From assembly GCA_029548365.1 (NCBI GenBank), contig JAKPNN010000030.1, positions 1 through 64,000 of the forward strand: a stretch of DNA of 64,000 nucleotides. The letters run 5' to 3'. Of this stretch, positions 1-64,000 are shown one piece after another. The stretch's first letter is position 1, and each line of letters starts with the position of its first letter. The translations under genes and the position numbers were made by a program. The notes under the pieces were generated by a model. The model worked only from the letters and a program-made list of their open reading frames with translations, was not told the DNA's origin and ran no database searches. The DNA is from Chloroflexota bacterium. GTDB lineage: Bacteria > Chloroflexota > Anaerolineae > Anaerolineales > Anaerolineaceae.

Positions 1-857
1 TCAGGAGACAAATTTTGGATGAATCCGCGCTCAAAAAGCATTGAAAAAACCGAAAATTGAAGCATAACCCGGGTGTCGTCTGCATTATAGCGGTGCATCA
101 GCGAATCCACGTCAGAATAATAGACATAAATAAAATCCCGCGTGCCGCTGTGACGATTCAGGTACTCCGCCAGGTTGACAGTAAGATCCGCTTCGGTCAG
201 GTAGGTCTGCAGGACAACCTCTTCCAACTGCATCAGGGACAACCCGGAATTGGCAATGGCAGAATGAAGAAAAGCGGTTGGTCTGACGCCATGGGCACGC
301 AGATGGGGACCCAGGGTTGGCTTATCCATAAATTCTCGTGGAACAAAACCGGCACGGTACAGTCCACCAGAATCCTTTTTTGTGTTAGCGGCTGAATGCA
401 GGATATTATTGATCACCATACCGAATTGCTTGACCCACATTTCGTAGCCGATAATCCCGTGCGCTGCAGATCCAACGCCTGTCCACAGCGTGTTTAAGGC
501 TGAGGCGGTTGTGCTCGGGCAAATGCTGGTGATCGGGCTGAATACACCCCGCTCAAAATAACGCCCCCAAATTAACCCACGTTCAGGGCTGATCACCTGC
601 TTGAACAGGTCATAACCCAACGCGTCCACCAGTAATAAGATCACTTTCTGATAGGGTCCGCCGAGATATCTCAGGATCTCCGCATTTAAAGACGGCCCGC
701 TGAACTCAGGGACACCCAGCAACCGGGTCACCGTTGCGGGCAGGTTGACCAGTGAAAGGCCTTCATAATTTGGCATTACCAGGTTATCGCCATGCGGCAA
801 TCCCTGAAAGCGATGATCAATAATTCTCGGTAAAATTTGCGCTGTTAAATCTGGCAT
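1..857 (-). CDS. Type I phosphodiesterase / nucleotide pyrophosphatase family protein (C-terminus outside window)
   Basis: This gene runs off the window start; about 285 N-terminal residues are visible on the minus strand. It belongs to the alkaline phosphatase superfamily, whose metal-dependent members hydrolyse phosphodiester or pyrophosphate bonds. The sequence shows the expected metal-site segment VDALG (Asp about residue 78) after a hydrophobic strand, and CPSTTASAL about 113-121, where a Thr is the usual nucleophile. No signal peptide is visible, so a cytoplasmic enzyme is likely. The start is ATG at 857 with AAGGAGA just upstream. Substrate is not predictable. It lies codirectionally downstream of the nucleoside phosphorylase, so a nucleotide salvage link is possible but unproven. 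Confidence 0.75.
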   Translation of the reverse strand, partial: MPDLTAQILPRIIDHRFQGLPHGDNLVMPNYEGLSLVNLPATVTRLLGVPEFSGPSLNAEILRYLGGPYQKVILLLVDALGYDLFKQVISPERGLIWGRYFERGVFSPITSICPSTTASALNTLWTGVGSAAHGIIGYEMWVKQFGMVINNILHSAANTKKDSGGLYRAGFVPREFMDKPTLGPHLRAHGVRPTAFLHSAIANSGLSLMQLEEVVLQTYLTEADLTVNLAEYLNRHSGTRDFIYVYYSDVDSLMHRYNADDTRVMLQFSVFSMLFERGFIQNLSP

Positions 858-1008
858 ATGGTCTCCTTGATGGTCAAATTAAAATGATACTATATTTCAA
901 CATGGGAAATAAGCTGCTTTCAATTGAGAATGATGGGCCCCGATCCTTCCGCAACAAGTACGATCACACTTGCAGCTGGCACAACCCCCACACCCTTTGC
1001 GCTGAATT

Positions 1009-1776
1009 TCATAATTCAAGTACCGCTTCCGCTGCCAGCCAGAACAAATTCCTGCGAATATCTATACGCCTATGCCAGCCACGCCCGTCCCAGCCCTCCT
1101 CAATGACCGCATCACCGCCGTACAGCAGCTGTGCAAACGTCACCTGTCTGAATTTTGCCACCGCAAAAAATGCGGCAGCTTCCATCTCAACCGTCAGGCA
1201 GCCTTCTTCCAGGTAGCGGGCAGCTTTGGCAGGAGTTTCACGGTAAATTCCATCCGTCGTCCAGGTCTTCGTTCGAATATAAGCCAGCCCATGCCGCTTT
1301 AGAACTGATTCCAGCGCCTCCACCCCGCGCGGGTCTGCTTCAACCTCTCGCGATGGAGGTAAATAATGATACGAAGTGCCCTCATCACGAATCGCAGCGA
1401 CGGGTAAAAGCAAGTGGCCTACCGCAATTTCTGGATCCAATACGCCGCAGCTGCCACAGGCAATAAATTTTCGGCAGCCCACTGCGATCATCTCCTCCAG
1501 CAAACCCGCTGCCAGAGGCGCACCAACGCCCGGGTGAAAAAAAGCCAAACGCTGACCCTGGAAATCAATTTCATACAGGGGATGCGGTCCGATTTCCGAG
1601 CTCGAACGCCAGACCTCTCGTGGGTTGTAATTCTCCTTCACCCATTCAATCACTTCAGCAAAGAAGCAAATGACGCAATGCTCGGGTACATCCCTGGGTT
1701 GGATAATCTTTCCCGGTTCAATAATCGCTTTCCGGGTAGGATCAAAGTTAAGCAGGGGAATATTTTTGTGGTTCAT
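1009..1776 (-). CDS. Nucleoside phosphorylase (PNP/UDP family)
   Basis: A 255-residue member of the purine/uridine phosphorylase fold, which splits nucleosides with phosphate into base and ribose-1-phosphate in the cytosol. Visible signatures are GVGAP about 83-87 (phosphate/ribose loop), ACGSCG about 106-111, and the family hallmark EMEAAA about 197-202, whose Met-Glu contacts ribose. Uridine phosphorylase-like enzymes fit best, but base preference cannot be read. The open frame extends 24 codons further upstream; ATG at 1776 is preferred because GGAGG lies about 10 bases before it. The BMP-type importer near 12 kb, a family usually specific for nucleosides, would supply suitable substrates. 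Confidence 0.8.
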   Translation of the reverse strand: MNHKNIPLLNFDPTRKAIIEPGKIIQPRDVPEHCVICFFAEVIEWVKENYNPREVWRSSSEIGPHPLYEIDFQGQRLAFFHPGVGAPLAAGLLEEMIAVGCRKFIACGSCGVLDPEIAVGHLLLPVAAIRDEGTSYHYLPPSREVEADPRGVEALESVLKRHGLAYIRTKTWTTDGIYRETPAKAARYLEEGCLTVEMEAAAFFAVAKFRQVTFAQLLYGGDAVIEEGWDGRGWHRRIDIRRNLFWLAAEAVLEL

Positions 1777-1958
1777 GTAAAAAAAGCCTCCGGTAAGCTT
1801 AAAATGCCACAGCACCTGTGACAGTGGCGTTATTTGCACAAAAATCAAACAAACCCATTATAAAGCAAAACCCACCGCACAAGACTTATAGCACAACCTG
1901 TTCAACCAGTGTAAAATTACACCCAGCAACCCATAATAACATCAGCAAAGCAGCATTC

Positions 1959-3419
1959 ATGGACGAGCCAATCAATTTTTCTGATCAAAATACACCTCAA
2001 ACACCCCTCTTCACGTTTGGCAAGAAAATTACCGTAAAAGAGGCGGGCTTTTCCTTTCAACCCATAGAAGGCTTTGAATTGGAAGTGGATAGCTCGGTGT
2101 ATATGTACTCAGAAGACGGGCATCTGGAAATCTGTATGATCGGTGGTGAGCTTGACCCAAAAACCTCTCTTGCCAGGTACAGCAACGAGCTGGCATCAGA
2201 TTTTATGATCAATTTCGATGAATATCAGTTGATCGACGCCAGTAAGGACTTTATCCAGGGAAGCACATGCCTGGTGAATGAAATCTTTTTCACCAATGCA
2301 GATGAGGCGGGGCAGGGAAGGGTTTTGATCTGCTCACCGCACACAAACCAATTCTTTTTCCTGCTGGTGATTGCCTCCGCTGAATATTGGTTGGATCGAG
2401 GCATGCAGACATTCTCAGCGATCAAAGATCAGGTCCAATTTCATCCTGAGTTCGCGCCGGTCTCCAAACCAGAAGTGGTCAAAAAGCACTCCGACCTCAC
2501 GATTGAAACCTTCGAAGCCGTCCAATCCAATGAAAGCCTGGTCCTTTCAACGCACCGGGGAGCGGTCAGCTTACTGCTGGCTGCCAGAACGTCGTTCATT
2601 CAGGATGAAATTACCCTGATTGAAATCATTGGTCCCGAGAATGAAGTACTTTATCGTTTCGATTCTGAATCTGGAGAATTAACCAGCCAATTCGGGAATC
2701 AACCCATCCTCAGCAGCCATGGCGAGCTGTGTGTGTTGCTGCCCTTGCCGCATCAGCAGACCCTGCCAACTGGTAATTACCGGTTAACCTTTGCCACAAA
2801 AAGCGCAGGTCCGCTGCAAGAGGTCAGGGTCGTCCACCGCCAGGGTCGGGTATTCGATTTAGAAACCCTTGATCTGAACCTGTGGCTGGCTTCAGAAGAT
2901 GAACGCTTTAACCAACCCGAATCCCTGGTTGATTTTGAATCCAAACTGCGCACCGCGTTGAAGACGCAATTAGCGCCGTTGAAATTAATCCCTGGCAAAA
3001 TCCTGATTTACCATCCAGCCCCGGATGAGCTGCCTGCTTTTTCCAGCATCAACCTGAACACAGACCTGGCTGATTGCAGCTATATGATCGCAGAGAGCGT
3101 TGATGACGGGCGCGCCCTCAACGTCGGGCTGGTCGATCGTTTGACCCGCGGCGATCCGGACGGTGAGATTGAAATTGCTTCTGTCAGCAGCGGGGCGCCC
3201 GGAATGATCCTTTCACCCATCTCTCCGCACGCCTGTATCCTGGTCAATTATTCTGCAGTCAAAGAAGATTTTTATGCCCTGGCCGATGCGATCATCGGGC
3301 AAATGCTGATATTTTGCGGCTTACAGCAACAGCCAGCCTCTGCAGATCAACCCCTGTCGTTCAGCCCCGATTTACTCAGGCAGCTCAGACGACACCCGCT
3401 ATTCTATAACACCGTTTGA
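1959..3419 (+). CDS. Hypothetical protein, 486 residues
   Basis: I do not recognise this protein. The start is probably ATG 1959 (MDEPINF), because the 47 upstream codons look noncoding and overlap the divergent phosphorylase leader. No signal peptide or membrane span is visible, suggesting a cytosolic protein. The N-terminal 170 residues have alternating hydrophobic and polar strands ending in a segment that resembles Mog1/PsbP-like or DcrB-like folds, but this is a weak impression. The C-terminal half includes a long acidic region and a Pro-rich stretch. Its stop codon overlaps the end of the convergent methyltransferase gene by 16 bases. Confidence 0.6.
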   Translation: MDEPINFSDQNTPQTPLFTFGKKITVKEAGFSFQPIEGFELEVDSSVYMYSEDGHLEICMIGGELDPKTSLARYSNELASDFMINFDEYQLIDASKDFIQGSTCLVNEIFFTNADEAGQGRVLICSPHTNQFFFLLVIASAEYWLDRGMQTFSAIKDQVQFHPEFAPVSKPEVVKKHSDLTIETFEAVQSNESLVLSTHRGAVSLLLAARTSFIQDEITLIEIIGPENEVLYRFDSESGELTSQFGNQPILSSHGELCVLLPLPHQQTLPTGNYRLTFATKSAGPLQEVRVVHRQGRVFDLETLDLNLWLASEDERFNQPESLVDFESKLRTALKTQLAPLKLIPGKILIYHPAPDELPAFSSINLNTDLADCSYMIAESVDDGRALNVGLVDRLTRGDPDGEIEIASVSSGAPGMILSPISPHACILVNYSAVKEDFYALADAIIGQMLIFCGLQQQPASADQPLSFSPDLLRQLRRHPLFYNTV

Positions 3420-4258
3420 GGATCAATCCCCACCCATTCAATCGATTGGTGTTCGCGAAAACGCGCTTGCATCACCGCGATGGCCTGGGGGTTGTTGTCC
3501 ACCAGGAGGAAGCGGCGCTCCAGCGCAAGGCAGACCTCGCCGACAGTGCCGCTGCCTGCAAAAAAGTCCAGCACGAGGTCGCCCAGGTTGGAAGAAGCTG
3601 CAATTATCCTGCGTAAAACACCCACCGGCTTTTGTGTCGGATAACCGGTTTTCTCCTTGCTGTTGGTGCCCACAATCGTGTGCCACCAGGTATCCGTAGG
3701 GAACTTGCCGCGGGTTGCTTTTTCTTTTCCAACCAGCCCCGGCGCCATATAGGGGATGCGTTCGACCGCTTCATAATTAAATGTGTACCGGCTAGGGTCC
3801 TTTGCATAAAACAGGATGTTGTCGTGCTTGGCCGGCCAGCGGGTTTTCGAACGCCCCCCAAAATCATAAGCCCAGATGATCTCGTTGATAAAGGACTCAC
3901 GGCCAAAGATTTCATCCAGCAATATTTTACAGTAGTGCACTTCTCGGTAGTCGATATGGAAATACAGGCTGCCTGTCTCTGAAAGCACCCGGTATGCCTC
4001 CAGCAAACGCGGCTCGAGGAAGCCCAGGTAATCGTCAAATTGATCCCAGTAGGCTTTTTCGCCAATCACCCGGCTTTGATAGCGGTTACCGCCAAAACCC
4101 ACCCGGTCGCCATCAGCGTCAATTTCTACCGTGATCTGCTGGCGCGCTTGTTGCTTGCCGGTGTTGAAGGGAGGGTCAATGTAGATCAAGTTTACCGTTT
4201 CATCAGAAATGCTCTTCAGTACTTGTAAATTATCTCCGAATATGATTTTATTCTCCAT
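3404..4258 (-). CDS. Site-specific DNA methyltransferase (DPPF class, beta order), orphan
   Basis: A 284-residue DNA amino-methyltransferase that uses SAM to methylate adenine N6 or cytosine N4 in a specific sequence. Catalytic motif IV (DPPF, residues 28-31) precedes SAM-binding motif I (FAGSGT, 233-238), the beta arrangement. The C-terminal GYPTQKP segment before motif I is typical of this class. No restriction endonuclease, specificity subunit or Vsr-like gene lies beside it, so it is an orphan that may serve regulation or act as an anti-restriction guard. It is convergent with the hypothetical gene (16-base overlap) and divergent from the PadR gene. Whether the base is A or C cannot be settled from DPPF alone. 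Confidence 0.85.
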   Translation of the reverse strand: MENKIIFGDNLQVLKSISDETVNLIYIDPPFNTGKQQARQQITVEIDADGDRVGFGGNRYQSRVIGEKAYWDQFDDYLGFLEPRLLEAYRVLSETGSLYFHIDYREVHYCKILLDEIFGRESFINEIIWAYDFGGRSKTRWPAKHDNILFYAKDPSRYTFNYEAVERIPYMAPGLVGKEKATRGKFPTDTWWHTIVGTNSKEKTGYPTQKPVGVLRRIIAASSNLGDLVLDFFAGSGTVGEVCLALERRFLLVDNNPQAIAVMQARFREHQSIEWVGIDPQTVL

Positions 4259-4370
4259 ACACCTATTTTAACATCATTAAATCGATATTCTGATGACAAC
4301 CTGGATTGAAAGTTCAAAACCAGGGTAAATCCACGAAGTTTAAACCTTAAAATATGTTTTAACATCTTGG

Positions 4371-4413
4371 TATACTGTGTATTACATTGTATCATGTATG
4401 CCATGAATATGGC
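4371..4413 (+). promoter_or_regulatory. Candidate PadR promoter/operator
   Basis: TATACT at 4371-4376 is a possible -10 box without a convincing -35. Downstream, GCCAT (4400-4404) and ATGGC (4409-4413) form a perfect inverted repeat with a 4-base spacer, 23 bases before the PadR start. Autoregulation by PadR is common in the family, so this is a candidate operator only. Confidence 0.3.
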
Positions 4414-4436
4414 TATCACATTATGAAAGGTAATAT

Positions 4437-4808
4437 ATGAGTACAGAGACAGATCGATCTGAGCAGACCCAGAATTTGGTCTTAGAACTCCGGCGCGGGG
4501 TGATCGTCCTGGCGGTCCTCAGCCAACTGCATGAAGAGCAGTACGGGTATTCACTGATGAAACGGCTTGAAGACCAGCACATGCAAATAGACCAGGGCAC
4601 GCTTTACCCCCTGCTCCGACGCCTCGAAGAACAAAACCTGCTGGAAAGTTCCTGGCGAGTGGAGGAATCTCGCCCACGTCGCTATTATCAATTGAACCGT
4701 TTTGGCGAGAAAGTCCTCAAAGAAATGAGCGCAGAATGGTCACGCATCAAAACCGCGATCGACAAAATTTTATTAGATCAAAAGGAAACACCAAATGCAA
4801 ATGATTAA
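4437..4808 (+). CDS. PadR-family transcriptional regulator
   Basis: A 123-residue winged-helix repressor of the PadR family (subfamily with a short C-terminal helix). The core shows the typical segments LRRGVIVLAVLS, YGYSLMKRLE, GTLYPLLRRLEEQ and PRRYYQLNRFGE, in the order helix 1, helix 2, recognition helix and wing. It lacks a long effector domain, so the ligand is unknown. The start is ATG 4437 with GAAAGG about 7 bases upstream. It overlaps the next gene by 14 bases, so the two are translated together; PadR genes are often paired with a membrane partner like this and repress their own operon. Confidence 0.9.
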   Translation: MSTETDRSEQTQNLVLELRRGVIVLAVLSQLHEEQYGYSLMKRLEDQHMQIDQGTLYPLLRRLEEQNLLESSWRVEESRPRRYYQLNRFGEKVLKEMSAEWSRIKTAIDKILLDQKETPNAND

Positions 4809-5376
4809 TTTATATTTGGCAGAAATTGGAAAACATTTACCCGCGCGCAACCGGGAAGACCTTCACACGATCAAAATTGCTGAAATTGCCCTGGAAATCA
4901 TCTTTACGCTGGCTTTCATCGTGCTGATCAATTTCTTCCTGGATAGAATTGGCATTTATTATGTCGGTAAAACCGGATGGGTTGTCTCGCCTGTTCTCAA
5001 TCAGAATTTCAATCGCTACATCCCCTTACTCACCGCAGCCAACCTGTTGAGCATTGTTCTGAACCTCTTCCTGATTCGCAAGGGTAGCTGGGACAAAGCC
5101 ACGACGGTCGCTAAACTGGCGATCAATGTCTTTACGATTGGAATCAGCATCGCCATCCTGACCGGACCGAATATTCTCACGCTTGATCCTTCAGCATGGA
5201 ACGCACTGAACATTGACGTTTCGAAAACCGCAGAAGAACTCACAGGTCTTATGAATACGGGGATGCGGATCCTGATCGGGTTTTCCATCTTTGGGCTTGT
5301 GGTGGAATCCATCAAACGTGTAGTCACCGACTTCTTCAATAAAGACCGCACCCGTTTAATGATCAACACAAAGTAA
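4795..5376 (+). CDS. Membrane protein, partner of PadR (HAAS-like N-terminus)
   Basis: A 193-residue protein with about four hydrophobic spans (roughly 27-47, 75-92, 104-122 and 153-170). The first 25 residues contain YLAEIGKHLPARNRED, which resembles the start of HAAS/DUF1700-type signalling domains often encoded next to PadR genes. Here the domain appears cut short, because a membrane span begins almost at once instead of after about 70 residues. No enzymatic motif is visible. It overlaps the PadR gene and is followed by a strong hairpin terminator, so the two form a bicistronic unit. Function unknown; membrane stress sensing or transport accessory roles are guesses. Confidence 0.75.
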   Translation: MQMINLYLAEIGKHLPARNREDLHTIKIAEIALEIIFTLAFIVLINFFLDRIGIYYVGKTGWVVSPVLNQNFNRYIPLLTAANLLSIVLNLFLIRKGSWDKATTVAKLAINVFTIGISIAILTGPNILTLDPSAWNALNIDVSKTAEELTGLMNTGMRILIGFSIFGLVVESIKRVVTDFFNKDRTRLMINTK

Positions 5377-5394
5377 CCATCATTAACCATTAGT

Positions 5395-5430
5395 TCCGGG
5401 GCTGCTTCTTAAGCAACCCCGGATGATTTT
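5395..5430 (+). terminator. Rho-independent terminator of PadR operon
   Basis: Two 13-base arms (5395-5407 and 5411-5423) pair with one mismatch around a 3-base loop, followed by a short T-rich tail. It sits 19 bases after the membrane protein stop codon. Confidence 0.75.
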
Positions 5431-5972
5431 AACCCCATCGCTCCGCGCAATACGTCATCTGACATATGGTTTGTTTAGCGCCTGGCTGCGCCGCAATCCG
5501 CCGATTAACGAAGCCGTCCACAGGCCATGCACATCCGGCAGGATGATGGCTTGATAGCCATATGGTTTTAGAAGAAGAACCTCAACTGGAGGCCCAATCC
5601 CTGACGAAAACCGGCTGAATATTTGCATGTACCCGCTATTTTGATGATTGCAATTTTTAATTCAACAATTCACTCCAAAATCAATGCACCGCATTCGTTG
5701 TTTTTAACCCGTGAGCTCCGATCATGAGAAAAGAATTACAGTATATAATAGCTTTAGAAGGTCATTATTAGGCTTGATTCTGACCGGTTAACCTCATCAA
5801 GACAGGTAGCCGTTATAATGAAAATGTCTCAACATCCGGGATAATTCCCGGGGGCAGACCAGAAAACAAAATGGAAGCAAAGAAATTGCGATCATAAAAT
5901 AACAAGCCAAAACTATGTTCCTGCTGATGGAGCGATGCGCGGCTAACCAATCAAACAGAAAAGGAAAACAAC
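5424..5972. other. Intergenic region with a possible gene remnant
   Basis: No convincing gene is visible. On the minus strand an ATG at 5628 opens a 57-codon frame ending at 5455, with Pro/Gly-rich content and the segment AIILPDVHGLW. It has no Shine-Dalgarno site and may be a decayed fragment of a larger enzyme. TATAAT at 5814-5819, without a good -35, could serve the small membrane protein gene that follows. Confidence 0.3.
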
Positions 5973-6341
5973 ATGGTAAATTCCTCAGACGATACCAAAA
6001 AAGACGATTTCATGAACGCGTCCGCAGAAGAATGGAGCCAACCTACACCGCCGGCACAAAGACCGCCGGTACAATCCGAGCCAACGGATCGTTGGGGTTC
6101 ACCAATCTCCGATAAAACCGCGTCCAGCAGTCCTTCCCGCTGGGGGTCAGAAGCACAATCTCAGCCCGGCGGCACGACGCCCGCAGCGGCCCGGAGTGGC
6201 TTAAAATGGTGGATCATCCTGATCGTGGTCCTGGTTGTGCTGTGCCTGTGTGTTTGCCTGGTCGCTGTCGTTTTGCCATTGATAGGGTTGCCGGTGCTTG
6301 GATGGAACTTATTCCAGAGTGGGTTTGAATTTATTCCTTAA
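5973..6341 (+). CDS. Small membrane protein with disordered N-terminus
   Basis: A 122-residue protein with a hydrophilic N-terminal 75 residues rich in Ser, Pro, Thr, Gln and Trp, then a single strong hydrophobic segment (about 77-105, containing CLCVCLV) and a short tail. The pattern suggests a C-tail-anchored or single-pass protein with a disordered cytosolic region. No family is recognised. The start is ATG 5973 with AAGGA 8 bases upstream. It stands alone and is convergent with ppk. A frame 58 bases further upstream in another phase is a shadow. Confidence 0.6.
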   Translation: MVNSSDDTKKDDFMNASAEEWSQPTPPAQRPPVQSEPTDRWGSPISDKTASSSPSRWGSEAQSQPGGTTPAAARSGLKWWIILIVVLVVLCLCVCLVAVVLPLIGLPVLGWNLFQSGFEFIP

Positions 6342-6405
6342 CCGGGTTTTAAAAAACACGCCCGGGTCAGTTCAGGCGCTGTCGTGTTATCGTCAGGCGT
6401 GACGG

Positions 6406-8529
6406 TTAGCGGTGATCCATTAACCAGTCCTGAACGTCGATCAGCTCATCATCGCCCCCAGCCTGAAATCGTTCATAACTTCCGTCTGCGTTCATACGCC
6501 AGGCTTTTATGTCTTCCCGCAAATATACCGCCAAAACTGAATCATGCAGGTAGCGAATCAGGTTCTGATCTTCAACAGGGAAGAGCACTTCCACACGCTG
6601 ATTCAAATTACGCGGCATCAAATCAGCGCTGCCCATGTAAATAATTTCCTGGCCATGATTGTGAAAATAATACACCCGGCTGTGCTCTAAAAACCGTCCC
6701 AGCACGCTGATCACGCGAATATTCTCACTCAGCCCGGCAACCCCGGGCCGCAGGCAACAGACGCCGCGCACAATCAGGTCAATCTTCACCCTGGCGCGGG
6801 AAGCCTTGTAAAGCGAACGGATGATACCGCCATCCACCAGGGCATTCATTTTCATGATGATCCTGCCATCGCCATGTCGTTTCTGGTGAGCAATTTCTTG
6901 TTTGATTAATTTGTCAATATTTTTCCGCAACAGGAACGGGGCAACCACCATCTTGCGGTATTCCTGTTTAGCGGAATACCCGGTCAGGTAATTAAACAGG
7001 TCCGTGGCATCTGCACCCAGAACTTCATCTGTGGTGAACATGCCGATGTCTTCATAAAGTAATGCGGTGTGATGGTTGTAGTTACCCGTAGCCAGGTGCA
7101 AATAGCGGCGAATATGTTCATTCTCTTTGCGCACCACCAGGGTGACCTTTGAGTGGGTTTTCAGTCCCATCAACCCGTACGTCACATGCACCCCCTCCTG
7201 TTCTAACAGCCTGGTCCATTCAATATTGTTCTCTTCGTCAAATCGAGCCTGCAGTTCAACCAGCACCGCCACCTGTTTGCCGTAATCCCGCCGGGCTCTC
7301 AGCAATGCTTTGAGCACGGGAGAATTCCGCCCCACCCGGTACAGGGTTTGCTTGATGGCGAGCACATTGGGGTCAATGGCTGCATTTTCAATAAAATCGA
7401 CCACCGGGTCAAAAGAATCATAGGGGAGATGTAAAAGCACATCTTTTTTTGCGATCGCATCAAAAAACACGTCCGGTTTGACATCCCCGTCAAACTCGAA
7501 GGCAGTTGGTATCACTGGAGTAAAAGGTCTGTACTTCAAATCCGGTCGATTAATCTGGCAGAGTTGTTGTAAGTGGCGCAGGACAAATGGCCGATCATAG
7601 GTATAAATAAACTGTGCATCCACACTCAGGTTATCCACCAGGATTTTCAGCACACGGTCGGGCATATTGGATCCAACCATTAATTGCACCACCGAACCAA
7701 ACCTGCGGCGCCGGACACCATCCTCCATGACTTCCAACAGATCCATCACGTCCAACCCCTGCAGCTCAATCTCAGCATTGCGGACCACATAGAAGGGGTA
7801 AGCCTCCAGCACTTTCAAACCCGGGAAAAGTTTGCCCAGGTTGGCGATAATCACATCGGTGATGGGCACAAAGGCATGTTTGCGCGGCTGTTTGGCTCGC
7901 GGTGAATGATCATAAGCTGCTTTATGCACCGGCAAAAAATTCGGCAGCGTGCCGGGCACCTTCAGGCGCGAAAAATGACGCCTGCCGCGTGAATCTTCAA
8001 CCAGGATGGCCAGGTTAAAGCTGAGGTTAGAAATATACGGGAAGGGATGCCCCGGGTCAAACGCCAGGGGAGTTAATACCGGGAAAACAACTTCCTTAAA
8101 ATAACCGGTAACCCTTGAAAGCTGTGATTTATTCAAATCCTGGTAATCCAAAATTTGAACCCCCACCTCTGAAAGCTGGGGCCTGAGCACATCATAGAAA
8201 TAATTCTGGGCATCCCGGATCAGTTTGCGGGCTTCTTTGCGAATCTCCTGCAATTGTTGGCCCGGCGGCATATTTTCAAAATAAGGTCCCTTTTTCTCCG
8301 ACTCCTCTGTCAGGCTTCCAACCCGCACCATGAAGAACTCATCTAATATCGAGCCCACAATTCCTAAAAAACGTAACCGTTCCAAAAGTGGATTGGCTGG
8401 GTTCATGGCCTCAAACAAAACCCGCCGGTGAAATTTCAGCATCGATAATTCCCGATTGAGGTAATTCATCGGATCGTCGATGGAAACCTTGTGGGTTTGT
8501 CCCTGGTGATTCTGATGGTTTTTCGGCAT
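6406..8529 (-). CDS. ppk1: Polyphosphate kinase
   Basis: A 707-residue PPK1, which reversibly polymerises the gamma-phosphate of ATP into inorganic polyphosphate, usually at the membrane. The domain order is the N-terminal helical domain (MNYLNRELSML near residue 21), head domain, and two C-terminal PLD-like domains. The phosphorylated His is in KTHSKVTLV (His 459), and a second conserved His lies in the YFHNHG segment near 623-625. Length is typical. The first Met gives 20 extra residues before the conserved core; Met 21 is an alternative start. It is divergent from inorganic pyrophosphatase, a sensible pairing in phosphate metabolism. Confidence 0.95.
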   Translation of the reverse strand: MPKNHQNHQGQTHKVSIDDPMNYLNRELSMLKFHRRVLFEAMNPANPLLERLRFLGIVGSILDEFFMVRVGSLTEESEKKGPYFENMPPGQQLQEIRKEARKLIRDAQNYFYDVLRPQLSEVGVQILDYQDLNKSQLSRVTGYFKEVVFPVLTPLAFDPGHPFPYISNLSFNLAILVEDSRGRRHFSRLKVPGTLPNFLPVHKAAYDHSPRAKQPRKHAFVPITDVIIANLGKLFPGLKVLEAYPFYVVRNAEIELQGLDVMDLLEVMEDGVRRRRFGSVVQLMVGSNMPDRVLKILVDNLSVDAQFIYTYDRPFVLRHLQQLCQINRPDLKYRPFTPVIPTAFEFDGDVKPDVFFDAIAKKDVLLHLPYDSFDPVVDFIENAAIDPNVLAIKQTLYRVGRNSPVLKALLRARRDYGKQVAVLVELQARFDEENNIEWTRLLEQEGVHVTYGLMGLKTHSKVTLVVRKENEHIRRYLHLATGNYNHHTALLYEDIGMFTTDEVLGADATDLFNYLTGYSAKQEYRKMVVAPFLLRKNIDKLIKQEIAHQKRHGDGRIIMKMNALVDGGIIRSLYKASRARVKIDLIVRGVCCLRPGVAGLSENIRVISVLGRFLEHSRVYYFHNHGQEIIYMGSADLMPRNLNQRVEVLFPVEDQNLIRYLHDSVLAVYLREDIKAWRMNADGSYERFQAGGDDELIDVQDWLMDHR

Positions 8530-8724
8530 TACGTTTTCAATCTTTCCCTGAATGCACTTTATTTTTCCATCTGTGCCTATCGGTTATCATATCACATATT
8601 GTCTGAACACCGAAAACAGCATCCCGCCCTTTTTGGATGCATTCACCAGGAACACCAACCTGATCAATAATTGAAGAGAACAAATAAAATTAAATGACCA
8701 TTAACACAGAAAGAAAAGCCTGAC

Positions 8725-8753
8725 TTGACAAACAGGTTATCCTCATAGACAAT
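8725..8753 (+). promoter_or_regulatory. Putative ppa promoter
   Basis: A consensus TTGACA (8725-8730) is followed after 17 bases by GACAAT (8748-8753), matching the -10 consensus at four of six positions. It lies about 90 bases before the pyrophosphatase start, within the 314-base divergent gap with ppk. I see nothing else in that gap. Confidence 0.45.
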
Positions 8754-8843
8754 AGTGTTCAGGCAACAGGAGCATTGAATATCAATACACCAAGATATCA
8801 CCCTGGTTCGATGGGTTCCTGGCTGTAATGAAAGGAATTTACC

Positions 8844-9458
8844 ATGAGCTTTCACTCTCCCTTTTACCGTTGGCGCCCTCATCCCTGGCATGGGTTGGAA
8901 ATTGGCCTCAACCCCCCGGAGCTGGTATACGCCTTCATTGAGATGACACCTTTTGATCACATTAAGTATGAGGTGGACAAAACCACCGGTTATCTACACG
9001 TTGACCGCCCTCAACGGACGTCCTCACTATCGCCCTCTTTGTACGGCTTTATTCCCCGCACCTATTGCGGAGAGAAGGTAAAAGCTCTTTCCCAGGGGGC
9101 AATTCGCGGCGATGGTGATCCGCTGGATATTTGTGTCATCAGTGAGCGCCCCATAAACCGCTCTGAGATCTTTTTAAATGCTGTCGTTGTGGGCGTGCTT
9201 CAAATGCTTGACAACATGGAAGCAGATGACAAAATCATCGCGGTTTTAGAAAACGATCATATCTATGGGCACATCCGCACGATTGAAGAACTTCCCGGCG
9301 CTATTGTTGAGCGGCTAAAACACTACTTCAGCACCTACAAAATGATCAAAGACCTTGAGCCTGGAACAAAAATCATCAATACTTTCGGCGCAAGTAAAGC
9401 AAAAGAGATTGTCAACGCAGCCATCGAAGATTATCGTCTTACCTTTGGTGGTGAGTGA
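8844..9458 (+). CDS. ppa: Inorganic pyrophosphatase (soluble family I)
   Basis: A 204-residue family I pyrophosphatase, hydrolysing PPi to two phosphates with Mg2+ in the cytosol and pulling biosynthetic reactions forward. The signature DGDPLDI (residues 91-96 region) supplies the metal-binding Asp residues, and [10 protein letters not shown] precedes it as in the family. The C-terminal third ([10 protein letters not shown] to the end) is conserved in the Lys/Asp metal-substrate region. The start is ATG 8844 with GAAAGGA 7 bases upstream. A few residues longer than the E. coli enzyme at the N-terminus. A minus-strand frame over the 5' part is a shadow. Confidence 0.92.
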
Positions 9459-9534
9459 AACCGATTAATTAACCCATCAATCGCCTGTCCTGACACACCT
9501 TGTCAGAAATAAGCCTTGACGCTAAAATTGATTT

Positions 9535-10296
9535 ATGCGCTTCGATATTTTCTCCCTCTTCCCGGAGGTGTTCTCTGAATATCTCAATACCAGCATCCTC
9601 AAACGGGCTCAGGAACTCAAAGCGCTGGAAGTACACCTGCACAATATCCGAGACTGGGCAACCGATAGTCACCACACCACCGATGACACGCCCTATGGCG
9701 GCGGGGGTGGGATGGTCATGAAACCAGAACCGATTTTCGCCGCCCTTGAAAGCGTTCTGGGCGCACCTCCCTCCTGCCCGGTGATCCACCTGACACCCCA
9801 GGGACGTCCTTTAAACCAAAAAATCGCCTTCGAACTGGCCGAACACAGTCACTTAGCCCTGCTTTGTGGACGCTACGAAAGTGTGGATGAACGCATCTGC
9901 CAGCACCTGGCGACAGATGCAATCTCCATCGGCGACTATGTGCTTTCTGGTGGTGAGCTGCCGGCGCTGGTTATTATCGACTCAGTCACACGCTTGCTGC
10001 CGGGCGTGCTGGGAGACCCCACTGCCCCCCATGACGATTCCCACGCCACCGGCTTGCTGGAATACCCTCACTACACGCGCCCGCCCGAATTTCGCGGCTG
10101 GCGCATCCCGGATGTACTGCTCTCCGGCAACCATGCTGAGATCGCCCGCTGGCGCCGACACGAGTCCCTCCGGCGAACGTTGCAAAACCGACCTGACCTG
10201 CTGAATAATGCAGTACTAAGCCAGGATGACCTGGCTTTTTTAGAAACACTGGGATACCGCCCAGTTGAACCCTTCACCCCATCTACACAAACTTAA
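9535..10296 (+). CDS. trmD: tRNA (guanine-37-N1)-methyltransferase
   Basis: A 253-residue SPOUT methyltransferase that places m1G at position 37 of tRNAs reading CNN/GGN-type codons, preventing +1 frameshifting. The trefoil-knot SAM site is visible: [13 protein letters not shown] near 110-122 and [13 protein letters not shown] near 131-143, with the GGGGGMV loop near 56-62. The C-terminal domain ends with [11 protein letters not shown] and RWRRHES, both family hallmarks. The start is ATG 9535 although no good Shine-Dalgarno site is present, so translation may be weak. The neighbours rpsP, rimM and rplS, often linked to trmD, are absent here. Confidence 0.95.
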
Positions 10297-10305
10297 GGAG
10301 AGCAA

Positions 10306-11610
10306 ATGGAAAAAACAAAGATGAACTATTTGAAAACTTTTTTACTGGGATTTGGCTTTTTTGGCGTCAGCGTCATCTGGTCAGTCTACAATGCCTTCGT
10401 ACCGTTATTCCTGGACGAGCGCTTTGGACTGCATGCAGGTTTTATTTCCTTTATCATGGTATTGGATAACATCGCTGCCCTGGTCATTCAACCGCCCCTG
10501 GGTATCTTTTCCGACCGTGTGCGATCACCGATCGGTCGGCGTTTGCCCTTCATCGTGGTAGGCGCGCCGGTAGCAGCTGGTATGTTCGGATTGATCCCTC
10601 ACGCCCAGGTGCTGCCACTATTTATCTTCAGCTGTATTACATTGCTGTTGGCGATGGCTTTTTGGCGCACCCCTGTGGTCGCTTTGATGCCCGATACCAC
10701 GCCTTCTGAACATCGTTCACCAGCTAACGGCGTGATCAACCTGATGGGCGGTCTGGGCACTGTGCTGGCAACACTGATTGGCGGTCCTCTTTATAATATC
10801 AACCCGGCGTATCCTTTTTATCTTGGTGGCGGATTGGTGACTTTGGCAGCCATTCTTGTTTTGATCTTCATTCGAGAGCCCAAGGAATACATTGCCTCCA
10901 AACTACACCTAGCAGATAAAGCTGAAGGTAGCCAGATGGAAACCAATGTGTTAAAGAATATCTCAAATGTGTTTACACAAAAAGATAAAAGCGCTTTATT
11001 TATCTTGTTGTCAATCCTGCTCTGGTTTATCGCCTGGAATTCGCTCGAAACTTTCTTTACGCTGTTTGGAGTCAACCATCTTGGCCTGACTGGCGGTGAT
11101 AGCGCTTTTCAAATCTCTTTTACCGGCCTGTCCTTCATGCTGATGGCCATTCCAGCAGGTATTTTAGCTCGCAAGTTCAAACGCAAGAGAGTGATCAGTG
11201 CCGGCTTGTGGGTCATGATCGCTACCATGATCTTGATCTACCTGATCCCTGGAAACATCCTGACAACCAAATTCGCCTCTTTGATGGGTTCTGGTTTTTA
11301 TGTAATCTCCATCATCCTGATCGTAGCTGGTTTTGGATGGGCAATGATCAACGTAAACTCATTGCCCATGGTGGTGGATATGACCGATGATGAACGCATT
11401 GGTACCTATGCCGGTTTGTATTATTTCTTCTCACAATTGGCTGCCACCATCGGACCCGTCTTGTTTGGATGGTCAATTCAGCTTTCAGGGAACAATTATC
11501 GGCTGATGATGATCATTGCCCCGATTTTCTTCTTCCTGGCATTTCTCACAATGTTCGGCGTCAAAAAAGGCGAAGCCAAACCGGTCTCCGTCCCAGAAAG
11601 TGAGGTGTAA
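10306..11610 (+). CDS. MFS transporter, SLC45/GPH-like sugar carrier
   Basis: A 434-residue integral membrane protein with about 12 hydrophobic spans. The loop after span 2 reads PPLGIFSDRVRSPIGRR, the conserved D-R-x-G-R-R cytoplasmic signature of SLC45-like and GPH-type carriers, which move sugars with cations. The start is ATG 10306 with AAGGAG about 7 bases upstream. It follows trmD by 9 bases and may be cotranscribed with it, but no functional link is obvious. Substrate not predictable. The next operon has its own promoter. Confidence 0.8.
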   Translation: MEKTKMNYLKTFLLGFGFFGVSVIWSVYNAFVPLFLDERFGLHAGFISFIMVLDNIAALVIQPPLGIFSDRVRSPIGRRLPFIVVGAPVAAGMFGLIPHAQVLPLFIFSCITLLLAMAFWRTPVVALMPDTTPSEHRSPANGVINLMGGLGTVLATLIGGPLYNINPAYPFYLGGGLVTLAAILVLIFIREPKEYIASKLHLADKAEGSQMETNVLKNISNVFTQKDKSALFILLSILLWFIAWNSLETFFTLFGVNHLGLTGGDSAFQISFTGLSFMLMAIPAGILARKFKRKRVISAGLWVMIATMILIYLIPGNILTTKFASLMGSGFYVISIILIVAGFGWAMINVNSLPMVVDMTDDERIGTYAGLYYFFSQLAATIGPVLFGWSIQLSGNNYRLMMIIAPIFFFLAFLTMFGVKKGEAKPVSVPESEV

Positions 11611-11627
11611 ATCAGATCAAATTGACC

Positions 11628-11656
11628 TTGTAACTAAACGGATTAAGAATTATACT
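11628..11656 (+). promoter_or_regulatory. Promoter of BMP-type ABC importer operon
   Basis: TTGTAA (11628-11633) and TATACT (11651-11656) are separated by 17 bases. The leader contains a small A/T-rich hairpin near 11663-11681 without a T-tract. AAAGGAGGAG precedes the first gene. Confidence 0.6.
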
Positions 11657-11721
11657 TAATTAAGGTTTTGTCTTAAAACCTGACACAAAAAAACCATATC
11701 CAATTAAAGGAGGAGTATCTT

Positions 11722-12756
11722 ATGTCCAAGAAAATTTTGTTCGTTTTTGCTTTTCTTATGATTGGCAGCCTTGTATTGGCTGCCTGCGGCCCTGCCGCAC
11801 CCAAAGCTGAGGAAGTCCTGGTGTGCCAGATCACCGATACCGGCGGTATCGATGATAAATCCTTCAATGCAACCGCCTGGAAGGGCATCCAGGATGCCAT
11901 GGATGATCTGGGTATCGAGGGAAAATATCTCGAATCACAAGAAGTTGCTGATTACGAGAAAAACCTCAACGCATTCATCGAAGAGGGCTGCGACCTGGTC
12001 ATCACGGTTGGCTTCTTGATTGGCGATGCCACCGCTGCATCTGCAGAAGCTAATCCAGACCGCAAATTCTCGATTATCGACTTTGCCTATGATCCGCCAA
12101 TTTCCAACGTTGTGGGACAGATCTTCCAGACTGACGAGGCCGGATTCCTTGCCGGTTATGCAGCCGCTGCAGTCACCAAAACCGGAAAAGTCGGCACCTT
12201 CGGTGGCTTGCCGATCCCCACAGTCACCATCTTCATGAAGGGCTTTGTTGAAGGCGTTGATTATTACAATGCCGCCAAGGGCACCAATGTTGTCGTCCTT
12301 GGCTACGACCTGGAAGATGAAACCAAAGGCTTGTTCTCCATGGACTTTGACGATCAGCAAAAAGGCCGTGAGCTGGCTGTTTCCTTAATGGACGAAGGCG
12401 CTGATGTGATCATGCCTGTGGCTGGCCCCGTTGGCCTTGGCGCAGCCGCCGCCATCCAGGAACGCGGTAACGCCTATTTGATCGGTGTCGATTCCGATTG
12501 GTTCCTGACAGCCCCTGAATATGGCGCCATCACCCTCACCTCCGTCATGAAAATGATGGATGCGACCACCGTCCAGGTGATTGAATCCGTAATAGACGAC
12601 ACCTTTGCTGGCGGAAATGTGGTGGGTACGCTTGAAAATGGCGGCGTGGATATCGCACCCTTCCATGACCTCGATCACCTGATCACTGCAGAAGTTAAAG
12701 CTGAACTCGAGCAAATCAAAGCCGACATCATCTCCGGCGCCATCAAACTGAAATAA
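11722..12756 (+). CDS. BMP-family substrate-binding lipoprotein of nucleoside ABC importer
   Basis: A 344-residue extracytoplasmic binding protein. A short charged N-terminus and hydrophobic stretch lead to a lipobox LVLAAC with Cys 22 as the lipidated residue, so it is tethered to the outer face of the membrane. The mature part carries the BMP/Med signatures GGIDDKSFN and IIDFAYDPP and, near the middle, DEAGFLAGYAA. BMP-family proteins (Treponema PnrA, Lactococcus BmpA) bind purine or pyrimidine nucleosides. It is the first gene of a four-gene importer and is separated from the ATPase by a strong terminator, a common way of giving the binding protein in excess. Confidence 0.92.
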   Translation: MSKKILFVFAFLMIGSLVLAACGPAAPKAEEVLVCQITDTGGIDDKSFNATAWKGIQDAMDDLGIEGKYLESQEVADYEKNLNAFIEEGCDLVITVGFLIGDATAASAEANPDRKFSIIDFAYDPPISNVVGQIFQTDEAGFLAGYAAAAVTKTGKVGTFGGLPIPTVTIFMKGFVEGVDYYNAAKGTNVVVLGYDLEDETKGLFSMDFDDQQKGRELAVSLMDEGADVIMPVAGPVGLGAAAAIQERGNAYLIGVDSDWFLTAPEYGAITLTSVMKMMDATTVQVIESVIDDTFAGGNVVGTLENGGVDIAPFHDLDHLITAEVKAELEQIKADIISGAIKLK

Positions 12757-12775
12757 ACGCTCGTGGATAAAAAGA

Positions 12776-12807
12776 TCGGGTTGGAGTCTTTCTCCAACCC
12801 GACTTTT
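12776..12807 (+). terminator. Terminator between binding protein and ATPase genes
   Basis: Perfect 11-base arms (12776-12786 and 12792-12802) around a 5-base loop, followed by CTTTTT. It lies between the first and second genes of the importer and probably lets the lipoprotein message accumulate, with partial read-through. Confidence 0.85.
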
Positions 12808-12864
12808 TAAAAAACCTGAAATAATGATCCATTTTTATTTTCTAAATAGAGAAATGGGGTTAAG

Positions 12865-14424
12865 ATGACGCCAATTCTTCAATTAAGTGGGATCACAAAA
12901 CGATTTCCCGGCGTATTGGCTAACGATCATATCGATCTGTACCTGAATCAAGGTGAAATTCTGGGGCTGTTAGGCGAAAACGGCGCTGGAAAATCGACCC
13001 TGATGAATATTCTCTATGGATTGTATCAGCCTGATGAAGGTGAAATCTTTGTCAATGGCGAAAGTGTTGTGATCAATTCGCCCACAGATGCTATCCAAGC
13101 CGGCATTGGAATGGTCCATCAGCATTTTATGCTCATTCCAGTGTTTACCGTAGCTGAAAATGTGATGCTGGGTCAGGAATCGATCAAATTTGGCGATTTT
13201 CTCGATCGTACTGATGCTTCGAAAAAGATCTTTGAAATTTCAGAACAATTCAACCTGCCAGTTCACCCCAATGACCTGGTCAGAGATTTGCCGGTTGGTA
13301 TTCAGCAAAAAGTAGAGATCATTAAACTCCTCTATCGTGAAGCGGAGATATTGATCTTCGATGAACCCACCGCTGTCCTCACTCCCCAGGAGGCAGACGA
13401 ATTGTTTGCCATCATGCGCTCGCTGGCCCTTCAGGGTAAGTCGATCATCTTCATCACCCATAAGCTGCGCGAGGTGCTGGAGGTGGCAGACCGCATCATG
13501 GTGATCCGGCTTGGCGCCGTGGTTGGCGAGACCACACCCGATGGCGCCTCCAAAAACAGCCTGGCAGCGATGATGGTCGGCCGCGAAGTAAACCTCGTTG
13601 TCGATAAGGAAGTGAAAATTCCCGGTGAAGTGGTGTTAAGCGTTCAGGACCTGGTGGTGACGGACAAATTCCAGAACATCGTGGTGGATCATGTCTCACT
13701 GGATGTGCGCTCCGGGGAGATTGTTGGCATCGCTGGCGTTCAGGGTAACGGGCAAACTGAGCTGGTCGAAGCCGTTACCGGCTTGCGGAAAAACTCCGGC
13801 GGTCTGATCAACCTTCTCGGTGAGAATATCACCCACGCCACACCCCGCCAGATCACTGAATTGGGTTCAGCCCATGTCCCCGAAGACCGCCTGGCGGACG
13901 GACTGGTACTGCCTTTCCCCACCGCAGAAAACCTGGTTTTATGCACCTACTATAAAGAACCCTTCTCAAAAGGCGTCGTCCTGCAATATCAAACCATCCT
14001 CGAACACGCAGAACGCCTGGTCCACGACTTTGATATCCGCACACCCAGCGCGCTAACCCCTGTCAGCAACCTTTCAGGCGGCAATCAGCAAAAAGTCATT
14101 ATTGCACGAGAGCTTTCCCGTCCCATCCAATTTCTAATCGCCTCTCAACCCACCCGCGGCCTGGATGTGGGCTCGATTGAATACATCCATAACCGTATCG
14201 TCAATAAACGAGACGAGGGTTGTGCCGTTCTGCTCGTTTCTCCTGAGCTGGATGAGATTATGGAACTCTCCGATAGGATTGCCGTCATGTACCGCGGAAA
14301 AATCCTGGCTGTTGTTGACAGCCGACATGTGACCAAGGAACAGATTGGCTTGATGATGGCAGGGGAAATGCCAGAAGAAGGTTTTTCAGCAAAAGAGAAA
14401 CACGTTGTAGAAAGGACCTTTTAG
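12865..14424 (+). CDS. ABC importer ATPase with two nucleotide-binding domains
   Basis: A 519-residue fused ATPase of the sugar/nucleoside (RbsA/NupO-like) type. The first domain has Walker A GENGAGKST (38-46), Walker B LIFDEPTAVL with Ala-Val in place of the usual Ser-Gly-like turn, and a D-loop; its LSGGQ motif is degenerate (LPVGIQQK). The second has a degenerate Walker A (GVQGNGQTE), a good signature (LSGGNQQK) and a Walker B Gln in place of Glu (ASQPTRGLD). This asymmetry, one competent and one degenerate site, is usual in the family. It follows the binding protein and precedes two permeases. Confidence 0.92.
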   Translation: MTPILQLSGITKRFPGVLANDHIDLYLNQGEILGLLGENGAGKSTLMNILYGLYQPDEGEIFVNGESVVINSPTDAIQAGIGMVHQHFMLIPVFTVAENVMLGQESIKFGDFLDRTDASKKIFEISEQFNLPVHPNDLVRDLPVGIQQKVEIIKLLYREAEILIFDEPTAVLTPQEADELFAIMRSLALQGKSIIFITHKLREVLEVADRIMVIRLGAVVGETTPDGASKNSLAAMMVGREVNLVVDKEVKIPGEVVLSVQDLVVTDKFQNIVVDHVSLDVRSGEIVGIAGVQGNGQTELVEAVTGLRKNSGGLINLLGENITHATPRQITELGSAHVPEDRLADGLVLPFPTAENLVLCTYYKEPFSKGVVLQYQTILEHAERLVHDFDIRTPSALTPVSNLSGGNQQKVIIARELSRPIQFLIASQPTRGLDVGSIEYIHNRIVNKRDEGCAVLLVSPELDEIMELSDRIAVMYRGKILAVVDSRHVTKEQIGLMMAGEMPEEGFSAKEKHVVERTF

Positions 14425-14436
14425 GAGGGTGCCCTT

Positions 14437-15723
14437 ATGAAACGTGAACCCAACAAATTTGAAGAAGCAGGCCAGGCCATCCTCCAGGAGATCAATGAGC
14501 CTGATCAGGAACAAGAACAGCATAAACGCTCGGTTTGGAGCGTGGTTTCCATCCCCCTCCTGGCGATTCTGACCGGTCTGATCATTGGGGCGATCCTCAT
14601 TGCGGCAACCAGCTCAAGTGTCTACGCTGCTTTCGGTGAATCCCCCTGGAGGGGCATCGGTGCCATCTTCAGTGAAGTTTATCAAGCCTACAAAGCCTTA
14701 TTCACCGGCTCAATTGGCGACCCCGTCAGGATCATCAATGCACTTCGTTCGGGCGAGGGAAGCGCAATCCGCGCCGCTTTTAATCCTTTCCTCGAAAGCC
14801 TGGTACAGGCTACGCCCTATATTTTTGCCGGTCTGGCGGTTGCATTTGGTTTTCGCAGTGGTTTGTTCAACATCGGCGTTGAAGGGCAGTTGTTCATCGG
14901 CGCTGCCTGTGCAACCTTTGTCGGCTATGCCATCAAAGGCTTGCCCTTTATCATTCACATGCCTCTGGCCTTCCTGGCAGGCGCGTTAGGCGGCGCCCTG
15001 TGGGGATTCATCCCCGGCTTGTTAAAAGCCCTTACAGGCGGGCACGAGGTGATCAACACCATTATGATGAACTACATCGCCTTCCGCCTGACCGAATGGC
15101 TCCTATCCGGTGTCATGACCCGGCCCGATTCAGGTGGCATGCCCATCAGTCCTTTGATCGAGAAAAGCGCCCAGATCCCACAGTTCTTTAAATCCCCAAT
15201 TCGCTTTCACCTGGGTTTTTTCATTGCTCTGGGGGTTGCCTGGCTGATTTGGTGGCTGCTGTTCAAAACCAAATGGGGTTTAAATTTCCGCACCGTGGGC
15301 GCCAACCCCCGGGCGGCAAAATACGCTGGCCTGAGCGTGCCAAAATCCTATATGCTTGCCATGGCGATTTCCGGCGCCCTGGCAGGGCTGGCAGGAGCAG
15401 TCCAGGTTCTGGCTGTCAACCGGTCCATGGCCCTCGGCTTATCTTCAGGATACGGTTTTGACAGCATCGCCCTGGCCTTAATTGGCAATAATCATCCCCT
15501 GGGCGTAGTACTGACATCGATTTTATTTGGCACTCTGCGCAACGGCGCCACCAGAATGATGGTCGTCTCCAGGATCCCGATCGACATCGTGGACGTTATG
15601 CAAGCTATCATTTTAATGTTTGTCGCAGCACCAGCCATTATCCGAAGCCTCTACCGTTTACGCAAGTCCAAAGAAGGAGAAGAAACGGTCTTTGTCAGTG
15701 GTTGGGGAGGAGGTCAATCATGA
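14437..15723 (+). CDS. ABC importer permease 1 (BMP-type)
   Basis: A 428-residue membrane protein of the RbsC/branched-chain permease superfamily, with about 9-10 hydrophobic spans after a 45-residue cytosolic N-terminus rich in Glu and Gln. Conserved segments are FRSGLFNIGVEGQ and the coupling-helix region GLNFRTVGANPRAAKYAG, which matches nucleoside permeases such as NupP. It begins 12 bases after the ATPase with GGAGG. The end overlaps the next permease by 4 bases (ATGA), so the pair is translationally coupled. Confidence 0.9.
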   Translation: MKREPNKFEEAGQAILQEINEPDQEQEQHKRSVWSVVSIPLLAILTGLIIGAILIAATSSSVYAAFGESPWRGIGAIFSEVYQAYKALFTGSIGDPVRIINALRSGEGSAIRAAFNPFLESLVQATPYIFAGLAVAFGFRSGLFNIGVEGQLFIGAACATFVGYAIKGLPFIIHMPLAFLAGALGGALWGFIPGLLKALTGGHEVINTIMMNYIAFRLTEWLLSGVMTRPDSGGMPISPLIEKSAQIPQFFKSPIRFHLGFFIALGVAWLIWWLLFKTKWGLNFRTVGANPRAAKYAGLSVPKSYMLAMAISGALAGLAGAVQVLAVNRSMALGLSSGYGFDSIALALIGNNHPLGVVLTSILFGTLRNGATRMMVVSRIPIDIVDVMQAIILMFVAAPAIIRSLYRLRKSKEGEETVFVSGWGGGQS

Positions 15724-16997
15724 CAAGCAATTCGCAAGTTATCAAACGTAAAAAAATCTTTGAGATACCGCCCGCCAGAAAACTGTTCATGGGCATTGTC
15801 GAAGTGTTGATCGCCCTGGTCATCTTGCTTGTTTTTGTGCTCAATACCGAACCACAAACGCTGACCACATTTGTGATGACCCCTGGTGGAATCGATATCG
15901 GCAAAATGGCCGACTGGGTTATTCCCACCCTGCCAACACTGATAACGCTGACCATCATCCCAGCCCTGATTGGTGTTTACCAGCTTATCCGCGGTTTTGG
16001 GCGGGCGACCAATGCGATGGTTGGGCTCAGTGGATTGTGTCTGATCTTTGGTTTTATCACCTGGCAAGCAGGGGGCTCATCGGTTAATCTTGCAGGTATG
16101 TTAACCAGCGCAGTCCTCCTGGCTGTACCCATTACCCTGGGCGCTTTCTCCGGTGTTCTTTCTGAACGGGCTGGAGTGGTCAATATCGCCATTGAGGGTA
16201 TGATGCTGATGGGGGCGATGATCGGAGCCCTTGTTGGCAGCATCACCAAAAACGCCTGGATTGGTTTGGTTGGCGCTCTTCTATCGGGATTATTGCTCAG
16301 TTCAATCCATGCCGTCCTATCGATCAAGTATAAAATCAACCAGGTCATTTCGGGTACGGTCATCAATATCTTTTCAGCCGGGATGACGGCGTTTATTTCT
16401 CAGAAATACCTGCAAACCAACCAGGTCCTCAATACCCCCCCCCTGTTCACCCGCATCCCGATCCCTGGCCTGGCTAATATTCCTCTGCTTGGGCCAATGT
16501 TTTTTAACACCAATGTGTTTGTGTATATCATGTTCATTTTATTGATTGTCATACAAGTGGCGCTTTTCTCCACACGTTGGGGTTTACGCTTAAGATCCGT
16601 AGGTGAGCATCCACAAGCTGCAGACACTTTGGGAATCAATGTAATCAAAACTCGGTACATGGCAGTTTTATTAAGCGGTCTGGTCGCTGGTGTGGGTGGT
16701 GCATTCTTCACCTTGGGTTCGGTGGGTCGTTTCAACGAAGGCATGACGGCCGGTAAAGGTTTCATCGGCCTGGCAGCGATGATCTTCGGCAACTGGCGCC
16801 CCTTAGGCGCCATTGGCGCTGGGTTCTTGTTCGGCTTCGCTGACGCCATCGGCTCCAAGCTTTTGCTGCTTGGCAGCGTCATCCCGCCCCAAATCATGGC
16901 CATGGCCCCCTACCTGATTACCATGATCGTCCTGGCGGGATTCATCGGCAAAGGCGATTCGCCCGCTGCCAGCGGTGAGCCCTACGAGAAAGAATAG
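15720..16997 (+). CDS. ABC importer permease 2 (BMP-type)
   Basis: A 425-residue permease paired with the preceding one; the two would form the heterodimeric channel. About ten hydrophobic spans are visible. Hallmarks are LSERAGVVNIAIEGMML and the coupling region WGLRLRSVGEHPQAADTLG, typical of NupQ-like subunits. The start is ATG 15720, chosen over an in-frame ATG six codons upstream because GGAGGAGG lies about 6 bases before it and the ATGA overlap fits the operon. A terminator follows the stop. Confidence 0.9.
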   Translation: MTSNSQVIKRKKIFEIPPARKLFMGIVEVLIALVILLVFVLNTEPQTLTTFVMTPGGIDIGKMADWVIPTLPTLITLTIIPALIGVYQLIRGFGRATNAMVGLSGLCLIFGFITWQAGGSSVNLAGMLTSAVLLAVPITLGAFSGVLSERAGVVNIAIEGMMLMGAMIGALVGSITKNAWIGLVGALLSGLLLSSIHAVLSIKYKINQVISGTVINIFSAGMTAFISQKYLQTNQVLNTPPLFTRIPIPGLANIPLLGPMFFNTNVFVYIMFILLIVIQVALFSTRWGLRLRSVGEHPQAADTLGINVIKTRYMAVLLSGLVAGVGGAFFTLGSVGRFNEGMTAGKGFIGLAAMIFGNWRPLGAIGAGFLFGFADAIGSKLLLLGSVIPPQIMAMAPYLITMIVLAGFIGKGDSPAASGEPYEKE

Positions 16998-17023
16998 AAC
17001 TACAAGATCTTAGAATAAACCAT

Positions 17024-17060
17024 AACCACCTGGTGAGCTTACCAGGTGGTTTTTGTTTTC
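17024..17060 (+). terminator. Terminator of importer operon
   Basis: Perfect 11-base arms (17024-17034 and 17041-17051) with a 6-base loop, then a T-rich tail. It also rules out the far-upstream start for the next gene. Confidence 0.88.
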
Positions 17061-17070
17061 TAATCAGCGG

Positions 17071-17076
17071 TATAAT
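17071..17076 (+). promoter_or_regulatory. -10 box before cysteine desulfurase gene
   Basis: A perfect TATAAT with no clear -35. Transcription starting near 17083 would give a leader of about 25 bases to the TTG start at 17108. Confidence 0.4.
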
Positions 17077-17107
17077 TACGCTCAATTCCACCAGAGCAAG
17101 GAGGAAT

Positions 17108-18271
17108 TTGGCACACATTCACCCTATCTACCTTGATTACAACGCCACAACCCCATTAACCCCGGCAGTCATCGCAGCGATGCGTCCCTTCTTAGAAGAG
17201 CACTTTGGCAATCCCTCTTCAAGCCACATTTTTGGTCAAATCGCCCAAGATGCTGTAGAGAAAGCCCGGGGGCAGGTGTCAGCATTGATCGGCGCCAGCC
17301 CGGATGAGGTCATCTTCACCAGCAGCGGCACCGAAGCGAATAATATTGCGATCCAGGGGATCGCCCGGGCACACCTGACCAGGGGCAATCATATCATCAC
17401 CACGGTCATTGAACACCCGGCGGTGACTGAAGTGTGCGCCTACCTGGCATCACAGGGATTTCAGATCACCACCCTGCCCGTTGATGCCTGTGGGCAGGTC
17501 TCACCCGATGACCTGGCTGCTGTCCTGACTCCTGAGACCATCCTGGTGAGCATCATGCACGCCAACAATGAAGTCGGCACCATCCAGCCGATTAAAACAC
17601 TGGCTAAAATGGCCCATCAAAGCAGTGCATTATTTCACACCGATGCCGCCCAATCCGTAGGAAAGCTCCCCGTTGATGTCGATGAATTCGGTGTTGATTT
17701 GCTCTCGATTGCCGGGCACAAGCTTTACGCGCCCAAGGGCGTCGGCGCTCTTTATATCCGGAGCGGGGTCACCCTTGAAAAAATCCTTTTCGGCGCAGGT
17801 CAGGAACGCGCCCTGCGCCCGAGCACCGAAAACGTCCTCGAGATTGTCGGGCTGGGTGCAGCCGCAGAGGAAGCCGGGCAAACCCTGCCAGAACGCGTTC
17901 AACACCTCAAGGCGTTGCGCAATCGCCTGCATGCCGGACTGGAAGCAGCCCTGCCTCCTGGTATGCTGCGTCTGAATGGACGCCCCGATGAACGCCTGCC
18001 AAACACCCTCAACCTCGCATTTAGAAACCATGAAGCCAACAGGGTGCTTAATAATATCTCTAAATTTGTTGCCGCCTCTGCGGGAGCCGCGTGCCATGCA
18101 GACCGCATCGTCATCTCCAGTGTACTGAAAGCCATGGGTGTTCCCCTCGAATGGGCTAAAGGAGCCCTGCGCTTCTCTGTGGGTATAATGACCTCAGCGG
18201 ATGACATCGACCGCGCGGTTGAAATCATTGCCCGCACAGTCTTTACAATGGATCCAACCTGTGTTAAATAA
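17108..18271 (+). CDS. Cysteine desulfurase (NifS/IscS-type)
   Basis: A 387-residue PLP enzyme that removes sulfur from cysteine to give alanine and an enzyme persulfide, feeding Fe-S cluster assembly or tRNA thiolation. The PLP Lys is in AGHKLYAPKG (Lys 205 from the chosen start) and the persulfide Cys in SAGAACHADR (Cys 329). The N-terminus IYLDYNATTPL is standard. I chose TTG 17108 because the upstream ATG (17033) lies inside the terminator and before the TATAAT; AAGGAGG precedes TTG, though only 3 bases away. No iscU, iscR or mnmA lies beside it, so the pathway is open. Confidence 0.9.
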   Translation: MAHIHPIYLDYNATTPLTPAVIAAMRPFLEEHFGNPSSSHIFGQIAQDAVEKARGQVSALIGASPDEVIFTSSGTEANNIAIQGIARAHLTRGNHIITTVIEHPAVTEVCAYLASQGFQITTLPVDACGQVSPDDLAAVLTPETILVSIMHANNEVGTIQPIKTLAKMAHQSSALFHTDAAQSVGKLPVDVDEFGVDLLSIAGHKLYAPKGVGALYIRSGVTLEKILFGAGQERALRPSTENVLEIVGLGAAAEEAGQTLPERVQHLKALRNRLHAGLEAALPPGMLRLNGRPDERLPNTLNLAFRNHEANRVLNNISKFVAASAGAACHADRIVISSVLKAMGVPLEWAKGALRFSVGIMTSADDIDRAVEIIARTVFTMDPTCVK

Positions 18272-18472
18272 CTCGGAGAAGGTTTTATATACCACAAGAA
18301 ATTTTACGTTTGCACCCCTTTTATAATCCAGGTTTGTTGATCAAGCGTTAAATAGGAAGCCTGTTCCTTCGCCTGATGGGTGTATAATCGAAAATGTGCT
18401 CAGGAAACCCCCGGTAAAAGCACCGGATATTAAATTAAGCTGAACAACCTCAAAGCATCGAAAGAGGAATTT

Positions 18473-19384
18473 ATGTCAACCATTAGCATTCAAAATATTT
18501 CCAAACGATTTGGCGCAACACTGGCTGTGGATAATTTGAGTTTTGACGTCCACCCGGGAGAGATTTTCGGGCTGCTGGGCCCCAACGGCGCGGGTAAGAC
18601 CACCTGTATCCGCATGATCCTCGATATTTTTGAACCCGATGCCGGCGAAATCGCGGTGTTGGGCGGACCTATGACCGATGACAAAAAGAATCGCATCGGC
18701 TATCTTCCAGAGGAGCGCGGCCTTTACCAGGATATTCCCCTTGATCGCTGCCTGACCTTCCTGTCGACCCTTAAAGGCATGCCTGAAAAAAGCATTGCAC
18801 CAATTTTAGCGGATTACCTGAAGTTGTTTGACCTGTATGAAGTCCGCAGCAAGAAGGTTAAGGAGCTCAGCAAGGGTATGCAGCAAAAAGCGCAGCTTAT
18901 CGCCACGCTGATCCACGACCCCGAACTGCTCATCATTGACGAACCCTTTGCCTCACTCGACCCAATCAACACCCGGATGGTCATGGACCTCCTGGAAGAT
19001 AAACGCGATGAGGGCAAAGCCATCATCATGTCCACCCACCAGATGAACCAGGTCGAAGAACTCTGTGACCGCATCCTGCTCATTGATCATGGACACCAGG
19101 TGTTATACGGCACCCTGCAGGAAATCCAAAGCCAATTTGCCTCACAGGATATTCTTGTCACGGCACTGACGCCTTTGCCAGAATTTATCAACGGGGTTGC
19201 GGCAGTTCGACATGTGAATGGACGCACTCTGCTGGTGCTGTCAGAAGGCGCCACGCCCAACCAGGTTCTCAAACAACTGATTAACCAGGGAATAGAAATA
19301 TCCGCCTTTGAAATTGCCGTCCCACCCCTCAATGAAATCTTTATCAAGGTCGTCGGAAAACAGACGGAGGGTCAGGATGGGTAA
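18473..19384 (+). CDS. ABC-2 exporter ATPase (NatA-like)
   Basis: A 303-residue ATPase powering the two permeases that follow. Walker A is GPNGAGKTT (about 37-45), the signature is LSKGMQQK, and Walker B is LLIIDEPFASLDP. The C-terminal 80 residues form the extra domain typical of ABC-2 drug or ion exporters of the NatA type. AGAGGAA precedes ATG 18473. Two TATAAT-like boxes (18322-18327 and 18383-18388) sit upstream without clear -35 elements. The following permease overlaps its end by 8 bases, so the three genes form one unit. Substrate unknown; sodium or drug export is the usual guess. Confidence 0.9.
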   Translation: MSTISIQNISKRFGATLAVDNLSFDVHPGEIFGLLGPNGAGKTTCIRMILDIFEPDAGEIAVLGGPMTDDKKNRIGYLPEERGLYQDIPLDRCLTFLSTLKGMPEKSIAPILADYLKLFDLYEVRSKKVKELSKGMQQKAQLIATLIHDPELLIIDEPFASLDPINTRMVMDLLEDKRDEGKAIIMSTHQMNQVEELCDRILLIDHGHQVLYGTLQEIQSQFASQDILVTALTPLPEFINGVAAVRHVNGRTLLVLSEGATPNQVLKQLINQGIEISAFEIAVPPLNEIFIKVVGKQTEGQDG

Positions 19385-20591
19385 AATCTGGCAGATTATT
19401 AAATTCGAATATATCCGGCGTGTGTCAGAAAAACAGTTCTTATTCGCATTGCTCAGTTTGCCGTTAGTTGTGGTCATCACGGTTATCGTCGTTTTTGCAA
19501 TCTCTGTTTTTACCATTAATACCGATCCTATCGGCTACATCGATCGCTCGGGTTTCCTCACCGATGCCGCACCGAATGAGTTTAAGGGGAACATCTTTGA
19601 TCCAGCGATAGATTTTATCCCTTATTCAGATTTAACCCGCGCCCAGGATGATCTCGAATCAGGATTAATCCAGGCGTATTATGTCATTCCGCAAACCTTC
19701 CCCGAAGTACGGGATGTTGAGTTGTTTTTCATCAAAATACCCATGGCGGAAGCTCAAAACCAGTTCATGCAATGGGTCAGGCAGAACCTCGACACCTTCA
19801 AGGCATTTGACCCGCTCGTTTTAGAAAGGCTTGAAGAAGGCAGCCTGTTTACCATGACAACCCTGGATGGCAGCCGTGAAATGCAACAGGATCAATGGTT
19901 TTTATTAATCCTCCCCATCATCGCTGGAATAACTTTTATTATCGTGGTGCTGACCAGTGGAGGTTACCTTTTACAAGCCGTCGTTGAGGAAAAAGAAAAC
20001 CGCACCATGGAAATCGTGATTACCTCGGTCACCCCCACACAGTTGATGGTGGGTAAAACCATTGGCAACATCAGCGTTGGGTTAACCCAATTGGCTGTCT
20101 GGCTGATATTCTCCTGGATTGGACTGTCGATCGCAGGCAGGTTCTGGCCAGCCTTAAACAATATATCCATCCCGGGTGAGATGTTCCTTGTTATGGCTTT
20201 TTTGTTCTTGCCATCTTTTATCATGATCGCAGCGATCATGTCCACGATTGGCGCCATCGTGACCGAGATGCGCGAAGCTCAACAAATTAGCGGGGTTTTT
20301 TCCCTGTTCGTCACCATCCCTTTATATGTTATCACCCCGATGATGATGAACCCGAACGGAACTTTAGCGCTGGTCCTGAGTTTCTTCCCCCCGACTGCGC
20401 CGATCGCTGTTATGCTACGCATGGCTTTAACCACTGTGCCAACCTGGCAGATCGTTGTTAATGTCCTGGCATTGGTGATCTTTGCGATCCTTTCAATGTG
20501 GTTGGCCGGGCACGCCTTTCGCCTGGGTATGCTGCAGTATGGCAAACGACTTTCACTCAAAGAGCTGTTCAGGAAACAGGAGGCCGCATGA
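19377..20591 (+). CDS. ABC-2 exporter permease 1 (NatB-like)
   Basis: A 404-residue membrane protein with one N-terminal span (about 22-46), a 130-residue extracytoplasmic domain, and five or six C-terminal spans, the NatB/YhaP architecture. The segment VVEEKENRTMEIVITSVTPTQ near 222-242, just after the second span, is the hallmark of this ABC-2 subfamily. The start is ATG 19377 with CGGAGGG upstream; an in-frame ATG at 19308 lies inside the ATPase gene. It overlaps both neighbours, so expression is coupled. Confidence 0.88.
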   Translation: MGKIWQIIKFEYIRRVSEKQFLFALLSLPLVVVITVIVVFAISVFTINTDPIGYIDRSGFLTDAAPNEFKGNIFDPAIDFIPYSDLTRAQDDLESGLIQAYYVIPQTFPEVRDVELFFIKIPMAEAQNQFMQWVRQNLDTFKAFDPLVLERLEEGSLFTMTTLDGSREMQQDQWFLLILPIIAGITFIIVVLTSGGYLLQAVVEEKENRTMEIVITSVTPTQLMVGKTIGNISVGLTQLAVWLIFSWIGLSIAGRFWPALNNISIPGEMFLVMAFLFLPSFIMIAAIMSTIGAIVTEMREAQQISGVFSLFVTIPLYVITPMMMNPNGTLALVLSFFPPTAPIAVMLRMALTTVPTWQIVVNVLALVIFAILSMWLAGHAFRLGMLQYGKRLSLKELFRKQEAA

Positions 20592-21856
20592 AAAAGACCT
20601 GGATCGTCCTGAAAACCGAATTTATCAATACGGTCACCCGCCGGTCATTTATTCTCGCTCTGATCCTGGTGCCCCTGGTACCCGCATTGATCCTGGGCGG
20701 AATTTCCTTGTTCAGAGAAAAAGAAGCGCTGGAAATTCCCGGTATTTCCTCAAGTGAGGTTCAGGAGGGTGACCAGGTGCCCCAGGGTTATATCGACCTG
20801 GCTAACCTGGTCGTCATCACACCGGAATGGCTCGGCGAAGAGCTGTTAATTGGGTTTGATCATGAAACGAGCGCCAGGCAAGCTGCGCTTTCAGGTGAGA
20901 TCAGCGGCTATTTTGTAATTCAACCCGATTACCTGGAAAGCGGGGCGGTGCGATTTGTCAGCCAGGAATTTAACCCGCTAACCTCCCTGGATTCAACCTG
21001 GATGATCAACTCCCTCATCAAGTATAACCTTCTCGGTGGAGATCTTGGGCAGTTCGATGCCTTCTTCAACCCCTTAAAGGTTGAATATGTTGACCTTGCA
21101 CCTGATGATACTGAAACCGGTATCAACATTGCCACAGACCCGATTGCCTTTTACATTCCCTATGGGATGACCATGCTGTTTTATATCCTGATCGTAACCT
21201 CCGCCAGCCTGATGATGAACAGTGTGACCAAAGAAAAAGAAAATCGGGTGATGGAAATATTGATCAGTTCAGTAAACCCGCGCCAGCTTCTGACGGGAAA
21301 AATCCTCGGCCTGGGCCTGGTTGGTTTGCTTCAGTTGGTGGTCTGGTTGGGCTCTGCAATCGTATTACTGCGGTTGGGCGGTACGACGCTGCAAATACCC
21401 GCCGACGTCCAGCTTTCAGTTGGGGTTCTCATTTGGGGCATCGTGTTCTTCATTTTGGGTTATTTACTCTATGGCACCATCATGGCAGGCGTGGGTGCAC
21501 TGGTGGGTTCGGTCAAAGAAGCATCGCAAGCTACATTTGTTGTGATCATTCCCATCCTGATCCCGTTGATGTTGGTCGGCTTTATTATCGATCAACCTAA
21601 TTCATCCCTGGCTGTTGCTCTGAGCCTGATCCCTTTCACCGCGCCTAACACCATCATGACCCGAATGGCTGTCGCTCCGATCCCGCTCTGGCAACTGCTG
21701 GCCAGCATGCTCCTGACAATGGGCACCATCATCCTTCTGATTCACGCAGTTTCAGGCATGTTCAGGGCGCAGTTGCTGCTGACCGGTCAAAAATTCAGCT
21801 TTGGGTTATTCATCAAAGCCTTGCGCGGCAAACTACCTGACATCATCAAAACGTGA
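20588..21856 (+). CDS. ABC-2 exporter permease 2 (NatB-like)
   Basis: A 422-residue paralogue of the preceding permease with the same layout: span near 18-40, long outer domain, hallmark KEKENRVMEILISSVNPRQL after the second span, then several spans. The two would form a heterodimeric channel with the ATPase at 18473. The start is ATG 20588, overlapping the upstream stop as ATGA, with AGGAGG 4 bases before. Frames that start further upstream lie inside the previous gene. No terminator is evident in the 250-base gap that follows. Confidence 0.88.
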   Translation: MKKTWIVLKTEFINTVTRRSFILALILVPLVPALILGGISLFREKEALEIPGISSSEVQEGDQVPQGYIDLANLVVITPEWLGEELLIGFDHETSARQAALSGEISGYFVIQPDYLESGAVRFVSQEFNPLTSLDSTWMINSLIKYNLLGGDLGQFDAFFNPLKVEYVDLAPDDTETGINIATDPIAFYIPYGMTMLFYILIVTSASLMMNSVTKEKENRVMEILISSVNPRQLLTGKILGLGLVGLLQLVVWLGSAIVLLRLGGTTLQIPADVQLSVGVLIWGIVFFILGYLLYGTIMAGVGALVGSVKEASQATFVVIIPILIPLMLVGFIIDQPNSSLAVALSLIPFTAPNTIMTRMAVAPIPLWQLLASMLLTMGTIILLIHAVSGMFRAQLLLTGQKFSFGLFIKALRGKLPDIIKT

Positions 21857-22036
21857 TTTTCACGACTTTTGGCTGAAGAAGAATCCAATCAGCATGAGCG
21901 TCGTTTTTAAGTCTCACGCTGAACGGATAAGGATCCCCAGTCAATATGGAACGATTAATGAATTCATTACGTCATAGAAACAGCAATAAATCGAATGTCA
22001 AGGATTGCTCAGACAACAACGCTGGCAACTCGTATG

Positions 22037-22065
22037 TTTCAATTTAATGCGGTTGAATATATAAT
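22037..22065 (+). promoter_or_regulatory. Weak promoter before first NBR1-Ig lipoprotein
   Basis: TTTCAA (22037-22042), 17 bases, TATAAT (22060-22065), about 40 bases before the start codon. The -35 is poor; the -10 is perfect. Confidence 0.4.
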
Positions 22066-22106
22066 ATACTTGATGAATGGATGATTAAACAGTCAGGAGA
22101 AGCACC

Positions 22107-23255
22107 ATGAAAAAATCACTGTTCGTGACCATAGTCGTGTTGATTTTATGTCTTATTCTGGTGGGATGCAATTTTCCCAAGCAAGAACCACAGGAAAACC
22201 AGGTGGACCTGCTGAATACTGCTGCAGCTCAAACCGTGCAGGCAAAACAGACTTTGATTGCTCAGCCCACTGAGGTTCCCCCAACACTGCCACCTTCCCC
22301 AACACACACACTCGATCAGTCAGAGCCAACGCTCGCGCCGACGAGTCCTCCTACCACCGTGCCAACCTCCGTGCCAACCATCGCAGCGACCAACACGCCG
22401 CAAGCCCCCTGCGACCAGGCGAGCTTTGTGTCCGAAACAATACCTGACGGTTCAGAGTTTTCGCCGGGACAGAGCTTCACCAAAACCTGGACCATCAAAA
22501 ACACCGGTTCATGCACCTGGACTGCAGATTATCATGTTGTTTTCTTCAGTGGTAACGCCATGGGTGCGCTCGCGGCCAAGCCCCTCACCACCGGAACCGT
22601 TGCCCCCGGACAAACAATCCAGATCTCACTGGAGATGCAGGCACCAATTACATCCGGCACTTTCCGGGGTGATTTTAAACTACGCAATGCTGGCGGCGTC
22701 CTGTTTGGCCTTGGAGCAAAAGACGGTCCGTTCTGGGTCAAAATTAATGTGTATAGCTTGCCTTATGATTTTACCAAAAACGTGTGTGCGACGGGCGTCA
22801 AATGGACCAGCGGTGCAGGAACATTGCCCTGCCCTGGAAAATTCGACGATAATCGCGGCTGGGTTTTGGTGATTGACAAACCGACCCTGGAGAATATGGC
22901 CGTTGATGACGAGCCGGGCATGCAAGTTCATCCAGATTACGCCGATAAGGGCTGGATTCGAGGTACTTACCCGGAAATGACCCTCCCTGGCAGCACCCTT
23001 TTCAAAGCCATCATTGGTTGTTATGGAAATCAAAAATGTGATGTTAAATTCAAATTGAATGCTCGCATTGATGGCGGTGACGAACAAACCCTGGCCACCT
23101 GGCACGAAATCCAGGACGGGAAGTTCAACAAAGTGGAGCTTGACCTGAGCCATCTGGCGGGCAAGAAAGTGCAATTCATTCTGCTGGTTGATGCCAACGG
23201 CAGCCCGACCAATGACGTCTCGCTGTGGTTTGGTCCCAGGATTGAATCCAAGTAA
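22107..23255 (+). CDS. Surface lipoprotein with NBR1-type Ig-like domain
   Basis: A 382-residue exported lipoprotein. The signal peptide ends with a lipobox LILVGC (Cys about 21). A Thr/Pro/Ser-rich linker (about 50-100) carries the domain away from the membrane. Residues about 108-215 match the NBR1-type Ig-like (FW) fold, seen in SFTKTWTIKNTGSCTW and TSGTFRGDFKLRN, which occurs widely in Chloroflexota surface proteins. The remaining 165 residues form a second beta-rich domain with paired Cys, possibly carbohydrate-binding, but I cannot name it. A paralogue follows, and each has its own promoter. Role probably adhesion or scaffold; unproven. Confidence 0.8.
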   Translation: MKKSLFVTIVVLILCLILVGCNFPKQEPQENQVDLLNTAAAQTVQAKQTLIAQPTEVPPTLPPSPTHTLDQSEPTLAPTSPPTTVPTSVPTIAATNTPQAPCDQASFVSETIPDGSEFSPGQSFTKTWTIKNTGSCTWTADYHVVFFSGNAMGALAAKPLTTGTVAPGQTIQISLEMQAPITSGTFRGDFKLRNAGGVLFGLGAKDGPFWVKINVYSLPYDFTKNVCATGVKWTSGAGTLPCPGKFDDNRGWVLVIDKPTLENMAVDDEPGMQVHPDYADKGWIRGTYPEMTLPGSTLFKAIIGCYGNQKCDVKFKLNARIDGGDEQTLATWHEIQDGKFNKVELDLSHLAGKKVQFILLVDANGSPTNDVSLWFGPRIESK

Positions 23256-23273
23256 TTGCGCCGCAATGGTAAC

Positions 23274-23312
23274 GACAAGAAAGGCCACCGCTGGTGGTCT
23301 TTTTGTCTTTTT
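23274..23312 (+). terminator. Terminator after first lipoprotein gene
   Basis: Arms 23281-23289 and 23293-23301 pair (one G-T) around a 3-base loop, flanked by outer complementary bases and followed by a T-rich tail. Confidence 0.8.
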
Positions 23313-23335
23313 TCAGTAATGATGCACCTGGTAAC

Positions 23336-23370
23336 TTGACTTTTTTCACCCATCATCTAGAATAGATGAT
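23336..23370 (+). promoter_or_regulatory. Promoter with overlapping inverted repeat
   Basis: TTGACT (23336-23341), 16 bases, TAGAAT (23358-23363). A perfect 7-base inverted repeat, ATCATCT (23352-23358) and AGATGAT (23364-23370), spans the -10 box, the position of a repressor operator. No regulator gene is adjacent. Confidence 0.55.
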
Positions 23371-23407
23371 TAATCAATCCATCATCGGATCGAAGGAATG
23401 AAATTAA

Positions 23408-24022
23408 ATGCACAAGGTAATAAAGAATCACATTGTTGTGTTAAGCCTGATCATCTTTTTGGGGACGCTCCTCAGCGCCTGTAAGTCTGCAGAACCCAAG
23501 CTGGATATTGATGCCCAGAAAACCGGTTTTGTTCTAACCGCGGAAGTCCAGGCTTCTTTGACTTCAGCCGCTCGACCCACTGCAACAGAAACGCCCATTC
23601 CGGAACCGTCTGCTACAGCCACAGTTCTGCCAAGCAACACACCGATCCTTCTCCCCACCAAAACAACTGAGGGTACGACCCCTGCCATTGGCGTTGATCG
23701 AGCGCAGATCATCGCGCAGGAACCAGAAGATAACACCCGCGTTTCGCCCGGTGAAACCTTCACTGTCACCTGGACCCTGGAAAATACGGGCACCAGCACC
23801 TGGACCACCCAGTATTATATTGAGCATGCCTCTGGAGAAAGTCTGGGTGCAGAAGGCAAGGTCTACGTCTGGCTGCCCGTCCCTCTTGGAACCAGCCTGG
23901 CATTAACCGTCAACATGGTTGCCCCGAATACATCCGGCAACAAGGTCTCTTACTGGAAAATGTGCAACGCCAGCGGCGATGCTTTTTATGATTTCAGTGT
24001 CACCATCACTGTTGAAGAGTAA
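23408..24022 (+). CDS. Second lipoprotein with NBR1-type Ig-like domain
   Basis: A 204-residue shorter paralogue of the preceding lipoprotein. The signal peptide ends at a lipobox LLSAC (Cys about 25). A Thr/Pro/Ser-rich linker (about 55-90) precedes one NBR1-type Ig-like domain (about 100-200), recognisable from FTVTWTLENTGTSTW and the closing strands. It lacks the extra C-terminal domain of its neighbour. The two are about 150 bases apart with separate promoters, a tandem duplication followed by domain loss or gain. Surface location is likely. Function unknown. Confidence 0.8.
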   Translation: MHKVIKNHIVVLSLIIFLGTLLSACKSAEPKLDIDAQKTGFVLTAEVQASLTSAARPTATETPIPEPSATATVLPSNTPILLPTKTTEGTTPAIGVDRAQIIAQEPEDNTRVSPGETFTVTWTLENTGTSTWTTQYYIEHASGESLGAEGKVYVWLPVPLGTSLALTVNMVAPNTSGNKVSYWKMCNASGDAFYDFSVTITVEE

Positions 24023-24049
24023 ATCAGCCACCCGAGACCCCGCCAACGA

Positions 24050-25126
24050 TTGCAGGATATGCGTCGTTTAACAGAACTTAAGCACGCCTTCTCTACCAAA
24101 GCGCATCAGCTTGGATTTACGCATGTCGGTATAACTCCTGCCCTCCCTGTTCCGCATTTCGAAGCCTTTGAACGCTGGATCAGCGCGGGTCATCATGCCG
24201 ATATGCACTATTTAGCGCGTGAAGACACGCTGGCGAAACGGGCCGATCCAAGCCTGGTTTTGGAGGGTTGCCAGCGTGTGATCTGCCTGGCGATGCCCTA
24301 CACCCCACCCCAATCCTCACTCACCGCAATCACTCCGGGGTTTGGCAGGGTTTCCGCCTATGCCCGCACCGCAGACTACCACCAGGTAATCCAGAAAAAG
24401 CTGGTTGAATTGGAGGACCTCATTTGCAGCCATGCAGATGGTGCGGTGAAAATAAAATCCTATGTTGATACTGGGCCGGTGCTTGAACGCACTTTTGCCA
24501 TTCAGGCCGGGTTGGGAATGGTCGGAAAAAACAGCAACCTGATCATTCCGGGAACAGGAAGCTATTTTTTCCTGGCAGTGATGCTCACCGACCTGGCATT
24601 GCCGGTAGACGCCCCCTTCATGCATGACTTATGCGGGTCTTGTCGGCGTTGTATCGAAGCCTGTCCCACCTCTTGCATCCTGCCCGACCGAACCATCGAT
24701 GCCAGACGCTGTATCAGCTACCTGACCATTGAAAACAAAGGGATAATTCCGGATGCACTCAAATGCCAGGTTGGAAACTGGTTGTTTGGCTGCGATATCT
24801 GCCAGATGGTTTGTCCGCACAACATCAGGGTACAGACTCAGCCCAACATGCTCGGTGAACCCCTGCTGCCAGAGCAAATGAATTTAACCGACATCCTGAA
24901 CTGGGAGGAGGAAGATTTCAAATCTGCCACCCAAAACACCGCCCTTAACCGACCCAAACAGCGTGGGTTGGTGAGGAATGCAATTGTGGTTTTGGGTAAC
25001 CAGGCTCACGCAGCCGCACTGCCGTTGTTAAGAGATTGCCTCAAAAAGGCGGTACACCCCCTGATCCTGGATGCTCTGCACTGGGCAATTGACCAAATTG
25101 AGCGGAAGCAAACCGACGATGCGTGA
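24050..25126 (+). CDS. queG: Epoxyqueuosine reductase
   Basis: A 358-residue cobalamin-dependent iron-sulfur enzyme that reduces epoxyqueuosine to queuosine in tRNA wobble positions. The conserved catalytic region YVDTGPVLER includes Asp 140, and two [4Fe-4S] clusters are visible: CGSCRRCIEAC (Cys 195, 198, 201, 205) and GCDICQMVC (Cys 248, 251, 255). The start is uncertain: TTG 24050 or ATG 24059, neither with an ideal Shine-Dalgarno site. It overlaps the dus gene by 8 bases, so two tRNA-modifying enzymes are coupled. Other queuosine genes are not in the window. Confidence 0.92.
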   Translation: MQDMRRLTELKHAFSTKAHQLGFTHVGITPALPVPHFEAFERWISAGHHADMHYLAREDTLAKRADPSLVLEGCQRVICLAMPYTPPQSSLTAITPGFGRVSAYARTADYHQVIQKKLVELEDLICSHADGAVKIKSYVDTGPVLERTFAIQAGLGMVGKNSNLIIPGTGSYFFLAVMLTDLALPVDAPFMHDLCGSCRRCIEACPTSCILPDRTIDARRCISYLTIENKGIIPDALKCQVGNWLFGCDICQMVCPHNIRVQTQPNMLGEPLLPEQMNLTDILNWEEEDFKSATQNTALNRPKQRGLVRNAIVVLGNQAHAAALPLLRDCLKKAVHPLILDALHWAIDQIERKQTDDA

Positions 25127-26090
25127 ACAAATCGCTGACAAACCCACGTTGATGGTCGGCACTGTGCCCATTTACGGCGACCTGATCCTGGCGCCCATGG
25201 ATGGAATCACCGACCTGCCCTTCCGCGGCCTGTGCCGCCGTTTGGGTTCCGCCATGAGTGTGACCGAATTCATCAACACCCTGGATGTACTCGAGCACCA
25301 CCCGCGTTACCCCAAACGGCATGCCTTTGAGCCCTACCATCGACCGCTCTCGCTGCAATTACTGGGCGATCAGCCCGAACAAATTCTACAAGCGGCGCTG
25401 CAGCTCGTACCGCAAGTTCAGCCCGATATTATCGATATCAACCTCGGCTGTCAATCAAAAAATGTGGTCAGTCGCGGCGCTGGGGCAGCCTTGTTGAAAA
25501 CACCCGAGGCAATTGCTGCCATCTTCAGCCTGATGCGTGAGAATTTCCCGCAACCCATCACCGCTAAGATCCGCCTGGGCTGGGACGAAGATACGCTGAA
25601 CTACCTGGAGGTTGCCCAGGCTGCCCAGGAAAATGGCTGCGCCATGCTCGCTGTGCATGGTCGCACACGCAATCAGGCATTTCGCAGCCAGGCGCGCTGG
25701 GAACCTATCCGGGAGCTCAAACAGGCGCTTACCATCCCGGTCATCGGAAACGGGGACGTGCGCACCGTCGCTGATATCGAGCGCATCCAATCGATCACAG
25801 GGTGTGATGCCGTCATGATTGGCAGGGCTGCTGTGGGCAACCCCTGGATCTTCAGCCGCATGGACCGCCATGAAGTGCCCCCACAGACGGTTCACACGAC
25901 CATCCTCACCCATCTACAAGCTATGCTTCAGTTTTATGGCGAACGCGGGGTGATTAGTTTTCGGAAATTTCTCAAAGCTTACCTGGCGCACGAAAATATC
26001 CCCCAAGAAGCTCTGCTGTCATTGCTGAACAGCCAGGACCCATCCTTCATCATCCACTGGGTCAATGATTATTATGATCACCGTGAGTGA
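25119..26090 (+). CDS. tRNA-dihydrouridine synthase (DusB-like)
   Basis: A 323-residue FMN-dependent reductase that converts uridine to dihydrouridine in tRNA D-loops. It has the TIM-barrel N-terminus APMDGITDLPFR, the catalytic Cys in NLGCQSKNVVSRGAG (Cys 111 from the chosen start), and the FMN-phosphate segments NGDVRT and MIGRAAVGNPW. The C-terminal helical RNA-binding domain is shortened, so full length is close to a minimal Dus. ATG 25119 overlaps the end of queG by 8 bases; an in-frame ATG 16 codons upstream lies well inside queG. Subfamily is uncertain. Confidence 0.9.
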   Translation: MREQIADKPTLMVGTVPIYGDLILAPMDGITDLPFRGLCRRLGSAMSVTEFINTLDVLEHHPRYPKRHAFEPYHRPLSLQLLGDQPEQILQAALQLVPQVQPDIIDINLGCQSKNVVSRGAGAALLKTPEAIAAIFSLMRENFPQPITAKIRLGWDEDTLNYLEVAQAAQENGCAMLAVHGRTRNQAFRSQARWEPIRELKQALTIPVIGNGDVRTVADIERIQSITGCDAVMIGRAAVGNPWIFSRMDRHEVPPQTVHTTILTHLQAMLQFYGERGVISFRKFLKAYLAHENIPQEALLSLLNSQDPSFIIHWVNDYYDHRE

Positions 26091-26123
26091 ACCAGCCCAA
26101 TTTTAATCTCTTTTTCCGCCATC

Positions 26124-26151
26124 TTGCACAATCTATCCCGACTGGTATAAT
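26124..26151 (+). promoter_or_regulatory. Promoter of rpsO
   Basis: TTGCAC (26124-26129), 16 bases, TATAAT (26146-26151) preceded by TGG, giving an extended -10. The same TGGTATAAT word is used by the tRNA-tuf promoter. Confidence 0.7.
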
Positions 26152-26236
26152 CTAAACCTGTGACTGGTCCTGTGTCTGGTTCCGGCTGGGCGTATGGAGA
26201 CCTGCAAAATATCAATACCTAAGGAGTAGCAGTGTC

Positions 26237-26509
26237 ATGGCTTTAGAAAAAGAAGTCAAAAACGAAATTATTCAGCAATACAAACAGCATAGCGAGGATA
26301 CAGGCTCGCCAGAGGTTCAAATTGCGATCCTGACCACCCGCATCAAAGGTCTCACCGAGCACCTGCGGGTCAATAAACACGATGAGAGTTCCCGCCGTGG
26401 TTTGCTCAAACTGGTCGGCCACCGACGCCGTTTACTGACCTATCTGCGCCGCAAGGATTACCACCGTTACGTGGCGCTGACCGACAGGCTTAACATCCGC
26501 AAAAAATAA
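26237..26509 (+). CDS. rpsO: Ribosomal protein S15
   Basis: A 90-residue S15, a primary binder of the 16S rRNA central domain and part of the bridge to the 50S subunit. The four-helix pattern and the signature [19 protein letters not shown] are clear, and the length is standard. The Shine-Dalgarno site AAGGAG lies 10 bases before ATG 26237. It has its own promoter. It lies 220 bases before pnp, the same order as in E. coli and many bacteria. Confidence 0.97.
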
Positions 26510-26636
26510 TTCTTCGTTTTTTATTAACCACGCGAATAACACCGCAGATAAAGCAGGTTGCCATGCAAGAAGATCGTTGTAAGCAACACCAATCCTGATG
26601 GGCTTTGTCTGCGGAAATAGGTTTTTAATATGCAAT

Positions 26637-26704
26637 CCGCCGGTCGGGTATTGAAAATTGCTGAGGAGCAACGCCTCATCGGTTTTCAGTTCCTGACTGG
26701 GCGG
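26637..26704 (+). promoter_or_regulatory. Long stem-loop in pnp leader
   Basis: The inner arms 26652-26666 and 26674-26688 pair at 14 of 15 positions (two G-U) around a 7-base loop. An outer stem, 26637-26648 with 26692-26704, continues it with small bulges. There is no T-tract, so it is not an ordinary terminator. It ends 26 bases before the pnp start. In E. coli a pnp leader hairpin is cut by RNase III and lets PNPase repress its own synthesis; the same role here is an inference. Confidence 0.55.
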
Positions 26705-26729
26705 GAAATTAGACGAAAGGGATTTACAA

Positions 26730-28919
26730 ATGATGCAACCCAACCCAAAAATTTATCGTACCAAACTCGGTGACAAAGAAATCATCATCGAAACGGGCAA
26801 ACTGGCCGGACAGGCTGGCGGGTCCGTGACCGTCCGCCAGGGCGACAGCCTCATGTTCTGCGCTGCCACCCTGGGCGGTATCCGTGAGGGGCTCGATTTC
26901 TTCCCCCTTACCGTTGAATACGAAGAACGCATGTATGCCGGTGGAAAAATTCCCGGATCGTTCTTCCGTCGCGAAGGGCGACCCCGCGAAGACGCTATCT
27001 TGATTGCCCGCATGACCGATCGCCCAATCCGTCCCCTGTTCCCCGATGGCATGCGCAACGAGGTGCAGGTAATCCTTATGTCGCTCTCCGCAGATACCGA
27101 AAACCCCCTTGATATCCTCGGCATCAACGCCGCATCAATCGCTCTGATCATCTCTGATATTCCTTGGGCAGGGCCTATCGGCGCAGTACGCATCGGTTAC
27201 GTCAACGGCGAGCTGATCGTCAACCCAACCATCAAGGAGATGGAAGATTCCAGGCTGGATCTGATCGTTGCCGGCACAAAACAGGCCATTGCCATGGTCG
27301 AATGCGGCGCTATCGAGGTCTCCGAACAGGTGATGGTCGAAGCCCTGGACTTGGCGCATCGCTCCATCCAGCCCATCATTGAAATCCAGGAACAGATGGC
27401 GCGTGAAGTCGGCAAGGAAAAACGTGAGGTCGAACTGACCACTCTCGACCAGGCTTTGGTCGATCAGGTAAAGCCTGCCGTTGCAGACCGTCTGCTGGAA
27501 ATTCTCAGGCAGCCCTATGTTAAAGAAAACCTGTACAACGGCATCCGAGACTTGAAAGGAGCAGTGATTGAAGAGCTGTCTGCTGAAAAGTCTGAGACCC
27601 TTGCCGAGGCAGAACTGAAAACCCTCAAAAAGAACATTGGCGATGCCTTCGAAGAGGTTGAAAAAGAGGTCATCCGCAAACGGATTCTCTCCGATCGTAT
27701 CCGACCAGATGGGCGCAGTCCGCAGGATGTACGCGAGATCTGGTGTGAGGTCAACACCAGCCCGCGCGCTCATGGCTCCGGCTTGTTCACTCGCGGCGAG
27801 ACCCAGGTGCTCACCCTGGCCACCCTCGGCACGCCCCGCGAAGCCCAGGAACTCGATAACCTGATCCCCACGGATACCAAACGCTATATTCACCATTACA
27901 ACTTCCCGCCCTATTCCACCGGTGAAACCGGACGACTGTTCCAGTCCCGCCGTGAAGTTGGTCATGGCATGCTGGCAGAGCGTGCCCTGCGCGCGGTTCT
28001 GCCGGAGGAAAAGGATTTCCCCTATACCATGCGCCTCGTTTCCGAGGTGATGTCTTCCAACGGCTCATCCTCGATGGCGTCGACCTGCGGTTCTACCCTG
28101 GCGCTGATGGACACCGGCGTGCCGATCAAACGACCTGTCTCCGGTGTCGCCATGGGCATGATCAAAGAAGGCGATGATTATGTCATCCTGACCGATATTC
28201 TCGGTATGGAAGACCACCTGGGCGACCTGGATTTCAAGGTCACCGGGACAACTGAAGGCATTACCGCCCTGCAAATGGACATCAAGATCAGCGGGATCAC
28301 CACACAAATCATGTCCGAGGCGCTTGAACACGCTCGCAAAGCTCGGCTGCACATCCTCGACAAAATGCTGGCAGTCATCGACAAACCCCGCTCCGACATC
28401 AAAGATCACGCACCGCGCATCGAGATCATCAAAGTGTCCGTTGAAAAAATCGGCGCAGTGATCGGCAAGGGCGGCGAGACAATCCGCAGCATCCAGGAAG
28501 AAACCGGCACTCGCATCGACATTGAAGACGACGGCACTATCTTTATCGCTTCAACCGACGGGGTCGGCTATAAGGCCGCCCGCGAACGCATCGAACGCCT
28601 CACGGAAGAGGTTAAGGTCGGTCATATCTACACCGGCAAAGTGGTGCGCATCACTGAATTCGGCGCCTTTGTTGAAATTCTCCCCGGCCAGGACGGCCTG
28701 GTGCATATCTCGCAACTGGATACCAGCCATGTCAGCAAGGTGACTGATGTAGTCAAAGAAGGCGATGAAATCACCGTCATGGTCACCAATATCGACAGCC
28801 AGGGCAAGATCAGGCTCTCTCGCCAGGCGCTGCTGGAAGGCTGGACGCTGGAAGAAGCCCAATCCCACGATAGCCCGGGGAATAAAGGCGGCAGCCGCCC
28901 TCGCAGCCGTCGAAGGTAG
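26730..28919 (+). CDS. pnp: Polynucleotide phosphorylase
   Basis: A 729-residue trimeric 3'-5' exoribonuclease that degrades RNA with phosphate and can also add tails. The domain order is RNase PH-like 1, a helical linker, RNase PH-like 2 (SSNGSSSMASTCG near 445), then KH (KIGAVIGKGGETIRSIQ near 574-590) and S1 (YTGKVVRITEFGAFVEI near 637-653). The length is standard. ATG 26730 is followed by a second ATG; GAAAGGGA lies upstream. It follows rpsO and has a long hairpin leader. A strong terminator follows. Confidence 0.97.
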   Translation: MMQPNPKIYRTKLGDKEIIIETGKLAGQAGGSVTVRQGDSLMFCAATLGGIREGLDFFPLTVEYEERMYAGGKIPGSFFRREGRPREDAILIARMTDRPIRPLFPDGMRNEVQVILMSLSADTENPLDILGINAASIALIISDIPWAGPIGAVRIGYVNGELIVNPTIKEMEDSRLDLIVAGTKQAIAMVECGAIEVSEQVMVEALDLAHRSIQPIIEIQEQMAREVGKEKREVELTTLDQALVDQVKPAVADRLLEILRQPYVKENLYNGIRDLKGAVIEELSAEKSETLAEAELKTLKKNIGDAFEEVEKEVIRKRILSDRIRPDGRSPQDVREIWCEVNTSPRAHGSGLFTRGETQVLTLATLGTPREAQELDNLIPTDTKRYIHHYNFPPYSTGETGRLFQSRREVGHGMLAERALRAVLPEEKDFPYTMRLVSEVMSSNGSSSMASTCGSTLALMDTGVPIKRPVSGVAMGMIKEGDDYVILTDILGMEDHLGDLDFKVTGTTEGITALQMDIKISGITTQIMSEALEHARKARLHILDKMLAVIDKPRSDIKDHAPRIEIIKVSVEKIGAVIGKGGETIRSIQEETGTRIDIEDDGTIFIASTDGVGYKAARERIERLTEEVKVGHIYTGKVVRITEFGAFVEILPGQDGLVHISQLDTSHVSKVTDVVKEGDEITVMVTNIDSQGKIRLSRQALLEGWTLEEAQSHDSPGNKGGSRPRSRRR

Positions 28920-28949
28920 CCGTAAAGCGGTTAGCATTAATAAAACAAG

Positions 28950-28984
28950 CCTGTCCTCGATATACGGGGGCAGGTTTTTTGTTT
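28950..28984 (+). terminator. Terminator of pnp
   Basis: Ten-base arms (28950-28959 and 28965-28974, two G-U pairs) with a 5-base loop, then a T-tract. Confidence 0.85.
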
Positions 28985-29120
28985 AGAAATATAAATCGAA
29001 AGGCAAATCCAATTAAGAAGCAAAGGGACTCCAGCCCACGACCTTCGCGCAGCACCCCCGAAGCGCAGCGGAGGGGGCAGGATGTGAACCCTGATGTGTG
29101 TATTATTCTTAAAACAAAAT

Positions 29121-29250
29121 GAGCGCGGACTGCGTAGCGCTCGAACCATCGACCTTCGCGCAGCACCCCCGAAGCGCAGCGGAGGGGCCAGGATGTGAAC
29201 CGTGCGCTCTAACCAGCAGCCCTCAACAGGGTCTGCGAAGCTACGCGCCC
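29121..29250 (-). pseudogene. tRNA-Val pseudogene with three inserts
   Basis: The minus strand starts with GGGCGCGTAGCT as in the intact tRNA-Val(CAC) but carries a hairpin insert in the D-loop (about 29218-29240), the GC-rich palindromic insert in the anticodon stem, and an insert near the T-loop. The 3' acceptor end is degraded (GCGCTC). It cannot fold as a normal tRNA. An A/T-rich 37-base spacer follows its 5' end, matching the spacer beside the intact gene. Confidence 0.75.
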
Positions 29251-29290
29251 AAAATATTATAAATTTTAAAAATCTCTTTCACAAACTCGA

Positions 29291-29814
29291 ACCATCGACC
29301 TTCGCGCAGCACCCCCGAAGCGCAGCAGAGGGGGCAGGATGTGAACCCTGATGGGTGCATTATTCTTAAAACAAAATGGGCGCGGACTGCTCAGCGCTCG
29401 AACCATCGACCTTCGCGCAGCACCCCCGAAGCGCAGCGCAGGGGGCAGGATGTGAACCCTGATGGGTATATTATCCTTAAACCAAAATGGGCGCGGACTG
29501 CGAAGCGCTCGAACCATCGACCTTCGCGCAGCACCCCCGAAGCGCAGCGGAGGGGGCAGGATGTGAACCCTGATGGGTATATTATCCTTAAACCAAAATG
29601 GGTGCGAACTGCGTAGCGCTCGAACCATCGACCTTCGCGCAGCACCCCCGAAGCGCAGCGCAGGGGGCAGGATGTGAACCCTGATGGGTATATTATCCTT
29701 AAACCAAAATGGGCGCGAATGGACTCGAACCATCGACCTTCGCGCAGCACCCCCGAAGCGCAGCGGAGGGGGCAGGATGTGAACCCTGATGGGTATATTA
29801 TCATTAAACCAAAA
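29291..29814 (-). repeat. Tandem 111/105-base units (tRNA-Val 3' half)
   Basis: Five consecutive units start at anchors 29297, 29408, 29519, 29630 and 29735. The first three steps are exactly 111 bases; the last two are 105 because the T-arm insert is absent and the normal TTCGAGTCC is restored. The units are nearly identical, so the expansion is recent or homogenised. Confidence 0.85.
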
Positions 29815-29888
<74 letters not shown>

Positions 29889-29924
29889 AAAAATATATAA
29901 ATTTTTAAAGATCTCGTTCACAAA

Positions 29925-30035
29925 TTCGAACCATCGACCTTCGCGCAGCACCCCCGAAGCGCAGCGCAGGGGGCAGGAGGTAAACCGTGCGCTCTAACCA
30001 GCAACCCTCAACAGGGTCTGCGAAGCTACGCGCCC
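29925..30035 (-). pseudogene. tRNA-Val pseudogene upstream of the intact copy
   Basis: It keeps the 5' acceptor GGGCGCG and anticodon stem but has the D-loop hairpin insert, the GC-rich anticodon-stem insert, an altered anticodon loop (TTTACCT) and no 3' acceptor strand after TTCGAA. It is not functional as a tRNA. It lies just upstream of tRNA-Val(CAC) in the direction of transcription. Confidence 0.75.
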
Positions 30036-30100
30036 ATCGTGAAAAGCATTATAGCAAATAATACTTCAAGCGTCAATCAACCTCGTTCGCCAATCCTGCT

Positions 30101-31327
30101 TTACCGAATGCTCCTTGCCTGGCGTTGAATTTTCCTCACTGCTTCGACAATCTCTTGCGCATCCTGTTCATCGCCCAATAGCGTACGGTGCAGTAACCAG
30201 ACCGTATTTTTAAAGCCGACCTCGGTCACTGGGAAATCTTCGTCTCTGAAGGGTTTCTGGGCCGCGGCGTGCTCTGGAAGCAAGCGTTTCCGGTATTCTC
30301 CGCTGGTGAACACGTCCAGGGCATGCAGAGGCGGGTAGCTGGCCTGTGTGGGAATGCCTTCAGCCTCCAGCGCCTGGATGAACGTTTGAGTAGGCAAGCC
30401 ATCAAAGCATTCCGGCTCGTAGGTGAAGATATAGCAATAATGTCCGTTGCGCGTCACGCGGGGATCATAAAATTGCGGGGAAATGCCTTCAATCATTTTT
30501 AAATTTTCGTTCAAAAAACTCGCATTTGCACTGCGAATCCGTGCCTGGGAATCAAATCTGCTCAGTTGCTGATTTAAAATCGCACCCTGCCACTCACTTA
30601 AGCGGTAATTTCCACCGTTGATGAAATGGGAATAAAACCACTCACCCGGCATGCGCCCACAATCGTGCACCGAACGTATAAGAATTTCCAGCTCCGGGTC
30701 GTTGGTCAACAGGATGCCGCCCTCCCCGGCGGTCATCAATTTACTCTGCTGAAAACTGAACGTGCCAGCTTTTCCAAGTGCGCCAACTTTTTTCCCTTTC
30801 CATTCACTGCCATGAGCGTGCGCGCAATCCTCAAGCAAATATAACCCGTATTGATCAGCAATTTCCTGTAAGGCATCCAAATCTGCAGGATGACCGGCCA
30901 GGTGCACGGCAATAATAGCTCTGGTTCGCTCCGTGATCGCTGCTTTAACTTTTTCCGGGTCGATGCAGTAGGTATCCTGATCGACATCCACTAAAACTGG
31001 CAGCGCACCGTGCAGCAGGACGGCGGAGGCAGTCGCCACAAAGGTGAAATCAGGCACGATGACCTCATCACCCAGTCCAATCCCCAATGCTGCTATCATG
31101 ATCTCAATTGCGGCGGTGCCATTGGTGCAGGCGATGCCATAGCGTGCATCGTGATAAGCAGCGAAAGCTTCCTCAAATGCTTTCGTGCGTGAGCCCGGGG
31201 TACGCCACCATGTACCGCTATCCAGCACCCCAAGCAATGCTTCTTTCTCGCGTTCATCATACTGCGGCCATTCTGGAAATGGCTTCGTTTTCAGGGGATC
31301 CCCTCCAAGTAGTGCAAGTTTTTCCAT
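30101..31327 (-). CDS. DegT/DnrJ/EryC1/StrS-family aminotransferase
   Basis: A 408-residue PLP enzyme of the sugar aminotransferase family, which transfers an amino group to a nucleotide-linked keto sugar, or acts in cyclitol synthesis. The PLP Lys is in SFQQSKLMTAGEGG (Lys 196), the cofactor Asp in LLEDCAHAHGS (Asp 167), and TNGTAA near 68-73 holds the phosphate. The start is ATG 31327 with GAGAGGAA 4 bases upstream; the longer frame has 32 unlikely extra codons. No nucleotide-sugar dehydratase is adjacent, so the sugar is unknown. The PIG-L deacetylase is divergent from it. Confidence 0.9.
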   Translation of the reverse strand: MEKLALLGGDPLKTKPFPEWPQYDEREKEALLGVLDSGTWWRTPGSRTKAFEEAFAAYHDARYGIACTNGTAAIEIMIAALGIGLGDEVIVPDFTFVATASAVLLHGALPVLVDVDQDTYCIDPEKVKAAITERTRAIIAVHLAGHPADLDALQEIADQYGLYLLEDCAHAHGSEWKGKKVGALGKAGTFSFQQSKLMTAGEGGILLTNDPELEILIRSVHDCGRMPGEWFYSHFINGGNYRLSEWQGAILNQQLSRFDSQARIRSANASFLNENLKMIEGISPQFYDPRVTRNGHYCYIFTYEPECFDGLPTQTFIQALEAEGIPTQASYPPLHALDVFTSGEYRKRLLPEHAAAQKPFRDEDFPVTEVGFKNTVWLLHRTLLGDEQDAQEIVEAVRKIQRQARSIR

Positions 31328-31545
31328 AGTTCCTCTCGTATTTCCAGTGTTAATTAACTGATCTGGTATTATGTTACCACTATTAGCCAGGTAGTCGCAT
31401 GATAGGATTTGTTTCTGATCCACAACAAAATTTTCCTGATCATCTGCGTCCTCAATAAAAAAGGATCCCTATAATTCTCGCTTATAATAGGTGCAAAAGG
31501 TCCTTTGATACGATTTATATCAGATAACATCCTGGGAGAGCATTC

Positions 31546-32304
31546 ATGTTCAAACAATTTGGCATTGAAATACCGGATATTTTCGCAGCCAGGCGTGTTC
31601 TGGCAGTACAACCCCATTATGATGATAATGATATATCAGCCGGGGGCACACTGGCACGCCTGTCAGAGAATGGGGCTGAAGTGTACTATTTAACCGTCAC
31701 CGATGACCTGGTGGGGGTCATCCATGACGGCTGGGATGCACACGAAGCAGTCCAGCAGGTCAAAGCGGAACAGGAGCACGCCGGAAAAATCATTGGTGTG
31801 AAGCACCAGTACCGTCTTGACTATCCTGACGCAGGCGATTACAGCTATTTTTCTTTGCGCAGGGAAATTATCAAGTATATCCGTTTGCTTAAACCCGACC
31901 TGCTTTTCAGCCTCGACCCCTGGATGATGTACGAAGCTCACAATGACCACCTGCTGGCAGCCAGGGCGAGCGCTGAAGCCGCAATATTATACACTTTCAC
32001 ACGCCTGACCAGCGACCTGGATATCGATGCAGATTACCAACCTCACCCGCTGCAGGCTGTTGTTTTTCACAACACTTCCTACCCCAACACAATCATCGAT
32101 ATCGGCGCAACGTTGGAAAAGAAAAATGCTGCCCTGCGCTGCTATACAGCACAATTTACCGAACCAGATTTAGAAATGCTGATCGCACGTACATCCTTTT
32201 ATGCGCGTTACCTGGCGCGCGAAGAGTCTTTCGAGTACGGTGAAGCTTTAAAAATCATGCCGCCCGAATTCCTGCACGGGATCAGTGAAGCCTTTCGCTT
32301 TTAA
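31546..32304 (+). CDS. PIG-L family deacetylase
   Basis: A 252-residue zinc-dependent LmbE/PIG-L-type hydrolase that removes acetyl groups from N-acetylglucosamine-like substrates. The zinc motif reads QPHYDDNDIS: His 24 and Asp 27 fit the canonical HPDDE pattern with Tyr in place of Pro and Asn in place of Glu. The second motif AHNDH (131-135) supplies His 135. Length is typical. GGGAGAG precedes ATG 31546. It is divergent from the aminotransferase and ends 6 bases from the convergent ceramidase-like gene. Substrate not predictable. Confidence 0.88.
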   Translation: MFKQFGIEIPDIFAARRVLAVQPHYDDNDISAGGTLARLSENGAEVYYLTVTDDLVGVIHDGWDAHEAVQQVKAEQEHAGKIIGVKHQYRLDYPDAGDYSYFSLRREIIKYIRLLKPDLLFSLDPWMMYEAHNDHLLAARASAEAAILYTFTRLTSDLDIDADYQPHPLQAVVFHNTSYPNTIIDIGATLEKKNAALRCYTAQFTEPDLEMLIARTSFYARYLAREESFEYGEALKIMPPEFLHGISEAFRF

Positions 32305-32310
32305 AGCTCG

Positions 32311-33594
32311 TCAATCAAGCCTGGTTTTCAGCCGTTCCAGCCCCTCCAGGGCGAGTTGATCGGCATTGGCTGGCAGTGGTCCGGGCATACGGTAAATTTT
32401 CCAGCTCATATCCACTTCGTAACCGCCCAGTTCATATTCCGCCCGGGTGGGCAGGTAACCATAGCAGCTATTGACCAGGCTGCCAAACATCGCTGCTTTC
32501 CCTTCAAAAAAGCGCCTGGCTTCCTGACCGATCGGATTGAATACCTCCATGCCCATGCTCATCAGTACCAGGCCGCCCAGGTCCAGCAGGTTCTCCTGGA
32601 TCGGGAATGCCCAGGCGCCCTGGTAAGGCTCTAACCTTGTCTTCCAGGGATAGAGGAACTCCAGGGCAATATCAGCCAGAAAAGGGGGTAAACCGACGGT
32701 TTTTGCTACCTGTCGATACGTTTTAGCTGGTTTTTTCATGCCCTCGGTCCCTTGCAGCGGGATCATAACGTCCGAACGCAGGTGAGTTAAGCGGTCTACC
32801 TGTATATATTGCAGACGGTTGAGTATTTCAGAGATTGAGTCATAAGCTTCCCCTCCCAATCGGCTGATGTTTTCAAAATCATTCCCAACGTTCAACTTCG
32901 GGTTTAAATCGCCGGTTGCCCCCTGGATATACACCGTCAGACCGCCGCTCACTTCCTCGAGCTGACGCCGCATCGCGCCCACCCAATCCGCAGACACCAG
33001 CAAGTTTTCAGGTCCCATTACCGTGGCATGACATTGCATGTTGACGATCCGGCCCAATACTTCGCCCTGCACAGATCGGGCTTCGATAACGGCAACCCGC
33101 CTGTCAACCGGGCCATCCGGGTTGACTCCAATCTCAACACGCCCATCTGCCAAGCGCTCCCGGCGATTAACCGCGATATCAACGTCTCCCTCACCCCAAA
33201 ACAGGCTGGCGGGTTGTAATTGACCCCGGGCTTGATTGACCGCCACGATTATCTTTTCCCGCAATGTTTCAGCATAGCGCTTTACCTTATACCGCAGTGG
33301 GTTGCTCGAAAAGCTCATCGGCGCTGAGTGCGTGTGAGCGCAGCATAACAATAACGGGATACCGCAGAGGTTTTCCAGCTCACGGGTAAAGTCTTCGTGG
33401 ACCGCCAGCAGGTCCAGGCCGACGATCCCCACCTGCTGATCGCCCAGCGCCAACACCATGGCTGTGGCGGTCAGATCATCGTGTACGCCCCGGTTGCCTT
33501 TGAAGCGGTCTCCAAAGCCAATCGTCAAAATGCCCGTGGGTGGATTGATGATTTGCCGGGAAAAGCCTACTTTGAGTGTCACTGTTTCAGGCAT
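32311..33594 (-). CDS. Neutral/alkaline ceramidase-like hydrolase
   Basis: A 427-residue protein related to the N-terminal domain of neutral/alkaline non-lysosomal ceramidase, a zinc amidase. Conserved pieces are CCAHTHSAP (zinc His pair) and NMQCHATVMG, and IQGATGDLNP near the middle. No signal peptide is visible, unlike secreted ceramidases, and the C-terminal beta domain is missing, so the substrate may differ; such short forms often sit in carbohydrate loci. The start is ATG 33594 with AAGGAGG about 6 bases before it. It overlaps the upstream GPH carrier gene by 8 bases. Confidence 0.85.
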   Translation of the reverse strand: MPETVTLKVGFSRQIINPPTGILTIGFGDRFKGNRGVHDDLTATAMVLALGDQQVGIVGLDLLAVHEDFTRELENLCGIPLLLCCAHTHSAPMSFSSNPLRYKVKRYAETLREKIIVAVNQARGQLQPASLFWGEGDVDIAVNRRERLADGRVEIGVNPDGPVDRRVAVIEARSVQGEVLGRIVNMQCHATVMGPENLLVSADWVGAMRRQLEEVSGGLTVYIQGATGDLNPKLNVGNDFENISRLGGEAYDSISEILNRLQYIQVDRLTHLRSDVMIPLQGTEGMKKPAKTYRQVAKTVGLPPFLADIALEFLYPWKTRLEPYQGAWAFPIQENLLDLGGLVLMSMGMEVFNPIGQEARRFFEGKAAMFGSLVNSCYGYLPTRAEYELGGYEVDMSWKIYRMPGPLPANADQLALEGLERLKTRLD

Positions 33595-34936
33595 TGTGTT
33601 CCTCCTTATCAACCAGGCTCAGGTTGCGTTTGGTTTCCTCGATTGAATCTCCCAGGTTGTAACCGCGGAAAGCGAGCAGCCCAAGAAGGACAACCAGTGA
33701 GATCACAGGGAAAACCAGGCGAACGCCCAGGGGGTTGCTAGCGGTGTATCCAAAGGTGTTCAACAGGAAAGGAAGCAGGATGGCCGCAATCGAAGGCCCG
33801 ATGCCAACTGCCAGGGAAAAAGCCCCGTAGAAAATCGCTTCGCGGCGGCGGTTGGTGAGGTATTCGTCATAATCGACCACATTGCCCATCATGCTGTAAG
33901 CCAAAATCAGGTAGCCCCCAAGGAAAGGTCCGATCAACCCCAGTGTGGCGTAAGCCAGAATGGGGGCTGGGATCAGGTCCACCTGGCCGACCAGTAAATT
34001 CAAAGAGGCAAAAACCGCCAGCAAAACCATACTCCAGCGCATCACCTTCGCATTGGAATACTTCTTTCCCAGCCAGTTCCATACTGGCGTGGTCAACACC
34101 ATCAAGATCACCACCACGCCCAGGTAGAGGCCCACATCTCCCTCAGATACCCCGATCACCAGGGTAGCAAAGTACGGCAGGTTGGCGGTGATCATGGCAT
34201 ACGCAATATGCACCAGCAAGGTAGAAACGAGCATCGATTGAAACGGTTTGTTTTTCAATGTATGTTTCAAACCCTCGATCACGTCGATCTGTTCGCCAAC
34301 GGGTTTGCGGGTTTCGCGGATAGCCGGCACAGACAGCAGGATCGTCACAAATCCAATTACGGCAGTAACCACCCCCATGTACAGGGCGCCCTTGCTCTCA
34401 AACAAAGGGGCAATCAGCAAAGAGCCCGCCATCACCCCGATGATGCCAAACACGCTTTTCCAGCTGGAAAGAGAAATGCGCTCAGTGTTATTCTCTGCCA
34501 GCTCGGCCATGGTCGCATCATAGGGGATGCCCGCCAGGCTGAAGGATGAGCTGTAAACCAGCATGATCAGCGTCAGGTAGCCAGCCACCAACCAGGTGCT
34601 TCCCCCCGGCGGCATCCAGAGTAAAACCATGCTGATGGCGATAAAGGGCAGCGAAAACAGGATGAAAGGCCTCCGCCGGCCCATTTTCGAGCGCAAGTTG
34701 TCGCTCCAATGCCCAATGAACGGGTCAATTAAGGCGTCATACAGGCTGATAATGGTCATGATTATGCCTACCACTCCAATGGGCAGGAAAATTGTCCTGC
34801 CCGAATCCACCGGCGGCGAATAAAAATATAATAGCCAGGTGGAAATCGTAATGGATAGAATATTCAAACCGATTGATGCAGAACTGTACAATATTTTATA
34901 CCTGAGGGATAAATGGTCAGCGTTCTTGGGTTTCAT
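33587..34936 (-). CDS. GPH-family sugar:cation symporter (MelB-like)
   Basis: A 449-residue integral membrane protein with about 12 spans. The loop ALIDPFIGHWSDNLRSKMGRRRPFI after span 2 is the GPH/MelB signature, with the Asp residues typical of sodium coupling. It imports glycosides, pentosides or related compounds. It is the first gene of a two-gene unit with the ceramidase-like hydrolase (8-base overlap), suggesting the carrier brings in that enzyme's substrate. Confidence 0.9.
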   Translation of the reverse strand: MKPKNADHLSLRYKILYSSASIGLNILSITISTWLLYFYSPPVDSGRTIFLPIGVVGIIMTIISLYDALIDPFIGHWSDNLRSKMGRRRPFILFSLPFIAISMVLLWMPPGGSTWLVAGYLTLIMLVYSSSFSLAGIPYDATMAELAENNTERISLSSWKSVFGIIGVMAGSLLIAPLFESKGALYMGVVTAVIGFVTILLSVPAIRETRKPVGEQIDVIEGLKHTLKNKPFQSMLVSTLLVHIAYAMITANLPYFATLVIGVSEGDVGLYLGVVVILMVLTTPVWNWLGKKYSNAKVMRWSMVLLAVFASLNLLVGQVDLIPAPILAYATLGLIGPFLGGYLILAYSMMGNVVDYDEYLTNRRREAIFYGAFSLAVGIGPSIAAILLPFLLNTFGYTASNPLGVRLVFPVISLVVLLGLLAFRGYNLGDSIEETKRNLSLVDKEEHNA

Positions 34937-35056
34937 AGCAGGGCTCCTTTTTTTTGATGATTCTTGCCCTATTATAAATTAAAAATTGAGATTATTTGCT
35001 CCTGTCAGCGAATATTTCTAAAATAGAATATCAGAATTCGATATTTGACGACGCGA

Positions 35057-35347
35057 TCAGCCTTCGCCGTAGTTTGGGCAGCTGTGCTCCAAAAGGCAGG
35101 CTTTAAAGGCAAAAGGCTGATGATAATTGGAGCATCCGGGTCGACTGAATCGCCGTGCAACCGGCAACACATCAGCTAGGGTGTAAATCAGTAAGCCGAT
35201 CAGGATGACCCCCGGAAGAAAAATGATGAAAGGCAGGATGATCTCGCTACCCACATTCTGACAACGATTCGACATCACAACCACTGCAAAACCCTGTATA
35301 TGCTCCATTCTAAAGATTAAATCCAGCCTGGTATCGATATTATTCAA
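35057..35347 (-). CDS. Doubtful small membrane protein
   Basis: A 96-codon frame with one hydrophobic segment (about 37-60) and a Cys-containing tail (CSNYHQPF, CLLEHSC). No Shine-Dalgarno site or family is recognised. A membrane span and three spaced Cys are slightly better than random, but the frame may be fortuitous. Confidence 0.25.
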   Translation of the reverse strand: MNNIDTRLDLIFRMEHIQGFAVVVMSNRCQNVGSEIILPFIIFLPGVILIGLLIYTLADVLPVARRFSRPGCSNYHQPFAFKACLLEHSCPNYGEG

Positions 35348-35586
35348 TTATTTCGTTTAAAAAGCTCCTCACATTTTTTAAATCAAAACTGGATAAGCTG
35401 AAAATATATGTATTTAATCTATGCGAAGTACGAGTGCAACAAAATGCCTTTTTGCTGCTCAAACAGAAAAACAAATGCCTCTGTTGTCCCACATTGTTCC
35501 TGGGATTTACTCAGTTCTTGATTCTCGCTTCATTTAACTCCTGAATATTAATCCGGTTAATTTCAGCCAAAATCAGCCTCCTGGAG

Positions 35587-35650
35587 TATAATAAAACCGT
35601 TATGCAAGATTGCCAAGCGCCTCCTTTTGCGCATGCCGGAGGTGCTTTTT
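35587..35650 (+). promoter_or_regulatory. gyrA leader: -10 box and terminator-like hairpin
   Basis: TATAAT at 35587-35592 without a clear -35, then a hairpin with 10-base arms (35615-35624 and 35638-35647, one mismatch) and a T-tract to 35650, 43 bases before the gyrA start. It is either an attenuator in the gyrA leader or a terminator for upstream transcription. Confidence 0.5.
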
Positions 35651-35692
35651 AACGAATAGATGAACCAAATAAACCCACAAGGATCTTAAGCA

Positions 35693-38143
35693 ATGTCTGA
35701 AATTGGTAGCGTTCAACATGTGGATATCGACAATGAAATGCGCGAGGCTTACCTCGATTATGCGATGAGTGTCATCGTCGCCCGCGCACTGCCGGATGTC
35801 AGGGACGGTCTCAAGCCTGTGCACCGCAGAATTCTCTACGCCATGCGCGATATGGGCATCCGTGCCTCTACCTCGCACAAAAAATCCGCTCGAATTGTCG
35901 GCGAAGTCCTCGGCAAATACCATCCCCACGGTGATATGGCGGTTTATGATGCCATGGCTCGCATGGCTCAGGATTTTTCTTTACGTTACCCTCTGGTCGA
36001 TGGCCAGGGTAATTTCGGTTCCATTGATGGCGACTCCCCCGCAGCCATGCGGTATACCGAAGCACGCCTGACAAAGATGGCTGAAGAACTGTTGATCGAC
36101 CTCGAAAAAGAGACCGTCAACTTTGTCGAAAACTTTGATGGCTCCTTGCAGGAGCCCGAGGTGCTGCCGGCTCGGCTTCCCAACCTGTTGTTAAATGGGT
36201 CTTCTGGCATTGCCGTGGGTATGGCAACCAACGTCCCACCGCATAACCTGCTGGAACTTGTGGACGCACTCAATTACCTGATTGATCATTACGATGACAT
36301 GGACGAAGTCAGCGTCGAAGATTTAATGCAATTCCTGCCAGGCCCTGACTTTCCTACCGGCGGCGTCATCGTGGGCAATGAGGGCATCCGCCAGGCGTAT
36401 AGCACCGGGCGCGGGCGCATTGTGATGCGCGGTACTGCCGCCATCGAAGAGCCTACCAGCGGTCGTTATACCATCAAGATTACCGAGATCCCCTACCAAC
36501 TCAACAAAACCACGCTGATTGAGCGCATTGCCGAACTCGTCCGTGAAGGTCGCCTGGATTCTATCTCCGACATGCGCGACGAATCCGATCGAAATGGCAT
36601 GCGGATCGTGATCGAGCTGAAGCGAAACTCCCAGCCCAAACGGGTGCTTAACCAGCTTTACAAATACACACCCCTGCAATCGACCTTTGGCGCACAAATC
36701 CTGGCGCTGATCGATGGCGAGCCCCGCTTACTAACCCTGAAGCGTGCCCTGCAAGCTTACCTGGAACATCGCCAGGAAGTGATCACCCGCCGCTCGGAAT
36801 ATGAGCTTAATAAGGCAAAACACCGGGCGCACATCCTGGATGGCTTGTTGATTGCTCTGGCTAACCTCGATGACGTAATCCAAACCATTCGCGAATCTGA
36901 AGATGCCGATGTCGCCAAAGAGCGCTTGATGACACGCTTCAACCTTTCGGAAATTCAATCTCAGGCAATTCTCGATATGCAATTACGCCGGCTTGCCGCC
37001 CTGGAACGTCAGAAGATCATGGATGAGCACAAAGAGGTCATGAGCCTGATCGCCTACCTGGAGGACTTGCTGGCCAATCCCAAGAAGATCCTCGATATCA
37101 TCAGCGCCGATTTGGATGAGATTGCGAAAAACTATGGCGATGCGCGCCGCACACTGATTGCGCCCGACGCCACCAGCGACCTTTCTGAAGAATCCCTGGT
37201 CAAAAAGGAAGAGGTCTTTGTCAGCATCACTCAAAAAGGTTACGTCAAACGCGTGTCAGAAGACACCTACCGCTCCCAGGCGCGCGGCGGTCGGGGTGTG
37301 ATCGGGCAATCCATGCGAGCTGAGGACGAAGTGAAGTTCTTCCTGCGTTGCCACACCCTGAGCACATTGCTGTTTTTCTCTGATAAAGGCAAGGTCTATT
37401 CTGAAAAAGTCTGGCAGCTCCCTGAAGAGAGCCGCACCGGCCGGGGTATCGCGATCTATAACATCATTAACATTGGCGCTAACGAAATAATTACCGCTGT
37501 CGTGCCGGTGGTAAGTTTTGACACAGCAGCCTTCTGCACCATGGCCACCCTGCAAGGTCGGGTCAAGCGGGTTGAATTATCTCAGTTCAAGGCCGTGCGC
37601 CCCTCCGGCTTGATCGCCATCTCACTGGAAGATGACGACCAGTTGGGCTGGGTTAACCTGACCAGCGGAAAAGACGAGCTGATCTTTGTCACCCGTGATG
37701 GGTCTGCTTTACGCTATTCTGAAACAGAAATACGTGTAATGGGTCGAACCGCCATGGGCGTGATCGGCATCCGCATGCGCCCCGGGGATGCCATGGCAGA
37801 TCTGGAAGTGATTGAGCCAGACGGCTATCTGCTGGTTGTGACTGAAAAAGGCTTTGGCAAGCGCACGCCATTGAAAGAATACTCACCCAAAGGGCGCGGT
37901 ACGATGGGGATCGCCACCATTGATAAACATGCTCACAAAATTGTTGGGAAAATCGCCGAAGCCCGCGTCGTCAAAGAAAAGGACGATATCTCTATCATCT
38001 CCAGTCATGGGATCGTGATTCGCTTTGCGGTCGCAGATATTTCCATTCAGGGTCGAGCGACCCGCGGAGTCAAGGTCATGCAACTGGAAGAAGGTGACAC
38101 TGTTGCCGCGCTGGCGCGTATTCCCGACTTGACCTCCGAATAA
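35693..38143 (+). CDS. gyrA: DNA gyrase subunit A
   Basis: An 816-residue type IIA topoisomerase subunit that breaks and rejoins DNA for negative supercoiling with GyrB. The catalytic Tyr is in AAMRYTEAR (Tyr 121). A GyrA-box-like motif QARGGRG near residue 529 favours GyrA over ParC, and six C-terminal beta-pinwheel blades can be made out. In the quinolone region the sequence is [10 protein letters not shown]: Met 82 stands where E. coli has Ser 83, while the Asp equivalent to Asp 87 is kept. AAGGA precedes ATG 35693. gyrB is not in the window. Confidence 0.95.
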
Positions 38144-38150
38144 TAAACAA

Positions 38151-38192
38151 ACACCCCGCACGCTTTAATCGGCTTGCGGGATGTTTTCTTTT
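38151..38192 (+). terminator. Terminator of gyrA
   Basis: Arms 38151-38163 and 38172-38184 pair with two mismatches, GC-rich at the centre, then TTTCTTTT. It lies between the convergent gyrA and birA genes. Confidence 0.8.
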
Positions 38193-38204
38193 AATCAGCC
38201 GTGA

Positions 38205-38984
38205 TTAATCATTTCGCATAATGATCTCGCCGGTCAGCACTTCGAATTTGCTGCCGCTCTGGGTCTCAACCGAAAGCCGTCCGTCTGACGTGATCCCCAT
38301 GATCCGCACCCTTTGCGGCTGTTCACCTGGCATCTGAAATCTGACCCATTCATCCCGCCAGGATAAATACTGGTTGCAAGCCACAACAAACGCGTCCTCC
38401 GCCAGTATGTTCCGATAGTTCCGCAACCCGTGCACAATCTGAGCAAGCAGTAGCCAGCGATCTACCGGCCTTTCCAGGGCGGATTGGATGTCAATCGCCG
38501 GGTAACGCAATTTCTCTGTCGGCGGAACCGACCCAAAGGACACATTGACCCCCAGACCAATCACCACAGCTTCCAGTTGATCAGCCAGCCAGCTCGATTC
38601 AACCAGCACGCCTCCCACCTTGGCGCCAGACAGCAAAACATCGTTAGGCCATTTTAACGACGCCTTTAACCCCAGACCTTCCAGCGCATTAATCAACCCC
38701 AATCCACCCAGGGCAGCCAGGCGGGCATAATTTGCGATCTCGTCGGGTGAAAGCCTGAAAACCAGGCTGAACGCCAGGGCGCAACCCGGCTCGGTGACCC
38801 AATGCCGGCCAGCCCGCCCCCTACCGGCAGTTTGGGCATCAGCCACCACCAGGGCCCAATCGGGCGCCCCCTGTTTAGCCCAATTTAAAGCCATATCATT
38901 GGTGGATCCCACCACCGGGAAATAACGCCAGGCAGAGACATCCATCTGATCCAGATAACTTCCGATAGCATCAAAAGGGGTCAT
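38205..38984 (-). CDS. birA: Biotin-[acetyl-CoA-carboxylase] ligase
   Basis: A 259-residue group I biotin protein ligase, which activates biotin as biotinyl-AMP and attaches it to carboxylase carrier domains. The biotin/ATP loop is GRGRAGRHW and the second motif KWPNDVLL; the C-terminal SH3-like domain follows. There is no N-terminal helix-turn-helix, so it is not a repressor. ATG 38984 puts STND about 27 residues in, as usual; a TTG 18 codons upstream lacks a ribosome site. It follows the HAD gene by 87 bases in the same direction. Confidence 0.9.
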   Translation of the reverse strand: MTPFDAIGSYLDQMDVSAWRYFPVVGSTNDMALNWAKQGAPDWALVVADAQTAGRGRAGRHWVTEPGCALAFSLVFRLSPDEIANYARLAALGGLGLINALEGLGLKASLKWPNDVLLSGAKVGGVLVESSWLADQLEAVVIGLGVNVSFGSVPPTEKLRYPAIDIQSALERPVDRWLLLAQIVHGLRNYRNILAEDAFVVACNQYLSWRDEWVRFQMPGEQPQRVRIMGITSDGRLSVETQSGSKFEVLTGEIIMRND

Positions 38985-39071
38985 ACGATGTTCTCTTAGA
39001 GCCTTCACAACGATCACCGGGGCGCCAGGAACCAACAAAATCGGTGTGTTCCGTTCGGCTAAGAATTGTTT

Positions 39072-39878
39072 TCATCCTTCCAGGGCTTTTTTCAGCAACC
39101 CGGTCATCTCGGCAATATCGGCTGCGAGGATATCGGGTTGATATTCCGAGCGGGCCAGGTCTTCAACCTGGGTCTCGCCGCTCAGCACCAATGCCGTGGT
39201 CATTCCCCAGCGACCCAGCGCAATATCGGTATACAATCGGTCGCCAACCATGCAGTGTTCCTCAACTGCAAAACCGGTTTTCTGCACCAGGGCATCAACA
39301 ATGGGACGGTTGGGTTTGCCGATGATCACATCCGGTCGCCTACCGGTTGAGGTCGCCACGAGCTCGATCATCGAACCGACGTCCGGTTTGAACCCGTCTT
39401 CCGTGGGGCAGTTGATATCCGGATGGGTGGCAATATAGGGCTTTCCAGCTGTCACCAGGTCACACAATTTCCACAACTTGTCATAGGTCAGCGTTGTATC
39501 AAAACCCAGCACAGCCACATCCGGGTCGTTATCCGTCAGCTTGAAGCCGTTTCGCTCAAATTCTGTCATTAAAGCCGGCGTCCCAACCACATATAACGCA
39601 GCATGCGCAAAATGCCGATGTAAATAAATGGCAGTCGCCTCACCAGAGGTGAAAATCTGTTCCTGCGGCACATCCAGTCCCAAACGGGTGAATTTCTCAG
39701 CATATTCAACCTGCGAACGGGAGGAATTATTGGTCAAAAAATAATAAGGGATTCCATTTTCATTTAATAAATCAAGCCAACCCTGTGCGCCCGGTAATAG
39801 CTGATTTCCCAGGTAAATGGTGCCATCCATATCCATTAAAAAGCAGCGAATATGGCGTAATTTTTCGATTGGTTCCAT
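39072..39878 (-). CDS. HAD-IIA family phosphatase (NagD-like)
   Basis: A 268-residue haloacid dehalogenase-fold phosphatase. Motif I is FLMDMDGTIY (nucleophile Asp 15), motif II LTNNSS, and motifs III/IV IGKPNRP with MVGDRLYTDI. The C2 cap inserted between motifs II and III is of the NagD/p-nitrophenyl phosphatase type, so substrates may be sugar phosphates, nucleotides or 2-phosphoglycolate. It lies upstream of birA in the same direction and may be cotranscribed. Confidence 0.9.
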   Translation of the reverse strand: MEPIEKLRHIRCFLMDMDGTIYLGNQLLPGAQGWLDLLNENGIPYYFLTNNSSRSQVEYAEKFTRLGLDVPQEQIFTSGEATAIYLHRHFAHAALYVVGTPALMTEFERNGFKLTDNDPDVAVLGFDTTLTYDKLWKLCDLVTAGKPYIATHPDINCPTEDGFKPDVGSMIELVATSTGRRPDVIIGKPNRPIVDALVQKTGFAVEEHCMVGDRLYTDIALGRWGMTTALVLSGETQVEDLARSEYQPDILAADIAEMTGLLKKALEG

Positions 39879-40121
39879 TGGTCCGTATCCTGTAATGCCA
39901 TCATCAATTTTTCACAAATATAATCATAGCCCGACTTGCCTTTTTTTGGGGATAAATTATCCAGAATCTGGGTTGAAAAACCCTGCTGGGAATGACTGTG
40001 CTGATCAAAACACGAAAATAATTGATCAAACCTGAAGCTGAATCATAGAAACCTGTCTTCAAATCGGCTATAATAATTCAACAAACCGTTAAGAAGTTGT
40101 TAAACCCTGAAAGGTAGAGAG

Positions 40122-41114
40122 ATGAAACCCATTTCATTAACCGGCATCAAGCCCACCGGAAAACCCCATATCGGAAACTACCTGGGTATGTACCGCCCAG
40201 CGCTTAACCTGATGAAAACGTACCAGGGCATTTACTTTGTTGCCGATTACCACGCTCTGACCATCATGCACGACCCGGAAACACTGCGGGAACTGGTTTA
40301 CGAGGTGGCAGCGGGCTGGTTAGCCCTGGGACTCGACCCGGATGAAGCCATCTTCTTCCGCCAATCTGATGTTCCCGAGATCCCCGAGTTAACCTGGGTC
40401 CTGTCTTGTTTCACTTCGAAAGGTTTGCTCAACCGCGCCCATGCCTATAAAGCTGCAGTGGATGAGAACCTGTCCCTGAGCAGGGATCCTGATGAGGGCG
40501 TCAACGCCGGTCTGTACAACTATCCCGTCTTGATGGCTGCGGATATCCTCCTGTACGGCTCTGATGTGGTCCCGGTCGGACTGGATCAAAAACAGCACAT
40601 CGAGATCACCCGTGACATTGCAGAAGCCTTCAACCGGACCTACGGGCCGGTACTCAAGGTTCCAGAGGGCATCATCCAGGAAAACGTGATGAAAGTGCCC
40701 GGCATCGACGGTCAAAAGATGAGCAAGAGCTACAACAACACCATCCCGATCTTCGCACCTGAAAAAGAAGTCCGCAAGCAGGTGATGCGCATCGTCACCG
40801 ATAGCAAGCGCCCCGAAGATCCCAAAAATCCGCAGGACAACACCCTGTTTACCCTGTTGAGTTTCTTTGCCAGCCCCGAACGCCTGGAGGAAATCCGCCA
40901 GCTTTATGTGCACGGCGGCGCTGCTTACGGTGATCTCAAGAAGGAATTAGCCAATCTGATCCTGGCGCATTTCGCTGACGCACGCCAGAGTTTTGCTGAC
41001 CTGATTAACAATCGCGGCTATATTGACGATGTCCTGGCTCAGGGCGCTCAAAAAGCGCGCAGTATGGGGCAGCCGTACCTCGCTGCCGTCCGCAAGGCGA
41101 CAGGGATCGATTAA
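40122..41114 (+). CDS. trpS: Tryptophan-tRNA ligase
   Basis: A 330-residue class I synthetase charging tRNA-Trp. The HIGH-like motif is PHIGN (15-19) and the KMSKS motif is present exactly (near 199-203). The length and the LDQKQHIEITRDIA segment that binds ATP are typical. GAAAGG precedes ATG 40122. No T-box precedes it, unlike pheS and thrS. A terminator follows. Its substrate tRNA-Trp(CCA) is encoded in the window at 61.8 kb. Confidence 0.96.
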   Translation: MKPISLTGIKPTGKPHIGNYLGMYRPALNLMKTYQGIYFVADYHALTIMHDPETLRELVYEVAAGWLALGLDPDEAIFFRQSDVPEIPELTWVLSCFTSKGLLNRAHAYKAAVDENLSLSRDPDEGVNAGLYNYPVLMAADILLYGSDVVPVGLDQKQHIEITRDIAEAFNRTYGPVLKVPEGIIQENVMKVPGIDGQKMSKSYNNTIPIFAPEKEVRKQVMRIVTDSKRPEDPKNPQDNTLFTLLSFFASPERLEEIRQLYVHGGAAYGDLKKELANLILAHFADARQSFADLINNRGYIDDVLAQGAQKARSMGQPYLAAVRKATGID

Positions 41115-41143
41115 AATTAGCAGACAAGAATTCAAGAAAAATT

Positions 41144-41180
41144 AACCGGTGGCTGGGTAACCCGACTGCCGGTTTTTTTT
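41144..41180 (+). terminator. Terminator of trpS
   Basis: Arms AACCGG (41144-41149) and CCGGTT (41169-41174) close a larger loop containing GGGT/ACCC, followed by a run of eight T. Confidence 0.75.
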
Positions 41181-41632
41181 ATGGCTTTTTCAGTGCGCTC
41201 ATCCACTGAGATCAAGTTAACTTTCTTCGCAACGGTGACATCCACTACCTCCCCCTACATGGAGAGCGGTAATCCGCCCTGGTTTCAGATCACATCGTGA
41301 AAGACTTGAAACCAGCATTAACAAACTTTGGCGCCTAAGGATGCCTGAAAACGCCTCTTCTATCAATATCATTGACAATTTTCGATAGGAGAAGGGCGAC
41401 CCTTTGGTAACATTATCTTTTGACTTAACAGAAGCAATCTCGCAAACAGCATAACAATTGCCCGCAGGTGGAAAACCTTGCTATAATATCAAAGCAGGAA
41501 AATTTAACCAAGCCCTGGCCTCTGCCGATTGAGACCATCTCCAGAAATCCAGGTAAGCCTCAGGGCGCAACTTTGTGGTCAAACCGTGCATGACATGGGT
41601 TTGAACAGACACAAGCATGAAAGGCAGGCAGG
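41181..41632. other. Intergenic region with promoter and structured leader
   Basis: No gene is seen in these 452 bases. A promoter, TTGCCC (41458-41463), 18 bases, TATAAT (41482-41487), would give a leader of about 140 bases to the hydrolase gene. Within it GCCCTG (41512-41517) pairs with CAGGGC (41561-41566) around smaller helices. It matches no riboswitch I can name. Confidence 0.4.
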
Positions 41633-42481
41633 ATGACACTAACATGGAATCAAGGCGATATCCACGCCAACGGTATTAATATTCATTATTATCGCACGGG
41701 CGGAAACAAACCCCAGGTGGTGCTCAACCATGGCGCCATGGATGACGGCTTGTGTTGGACCCGGGTTGCAAAAGCTTTAGAAGACGATTATGACGTGATG
41801 ATGCTCGATGCCCGCGGTCACGGGCATTCAGATAACGGTCAGGGCGATTATTCATCTCGCAGCCGGGCGGAGGATTTAGCCGGTGTGATCAGGGCTTTAG
41901 GGCTGGATCGGCCTGTTATAGGCGGGCATTCCATGGGAGCGGAAACTGCATTAACCATGGCAGGGCTGTATCCTGAACTGACAAGGGGGGTCTTTCTTGA
42001 AGACCCGCCCATCTTCCTGCCCGATCAACCAATTTTCGGCGGTGACCTGACCGGGAAGGGAAAGGACCCCTTCAAATATATGATGGTTTTCATGCGATTC
42101 ATCCGAATGATGCCGCTTCCTGTCGGCGTCTCGATCGGGCGGCGGATGTTTACGGGTTACCATGAAGACGAAATCCTGCCCTGGGTCAATTCAAAAAGAA
42201 GCCTCAGTAAAGATTTGCTTGCCAGCCTTTTCACCATCTTAGACTTAAGCGGCGGCATCCCAATTGAACTCCTATCCAGCATTGACTCACCCATACTGCT
42301 GATCATGGGTGACCGAGAGGCTGGCGCAATCGTCTCTCAGGAGGTAGCCGAGGCAGTGAAAGCCGCCGCCAGAGATGTGCGCCTTTGTCACCTGTCCGGC
42401 GCCAGCCATGACATTCGCCGCACCCGGTTTGAAGCTTATATCCAGGCCCTGCGCAAGTTTTTATCCGAGATCTACACCTGA
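41633..42481 (+). CDS. Alpha/beta hydrolase
   Basis: A 282-residue serine hydrolase of the alpha/beta fold. The oxyanion region LNHGAMDDG, the DARGHGHSD segment, the nucleophile elbow GGHSMGAE (Ser 100) and the late SGASHDIRR with the catalytic His are all present; the acid is probably in LIMGDREAG. No signal peptide is visible, so a cytosolic esterase or epoxide-type hydrolase is likely. GGCAGG precedes ATG 41633. It stands before the GH3 gene but about 80 bases apart. Confidence 0.85.
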   Translation: MTLTWNQGDIHANGINIHYYRTGGNKPQVVLNHGAMDDGLCWTRVAKALEDDYDVMMLDARGHGHSDNGQGDYSSRSRAEDLAGVIRALGLDRPVIGGHSMGAETALTMAGLYPELTRGVFLEDPPIFLPDQPIFGGDLTGKGKDPFKYMMVFMRFIRMMPLPVGVSIGRRMFTGYHEDEILPWVNSKRSLSKDLLASLFTILDLSGGIPIELLSSIDSPILLIMGDREAGAIVSQEVAEAVKAAARDVRLCHLSGASHDIRRTRFEAYIQALRKFLSEIYT

Positions 42482-42560
42482 GCCGGAATTCGTGTAATAA
42501 ATTATGAATGTGTCAATGAAAATTCGTTTGATCACGATTTAGAAATTTAAGGAGCTGATT

Positions 42561-44996
42561 ATGCCCAACATCCAACAACTGATTGCTGAGATGACCTTAG
42601 AGGAAAAAGCCTCGCTGTGCTCGGGGCTGAACCTGTGGTATACAAAGCCTGTTGAACGCCTGGGGATTCCCTCGATCATGGTCACTGACGGCCCTCACGG
42701 CTTACGCAAACAGGTCGAAGTCAATGATATGGGCGGCCTGTCAGATAGCTACCCGGCGACCTGCTTTCCAACCGCGTCAGCGCTGGCGGCGACCTGGGAT
42801 CGCGAACTGGTGCAACAGGTAGGCGTTGCCTTAGGCGAAGAATGCCGCCAGGAGCGCGTGTCTGTACTCCTCGGTCCAGGAGCCAACATCAAGCGCTCTC
42901 CCCTGTGCGGACGCAACTTTGAATATTTCTCTGAAGATCCCTTTCTTTCAGGTGAAATCGCCAGGAGCCATATTCTCGGTGTTCAAAGCCAGGGAGTCGG
43001 GACTTCGCTGAAGCACTTTGCCACCAACAACCAGGAGTATCGCCGCATGACCATTGACGCGGTCATCGACACGCGTGCCCTGCACGAAATCTACCTGGCC
43101 GGGTTTGAAATTGCCGTTCGTGAAACGCAACCCTGGACCATCATGGGCGCTTACAACCGGCTGAATGGAACCTATTGCTGCGAAAACCCGCTGCTCTTGA
43201 ACGAGATCCTCAGAGAAAGATGGGGGTTTCAGGGCATTGTCATCACCGATTGGGGCGCAATGAATACGCGCGTAACGGCGCTTAAATCCGGATTGGAACT
43301 GGAAATGCCCGGTCCGGCTGATGCCAATGATACCCGTATTGTTGAAGCCGTTCGCAGCGCTGAACTGGATATTTCAGTACTGGACCAGGCTGCAGAACGT
43401 ATCCTGGAGATGGTGTATAAAGCCCAACCTGTGCTTGCTGAAGATGCCCGCTTTGACCAGGATGCCCACCATACCCTGGCTCGCCGGGTGGCTGCAGAAG
43501 GCTCGGTGCTGCTTAAGAATGCAGGCGAAATCCTTCCGCTGGAAAAAACAGCCCGGATTGCGCTGTTAGGAGGCTTTTCCAAACATCCCCGCTACCAAGG
43601 CGCGGGCAGTTCGTTGATCAACCCTTTGCGGCTCGATAACCTGCATGATGAGATGGTCAGAATTGCCGGTCCGGAAAACATCGCATATGCGCCCGGCTAT
43701 CCAGGGCAGGGGTTGATCTTTGATGCGGATCTGCTGAATGAAGCGGTTCACCTGGCGCAAACTGCTGATGTCGTTGTCGTCCACGTCGGCTTGCCAGACA
43801 CCTTCGAAGTTGAAGGAATGGATCGAGATCACCTCAAGCTGCCAGAAAGTCATAACCGGTTGGTGGAAGCGATATGTGCTGTTCACGATAAAGTAGTGGT
43901 CGTGCTCAGCAACGGCGCCCCCGTGGAAATGCCCTGGGTCGACCAGGTTGAAGCCGTCCTGGAAGGCTACCTGGGCGGTCAGGCGGGGGGCGGCGGTCTG
44001 GCTGATGTTCTTTATGGTCTTGTCAACCCGAGCGGTAAATTAGCCGAGACCTTCCCCCTTCGGTTGGAAGATCTTCCCTGCCATGCATACTTCCCGGGCG
44101 GACCGAAAACCGTGGAATATCGCGAAAGCCTGTTTGTCGGTTACCGCTTTTTCGAAACGGTTGACAAACCCGTCCTGTTCCCCTTCGGGCATGGTCTGAG
44201 CTATACCACCTTTGCCTATGAAGACCTGCGCCTCAGCCATTCAACACTGACCGACCAGGAGACCCTGACCGTCCGCTTGACCTTGCGCAATACAGGCGCC
44301 AGGGCAGGCAAAGAGGTCGTCCAGGTTTACATCAACCCCGAATCGCCAACCGCGTTTCGCCCTAAAATGGAATTAAAGGGCTTTGAAAAGGTCGCTCTGC
44401 AACCCGGGGAATCCAGGGAAGTGAGCATCACCCTCGGTCGTCGCGCCTTTGCCCACTTCAGCACCGCCCTCAACGATTGGCAGGTTGAACCCGGAAACTA
44501 CCGTATCCTGGTGGGCTCCTCTTCACGCGATATACATTTGGAAGGCGCAGTTCAGTTGACCGCCACACAAACGCCGGTTTCGATCCCGGAACGTGATCGT
44601 GTGCCCGCATACGTTAACTTCCCTTCTGATGCACACATTGCCCGGGCTGATTTTGAAGCGCTGTTGGGACGCCCCACACCCAACAACACCATCAGTGAAC
44701 GTGAACCAGCCACAATCAATACCCCCCTGGCGGATTTACAACACTCCTTTATCGCCAGGCAGTTGAAGAAAATCGTTCAAAAAGAAATCGAAACCATGTC
44801 TGAGGACAATCCCGATAGCCCCAATACGCTGATGGTCAGTGCCATGATGTTGGATGCCCCCTTGCGCACAATTTTGATGTTTGGCGGCGATAAGCTGAAT
44901 CAAACGATGATGGATGGCTTGATATTGATGATCAACCGCCGTTTCATCAAAGGTCTGATTAAACTGGTTCAAGGACAAAAACAACTTAAATCCTGA
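42561..44996 (+). CDS. Glycoside hydrolase family 3 (beta-glucosidase type)
   Basis: An 811-residue GH3 enzyme that removes terminal beta-linked sugars by a retaining mechanism. The order is the TIM-barrel domain (residues 1 to about 270, with KHFATNNQEYRR and the nucleophile Asp in VITDWGAM near 230), the alpha/beta sandwich (about 310-510) and a fibronectin-like domain (about 580-670). About 130 C-terminal residues beyond it are of unknown role. No signal peptide, so it acts in the cytosol on imported oligosaccharides. The start ATG 42561 has AAGGAG about 8 bases before it. Confidence 0.93.
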   Translation: MPNIQQLIAEMTLEEKASLCSGLNLWYTKPVERLGIPSIMVTDGPHGLRKQVEVNDMGGLSDSYPATCFPTASALAATWDRELVQQVGVALGEECRQERVSVLLGPGANIKRSPLCGRNFEYFSEDPFLSGEIARSHILGVQSQGVGTSLKHFATNNQEYRRMTIDAVIDTRALHEIYLAGFEIAVRETQPWTIMGAYNRLNGTYCCENPLLLNEILRERWGFQGIVITDWGAMNTRVTALKSGLELEMPGPADANDTRIVEAVRSAELDISVLDQAAERILEMVYKAQPVLAEDARFDQDAHHTLARRVAAEGSVLLKNAGEILPLEKTARIALLGGFSKHPRYQGAGSSLINPLRLDNLHDEMVRIAGPENIAYAPGYPGQGLIFDADLLNEAVHLAQTADVVVVHVGLPDTFEVEGMDRDHLKLPESHNRLVEAICAVHDKVVVVLSNGAPVEMPWVDQVEAVLEGYLGGQAGGGGLADVLYGLVNPSGKLAETFPLRLEDLPCHAYFPGGPKTVEYRESLFVGYRFFETVDKPVLFPFGHGLSYTTFAYEDLRLSHSTLTDQETLTVRLTLRNTGARAGKEVVQVYINPESPTAFRPKMELKGFEKVALQPGESREVSITLGRRAFAHFSTALNDWQVEPGNYRILVGSSSRDIHLEGAVQLTATQTPVSIPERDRVPAYVNFPSDAHIARADFEALLGRPTPNNTISEREPATINTPLADLQHSFIARQLKKIVQKEIETMSEDNPDSPNTLMVSAMMLDAPLRTILMFGGDKLNQTMMDGLILMINRRFIKGLIKLVQGQKQLKS

Positions 44997-45200
44997 AGGG
45001 ATTGTTTATAAACGTTAACCAAAGCCGGTCAATGCACCGATAAGGAAGGATTTCTTCGCTGGTCAAAGTGCTTACGCCAGCGTTGATAAATCAAAATTCA
45101 GCTTAATCCTGGTACAGGTCGCAGCGATCAGGCCTGGCGTTCCAGGCGTTGACTGCGATGATATAATTCCTGTCTAAACCGGCGGATCTTTAAAAAAATT

Positions 45201-46607
45201 ATGAAATTATCGGTATTAATGCCCCTCTACAATGAACGCCGCACGCTCAAAGAGATTGTTCAGCGTGTTTTAGAGCAGCAGGTCCCCGGTGTCGATCAAT
45301 TAGAATTGATCATCGTTGACGATTGTTCCACAGACGGTTCTGCAGAACTCCTCCGCCAGCTCCAGGAACAACACCCGGAGATCATTCACTCCATTTTTCT
45401 TGACGAAAACCAGGGCAAGGGTAATGCCATCCGCCTGGCCATCCAGGCAGCCAGCGGAGATATCGCCATCATCCAGGATGCTGATCTGGAATACAGCCCG
45501 TCGGATTACGACGTCGTCTTATCCCCGATCATCAGCGGTGTGGCCGATGTGGTTTATGGCTCTCGCTTTGCCGATCGTGAACAGCGCCGTGTGCTCTACT
45601 TCCGCCATACCCTGGTCAACCGATTCCTGACCTTCATGAGCAATTTTTTCACCAACCTGAACCTGACCGACGTCGAAACCTGTTACAAAGCCTTTCGGGT
45701 TGAGGTTGCCAAGACCATCCCCATCCGCTCGAAACGCTTTGGGATTGAACCTGAAATTACTGCCAAGTTTGCCAAGCGCAAATTACGCATTTATGAAGTC
45801 CCGATCAGCTACCATGGTCGCACTTACGCTGAGGGAAAGAAGATTACCTGGAAGGATGGGCTGCAAACCTTTTTCGTGATCATTAAATTCTGGTTAATCG
45901 ATGATATGTTCCAGGGCGATTATGGACAGAAGGACCTGATTGACATGGAAGCCGCTCCCAGGTACACCGAATGGACGCTCGAACGCACCCGTCGATACAT
46001 GGGAGACCTGCTGCTGGAAATTGGTTCCGGCATCGGCAACAATGTACGCATCCTGATGCAGTATACCGATGTGATTGCCACGGAAATCGACCCGACCTAT
46101 CTGCAGGTGTTACGCAATGCCTACTTCAACACGCCCGGCGTTGAGGTTGTTGCCTGGGACGCCACCCAACCCGCGCCCCCAGACCTGTTGGAACCCGATA
46201 CGATCCTGTGTTCAAATGTGATCGAGCATATCCAGGATGACCACAACGTGGTTGTTAATGCCGATAAAATTCTCGCACCAGGCGGAAGGATGATCTTCAT
46301 CGTGCCGCGCGGCGAAAAACTCTATTCCACGTTGGATGAAGCCATCGGCCATTTCAGGCGCTACGATGAGGAGCGCTTGCGGTCGTTATTCGCAAACCTG
46401 GGATATGAGATCGAAGAATTGTTCACCCTTAACAAAGTTGGCGTGCTGGGCTGGTGGTACCGCGGCAAGGTCGCCAAACAGCAGGCCATCGGTCGCTTTG
46501 GGTTGAAGGTCTTCAATGTGCTGGTGCCAATTTTCAAACTGATCGACCCCATTTTGCCCTGGAAGGGGTTGTCGCTGGTGATCGTCGCCCGCAAGCCGGT
46601 AAATTAA
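45201..46607 (+). CDS. Glycosyltransferase family 2 - SAM methyltransferase fusion
   Basis: A 468-residue two-domain protein. Residues 1 to about 235 form a GT2 glycosyltransferase of the dolichyl-phosphate-mannose synthase type: VDDCSTDGS (39-47), QDADLEYS with the metal-binding DAD (93-95), and CYKAFR near 161. Residues about 250-468 form a class I SAM methyltransferase with motif I LEIGSGIGNN (272-281) and the SNVIEHI motif later. No membrane span lies between. The pairing suggests transfer of a sugar and its methylation on one lipid-linked or surface product. The start ATG 45201 has no clear Shine-Dalgarno site. Confidence 0.9.
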   Translation: MKLSVLMPLYNERRTLKEIVQRVLEQQVPGVDQLELIIVDDCSTDGSAELLRQLQEQHPEIIHSIFLDENQGKGNAIRLAIQAASGDIAIIQDADLEYSPSDYDVVLSPIISGVADVVYGSRFADREQRRVLYFRHTLVNRFLTFMSNFFTNLNLTDVETCYKAFRVEVAKTIPIRSKRFGIEPEITAKFAKRKLRIYEVPISYHGRTYAEGKKITWKDGLQTFFVIIKFWLIDDMFQGDYGQKDLIDMEAAPRYTEWTLERTRRYMGDLLLEIGSGIGNNVRILMQYTDVIATEIDPTYLQVLRNAYFNTPGVEVVAWDATQPAPPDLLEPDTILCSNVIEHIQDDHNVVVNADKILAPGGRMIFIVPRGEKLYSTLDEAIGHFRRYDEERLRSLFANLGYEIEELFTLNKVGVLGWWYRGKVAKQQAIGRFGLKVFNVLVPIFKLIDPILPWKGLSLVIVARKPVN

Positions 46608-46759
46608 TCTTATTTTCTGTGCTCGCCGGGGTGTTGCGATTGAGGTGAAGCAATCTTTGTAATCGTGAATGGTGAAAGGGCGCAGGTCACACGCATTGAA
46701 AAAGTCACCGCACGTGACATCTGTTTTCAACCTCTAAAGAAAAATATCTTGTCCACACC

Positions 46760-47734
46760 TTACGCTGGCCAGATCTTACGCCCGCCGCCGGGGGGTGTGA
46801 CCGCGTCAATCAACGCCATCTCCTCGGCTGTCAATGGGGGCAGCAGCGCGGCTTTGATGTTCTCCTCCAATTGAGAAACTCGCTTGGCGCCCGGGATGGC
46901 AACCGTCACTGCCGGGTGCGCCATCACAAACTGGATGGCCAGCTGGGATAGGGTGCGCCCGTTGGTGAGTGCTTTAAGCTTTTCAACCTTTTCCAAATCC
47001 TCCAGGAAGACCCGGTACTCATCCAGATTCTCAGTCCAGCGCTGGCGAAAATCCCCTTCTCCGAAGGTGGATTCTGGGGTGAACTTGCCGGTCAGGATGC
47101 CCATCGCCAGCGGACCGCGTACCAGCACGCCCAGGTTCTTCTCAAGCGTATAGGGGAAAATCTCCGCTTCAGCCGTGCGGTTGAGAATCGAATAATCGGT
47201 CTGCAGTGTGCTGGTCAGGTTGTCGGCATTAAACGCCTGCAGATACTCAAAATCGCTGGTGCTGAGCCCATAGGACCGTACCTTGCCCTGAGCCTGCAAT
47301 CTCTGAAAACCCTCGATATACGCTTCCATGTTGGGTTCCCGAAAATCAATGTGATACTGGATCAAATCCACATAATCTGTATTCAAACGCCTCAAGTTGG
47401 ATTCCACCCCGGCGACCACCTTGTCCACTGTATCGTAGACGCTCACCCGTGCCTTGTAGTCAAACCCCACCCAGCCGATCTTGGTTGCCACAATAAACTG
47501 GTCGCGTCGTCCTTTCATCGCCTGCCCCAGGAGCTCTTCGCTGTGCCCCAGTCCGTACACGTCGGCTGTGTCAAAGAAGTTAATCCCCATATCCAGTGCG
47601 GCTGAGATCAAATCCAGCGATTCGCGGTCATCCACCGCGCCCCACTCATCACCGCCCACCGCCCATAAGCCCAGGCTGAGCTTGGTGACCTCAATCCCAC
47701 TTTTTCCTAATACTCGTTTTTCTATGCCTGCCAT
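46760..47734 (-). CDS. Aldo/keto reductase
   Basis: A 324-residue NADPH-dependent oxidoreductase with a TIM barrel. The catalytic residues are visible: Asp and Tyr in FFDTADVYGLGHSEE, Lys in VATKIGW and His in IQYHIDF. AGGAGG lies 5 bases before ATG 47734, which is preferred over the ATG one codon earlier and the long upstream frame. Substrate unknown. It stands alone, downstream of nothing related. Confidence 0.88.
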   Translation of the reverse strand: MAGIEKRVLGKSGIEVTKLSLGLWAVGGDEWGAVDDRESLDLISAALDMGINFFDTADVYGLGHSEELLGQAMKGRRDQFIVATKIGWVGFDYKARVSVYDTVDKVVAGVESNLRRLNTDYVDLIQYHIDFREPNMEAYIEGFQRLQAQGKVRSYGLSTSDFEYLQAFNADNLTSTLQTDYSILNRTAEAEIFPYTLEKNLGVLVRGPLAMGILTGKFTPESTFGEGDFRQRWTENLDEYRVFLEDLEKVEKLKALTNGRTLSQLAIQFVMAHPAVTVAIPGAKRVSQLEENIKAALLPPLTAEEMALIDAVTPPGGGRKIWPA

Positions 47735-47995
47735 CATTCCTCCTATTCGTGTTTGGTCTTTTTTCTTAGTATATTCGAAAATCAACCATCCACAAAATTT
47801 TTTAAACCCTTCTTATTGGATTCATTATGAGATGATGGAACCACATCACCCCAAATGGGACCTTAAGAGCGGTGATTGTTTCCCCTTGAGAACACGGAAG
47901 CCGCGACCCAATGCCGTGGAAGGACGGTTTCTGTGTCGCAGTAAGAGCAAAGTTCCTGCCGTGAAAGCGACTCTTTGATCGAGAAGTGTTTGACC

Positions 47996-50530
47996 TCAAC
48001 TGCGCAAGACGGCGTCCAATTCCTGATCCAGCAGTGAGATGATGCGCTGGCGCAGTTTGCTCACATCCCGATCCGTCAGGGTGCGGTCGGGAGCCGTATA
48101 GGTCAGGTTGAAAGCCAGGCTCTTTTTGCCCTCGCCGATTTGCTTTCCGCGATAGATATCAAATAACTGCACCCGGGCCAGGTAGTCACCGCCTCCTTTG
48201 CGCAGCACGGCTTCCACCTCGGTAGCCGTCACGGCTTCATCAACGATCACTGCCAGGTCTTCCAGGACGGGCGGGTAAGCCGGGAGCGGCTCAACATCAA
48301 ATAAGCTCCGGGAAGCAGCCAGCAGGAGGTCCAGGTCAATTTCTGCCAAATAAACCGGTGGATCGCCCAGCTCGGTGTTGACCTTCACCAACGGGTGCAG
48401 TTCACCCATGACTCCCAGCACGTAGCCAGCGTGCACGATTTCAGCAGTCTTACCCGGGTGCAGGCTGGGGCGCTCGGAACGGCGGTATTCAATCTCATGA
48501 ACATGCAAACCTGCCAGCATCCTTTCAACAATGCCTTTCAGGTCATAAAAATCCATCCAGTCGGATTCACCATCTGACCAGTGCGGCAGGTCCCGCAACC
48601 CCATCAACCCGATGGAGAGCATCTGCTTTTCATGCGGCAATTCCTGCCCATCCACCGGCAGGAATACCGGCCCGATTTCAAAGAACGCCAGGCGCTGATC
48701 GAGATGGCGATTGTATTCCAGGGCTTCCAGCATGGACGCCAGGATGTTGCGACGCATCACCCGCCGTTCGACGCTGATGGGGTTCTTAATCTCGACATAG
48801 TCCTCAGTCGGCACACCATAACCCGAGGGGAAACAACGCGCTTCTCGCTCAGGAGAGGTCATCCGGTAAGCCACCAGCTCCTGCAATCCCAGGTTAACCA
48901 GCAGGTCGCGCAGCGTCTCCTGCATCATCAACCCCGGGTCAACAATTTGCGGGGGCAGGGGTTGATCCAGCCGTCGCGCGGGAATTCTGTCATAACCGTA
49001 GATGCGGCTGATCTCTTCCAGCAGGTCTGCCCTACCGACCAGTCCCTCGCTAATATCCAACCGGTGCGGCGGTGTATGCGCCGTGATCCTGTCGCCGTCG
49101 ACCTCACACACGAACGCCAGCCGCGTGAGGATCTCTGCCATCTCCTGCGCGCTGATCTCGGTGCCCAGGCTCTGGTTAACCCACTCTGCTGAGAGGGTGA
49201 TCACCGGGTCCTCAGGCGGGTTGGGGTAGTGATCCACCAGTCCCTCAGCCACCTGACCGCCCCCCCATTCCAGCATACGTTTCAGTGTCATTCTGACAGC
49301 AAGGTCAGCCAGGGCAGGATGCACGCCGCGGCTGAAACGGTAAGCGGCTTCTGAGCTAATTTTGAGCTTGCTGACGGTTTTGCGAATGTTGATAAAATTC
49401 CACGAGGCGCCTTCCAGCAGCACATTGACGGTATTGGGATTGACTTCACTTTCCACGCCGCCCATCACCCCGGCCAGAGACAGGGGTCCGGCGGTATCGC
49501 TGACCAGTTCCATTTCCGCGTCCAGGGTGTGCGCCACCCCATCCAGCGTAGTTAGAGCTTCGCCTGGGTGTGCCGTCCGGGTAATGATTGTGGGAACACC
49601 GCCAGCGGCGCGCTTGACGAGAACATCGTAGTCGAAGGCGTGCAGCGGCTCACCCAATTCCAGCATCACATAGTTGGTCGCGTCTACAATGCAATTGATT
49701 GGACGCATCCCCGCCAGGTTCAGGCGCCGGCGCACCCAGTAGGGGCTGGGCTTGATGGTGACGCCTTCAATTAAACCCAATACGAAGCGTGGGTTAAGCT
49801 CAGGGTCTTTGATCTCAATCGCGGCACGGCCTTTTATAGATGGACCGCTCATCTCAACGCTCGTATCCGGTTTCTTAAGCGGTTTTGCCAGGGCTGCGGC
49901 GATCTCGCGCGCCACTCCCCATACGCTGGCATCGCGCATCATGTTCGGCAGGATATCCACATCAATGACCGCATCGCCCATGTAGTCCACCAGGGGCATA
50001 CCGGTCGGCGCATCTTCATCCAGGATGATCACACCTTCATGTTCATCCGAGATTCCCAGCTCCTTTTCAGAGCAGATCATCGACGAGGATTCAACGCCGC
50101 GGATTTTCATTTTCTTCAGGGTCATCAGCTTTCGTCCAGGTTGGTGCCCATCATAAAGAATCGCGCCCTCCCGGGCATAGGCGACCTTTAAGGGCTGCGC
50201 AAGCGGACCCGCGCCCTTGTATTCAAACAGGTTTGGCGCACCGGTCAGCACGGTGAATTCCTCACTGCCGTCGTTCACCCGGCACAGCACCAGGCGGTCA
50301 GCGTTGGGATGCGGCATGACCTCATCGATCTGCGCCACCACAAATTTGTCCTCAGGCCAGCTCAGCCCGGTGTACTTAAATTCGTGCTTTTCGCCGGGCG
50401 GCATCGGCAAACCCACCCGTCGAATCTCTTCGACCTCTAACCCGACCATTGTCATCGTCTTCGCCAGGGTTTCAAGATCAAGTTCGTCAAGTTCTACATA
50501 TTCTGCTAACCAGGATAAGGGTAATTTCAT
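47996..50530 (-). CDS. pheT: Phenylalanine-tRNA ligase beta subunit
   Basis: An 844-residue subunit that, with PheS, charges tRNA-Phe as an (alpha-beta)2 enzyme. The order is the N-terminal domain, an EMAP-like tRNA-binding domain (KFVVAQIDEVMPHPNADRL near 61-80), B3/B4 editing region, B5, catalytic-like core and the C-terminal anticodon-binding FDX-ACB domain (near 750-844). Length is typical. GAGG lies just before ATG 50530. In most bacteria pheT follows pheS directly; here a four-helix-bundle gene separates them by about 570 bases, so read-through from the pheS T-box promoter may be reduced. Confidence 0.96.
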   Translation of the reverse strand: MKLPLSWLAEYVELDELDLETLAKTMTMVGLEVEEIRRVGLPMPPGEKHEFKYTGLSWPEDKFVVAQIDEVMPHPNADRLVLCRVNDGSEEFTVLTGAPNLFEYKGAGPLAQPLKVAYAREGAILYDGHQPGRKLMTLKKMKIRGVESSSMICSEKELGISDEHEGVIILDEDAPTGMPLVDYMGDAVIDVDILPNMMRDASVWGVAREIAAALAKPLKKPDTSVEMSGPSIKGRAAIEIKDPELNPRFVLGLIEGVTIKPSPYWVRRRLNLAGMRPINCIVDATNYVMLELGEPLHAFDYDVLVKRAAGGVPTIITRTAHPGEALTTLDGVAHTLDAEMELVSDTAGPLSLAGVMGGVESEVNPNTVNVLLEGASWNFINIRKTVSKLKISSEAAYRFSRGVHPALADLAVRMTLKRMLEWGGGQVAEGLVDHYPNPPEDPVITLSAEWVNQSLGTEISAQEMAEILTRLAFVCEVDGDRITAHTPPHRLDISEGLVGRADLLEEISRIYGYDRIPARRLDQPLPPQIVDPGLMMQETLRDLLVNLGLQELVAYRMTSPEREARCFPSGYGVPTEDYVEIKNPISVERRVMRRNILASMLEALEYNRHLDQRLAFFEIGPVFLPVDGQELPHEKQMLSIGLMGLRDLPHWSDGESDWMDFYDLKGIVERMLAGLHVHEIEYRRSERPSLHPGKTAEIVHAGYVLGVMGELHPLVKVNTELGDPPVYLAEIDLDLLLAASRSLFDVEPLPAYPPVLEDLAVIVDEAVTATEVEAVLRKGGGDYLARVQLFDIYRGKQIGEGKKSLAFNLTYTAPDRTLTDRDVSKLRQRIISLLDQELDAVLRS

Positions 50531-50576
50531 GGGGCCTCACGATCTAATTTAGATACAATGTAAATATTTGAGTATA

Positions 50577-50597
50577 GTGAATTGTGAATGGTGAATG
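50577..50597 (+). repeat. GTGAATN heptamer array (left boundary)
   Basis: Three direct heptamers, GTGAATT, GTGAATG, GTGAATG. They lie 12 bases after the end of the four-helix-bundle gene (on its downstream side) and are in the opposite orientation to the array at the other end. Confidence 0.7.
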
Positions 50598-50608
50598 GTC
50601 ATTGCAGA

Positions 50609-51076
50609 TCATTCCTGATTATTAGAATTGATGTGTTCATCGGTGACATAGATCGATATATCTTCTGAAATTAAATTTGATCCTGGCTCCTGATCACCGC
50701 GCTTGCTGTGGTTAAGATATTTGATGTATCCATGGATTAGCTTCAGAATTACCCGCATTTCCTGAATCACCAGTGTTTTCTCATCATCTGATACATAACC
50801 TTGACTGGCTGCTAATTCGATATGACTTGATAATTCCATCAAAGAGCCACGGGCTATGTAACAGAACCTGATGGATTCTTGATAATAATAACGACCATAA
50901 CCTTCAGCGATATTGGCAGGTATACTAGCCGCAGCGCGCCTGATTTGGCTGGCCAGACCGTATTTCTCTTCAATAGGTAATCCAGGCAAAACATGCTGAT
51001 ACACCATTTTTGCCAGCTTCTGGGAAGCCTGATATGCCTGTAATCTGTTTAATCCTTCCATCTTTTCGCGCACCAT
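50609..51076 (-). CDS. Four-helix-bundle protein (S23/23S rRNA-IVP-like)
   Basis: A 155-residue helical protein of the family found in 23S rRNA intervening sequences and related to the Avd accessory protein of diversity-generating retroelements. Clear markers are LQAYQASQKLAKMVYQ at the start, the SQIRRAAASIPANIAEG motif and a third helix with FCYIARGSLMELSSHI. ATG 51076 lies in the boundary repeat; ATG 51061 is an alternative start. The 25 C-terminal residues are polar and variable. No reverse transcriptase is nearby. It sits between pheS and pheT, flanked by inverted heptamer arrays. Its role in the cell is unknown. Confidence 0.88.
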   Translation of the reverse strand: MVREKMEGLNRLQAYQASQKLAKMVYQHVLPGLPIEEKYGLASQIRRAAASIPANIAEGYGRYYYQESIRFCYIARGSLMELSSHIELAASQGYVSDDEKTLVIQEMRVILKLIHGYIKYLNHSKRGDQEPGSNLISEDISIYVTDEHINSNNQE

Positions 51077-51094
51077 TCCCTATTCACTATTCAC
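51074..51094 (-). repeat. GTGAATN heptamer array (right boundary)
   Basis: Three direct heptamers on the minus strand, GTGAATA, GTGAATA, GGGAATG, beginning 7 bases after the pheS stop codon. They are inverted relative to the array at 50577. Confidence 0.7.
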
Positions 51095-51100
51095 ACTCTC

Positions 51101-52144
51101 TCAAAACTGCTTCAAAAATCGTACGTCATTATTGCGGAAATGACGGATGTCGTCGATACGATAGCGCATCAGGGTGCTGCGGTCGACGCCCATGCCGGCG
51201 GCAAACCCGGAATAGACTGTCGGGTCGTACCCGCCATATTCCAGCACCAGCGGGTGCACCATCCCACACCCGAGGATCTCCAGCCAGCCGGTCTCTTTAC
51301 ACACCGGGCAGCCCTCTCCATTGCACACAAAGCAGCCCACGTCTAACTCTGCACTGGGTTCGGTGAAGGGGAAATGCGACGGTCGCAGGCGTGTGCGCGC
51401 ATCCTCGCCAAACAGGCGGCGGGCAAAATCGTCCAGGGTGCCCTTCATCTCCGCGAAGCTGACCTGCTTGCCCACCACCAGCACCTCAACCTGGACAAAC
51501 TCAATCTCGCTGCGCGCCGAGAGCTGCTCGTAGCGCATCGTCGCACCGGGCAAGATGACCCGAATGGGCTCTGGCGCCCGCGCCCGCATCACACGGATTT
51601 GCCCGGGAGAGGTATGCGTGCGCAGTAAAACGCCGTCCTTCGTGGTATAGAACGTGTCCCACATGTCCCTGGCGGGATGGTAGGGCGGCATGTTCAGGTA
51701 AGTGAAGTTGAAATCATCCGTCTCCACCTCGGGTGAGGGATACACCTGGAAGCCCATATCACCAAAAATCTGCGTGATTTGCCGCAGAACCTGGGTCAGG
51801 GGATGGAGCCGACCGCGGGTCACCGGGCGGCCTGGCAGGGTGATATCCAGTTTCTCAACCTCCAGTGATTGTTTGAGGGCAACCGCCTCCAGCATCTCGC
51901 GCTTCTCCTCCAGGCCTGCCTCCAGCGCCTGGCGCACCTCGTTAGCCGCCTTGCCCATCAGCGGACGCAGTTCCTTATCCATGCTTCCCATGCTGCTGAA
52001 CACAGCCATCACCGCAGAACTACGCCCCAGGTGGGTCACCCGCCAGGCTTCCAGGGCATCCAGGTCAACCACCCCTGATAGGGCACCCAGCGCAACAGAC
52101 TGGATCTGCGCCAGTTTTTCTAATTCTGTCTGTTTCGATGTCAT
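51101..52144 (-). CDS. pheS: Phenylalanine-tRNA ligase alpha subunit
   Basis: A 347-residue class II catalytic subunit. Motif 2 and motif 3 regions are clear (HTSPGQIRVM, FTEPSAELDVGC and GCGMVHPLVLEYGG), and the N-terminal coiled coil is present. A four-Cys cluster, CFVCNGEGCPVC, near the active site looks zinc-binding, as in several bacterial PheS. The start is ATG 52144 with AGGAGG 8 bases upstream; a TTG codon just before it is less likely. It is preceded by a promoter and T-box leader and followed by the four-helix-bundle gene. Confidence 0.95.
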   Translation of the reverse strand: MTSKQTELEKLAQIQSVALGALSGVVDLDALEAWRVTHLGRSSAVMAVFSSMGSMDKELRPLMGKAANEVRQALEAGLEEKREMLEAVALKQSLEVEKLDITLPGRPVTRGRLHPLTQVLRQITQIFGDMGFQVYPSPEVETDDFNFTYLNMPPYHPARDMWDTFYTTKDGVLLRTHTSPGQIRVMRARAPEPIRVILPGATMRYEQLSARSEIEFVQVEVLVVGKQVSFAEMKGTLDDFARRLFGEDARTRLRPSHFPFTEPSAELDVGCFVCNGEGCPVCKETGWLEILGCGMVHPLVLEYGGYDPTVYSGFAAGMGVDRSTLMRYRIDDIRHFRNNDVRFLKQF

Positions 52145-52198
52145 CAATCCTTCCTCCTTAATCCCGCCAGTTTTGGCAGGAGAGCAAACCTGTTAAAT

Positions 52199-52485
52199 AA
52201 AAAGCCCGTCCAAAAGGACGGATTGACCGCGGTACCACCTTTTTTGGCATTGCAGGGTCGCTGCAAAGCCCGCTCACCACCAATGGAACCCGATGCCATT
52301 GGCATCCCCGGTTAACGGTAGGGTCACCGGCCCAGACTACCAGCAAAAAATTGCCTTCACCCGGGCAGCTCGAGAGTGAACTTCAATTGGGTTCAGCAGG
52401 GTGTGGGTCTCAGTCTCAGCCCGCACCGCCCTGTCAGCCTCTGCCAGCCTACTTTCCTCTGTCGTTGCTGTTTGTTATTCGTCTC
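52199..52485 (-). promoter_or_regulatory. T-box leader of pheS
   Basis: A tRNA-sensing leader. On the minus strand the T-box core GGTGGTACCGCGG spans about 52226-52239 and is followed by a hairpin (52206-52211 with 52216-52221) and a T-run, the terminator arm. The bulge reads UGGU, fitting a tRNA ending ACCA. Stem I starts near GAGGAAAGTAGG. A UUC triplet in GAAGTTCACTC is a plausible specifier. Uncharged tRNA-Phe would prevent termination and raise pheS expression. Confidence 0.88.
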
Positions 52486-52491
52486 TTGTTT

Positions 52492-52520
52492 ATTATCCAC
52501 AACTTTAGGGTCGATGTCAA
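52492..52520 (-). promoter_or_regulatory. Promoter of pheS
   Basis: On the minus strand TTGACA (52520-52515), 17 bases, GATAAT (52497-52492). Transcription would start about 340 bases before the coding region, at the T-box. Confidence 0.75.
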
Positions 52521-52527
52521 GGGAAGA

Positions 52528-52548
52528 GTGAATAGTGAATAGTGATCC
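52528..52548 (+). repeat. GTGAATN heptamer array
   Basis: GTGAATA, GTGAATA, GTGATCC. It lies just upstream of the pheS promoter, in the gap to thrS, and is followed by a GC-rich stretch with TTCGCG and AGCAC words. Confidence 0.65.
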
Positions 52549-52694
52549 CGCTTCGCGTAGCACTCCCTGTGCCCTGTAAGGGTATTGAGCGCCTTCGCTT
52601 GGGGACGATAATGGTTAATGGTAGGTAGGAAAACAGGAATCAGGCAGTAGGAATTGGGTAGTAGGAATTGGGGGATCATGTGTCGCGCGGCAAA

Positions 52695-52724
52695 TAGGGG
52701 CGACGCTGGTTGGCATCGCCCCTA
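52695..52724. repeat. Palindromic GGGGCGA element
   Basis: Perfect 9-base arms, TAGGGGCGA and TCGCCCCTA, around a 12-base loop, in the intergenic region after thrS. Elements of this kind are interspersed in several bacterial genomes. It may also act as a bidirectional transcription stop between thrS and pheS, though no T-tract is present. Confidence 0.6.
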
Positions 52725-52764
52725 CCAGAAAAATTGACCTGATTAATTTCTTGTCGAACCCATT

Positions 52765-54546
52765 TCACCCGACGAGCTTCTCAGCCACATCCTTAAGGGC
52801 TAAAGCCTTAAAATCCGCCACGGGCAGAGCGCCCAGCCGCTCGCCGCTGCGACGGCGGACATCCACCTGGCTGTTTTCCATTTCGCGGTCACCGACCACC
52901 AGCATGAAGGGCACTTTTTGTTTTTCGGCATCCCTGATTTTAGCGTTCATGCGATCGCTGCGCTGATCCAATTTTACACGCAAGCCAGCCGCTTTAAGGT
53001 CCGCCATGACTGCGCGGGCAAAGTCGACGTGGCGATCAGCAATGGGAATGATCACCGCCTGCACCGGCGCCAGCCATAGCGGGAAAGCGCCGGCATAATG
53101 CTCGATCAAAATGCCGAAGAAGCGCTCCATGCTGCCCAGCAAGGCCCGGTGCACCATGTACGGCTGATGAGGTTGCCCGTCTTCTTCAATGTAGGACATA
53201 TCAAAGCGCTCCGGGTTATTGAAGTCAAACTGGATCGTCGAGAGCTGCCATTCACGCCCCAGCGCATCCTTGATCTTCAAATCGATCTTCGGACCGTAAA
53301 ACGCACCTCCGCCCTGATCAACCTCATAGGGCAGTTCTGCCCGCTTCAGTGAGGCTTCCAGGGCTGCTTCGGCAGCCTGCCAGCGTTCGGGGTCGCCAAC
53401 AGCCTTCTCCGGTCGCGTGCTCAGGTAGGCACTGATTTCGTTGAATCCGAAAGAGCGCAGAAAGTTCAGGCTAAAGGAGAGCACGAAGTCGATCTCCTCT
53501 GGCATCTGCCCCGGCGTGCAAAAGTGGTGGGCGTCATCCTGTGTGAAACCGCGTACCCGCATCAACCCATGCAACACGCCACTGCGCTCGTAGCGGTAGA
53601 CCGTGCCCATTTCAGCATAACGCAAGGGCAGGTCGCGATAAGAACGGATATCGGATTTATAGATCTCGATATGGAAAGGGCAGTTCATCGGCTTGAGGAA
53701 ATATTGCTGATTTTCAATCTCAATCGGCGAGTACATGTTCTCCGCATAGAAATCCAGGTGTCCGCTCGTCTTCCACAGGTCGGCTTTCCCGATATGCGGC
53801 GTGTAGACCAGATCATACCCGTTTTGCAGGTGCTCATCCTCCCAGAAGCGTTCTGACAGGTAACGGATCATGGCGCCTTTGGGATGCCACAACACCAAAC
53901 CCGAACCAACCGCATCACTGATGCTGTACAGGTCTAATTCCCGGCCCAACTTGCGGTGATCGCGTTTTTTGGCATCCTCTAAAAATTGCAGATATTGCTT
54001 GAGGTCCTGGGGCGAGAGCCACGCCGTTCCATAAATACGCTGCAGCATGGGGTTATGCTCATCGCCGCGCCAGTACGCGCCGGCCACACTCATCAATTTG
54101 ATCGCTTTGGGGTTGATCTGACCCGTGTGCTCAAGGTGCGGTCCGCGGCATAGATCCACAAAGGTATCGCTCTTGTAAATGCTGATCACCGGTTTTTCAT
54201 CAACCGGGTTGCCATGCTCATCCACGCCGCCTTCTTCAAGCCCGTCGATCAATTCCAGTTTATAGGGCTGATCTTCAAAGATTTCGCGGGCCTGGTCTGC
54301 TGAGACTTCCTCGTAGATGAAGGGTTCGTTGGCTTTGATGATTTCCCGCATGCGGGCTTCAATCTCTTCCAGGTCTTCCGGGGTCAACGGGCGCGGAAGA
54401 TCAAAGTCGTAGTAAAAGCCGTCCTCCACGGGTGGCCCAATTGCGACCTTGCCTTCCGGAAACTTCTCCAACACCGCCTGCGCCATCACATGCGCGGCGG
54501 AGTGCCGTAGCTGATAAAGCCTGGATTCTTCATATTTTTCAACCAT
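52765..54546 (-). CDS. thrS: Threonine-tRNA ligase, lacking TGS domain
   Basis: A 593-residue class II synthetase. It starts directly with the second additional (editing) domain, LRHSAAHVMAQAV, with no TGS (N1) domain, so it is about 50-60 residues shorter than the E. coli enzyme. The zinc site Cys/His (MNCPFHIEIY), motif 2 (RYERSGVLHGLMRVRGF) and motif 3 (FGILIEHYAGAFP) are intact, as is the C-terminal anticodon domain. ATG 54546 has GGAGGAGG upstream; the longer frame adds 8 unlikely codons. It follows a T-box leader. Confidence 0.95.
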   Translation of the reverse strand: MVEKYEESRLYQLRHSAAHVMAQAVLEKFPEGKVAIGPPVEDGFYYDFDLPRPLTPEDLEEIEARMREIIKANEPFIYEEVSADQAREIFEDQPYKLELIDGLEEGGVDEHGNPVDEKPVISIYKSDTFVDLCRGPHLEHTGQINPKAIKLMSVAGAYWRGDEHNPMLQRIYGTAWLSPQDLKQYLQFLEDAKKRDHRKLGRELDLYSISDAVGSGLVLWHPKGAMIRYLSERFWEDEHLQNGYDLVYTPHIGKADLWKTSGHLDFYAENMYSPIEIENQQYFLKPMNCPFHIEIYKSDIRSYRDLPLRYAEMGTVYRYERSGVLHGLMRVRGFTQDDAHHFCTPGQMPEEIDFVLSFSLNFLRSFGFNEISAYLSTRPEKAVGDPERWQAAEAALEASLKRAELPYEVDQGGGAFYGPKIDLKIKDALGREWQLSTIQFDFNNPERFDMSYIEEDGQPHQPYMVHRALLGSMERFFGILIEHYAGAFPLWLAPVQAVIIPIADRHVDFARAVMADLKAAGLRVKLDQRSDRMNAKIRDAEKQKVPFMLVVGDREMENSQVDVRRRSGERLGALPVADFKALALKDVAEKLVG

Positions 54547-54617
54547 CTTAATCCTCCTCCAGAAGATCATCTACCACCTGTACTGAATTACACAGGGTTG
54601 TCAAACCATACTTAAAC

Positions 54618-54874
54618 AAAAAAACCCTCGCCCACTGGGGCGAGAGCAATCTCACGCGGTTCCACCCAGATTCGCCCACGAGCTGCGCTCGGCGGACATC
54701 TCTTTGAGCCGCTAACGGGGCCATCCGTTCGCCTTATTCTGCCCGGAGACATTTCAGGTTCAAGCTCACGGGGGGTTTTGGCCGGTCCACGCCCGAGAAG
54801 ACTTTCAGCCGCTGGTCTTCTCTCTCTGATGGCGAGTGTGCCGGTTACTCGTCCCGGTCTACGCTGTGTATTTG
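54618..54874 (-). promoter_or_regulatory. T-box leader of thrS
   Basis: On the minus strand the T-box core TGGGTGGAACCGCGT spans about 54654-54668, followed by the terminator hairpin (54627-54633 with 54638-54644) and a T-run. The bulge reads UGGA, which fits a tRNA ending UCCA. Both tRNA-Thr genes in the window have discriminator U, so the match is consistent. An ACC triplet in GTGGACCGG is a plausible Thr specifier. Confidence 0.88.
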
Positions 54875-54880
54875 AATAAC

Positions 54881-54909
54881 AATATACTCCAATTCTTCCA
54901 CTTAATCAA
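54881..54909 (-). promoter_or_regulatory. Promoter of thrS
   Basis: On the minus strand TTGATT (54909-54904), 17 bases, TATATT (54886-54881), immediately upstream of the T-box leader. Confidence 0.65.
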
Positions 54910-54925
54910 GACCAGTAATAAGAGG

Positions 54926-54946
54926 GTGAATTGTGAGTGGTGAGTA
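54926..54946 (+). repeat. GTGAATN-like heptamer array
   Basis: GTGAATT, GTGAGTG, GTGAGTA followed by further degenerate copies to about 54955. It is in the gap between thrS and the Fpg/Nei remnant. Confidence 0.5.
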
Positions 54947-55199
54947 GGAATCAGGAAGCAACAACAATTAGGAGCAGCCTACCACCTATTAGCCGTCATC
55001 TGTCAGCTGCTGTTTTGCGGTTGTTGCTCCAACATGGAGACCATCGCAATCAAAGAGGCATTCTTTCTAAGGATAAATCTGTTGCAATGAGAAATTAAAA
55101 ATGTTATCATGCTCATAGCGTCCAGCTTTTCACCAAATTTACCCTTTTCGCTCACACATTTACACCCACCTCTGACCTTTCGTCAAAAGAAAAAACACA

Positions 55200-55509
55200 A
55201 TGATCGAACTCCCTGAATCACAAACAATCGCCAGGCATATTAACGAAACCCTCATCGGGAAAAGGGTCACATCGGTCTTAGCGGCTTCTTCTCCACACAA
55301 ATTCGCCTGGTACCACAACGACCCGGCTGGGCGGACGCAGTACAGAAAAGGACCTGTTCGGTCAACCCGGCGGGTACCCGGTGGTGATGTGTGCGGCTAA
55401 TCGAGGTCTGCCCTGTCCCAATTGCGGCACACCCATTCAAAAAGATTCCTTCCTGGGTGGCAGCATCACCACCTGCAGCCGCTGCCAGCCGCTTGACATT
55501 TCAGCATAA
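55200..55509 (+). pseudogene. Fpg/Nei-type DNA glycosylase remnant
   Basis: The N-terminus MIELPESQTIARHINET is that of a formamidopyrimidine-DNA glycosylase relative. After about 40 codons the reading frame changes, and from about 55345 a second frame continues with KDLFGQPGGYPV and the C-terminal zinc finger CPNCGTPIQKD and TTCSRCQ, ending with TAA at 55509. The central 200 or so residues that hold the catalytic domain are missing. The gene has lost its middle and is frameshifted, so it cannot make an active enzyme. Base-excision repair would depend on other copies. Confidence 0.75.
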
Positions 55510-55531
55510 AAATTCAGCATTCTTTTGGAAA

Positions 55532-55562
55532 ACAAAAAAGCACCTGTTGGGCACAGGTGCTT
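55532..55562 (-). terminator. Terminator of tRNA-Val(GAC)
   Basis: Perfect 10-base arms (55538-55547 and 55553-55562) around a 5-base loop, followed on the minus strand by a run of T. It lies just after the tRNA. Confidence 0.85.
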
Positions 55563-55564
55563 GA

Positions 55565-55638
55565 TGGGTGATATAGGACTCGAACCTACGACCTTCGCGA
55601 TGTCAACGCGACGCTCTAACCAACTGAGCTAACCACCC
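55565..55638 (-). tRNA. tRNA-Val(GAC)
   Basis: A 74-base cloverleaf including the discriminator. Acceptor GGGTGGT pairs with the 3' strand ATCACCC; the anticodon stem TCGCG pairs with CGCGA around TTGACAT, giving anticodon GAC (Val, GUC/GUU codons). T-loop TTCGAGT. CCA is not encoded. Its anticodon-arm word CGCGAAGGTCG is shared with the array at 29 kb. Confidence 0.93.
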
Positions 55639-55716
55639 GAAAGTGTTAGCATTATACAGTCAGCTATCGATAAAATCAAGGGGAAACTATGAAACCCATC
55701 AACGTCCACTCGATCT

Positions 55717-57327
55717 TCATGGCTGGTCAACAGTCCTTAAAGCATCGACAGCAAAATTCAACATCAAAACAGCAATTAGCATGCTCGCAAGTATTGCGAT
55801 GAGCTTACCCGGCCAACCTTTGATCAGAGTTTCCAGGATGACCGGGATCCCTGCACACAGCGCGCCGCCTACCGTCGATAGCTCGCTCACCGTCGGGGAT
55901 GAGCCGCGCAGCATCAGGTCTGTACGGGCTTTTCTGATCAGATCAAAACTTGCCATCCCTGCAACACTGACAATCATCCCCGGCAGTAACATAACCTCCA
56001 CCGGCAGGAACCGCCCCGCCAGAATTGAGCCCAGGGCCATCCCGATCAGGCTGACAGCACCAACCAGCAGGCTGCCAACCGAAAGTTCCGCCAGGATCCA
56101 TTGATAGCGTGGCATGGGCAGTTGTTTGAAGATCACCCAGCGCGAAAGATCGTTTTGCAGTCGGGTCGTGGTCAGTTTTGCAGTTTGCATAGCCCAAAAC
56201 ACGATCACGAAGAACCGGCTGCTGAGTGTAGGAAGATAAATGAAACCCATCATGCTGCTGATAAAGAACAACAGATCAAAAAAATCTCCCCCGCTAAAGC
56301 CACGCCAGTATTGAAGCAGATCTTTCCAGATCAGCGCGGCTGGGCCTTCCCATCCTGGAGTCCAGGCTGGATTGTCCCTCAACCTCAGTCGCCGTTTGAT
56401 CCGCAGTTCTCGCGCCTGGAAAGAGAAACCATACCGTTCCAGAGATTTCAGCCTGTCTATTTCTTTGGTCTCCTGTGCCGCCCAACTGGGACTGAACTGA
56501 TCTGAAATAATCCACAACAAAGTGATGCAAATAGCCGCAAGGCACCACCCAATCATCGAAGCCACGCCCAGTGACCTGTATCCAAACCCTGCCAGAAAGA
56601 AATCAACAGCCGGGTAGTACCAGCTTCCCAAAATTCCTGGCGTCAATCCCAATGTGTTCCCGATCTGAGAGAGCAAGAACAGGCACAGCAACCCAAAAAC
56701 GAGGACCGCCACAGTCGGCCTGCGCTTCATTCGCCTGGCGTTCATTCGCAAAACACCGATAACCCAGACCAATGTAAACAGAATTAAATGAAATGGGATG
56801 CAAACCAGTAATGCCTGCAACCCCTGACTGGCATACGCCATTAGCCGGGTGATTGTGATCTCCCCATTAACCAGGGTGATTTCAGCCAATGAAAAGCCCA
56901 GGGTGATTGCAAAAATTGCAAAGGGGAGCAAGCTTTTCAGCCAGGGAATCAGCATCCAGCGCAAGCAGACCTTGCGGGGATTGAGGGGCATCTGGCAGAC
57001 GAGATAGGCATCTTCTTCTGAGAACACCACCGGGCTGCGTCTCAGCCCGCGGTAACCCGCAAACACAAACCAGATTAAAAAGGCGCACAATTCGAAAATA
57101 ATTGCTACCAGGTGAGGCTTTTCAGGGTTTATTCCCGTCAAAATGGTCGCGCCCCCACCCGCAAAAAACACCAGGACAACAAACCACCAGACACTGAAGA
57201 AAATCGCCAGGTAGATCAGGTAAAGCGTGTTTTCCCAGGAGCGCTCCTGGGGAACAAAAGCATAGGACAACCAGTGGTTCAGTTCCTGCTTTTCTTGCCG
57301 AAATCGAAGCCAGCCAACAGCGCCCAT
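55717..57327 (-). CDS. ABC-type exporter permease
   Basis: A 536-residue membrane protein with about 12 hydrophobic spans in two halves separated by a polar region (about 280-330). It has no obvious family signature, so it belongs loosely with large bacterial ABC-2-like permeases. ATG 57327 has GGTGAGGT upstream and begins one base after the stop codon of the ATPase gene, so the pair is coupled. Because the ATPase is small and CcmA-like, the pair may export a hydrophobic or peptide-like compound; substrate is unknown. Confidence 0.8.
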   Translation of the reverse strand: MGAVGWLRFRQEKQELNHWLSYAFVPQERSWENTLYLIYLAIFFSVWWFVVLVFFAGGGATILTGINPEKPHLVAIIFELCAFLIWFVFAGYRGLRRSPVVFSEEDAYLVCQMPLNPRKVCLRWMLIPWLKSLLPFAIFAITLGFSLAEITLVNGEITITRLMAYASQGLQALLVCIPFHLILFTLVWVIGVLRMNARRMKRRPTVAVLVFGLLCLFLLSQIGNTLGLTPGILGSWYYPAVDFFLAGFGYRSLGVASMIGWCLAAICITLLWIISDQFSPSWAAQETKEIDRLKSLERYGFSFQARELRIKRRLRLRDNPAWTPGWEGPAALIWKDLLQYWRGFSGGDFFDLLFFISSMMGFIYLPTLSSRFFVIVFWAMQTAKLTTTRLQNDLSRWVIFKQLPMPRYQWILAELSVGSLLVGAVSLIGMALGSILAGRFLPVEVMLLPGMIVSVAGMASFDLIRKARTDLMLRGSSPTVSELSTVGGALCAGIPVILETLIKGWPGKLIAILASMLIAVLMLNFAVDALRTVDQP

Positions 57328-57328
57328 C

Positions 57329-57976
57329 TTAAACCTCACCGAGCATCCCCTGAGATATTTCAAAATGGCGATCGCCTGAATCCTGTATCAAATGAGGGTC
57401 GTGTGAGGACATCAGGATGCTGACGCCTTCTCTTTTAAGTTCTTGCAGCTTTTCCAGTAAAACCTCCTGGCTTTGCCGGTCCAGTGCAGATGTGGGCTCA
57501 TCCAGCAGAAGCACCTCAAAGGGGCGGATCAACGCCAGCGCCAACCCCAGTTTGAGCTGCATCCCTCGCGAATAATGGTGAGGATAATCATGACGCACGC
57601 GCCACAGCCCCAGGTTTTCGAGCAAGCTCTCAGCGCGTTCACTGAAACCGTCCAGGATTTTATTGGCCATGGCGATGAAGCGCAGGTGTTCCCAGGCGGT
57701 TAACTCGATATAAAACCGGGGTGTATCAGGAACAAATGCCAGCCTCCGCCGAAATTCAACCTCATCCCGGTAAAAGTCAAACCCCTCGATTTGCACAGCG
57801 CCGCTGGTCGGTCGCACCAGGCTGGCAATACACGTAAGCAAGGTGGTCTTCCCCGAGCCATTTTTCCCGGATAAGGTGGCGATTTCGCCGGCATTTAAAA
57901 TGAGGTCTGTGCTTTCCAGAGCCGTGAATGAACCGTACTTTTTACTCAGCTTCTTTACAATCAATTTTTGGGACAT
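57329..57976 (-). CDS. ABC exporter ATPase
   Basis: A 215-residue single-domain ATPase. Walker A is SGKNGSGKTT (near 36-45), the signature is YSRGMQLK (a variant of LSGGQ), and Walker B is LLLDEPTSALD. AGGAGG lies 5 bases before ATG 57976, which is preferred over an ATG ten codons upstream. It ends at the start of the permease gene. No substrate-binding protein is present, so this is an exporter. Confidence 0.9.
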   Translation of the reverse strand: MSQKLIVKKLSKKYGSFTALESTDLILNAGEIATLSGKNGSGKTTLLTCIASLVRPTSGAVQIEGFDFYRDEVEFRRRLAFVPDTPRFYIELTAWEHLRFIAMANKILDGFSERAESLLENLGLWRVRHDYPHHYSRGMQLKLGLALALIRPFEVLLLDEPTSALDRQSQEVLLEKLQELKREGVSILMSSHDPHLIQDSGDRHFEISQGMLGEV

Positions 57977-58285
57977 TTTTCCTCCTGCCTGTATGCGATC
58001 AGTCAATTGTCCTTTGATTCAGACATTCCTCTTCTGTTGATATTCAGTCCCGCCGCCATTAGAATCCCTATGCGAAACCAGATATGGGGTGACCGCGCGT
58101 TCGGCATCACCCTGTTAATCAGATTATAAACCATCACCGATGTCCGACCGCGTTGCAGACAGAGATAAAAACCATTCCCAACACCAATCGCAAAAAATTC
58201 CTGATGAATTTTGCTGGATAAGCCGCACAAAGCAGAGATTCTATCAAAATTATGCTATGATTGTGACCAAAGGAGATACTGCAGC

Positions 58286-58726
58286 ATGCGTCCAGATTGG
58301 GATTCTTATTTCATTAAAATTGCTTATTCAGTATCCGAGCGCAGCACCTGTGACCGCGCCTTTGTGGGCTGCGTGCTGGTTCGTGATAAACGCATCCTGA
58401 CCACCGGGTTTAACGGGTCGCCTGCCGGGCAAGCCCATTGTGACGAAGTGGGGCACCTGCTGGTGGAGGGACACTGTGTCCGCACCATTCATGCAGAGAC
58501 CAATGCCATCATCCAGGCCGCCCTACATGGCGTTTCCACCAAGGGTTGCTGGTGTTATGTGACGCATTTTCCCTGCATTAATTGCACCAAAGCGCTGATC
58601 AACGCCGGAATCGCTCGCCTGATCTACCATGTAGCTTACCGTGTGGATGAACATGCAACGGAATTCTTACGGCTGGCCGGTATTGAGGTCTGTCAGTTGG
58701 ATTTTACGCCCAATAACTTTGTTTAA
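58286..58726 (+). CDS. dCMP/cytidine deaminase (ComEB-like)
   Basis: A 146-residue zinc deaminase that converts dCMP to dUMP for dTMP synthesis. The zinc motifs are HAETNAI (His and the proton-shuttling Glu) and PCINC (two Cys). CDRAFVGCVLV and NGSPAGQAHCDEVGH are typical of ComEB/dCMP deaminases. The start is ATG 58286 with AAGGAG about 11 bases upstream; the frame that starts 25 codons earlier lacks one. It stands alone and is convergent with the FkbM gene. Confidence 0.9.
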   Translation: MRPDWDSYFIKIAYSVSERSTCDRAFVGCVLVRDKRILTTGFNGSPAGQAHCDEVGHLLVEGHCVRTIHAETNAIIQAALHGVSTKGCWCYVTHFPCINCTKALINAGIARLIYHVAYRVDEHATEFLRLAGIEVCQLDFTPNNFV

Positions 58727-58812
58727 AAACCCCATCAGCTCCTCGCGATGCTGATCATTGTGCAAACATCGCCCTCTGACGGAAAGTTGATAGCCATCCG
58801 CTCACATCGGTT

Positions 58813-59652
58813 TTATACCGTTTGAGGTCTGTCAAGCTTGCATAACTGGCAAAGTTGATGATAAATTTCCTTGTCTTTCGTCGCAATGATATTTCCCCAG
58901 CCCTGGGAATCAACCAGCTCGCTGGGGTAAGTGGAAAAACGCCGCCAGCGGTGCAGACCGCCGTATGACGTCACCGGGTACCACTCGGAGATGATCAACC
59001 GGTATGCCTTGTTAACCAGGAAGCCAGCCAGTTGGTGAAAGCTGTAACCCAGGGAGAGTGTTTTTGCATCCTCAAACTCACACACAATGATCTCGGGGTA
59101 GGGAGATTGTGCCCATGGAAAACCTTTCAAGACCATCAGGTCAAACCCTTCGGTGTCAATTTTCAAAAAATCTACCGGTTTTGCTGAAAAGCCATACTCA
59201 TTCAGGGCATCGGTCAAAGTGGTCACGCTGACCTTTTCTGAAGCATGATGGCTCTCAAGGAATGCCGAAAGCCCGCTGACACCGCTTGACACGGAGCTAA
59301 CGAACAGGGTTACTTCCGGTTGTGCCTGGTCCGAGCAGGCTCGAGGATCAATAATGACATTATTCCATGCAGAAAATGAGTCTTCCAGCACTGCACGGTT
59401 GTTGGAGTCTGGTTCAAAGGCAATCACCTGCCAACCCAGTTCTGCAAATGGCGCCAGGCTCGAACCATGATGCGCGCCGACATCGATCATCAACCCTGAA
59501 TGTGAGCTATTTTTAATTAAATCGAAAACGATTTTTGTTTCATCAGGGCGAAAGGAGCGGTCTAATTTTAACCTGAGGGTCGTTATGAATCCTCTAATAC
59601 CCTTTGTTTTGAGAATTGTTTGAGCCGTTTTCAGCTTTTTCATCAGCGCCAT
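58813..59652 (-). CDS. FkbM-family methyltransferase
   Basis: A 279-residue SAM-dependent methyltransferase of the FkbM family, which methylates hydroxyls on sugars or polyketides. SAM motif I is MIDVGAHHGSS (near 55-65) and the acidic strand end is AFEPDS. VDFLKIDTEGFD (about 161-172) is the FkbM hallmark. Length is typical. AGGAG lies 8 bases before ATG 59652. No partner glycosyltransferase is adjacent, so the substrate is unknown. Confidence 0.9.
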   Translation of the reverse strand: MALMKKLKTAQTILKTKGIRGFITTLRLKLDRSFRPDETKIVFDLIKNSSHSGLMIDVGAHHGSSLAPFAELGWQVIAFEPDSNNRAVLEDSFSAWNNVIIDPRACSDQAQPEVTLFVSSVSSGVSGLSAFLESHHASEKVSVTTLTDALNEYGFSAKPVDFLKIDTEGFDLMVLKGFPWAQSPYPEIIVCEFEDAKTLSLGYSFHQLAGFLVNKAYRLIISEWYPVTSYGGLHRWRRFSTYPSELVDSQGWGNIIATKDKEIYHQLCQLCKLDRPQTV

Positions 59653-59876
59653 CGTTTAACTCCTGCGATAAATTATCGAATAACTTAAGTTTTTCGCATC
59701 TTACAAACAATTCAGACCACCTTAAAGGTCATTTTTTTTGTTTCAGCTGCGATTATACCGTGAAATTCAGCCATCACCACTCGAACGTAAACCAACTCAC
59801 GCGTCATCTTGACCTTTTACCCCAAATCGGATAAACTCATGAATCGCACTTTATGGCAATATAGGCTGAAAATATC

Positions 59877-59905
59877 TTGCCATTAGGTTCATGCTTTGGT
59901 ATAAT
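59877..59905 (+). promoter_or_regulatory. Promoter of tRNA-tuf operon
   Basis: TTGCCA (59877-59882), 17 bases, TATAAT (59900-59905) with TGG before it. It lies about 40 bases upstream of tRNA-Thr(UGU) and is the strongest sigma-70-type match in the window. Confidence 0.8.
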
Positions 59906-59947
59906 CGTGCAGTCATTTGACGCGTCGTTCTTTAAAAAGTAGGGTTT

Positions 59948-60019
59948 GCCGATGTAGCTCAATGGTAGAGCAATCGCCTTGTAAGTGATAGGTTATGGGT
60001 TCGATTCCCATCATCGGCT
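59948..60019 (+). tRNA. tRNA-Thr(UGU)
   Basis: Acceptor GCCGATG pairs with CATCGGC; the anticodon stem ATCGC pairs with GTGAT (one G-U) around CTTGTAA, giving anticodon TGT. The discriminator is U. CCA is not encoded. First gene of the tRNA-tuf unit. Confidence 0.94.
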
Positions 60020-60035
60020 CAGATTATACGCTTGT

Positions 60036-60068
60036 GATCGGGATGTATTTTAAAAAATCATCCCGATC
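60036..60068 (+). other. Hairpin between tRNA genes
   Basis: Perfect 10-base arms (60036-60045 and 60059-60068) around an A/T-rich 13-base loop between tRNA-Thr and tRNA-Tyr. No T-tract follows directly. It is probably a processing or stability element. Confidence 0.5.
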
Positions 60069-60097
60069 CCGAGCGGGTAATTAGCCCGTTTGATCTT

Positions 60098-60180
60098 GGA
60101 CGGTTACCCAAGTGGACAAAGGGGACTGACTGTAAATCAGTTGGCACAGGCCTTCGTTGGTTCGAATCCAACACCGTCCA
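60098..60180 (+). tRNA. tRNA-Tyr(GUA)
   Basis: A type II tRNA with a long variable arm. Acceptor GGACGGT pairs with ACCGTCC; the anticodon loop CTGTAAA gives GTA. The discriminator is A. CCA is not encoded. Confidence 0.94.
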
Positions 60181-60214
60181 TGTCTGGCAGCGCGGGTTGC
60201 CAGTCGGATCGGCT

Positions 60215-60287
60215 GCCCTCATAGCTCAGTTGGCAGAGCGCATTCTTGGTAAGAATGAGGTCATGGGTTCAAATCCCATTGAGGGCT
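60215..60287 (+). tRNA. tRNA-Thr(GGU)
   Basis: Acceptor GCCCTCA pairs with TGAGGGC; the anticodon stem CATTC pairs with GAATG around TTGGTAA, giving GGT. The discriminator is U. CCA is not encoded. It reads ACC and ACU, matching the proposed ACC specifier of the thrS T-box. Confidence 0.94.
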
Positions 60288-60353
60288 TTCTGCCGAAATT
60301 AACATTATTGAAATTATGGTAAAGAATCTTTTTAGTTAAGGAGAAAGGAAGTT

Positions 60354-61556
60354 ATGGGTAAACAAAAATTTGATCGCTCAAAACCGCACCTCAACGTGGG
60401 CACCATGGGACACATCGACCATGGAAAGACGACTTTGACAGCGGCGATCACCAAGGTTCAGGGGTTGCAAGGCTTCTCGAAAGCTCGCGGCTTCGCAACG
60501 ATTGATAATGCGCCTGAAGAAAAAGAGCGAGGCATCACCATCAATATTTCTCACGTGGAATACGAGACGGAAAACCGCCACTATGCCCACGTGGATATGC
60601 CCGGGCACAGGGACTATATCAAGAATATGATCACGGGTGCAGCACAGGTCGATGGCGCCATTCTGGTTGTGGCCGCACCTGATGGCCCCATGGATCAAAC
60701 CAGGGAACACGTGCTGCTGGCGCGCCAGGTGGAAGTGCCGAGCATCGTGGTCTTCCTGAACAAAGTCGACATGATGGACGACCCTGAATTGCTGGAGTTG
60801 GTCGAGCTTGAGCTGCGCGAGATGCTGACAGGCTACGAATTCCCCGGAGATGAAATTCCGATCATCCACGGAAGTGCACTGAAGGCGTTGGAAAGCACAT
60901 CAACAGACCCGAACGCTGATGAGTACCAATGCATCCACGAGTTGATGAAGGCTGTCGATGAATACATCCCCGAGCCAACGCGTGAAGTTGACAAACCCTT
61001 CATGATGCCAGTTGAAGACGTGTTCTCGATCAAAGGTCGCGGCACCGTGGTAACCGGGCGTATTGAACGCGGTATCATCCACACAAGCGACCCGGTCGAT
61101 ATCGTCGGTCTGCAGGAAAAGAAAATGACCTCTACTGTGACGGGTGTGGAAATGTTCCACAAGCTGCTCGATGAAGGCATGGCCGGTGACAATGTTGGTT
61201 TGTTGCTGCGCGGCATTGCCCGTGACGAAGTGGAAAGAGGCATGGTGATTGCCAAACCTGGCAGTATCACTCCGCACACCAAGTTCGAAAGTGAAGTCTA
61301 TATCCTCTCCAAAGATGAGGGCGGGCGACACAGCGCCTTCTTCAGCGGTTACCGCCCGCAGTTTTACATCCGTACCATGGATGTAACCGGTTCGGTGACG
61401 CTGCCTGAAGGTGTGGAGATGGTCTTGCCGGGTGATCATGTGAACCTGACCATTGAACTGATCGTACCAGTAGCCCTGGAACAGGGTTCGCAATTCGCCA
61501 TTCGCGAAGGCGGCCTGACCGTCGGCGCAGGCAGGATCACCAAAATTATTGCCTAA
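60354..61556 (+). CDS. tuf: Elongation factor Tu
   Basis: A 400-residue GTPase that delivers aminoacyl-tRNA to the ribosome. G1 is GHIDHGKT (19-26), G3 DMPGH, G4 NKVD, and the domain 2 and 3 segments are complete. AAGGAGAAAGGAAG precedes ATG 60354. It follows three tRNA genes, as tufB does in E. coli, and likely shares their promoter. Codon use looks highly adapted. Confidence 0.98.
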
Positions 61557-61620
61557 ATAATTTTTATTGGAAGGATGGCATGGTTGTCCTGTTATCCAGG
61601 ACAACCATAGTAGAATCAAT

Positions 61621-61788
61621 ATGGCGAAGAAAAAAGGCATCCGTCCGGTCATTACACTGGAATGCACGAATTGCAAAGAACGCAATTACACGACGGAAAA
61701 GAACCGTCGAAACGATCCAGCCCGGATGGAGTTGAAAAAGTATTGCTCTCGCTGCAGGGAACACACCCTGCATCGAGAGATTAAATGA
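61621..61788 (+). CDS. rpmG: Ribosomal protein L33
   Basis: A 55-residue 50S protein of the zinc-ribbon type, with CTNC (about 14-17) and CSRC (about 42-45) forming the metal site. The start is ATG 61621 ([10 protein letters not shown]); the frame that opens 18 codons upstream is in the tuf spacer. It follows tuf and precedes tRNA-Trp, the usual order. A C-plus variant, so translation depends on zinc. Confidence 0.95.
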
Positions 61789-61843
61789 GCATGCTGAGCT
61801 TGCAGTTTTTGCAAATAATGTTGACCAGCTCAGAAATGCACAC

Positions 61844-61917
61844 AGGCCAGTAGCTCAATTTGGCAGAGCACCGCTCTCCAAAAGCGGGGGTTGCGGGTTC
61901 AAGTCCTGCCTGGCCTG
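61844..61917 (+). tRNA. tRNA-Trp(CCA)
   Basis: Acceptor AGGCCAG pairs with CTGGCCT; the anticodon stem CCGCT pairs with AGCGG around CTCCAAA, giving CCA. The discriminator is G. CCA end is not encoded. It lies between rpmG and secE. Confidence 0.94.
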
Positions 61918-61929
61918 CCTGGTTTTTTC

Positions 61930-61959
61930 AACGCCGTCTGTTATGGACGGCGTTTTACG
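61930..61959 (+). terminator. Hairpin between tRNA-Trp and secE
   Basis: Perfect 9-base arms (61930-61938 and 61946-61954) around a 7-base loop, then TT and weak T-richness. It could terminate tRNA-Trp transcripts partially while secE is read through or starts nearby. Confidence 0.6.
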
Positions 61960-61978
61960 CCCAGACAAGGAGTGACCG

Positions 61979-62197
61979 GTGTCACAAAAAAAGAAAAAGA
62001 AGTTGTCAATTATTCAGAAAATCCAACGCTTTTGGCGTGAAACCGTAGGCGAGCTTCGCAAGGTCACCTGGCCGACGCCCCCCGAAGCCTGGAAACTAAC
62101 CAAACTCGTCATGATTGTTATGGTAATTTTGGCGACCATTCTGGGTGTGTTGGATTTCTTGTTTTCAAGATTGATCTCCTTCCTGGTTACCCTTTAA
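61979..62197 (+). CDS. secE: Preprotein translocase subunit SecE
   Basis: A 72-residue single-span SecE that stabilises SecY in the translocon. The basic N-terminus is followed by FWRETVGELRKVTWPT, the family hallmark, and one membrane span (about 44-66). The start is GTG 61979 with AAGGAG about 6 bases before. It precedes nusG as in most bacteria. Confidence 0.95.
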   Translation: MSQKKKKKLSIIQKIQRFWRETVGELRKVTWPTPPEAWKLTKLVMIVMVILATILGVLDFLFSRLISFLVTL

Positions 62198-62241
62198 TCG
62201 TTTTTGAAGGGTTTTAACAAAAAGAGTCGGACAAGGTAATT

Positions 62242-62976
62242 ATGGCTGCAAACGATAAACCAGACGAACAAGTTCCAGAAGAGGAACAAACTACGACTGT
62301 TTCTGAATCCGAAGAAACGGGTGATATTCCTGTTCCGGCTGAAGACCCTGCTGCTGATTCCTTCAACGACGAATTAGACGTTTCAGAAACCGAGGATTTG
62401 GAATCTTCGCCGTCAGAACAGTCATCCGATGAAAAACTCGATGATCCTGGCGACGACCGAGCTTGGTATGTGATCCACTGCTATTCAGGTTATGAGAATA
62501 AAGTGCGCCACAACCTCGAACAACGGATCGAATCAATGAACATGAAAGATCAGATCTTTGATGTGGTCATCCCCACTCAGGAAGAGATCGAAGTTCGAGA
62601 TGGTAAACGCCGGTACATCGAACGGTATGTTTTTCCTGGTTATGTGTTGGTCAACATGCTGTTGAGTGAAGAAAGCTGGTACGTTGTTCGCAACACTCCA
62701 GGTGTAACGGGCTTTGTTGGTATGGGCAACGACCCAACCCCCCTGCGCCCTGAAGAGGTCTCACAAATCCTTCGACGCATGGAATCCGATGCCCCCACGA
62801 TTAAAGTCACCTTTAAACCCGGCGAGAAAGTCCGCATTATTGATGGTCCGTTCAATGATTTTCCTGGTGTGGTGGATGAGATTGATATGGAACGTTCAAA
62901 GGTGCGTGTGTTGGTTAATTTCTTCGGGCGCTCAACGCCTGTTGAATTGGGCTTTTTACAAGTCGAAAAAATATAA
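62242..62976 (+). CDS. nusG: Transcription termination/antitermination factor NusG, acidic N-terminal extension
   Basis: A 244-residue NusG. Residues about 73-190 form the NGN domain (WYVIHCYSGYENKVRHNLEQR start, then FPGYVLVNM) that binds RNA polymerase; residues about 190-244 form the KOW domain (FKPGEKVRIIDGPF). The first 70 residues are an acidic, Glu/Asp/Ser-rich extension not found in E. coli NusG, probably disordered. AAGG lies close to ATG 62242. It follows secE and precedes rplK. Confidence 0.95.
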   Translation: MAANDKPDEQVPEEEQTTTVSESEETGDIPVPAEDPAADSFNDELDVSETEDLESSPSEQSSDEKLDDPGDDRAWYVIHCYSGYENKVRHNLEQRIESMNMKDQIFDVVIPTQEEIEVRDGKRRYIERYVFPGYVLVNMLLSEESWYVVRNTPGVTGFVGMGNDPTPLRPEEVSQILRRMESDAPTIKVTFKPGEKVRIIDGPFNDFPGVVDEIDMERSKVRVLVNFFGRSTPVELGFLQVEKI

Positions 62977-62993
62977 TCGTTTAAATCAGTTAG

Positions 62994-63031
62994 TTGTGGG
63001 AGGGTTTTAGCCCGTTTGAACCACAAAGGAG
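62994..63031 (+). promoter_or_regulatory. Probable L1-binding leader before rplK
   Basis: TTGTGG pairs with CCACAA as an outer stem, and GGG with CCC as an inner one, around a T-rich loop, ending at the AAAGGAG ribosome site. It is nearly identical to the element before rplA. L1 binds such a leader in many bacteria and represses the L11 operon. Confidence 0.65.
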
Positions 63032-63038
63032 TATTGAC

Positions 63039-63464
63039 GTGGCAAAGAAAGTAAAAGCAATTGTTACCCTGCAAATTGAGGCTGGAAAGGCTAACCCGGC
63101 GCCGCCGATTGGCCCAGCTCTGGCGCAGCACGGCGCGAATATTATGGCCTTCTGCAAAGACTATAACAGCCGTACGGCTTCACGCGCCGGAGATATCATC
63201 CCGGCAGAGATTACGATCTTTTTTGATGGCTCATTCCGTTTTAAACTAAAATCGCCACCAACGGCAATTTTACTGCGCAAAGCAGCCGGAATTGAGAAAG
63301 GTTCCAGTGTGCCTAATCGAGAAAATGTTGGAACAGTCACCCGTTCTCAGGTGCGTGAAATCGCTGAACAAAAATTCAATGATATGAACGCTATCGACAT
63401 TGAAGGTGCAATTCTGCAAATTGAAGGCACAGCCAGAAACATGGGTATTGTGATCAAAGATTAA
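63039..63464 (+). CDS. rplK: Ribosomal protein L11
   Basis: A 141-residue 50S protein that forms the GTPase-associated centre with 23S rRNA. The N-terminal domain has [16 protein letters not shown]; the C-terminal domain carries the RNA-binding helices. The start is GTG 63039 with AAAGGAG 7 bases upstream; the frame that opens 15 codons earlier lies in the leader. rplA follows 51 bases later. Confidence 0.97.
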
Positions 63465-63472
63465 TCATTTAA

Positions 63473-63510
63473 TGTGGGAGGGTAATGCGCCCGTTTGAAC
63501 CACAAAGGAG
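63473..63510 (+). promoter_or_regulatory. Probable L1-binding leader before rplA
   Basis: TGTGG pairs with CCACA and GGG with CCC, then AAAGGAG. Compared with the rplK leader, only the loop (TAATGCG for TTTTAG) differs. It sits at the ribosome site of rplA. Confidence 0.65.
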
Positions 63511-63515
63511 TAATT

Positions 63516-64000
63516 ATGGCAAGGCATGGTAAGAAATATTATGAAGCAATAAAGAATATCGATCGAGATCAGGTATATGATCCCGTTGAAGCCATTAAAG
63601 TACTGAAATCCGTCAGTTATGCCAATTTTGATGAGACCGTTGAAGTGCATGTGCGCACAGGCCTCGATCCACGCCAGGCGGATCAACAAATTCGTGATGT
63701 GGTCGTGCTGCCAAATGGCCTTGGCAAGCCAGTGGTCGTGCTGGTATTTGCCCAGGGCGAAGGCGCAGACGCCGCCCGTGCAGCTGGTGCGGACTTTGTT
63801 GTCGATTCTGAAGAAATGGTAACCAAAATCCAGAACGGTTGGACAGAATTTGACGTTGCCATCGCCACCCCGGACATGATGGGGACGGTCGGCAAACTCG
63901 GTCGGGTTTTGGGCCCGCGCGGCTTGATGCCCAACCCCAAAGCAGGCACCGTTGTCCAGGTTGATAATATGGCTGTCGCAATTGAAGAAGCCAAAGCAGG
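63516..64000 (+). CDS. rplA: Ribosomal protein L1 (C-terminus outside window)
   Basis: The first 161 residues of L1, which binds 23S rRNA at the E-site stalk and represses its own operon. Recognisable parts are [21 protein letters not shown] at the start, and [19 protein letters not shown] near 133-151, the conserved RNA-binding loop. ATG 63516 has AAAGGAG 5 bases before it. The gene runs off the window end. Confidence 0.97.

Follow-up and report, generated by a model that had tools for sequence, protein, structure and literature searches.

The window, by which we mean the whole 64,000-nt stretch of a Chloroflexota contig that was analysed, contains pheS and pheT genes that are separated by a small gene lying between inverted arrays of a short repeat, and the question raised by this locus is what this arrangement is and how it arose. 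An earlier note, made from the sequence alone, had assigned the intervening gene to the S23/IVP family, in the same direction as its neighbours, had described flanking inverted GTGAATN arrays that reach close to the pheS stop codon, and had proposed that gene and arrays together make up a mobile unit which landed in an intercistronic site able to tolerate it. Profiles and coordinates confirm the identity of the gene, its position and the common direction of all three genes, and the arrays are placed as described, ending 6 bases from the stop codon (Table 1).

Table 1. Features of the pheS–pheT region in the window
Feature	Position	Strand	Remarks
pheS	51101–52147	−	Upstream host gene; stop codon abuts the cassette
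5' heptamer array	51071–51094	−	GTGAATA GTGAATA GGGAATG on the − strand; 3.4 copies of 7
S23/IVP gene, type A	50609–51076	−	155 aa ORF, PF05635; likely true start 51061
3' heptamer array	50577–50599	+	Inverted relative to the 5' array; 3.3 copies of 7
pheT leader	50531–50568	−	Outside the cassette; similar to the leader in the empty G009 junction
pheT	47996–50530	−	Downstream host gene

The ORF matches PF05635 with an E-value of 2.3e-31 (108.6 bits against a curated cut-off of 33.8) as well as TIGR02436 (105.9 bits against 24), and both the profiles and the four-helix-bundle fold place it in the S23/IVP family. An AF2 model of the protein (pLDDT 86.5) matches the XCC0516 structure 2gsc with a TM-score of 0.94 and Avd (4dwl) with 0.84 at a sequence identity of about 10 %; it also matches BT_0352 (2rld) and Avd in complexes of diversity-generating retroelements (DGRs). 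The ATG at 51076 falls within the 5' array, and the internal ATG at 51061–51059 (MEGLNRL...), which is common to other type A copies (see below), is the more likely start. TRF recovered both arrays as tandem repeats and, independently, they were recognised as an inverted repeat of 23–25 nt that is 84–87 % complementary, with degenerate copies of the 3' array beginning at 50570, and a three-unit heptamer pattern gave seven matches in the window compared with 0.06 expected from shuffles. Gene and arrays together form a cassette of about 520 bp, whose inverted terminal repeats, as in insertion sequences, here take the form of heptamer arrays; no transposase or recombinase was found in the cassette, the sole gene of which matches PF05635 alone. 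The transcript is predicted to fold with the gene in a loop closed by the two arrays, which pair as a terminal stem (z −2.96) like the one that inverted ends form around the S23 ORF of 23S rRNA intervening sequences (IVSs). The window contains no rRNA, however, and the cassette lies between pheS and pheT. Elsewhere in the window, a T-box-like signature, GGTGGTACCGCGG (− strand), was seen upstream of pheS at about 52190–52480, with no Rfam match at the gathering threshold, and a 111-bp unit that looks tRNA-derived (CTCGAACC) is repeated five times in tandem at 29286–29888, running into a tRNA gene (29815–29888, −).

Arrays of this kind are general companions of S23 genes. Across 221 S23 loci, a period-7 array was present on at least one side in 84 % of 112 from Chloroflexota, in 84 % of 79 from many other phyla (a sample drawn with one Chloroflexota protein and hence biased to relatives of one subtype) and in 77 % of 30 from viral contigs, compared with 5.5, 6.3 and 11 % of the respective control windows; by the definition used, about 16 % of the bacterial loci have no array, which could reflect decay. 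Within 100 bp of S23 genes, period-7 arrays make up 17–25 % of the sequence (16–22 % on viral contigs), whilst their coverage further away is mostly 0–2 % and that of other periods is about 0–3 %. Intergenic gaps contained an array in 88 of 165 cases beside S23 genes and in 27 of 212 cases elsewhere (P = 2e-17). Additionally, upstream and downstream arrays match each other as reverse complements (0.653 vs 0.467; 0 of 10,000 permutations), also with a same-genome control (0.671 vs 0.490, P = 3e-4), and in 90 of 99 elements the predicted RNA pairing between the element's two arms is better than that with foreign arms. The order in which unit variants follow one another in one arm is only weakly mirrored in the other (mean z 0.53).

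The correlation between gene and array unit is modest (Mantel r 0.224, permutation maximum 0.110), relatives sharing both. Pairs of loci are not independent, because related genomes share gene and unit, and it is the controls for site and genome that guard against this. When such pairs were compared, a unit was shared at different sites by 25 % of pairs with S23 proteins at least 60 % identical and by 1 % of pairs below 60 %; at the same site, the corresponding values were 55 and 8 %. The heptamer unit follows the S23 subtype, and neither the site nor the genome, which supports the reading of gene and arrays as a unit.

At the pheS–pheT junction itself we compared 16 genomes of the genus, 14 of which have a readable junction. 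An S23 gene is present in 13 of these 14, with the junction of G009 being empty (44 bp, containing one GGTGAATGG). The genes form two clades: type A (G000, which is the window's genome, G001, G002, G005, G013 and G014), with inverted GTGAATN arrays, and type B (G004, G007, G008, G010, G011, G012 and G015), with inverted GGTATTA arrays. In the pairs measured, A and B proteins are 37–50 % identical, the lower value being the lowest S23 identity at this site. A tree of pheS and pheT intermixes A, B and empty junctions, with 100 % support for each of the groups {G012 B, G015 B, G001 A}, {G013 A, G008 B} and {G000 A, G009 empty, G004 B}. Within the first of these, G012 and G001 have flanking DNA that is 92–93 % identical, the similarity extending to about 30 bp beyond the pheS stop codon and resuming 25 bp before pheT, whilst the cassettes in between are unrelated. 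Several type B junctions retain type A heptamers beside pheS, and no junction carrying both genes was seen in the genus. Gene and arrays belong together, and at this one junction different types replace each other along with their own arrays, or are missing, in close relatives. The earlier note would have been contradicted by one gene passed down vertically to all relatives; the genus has two types and one empty junction instead. The comparison of relatives that the note called for gave an empty site, but neither a target duplication nor a transposition event was seen, the closest occupied and empty pairs being different species and the nucleotide pairs compared for insertion boundaries being too diverged or fully syntenic.

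Cassettes of a single type also vary internally. The type B cassettes of G012 and G015 are 93 % identical in their 5' part and then 56–86 % identical per 60-bp block inside, with differences at 15–22 % of four-fold sites in the flanks vs 63 % in the S23 gene; because the two share a 5' part and diverge inside, homologous recombination also reshapes cassettes. In other genera of the family, the junction is empty in 24 of 25 cases, with gaps of at most 82 bp; G419, from another genus of this family, has its own S23 gene there with worn arrays, and an S23 gene is also found at pheS–pheT in G282, from another family. The ancestral junction was probably empty and, judging by these comparisons, has since been filled, swapped and emptied repeatedly. 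Present occupancy is as old as the genus rather than a fresh insertion.

A second site at which gene and arrays are swapped together lies in a related family, between E1 (TPP-dependent alpha/beta) and E2 acyltransferase genes, whose names we assigned by reading the sequences. Type X, in five genomes (78–92 % identical), has GTTGACA/CCAACTA arrays and type Y, in three genomes (88–92 % identical), has GTGATCA/ATCACTG arrays; X and Y are 29–36 % identical, and the arrays, which overlap the E1 stop codon, differ according to gene type. Furthermore, viral contigs contain an antisense S23 cassette between a pair of genes for which both occupied and empty sites were found. This pair overlaps or nearly touches in most of 13 cassette-free relatives, and in the occupied state an array provides the downstream gene with a new N-terminus. 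The scatter of types, the empty junctions and the E1–E2 swap together lend support to the idea of a mobile unit in a tolerated intercistronic site. No S23 match was obtained among INPHARED phages, and matches on plasmids were mostly from Nostocales.

Several other loci deserve mention in their own right. On viral contigs L201, L205 and L206, ORFs open with array-coded peptides (SSFLLPSSFL...), which suggests that lone heptamer arrays may lie between several genes. Genus S23 cassettes at L033, L035, L036, L044, L046, L048 and L050–L055 are, from a reading of their flanks, apparently beside surface-polysaccharide genes; some are stop-interrupted, and their heptamers are GTAGCTG, AAAGCTG and GAAGACG. 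In another family (L129 and L154), cassettes from the clade that contains A and B lie between apparent tgt and uppP genes, tgt being, like pheS, tRNA-related. One Chloroflexota genome (L150) has two S23 genes on the same strand about 1.4 kb apart.

Cassettes lie at the junctions between genes, for the most part within operons and in sense orientation. By a longest-ORF heuristic, on which all orientation counts rest, S23 genes between two codirectional genes were sense in 95 cases and antisense in 10; without the pheST loci, the sense : antisense counts were 51 : 3 for Chloroflexota, 33 : 7 for other phyla and 3 : 15 for viral contigs. The dN/dS values of 0.06–0.11, from the few pairs with unsaturated synonymous sites, point to purifying selection. 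None of six S23-rich genomes with a completeness of 97 % or more gave an RVT_1 match: G012 (6 S23 matches), G033, G043 and G268 (11 each), and G135 and G282 (10 each). The window's own genome (71 % complete) gave none either, and thus showed no partner reverse transcriptase (RT) such as a DGR has. A resident RT as a requirement for movement is disfavoured by these S23-rich, near-complete genomes.

The earlier note had also called for a search for further copies with the same ends. The window's genome contains about 30 scattered GTGAATN arrays, with none for a control pattern, and a single S23 gene, which means that such arrays do not occur at this gene alone. With these numbers, the idea that the S23 gene by itself gave rise to all of the genome's arrays was rejected. 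Almost all genus genomes have both A and B arrays, whichever S23 type is resident, and the proposal that the resident type predicts the type of lone arrays was likewise rejected, there being only a weak tendency; lone arrays are loosely tied to the resident S23. A lone GTGAATA array at 52521–52547, which precedes pheS by 371 bp, is absent from all 12 congeners examined. Further lone heptamer arrays were noted at 52635–52672 and 54926–54945, one of them similar to the type B unit (AGGAATTGGGTAGT).

We consider it probable that the locus is a small mobile cassette, in which a single S23/IVP gene is enclosed by two inverted arrays of its cognate heptamer, the mobility itself being something that we infer from sequence comparison. 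In this reading, the S23 protein, a four-helix bundle that has the Avd fold and forms rings, would recognise this heptamer in one of three forms (RNA stem, single-stranded DNA or duplex), and the arrays would be the cassette ends that get copied or joined. Strand transfer would probably be carried out by host repair or replication enzymes, because no nuclease, transposase or RT is encoded and there are many S23-rich genomes without a detectable RT; that the protein has no known catalytic domain counts against a mobile cassette. Like the IVS stems that RNase III cleaves, the array stem would free the cassette from host mRNA, which would make insertion into an operon tolerable, and sense orientation would give the S23 gene a free promoter. 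Scattered arrays may be gene-less derivatives or remnants of cassettes. Only tentatively, and with more doubt than belief, do we extend this to a pan-bacterial class of autonomous elements, each with one non-catalytic Avd-fold ring protein and cognate heptamer arrays and dependent on host enzymes for strand transfer, in which 23S rRNA IVSs would be the rRNA-dwelling members and the heptamers of Xanthomonas, Nostoc and others would be gene-less derivatives. There is a real chance that this is a distinct class of minimal mobile element rather than an IVS-like variant.

The main rival to a mobile cassette is a regulatory role, whereby S23 would bind the arrays in RNA or DNA, with the flanking arrays serving autoregulation and the scattered ones forming a regulon, and cassettes would move solely through homologous recombination and gene transfer of the ordinary kind. 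Such a regulator would sit well with strong purifying selection where this is measurable, sense orientation in operons, the many lone arrays per genome and the recombination mosaic within type B. New tight sites, however (the phage pair, and pheS–pheT, entered in the genus and separately in G419 and G282), need insertion and not allele exchange, the lone array upstream of pheS, the single one compared, is missing from all 12 other congeners, unlike a conserved regulon, and antisense cassettes exist in phage operons; as such, we regard this account as unlikely. It is improbable that movement is RNA-mediated, with a trans-acting RT copying the stem-bounded transcript and S23 acting like the Avd of DGRs. 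The fold common to S23 and Avd, including Avd in DGR ribonucleoprotein structures, the frequency of PF05635 beside DGR RTs in a survey (PMC10053308), and the strong sense bias together with a predicted array RNA stem would all favour this route, and a past or phage-borne RT is possible, but the absence of RVT_1 from the six S23-rich genomes and from that of the window weighs against it.

Old vertical inheritance, from a genus ancestor with A and B in tandem at pheS–pheT whose descendants lost one or both, agrees with occupancy in nearly all informative congeners and with the type A heptamers beside pheS in several type B junctions. It would nevertheless require many parallel losses, even within the tight G012/G015/G001 clade, whilst no two-gene junction was seen, and it leaves the E1–E2 swap, G419, G282 and the phage case unexplained; we hold it to be very improbable. 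If, instead, arrays grew by slippage in intergenic DNA and S23 genes were there by chance, lone arrays in many places and the differing unit number between Coxiella strains (PMC4990558) would be accounted for, but hardly the excess beside S23 genes over other intergenic gaps, the reverse-complement matching within elements or a unit that tracks gene type across sites. Mere coincidence of this sort is scarcely credible.

A mobile cassette of the kind that we favour has parallels among known systems. REP/BIME elements with RAYT transposases likewise have one gene between inverted short repeats and many gene-less copies in the genome; they differ in that their repeat is a palindrome rather than a tandem heptamer, and the S23 protein is no Y1 transposase. 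The Avd of DGRs is a four-helix bundle of the S23 fold, solved S23 relatives having five chains, but a DGR has an RT, and none was found in the window's genome or in many S23-rich ones. The 23S rRNA IVSs with an S23 ORF of Leptospira and Coxiella are like the window's cassette in protein family, size and stem-forming inverted ends, although they sit in rRNA and the cassette sits between protein genes of an operon. In the Coxiella IVS, tandem GACAGAT heptamers precede the S23 ORF, and there is a terminal stem with an RNase III cut in the first repeat (PMC4990558). This is the sole mention of heptamers beside an S23 ORF that we found, and it concerns direct repeats of one element; gene-specific, jointly swapped arrays are not described there. 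A search to which subscription journals and preprints were mostly external found no paper on a general pairing of S23 genes with heptamers, and the novelty of gene-specific arrays around the family is accordingly provisional. IVS mobility was proposed in 1993, according to a citation in PMC4990558, and rRNA members of PF05635 have been suspected of it for decades (PMC4990558); the matched arrays make that question directly testable, and a type-specific array pair gives this widespread family a concrete hypothesis, the recognition of its own heptamer. The heptameric repeats of Xanthomonas (GGGAATC) and Nostoc are intergenic, most commonly of four units and often in facing inverted pairs (70–75 cases per Xanthomonas genome), and lie at different genes in two species (PMC4692102). 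They thus resemble the arrays seen here, but were described as G-quadruplex repeats with no S23 link in that paper; XCC0516, the S23 protein with a solved structure, comes from Xanthomonas campestris. S23 cassettes may account for some of the heptamer repeats known from bacterial genomes, and the matched arrays tie the 23S rRNA IVSs to far more numerous elements in phages and protein operons.
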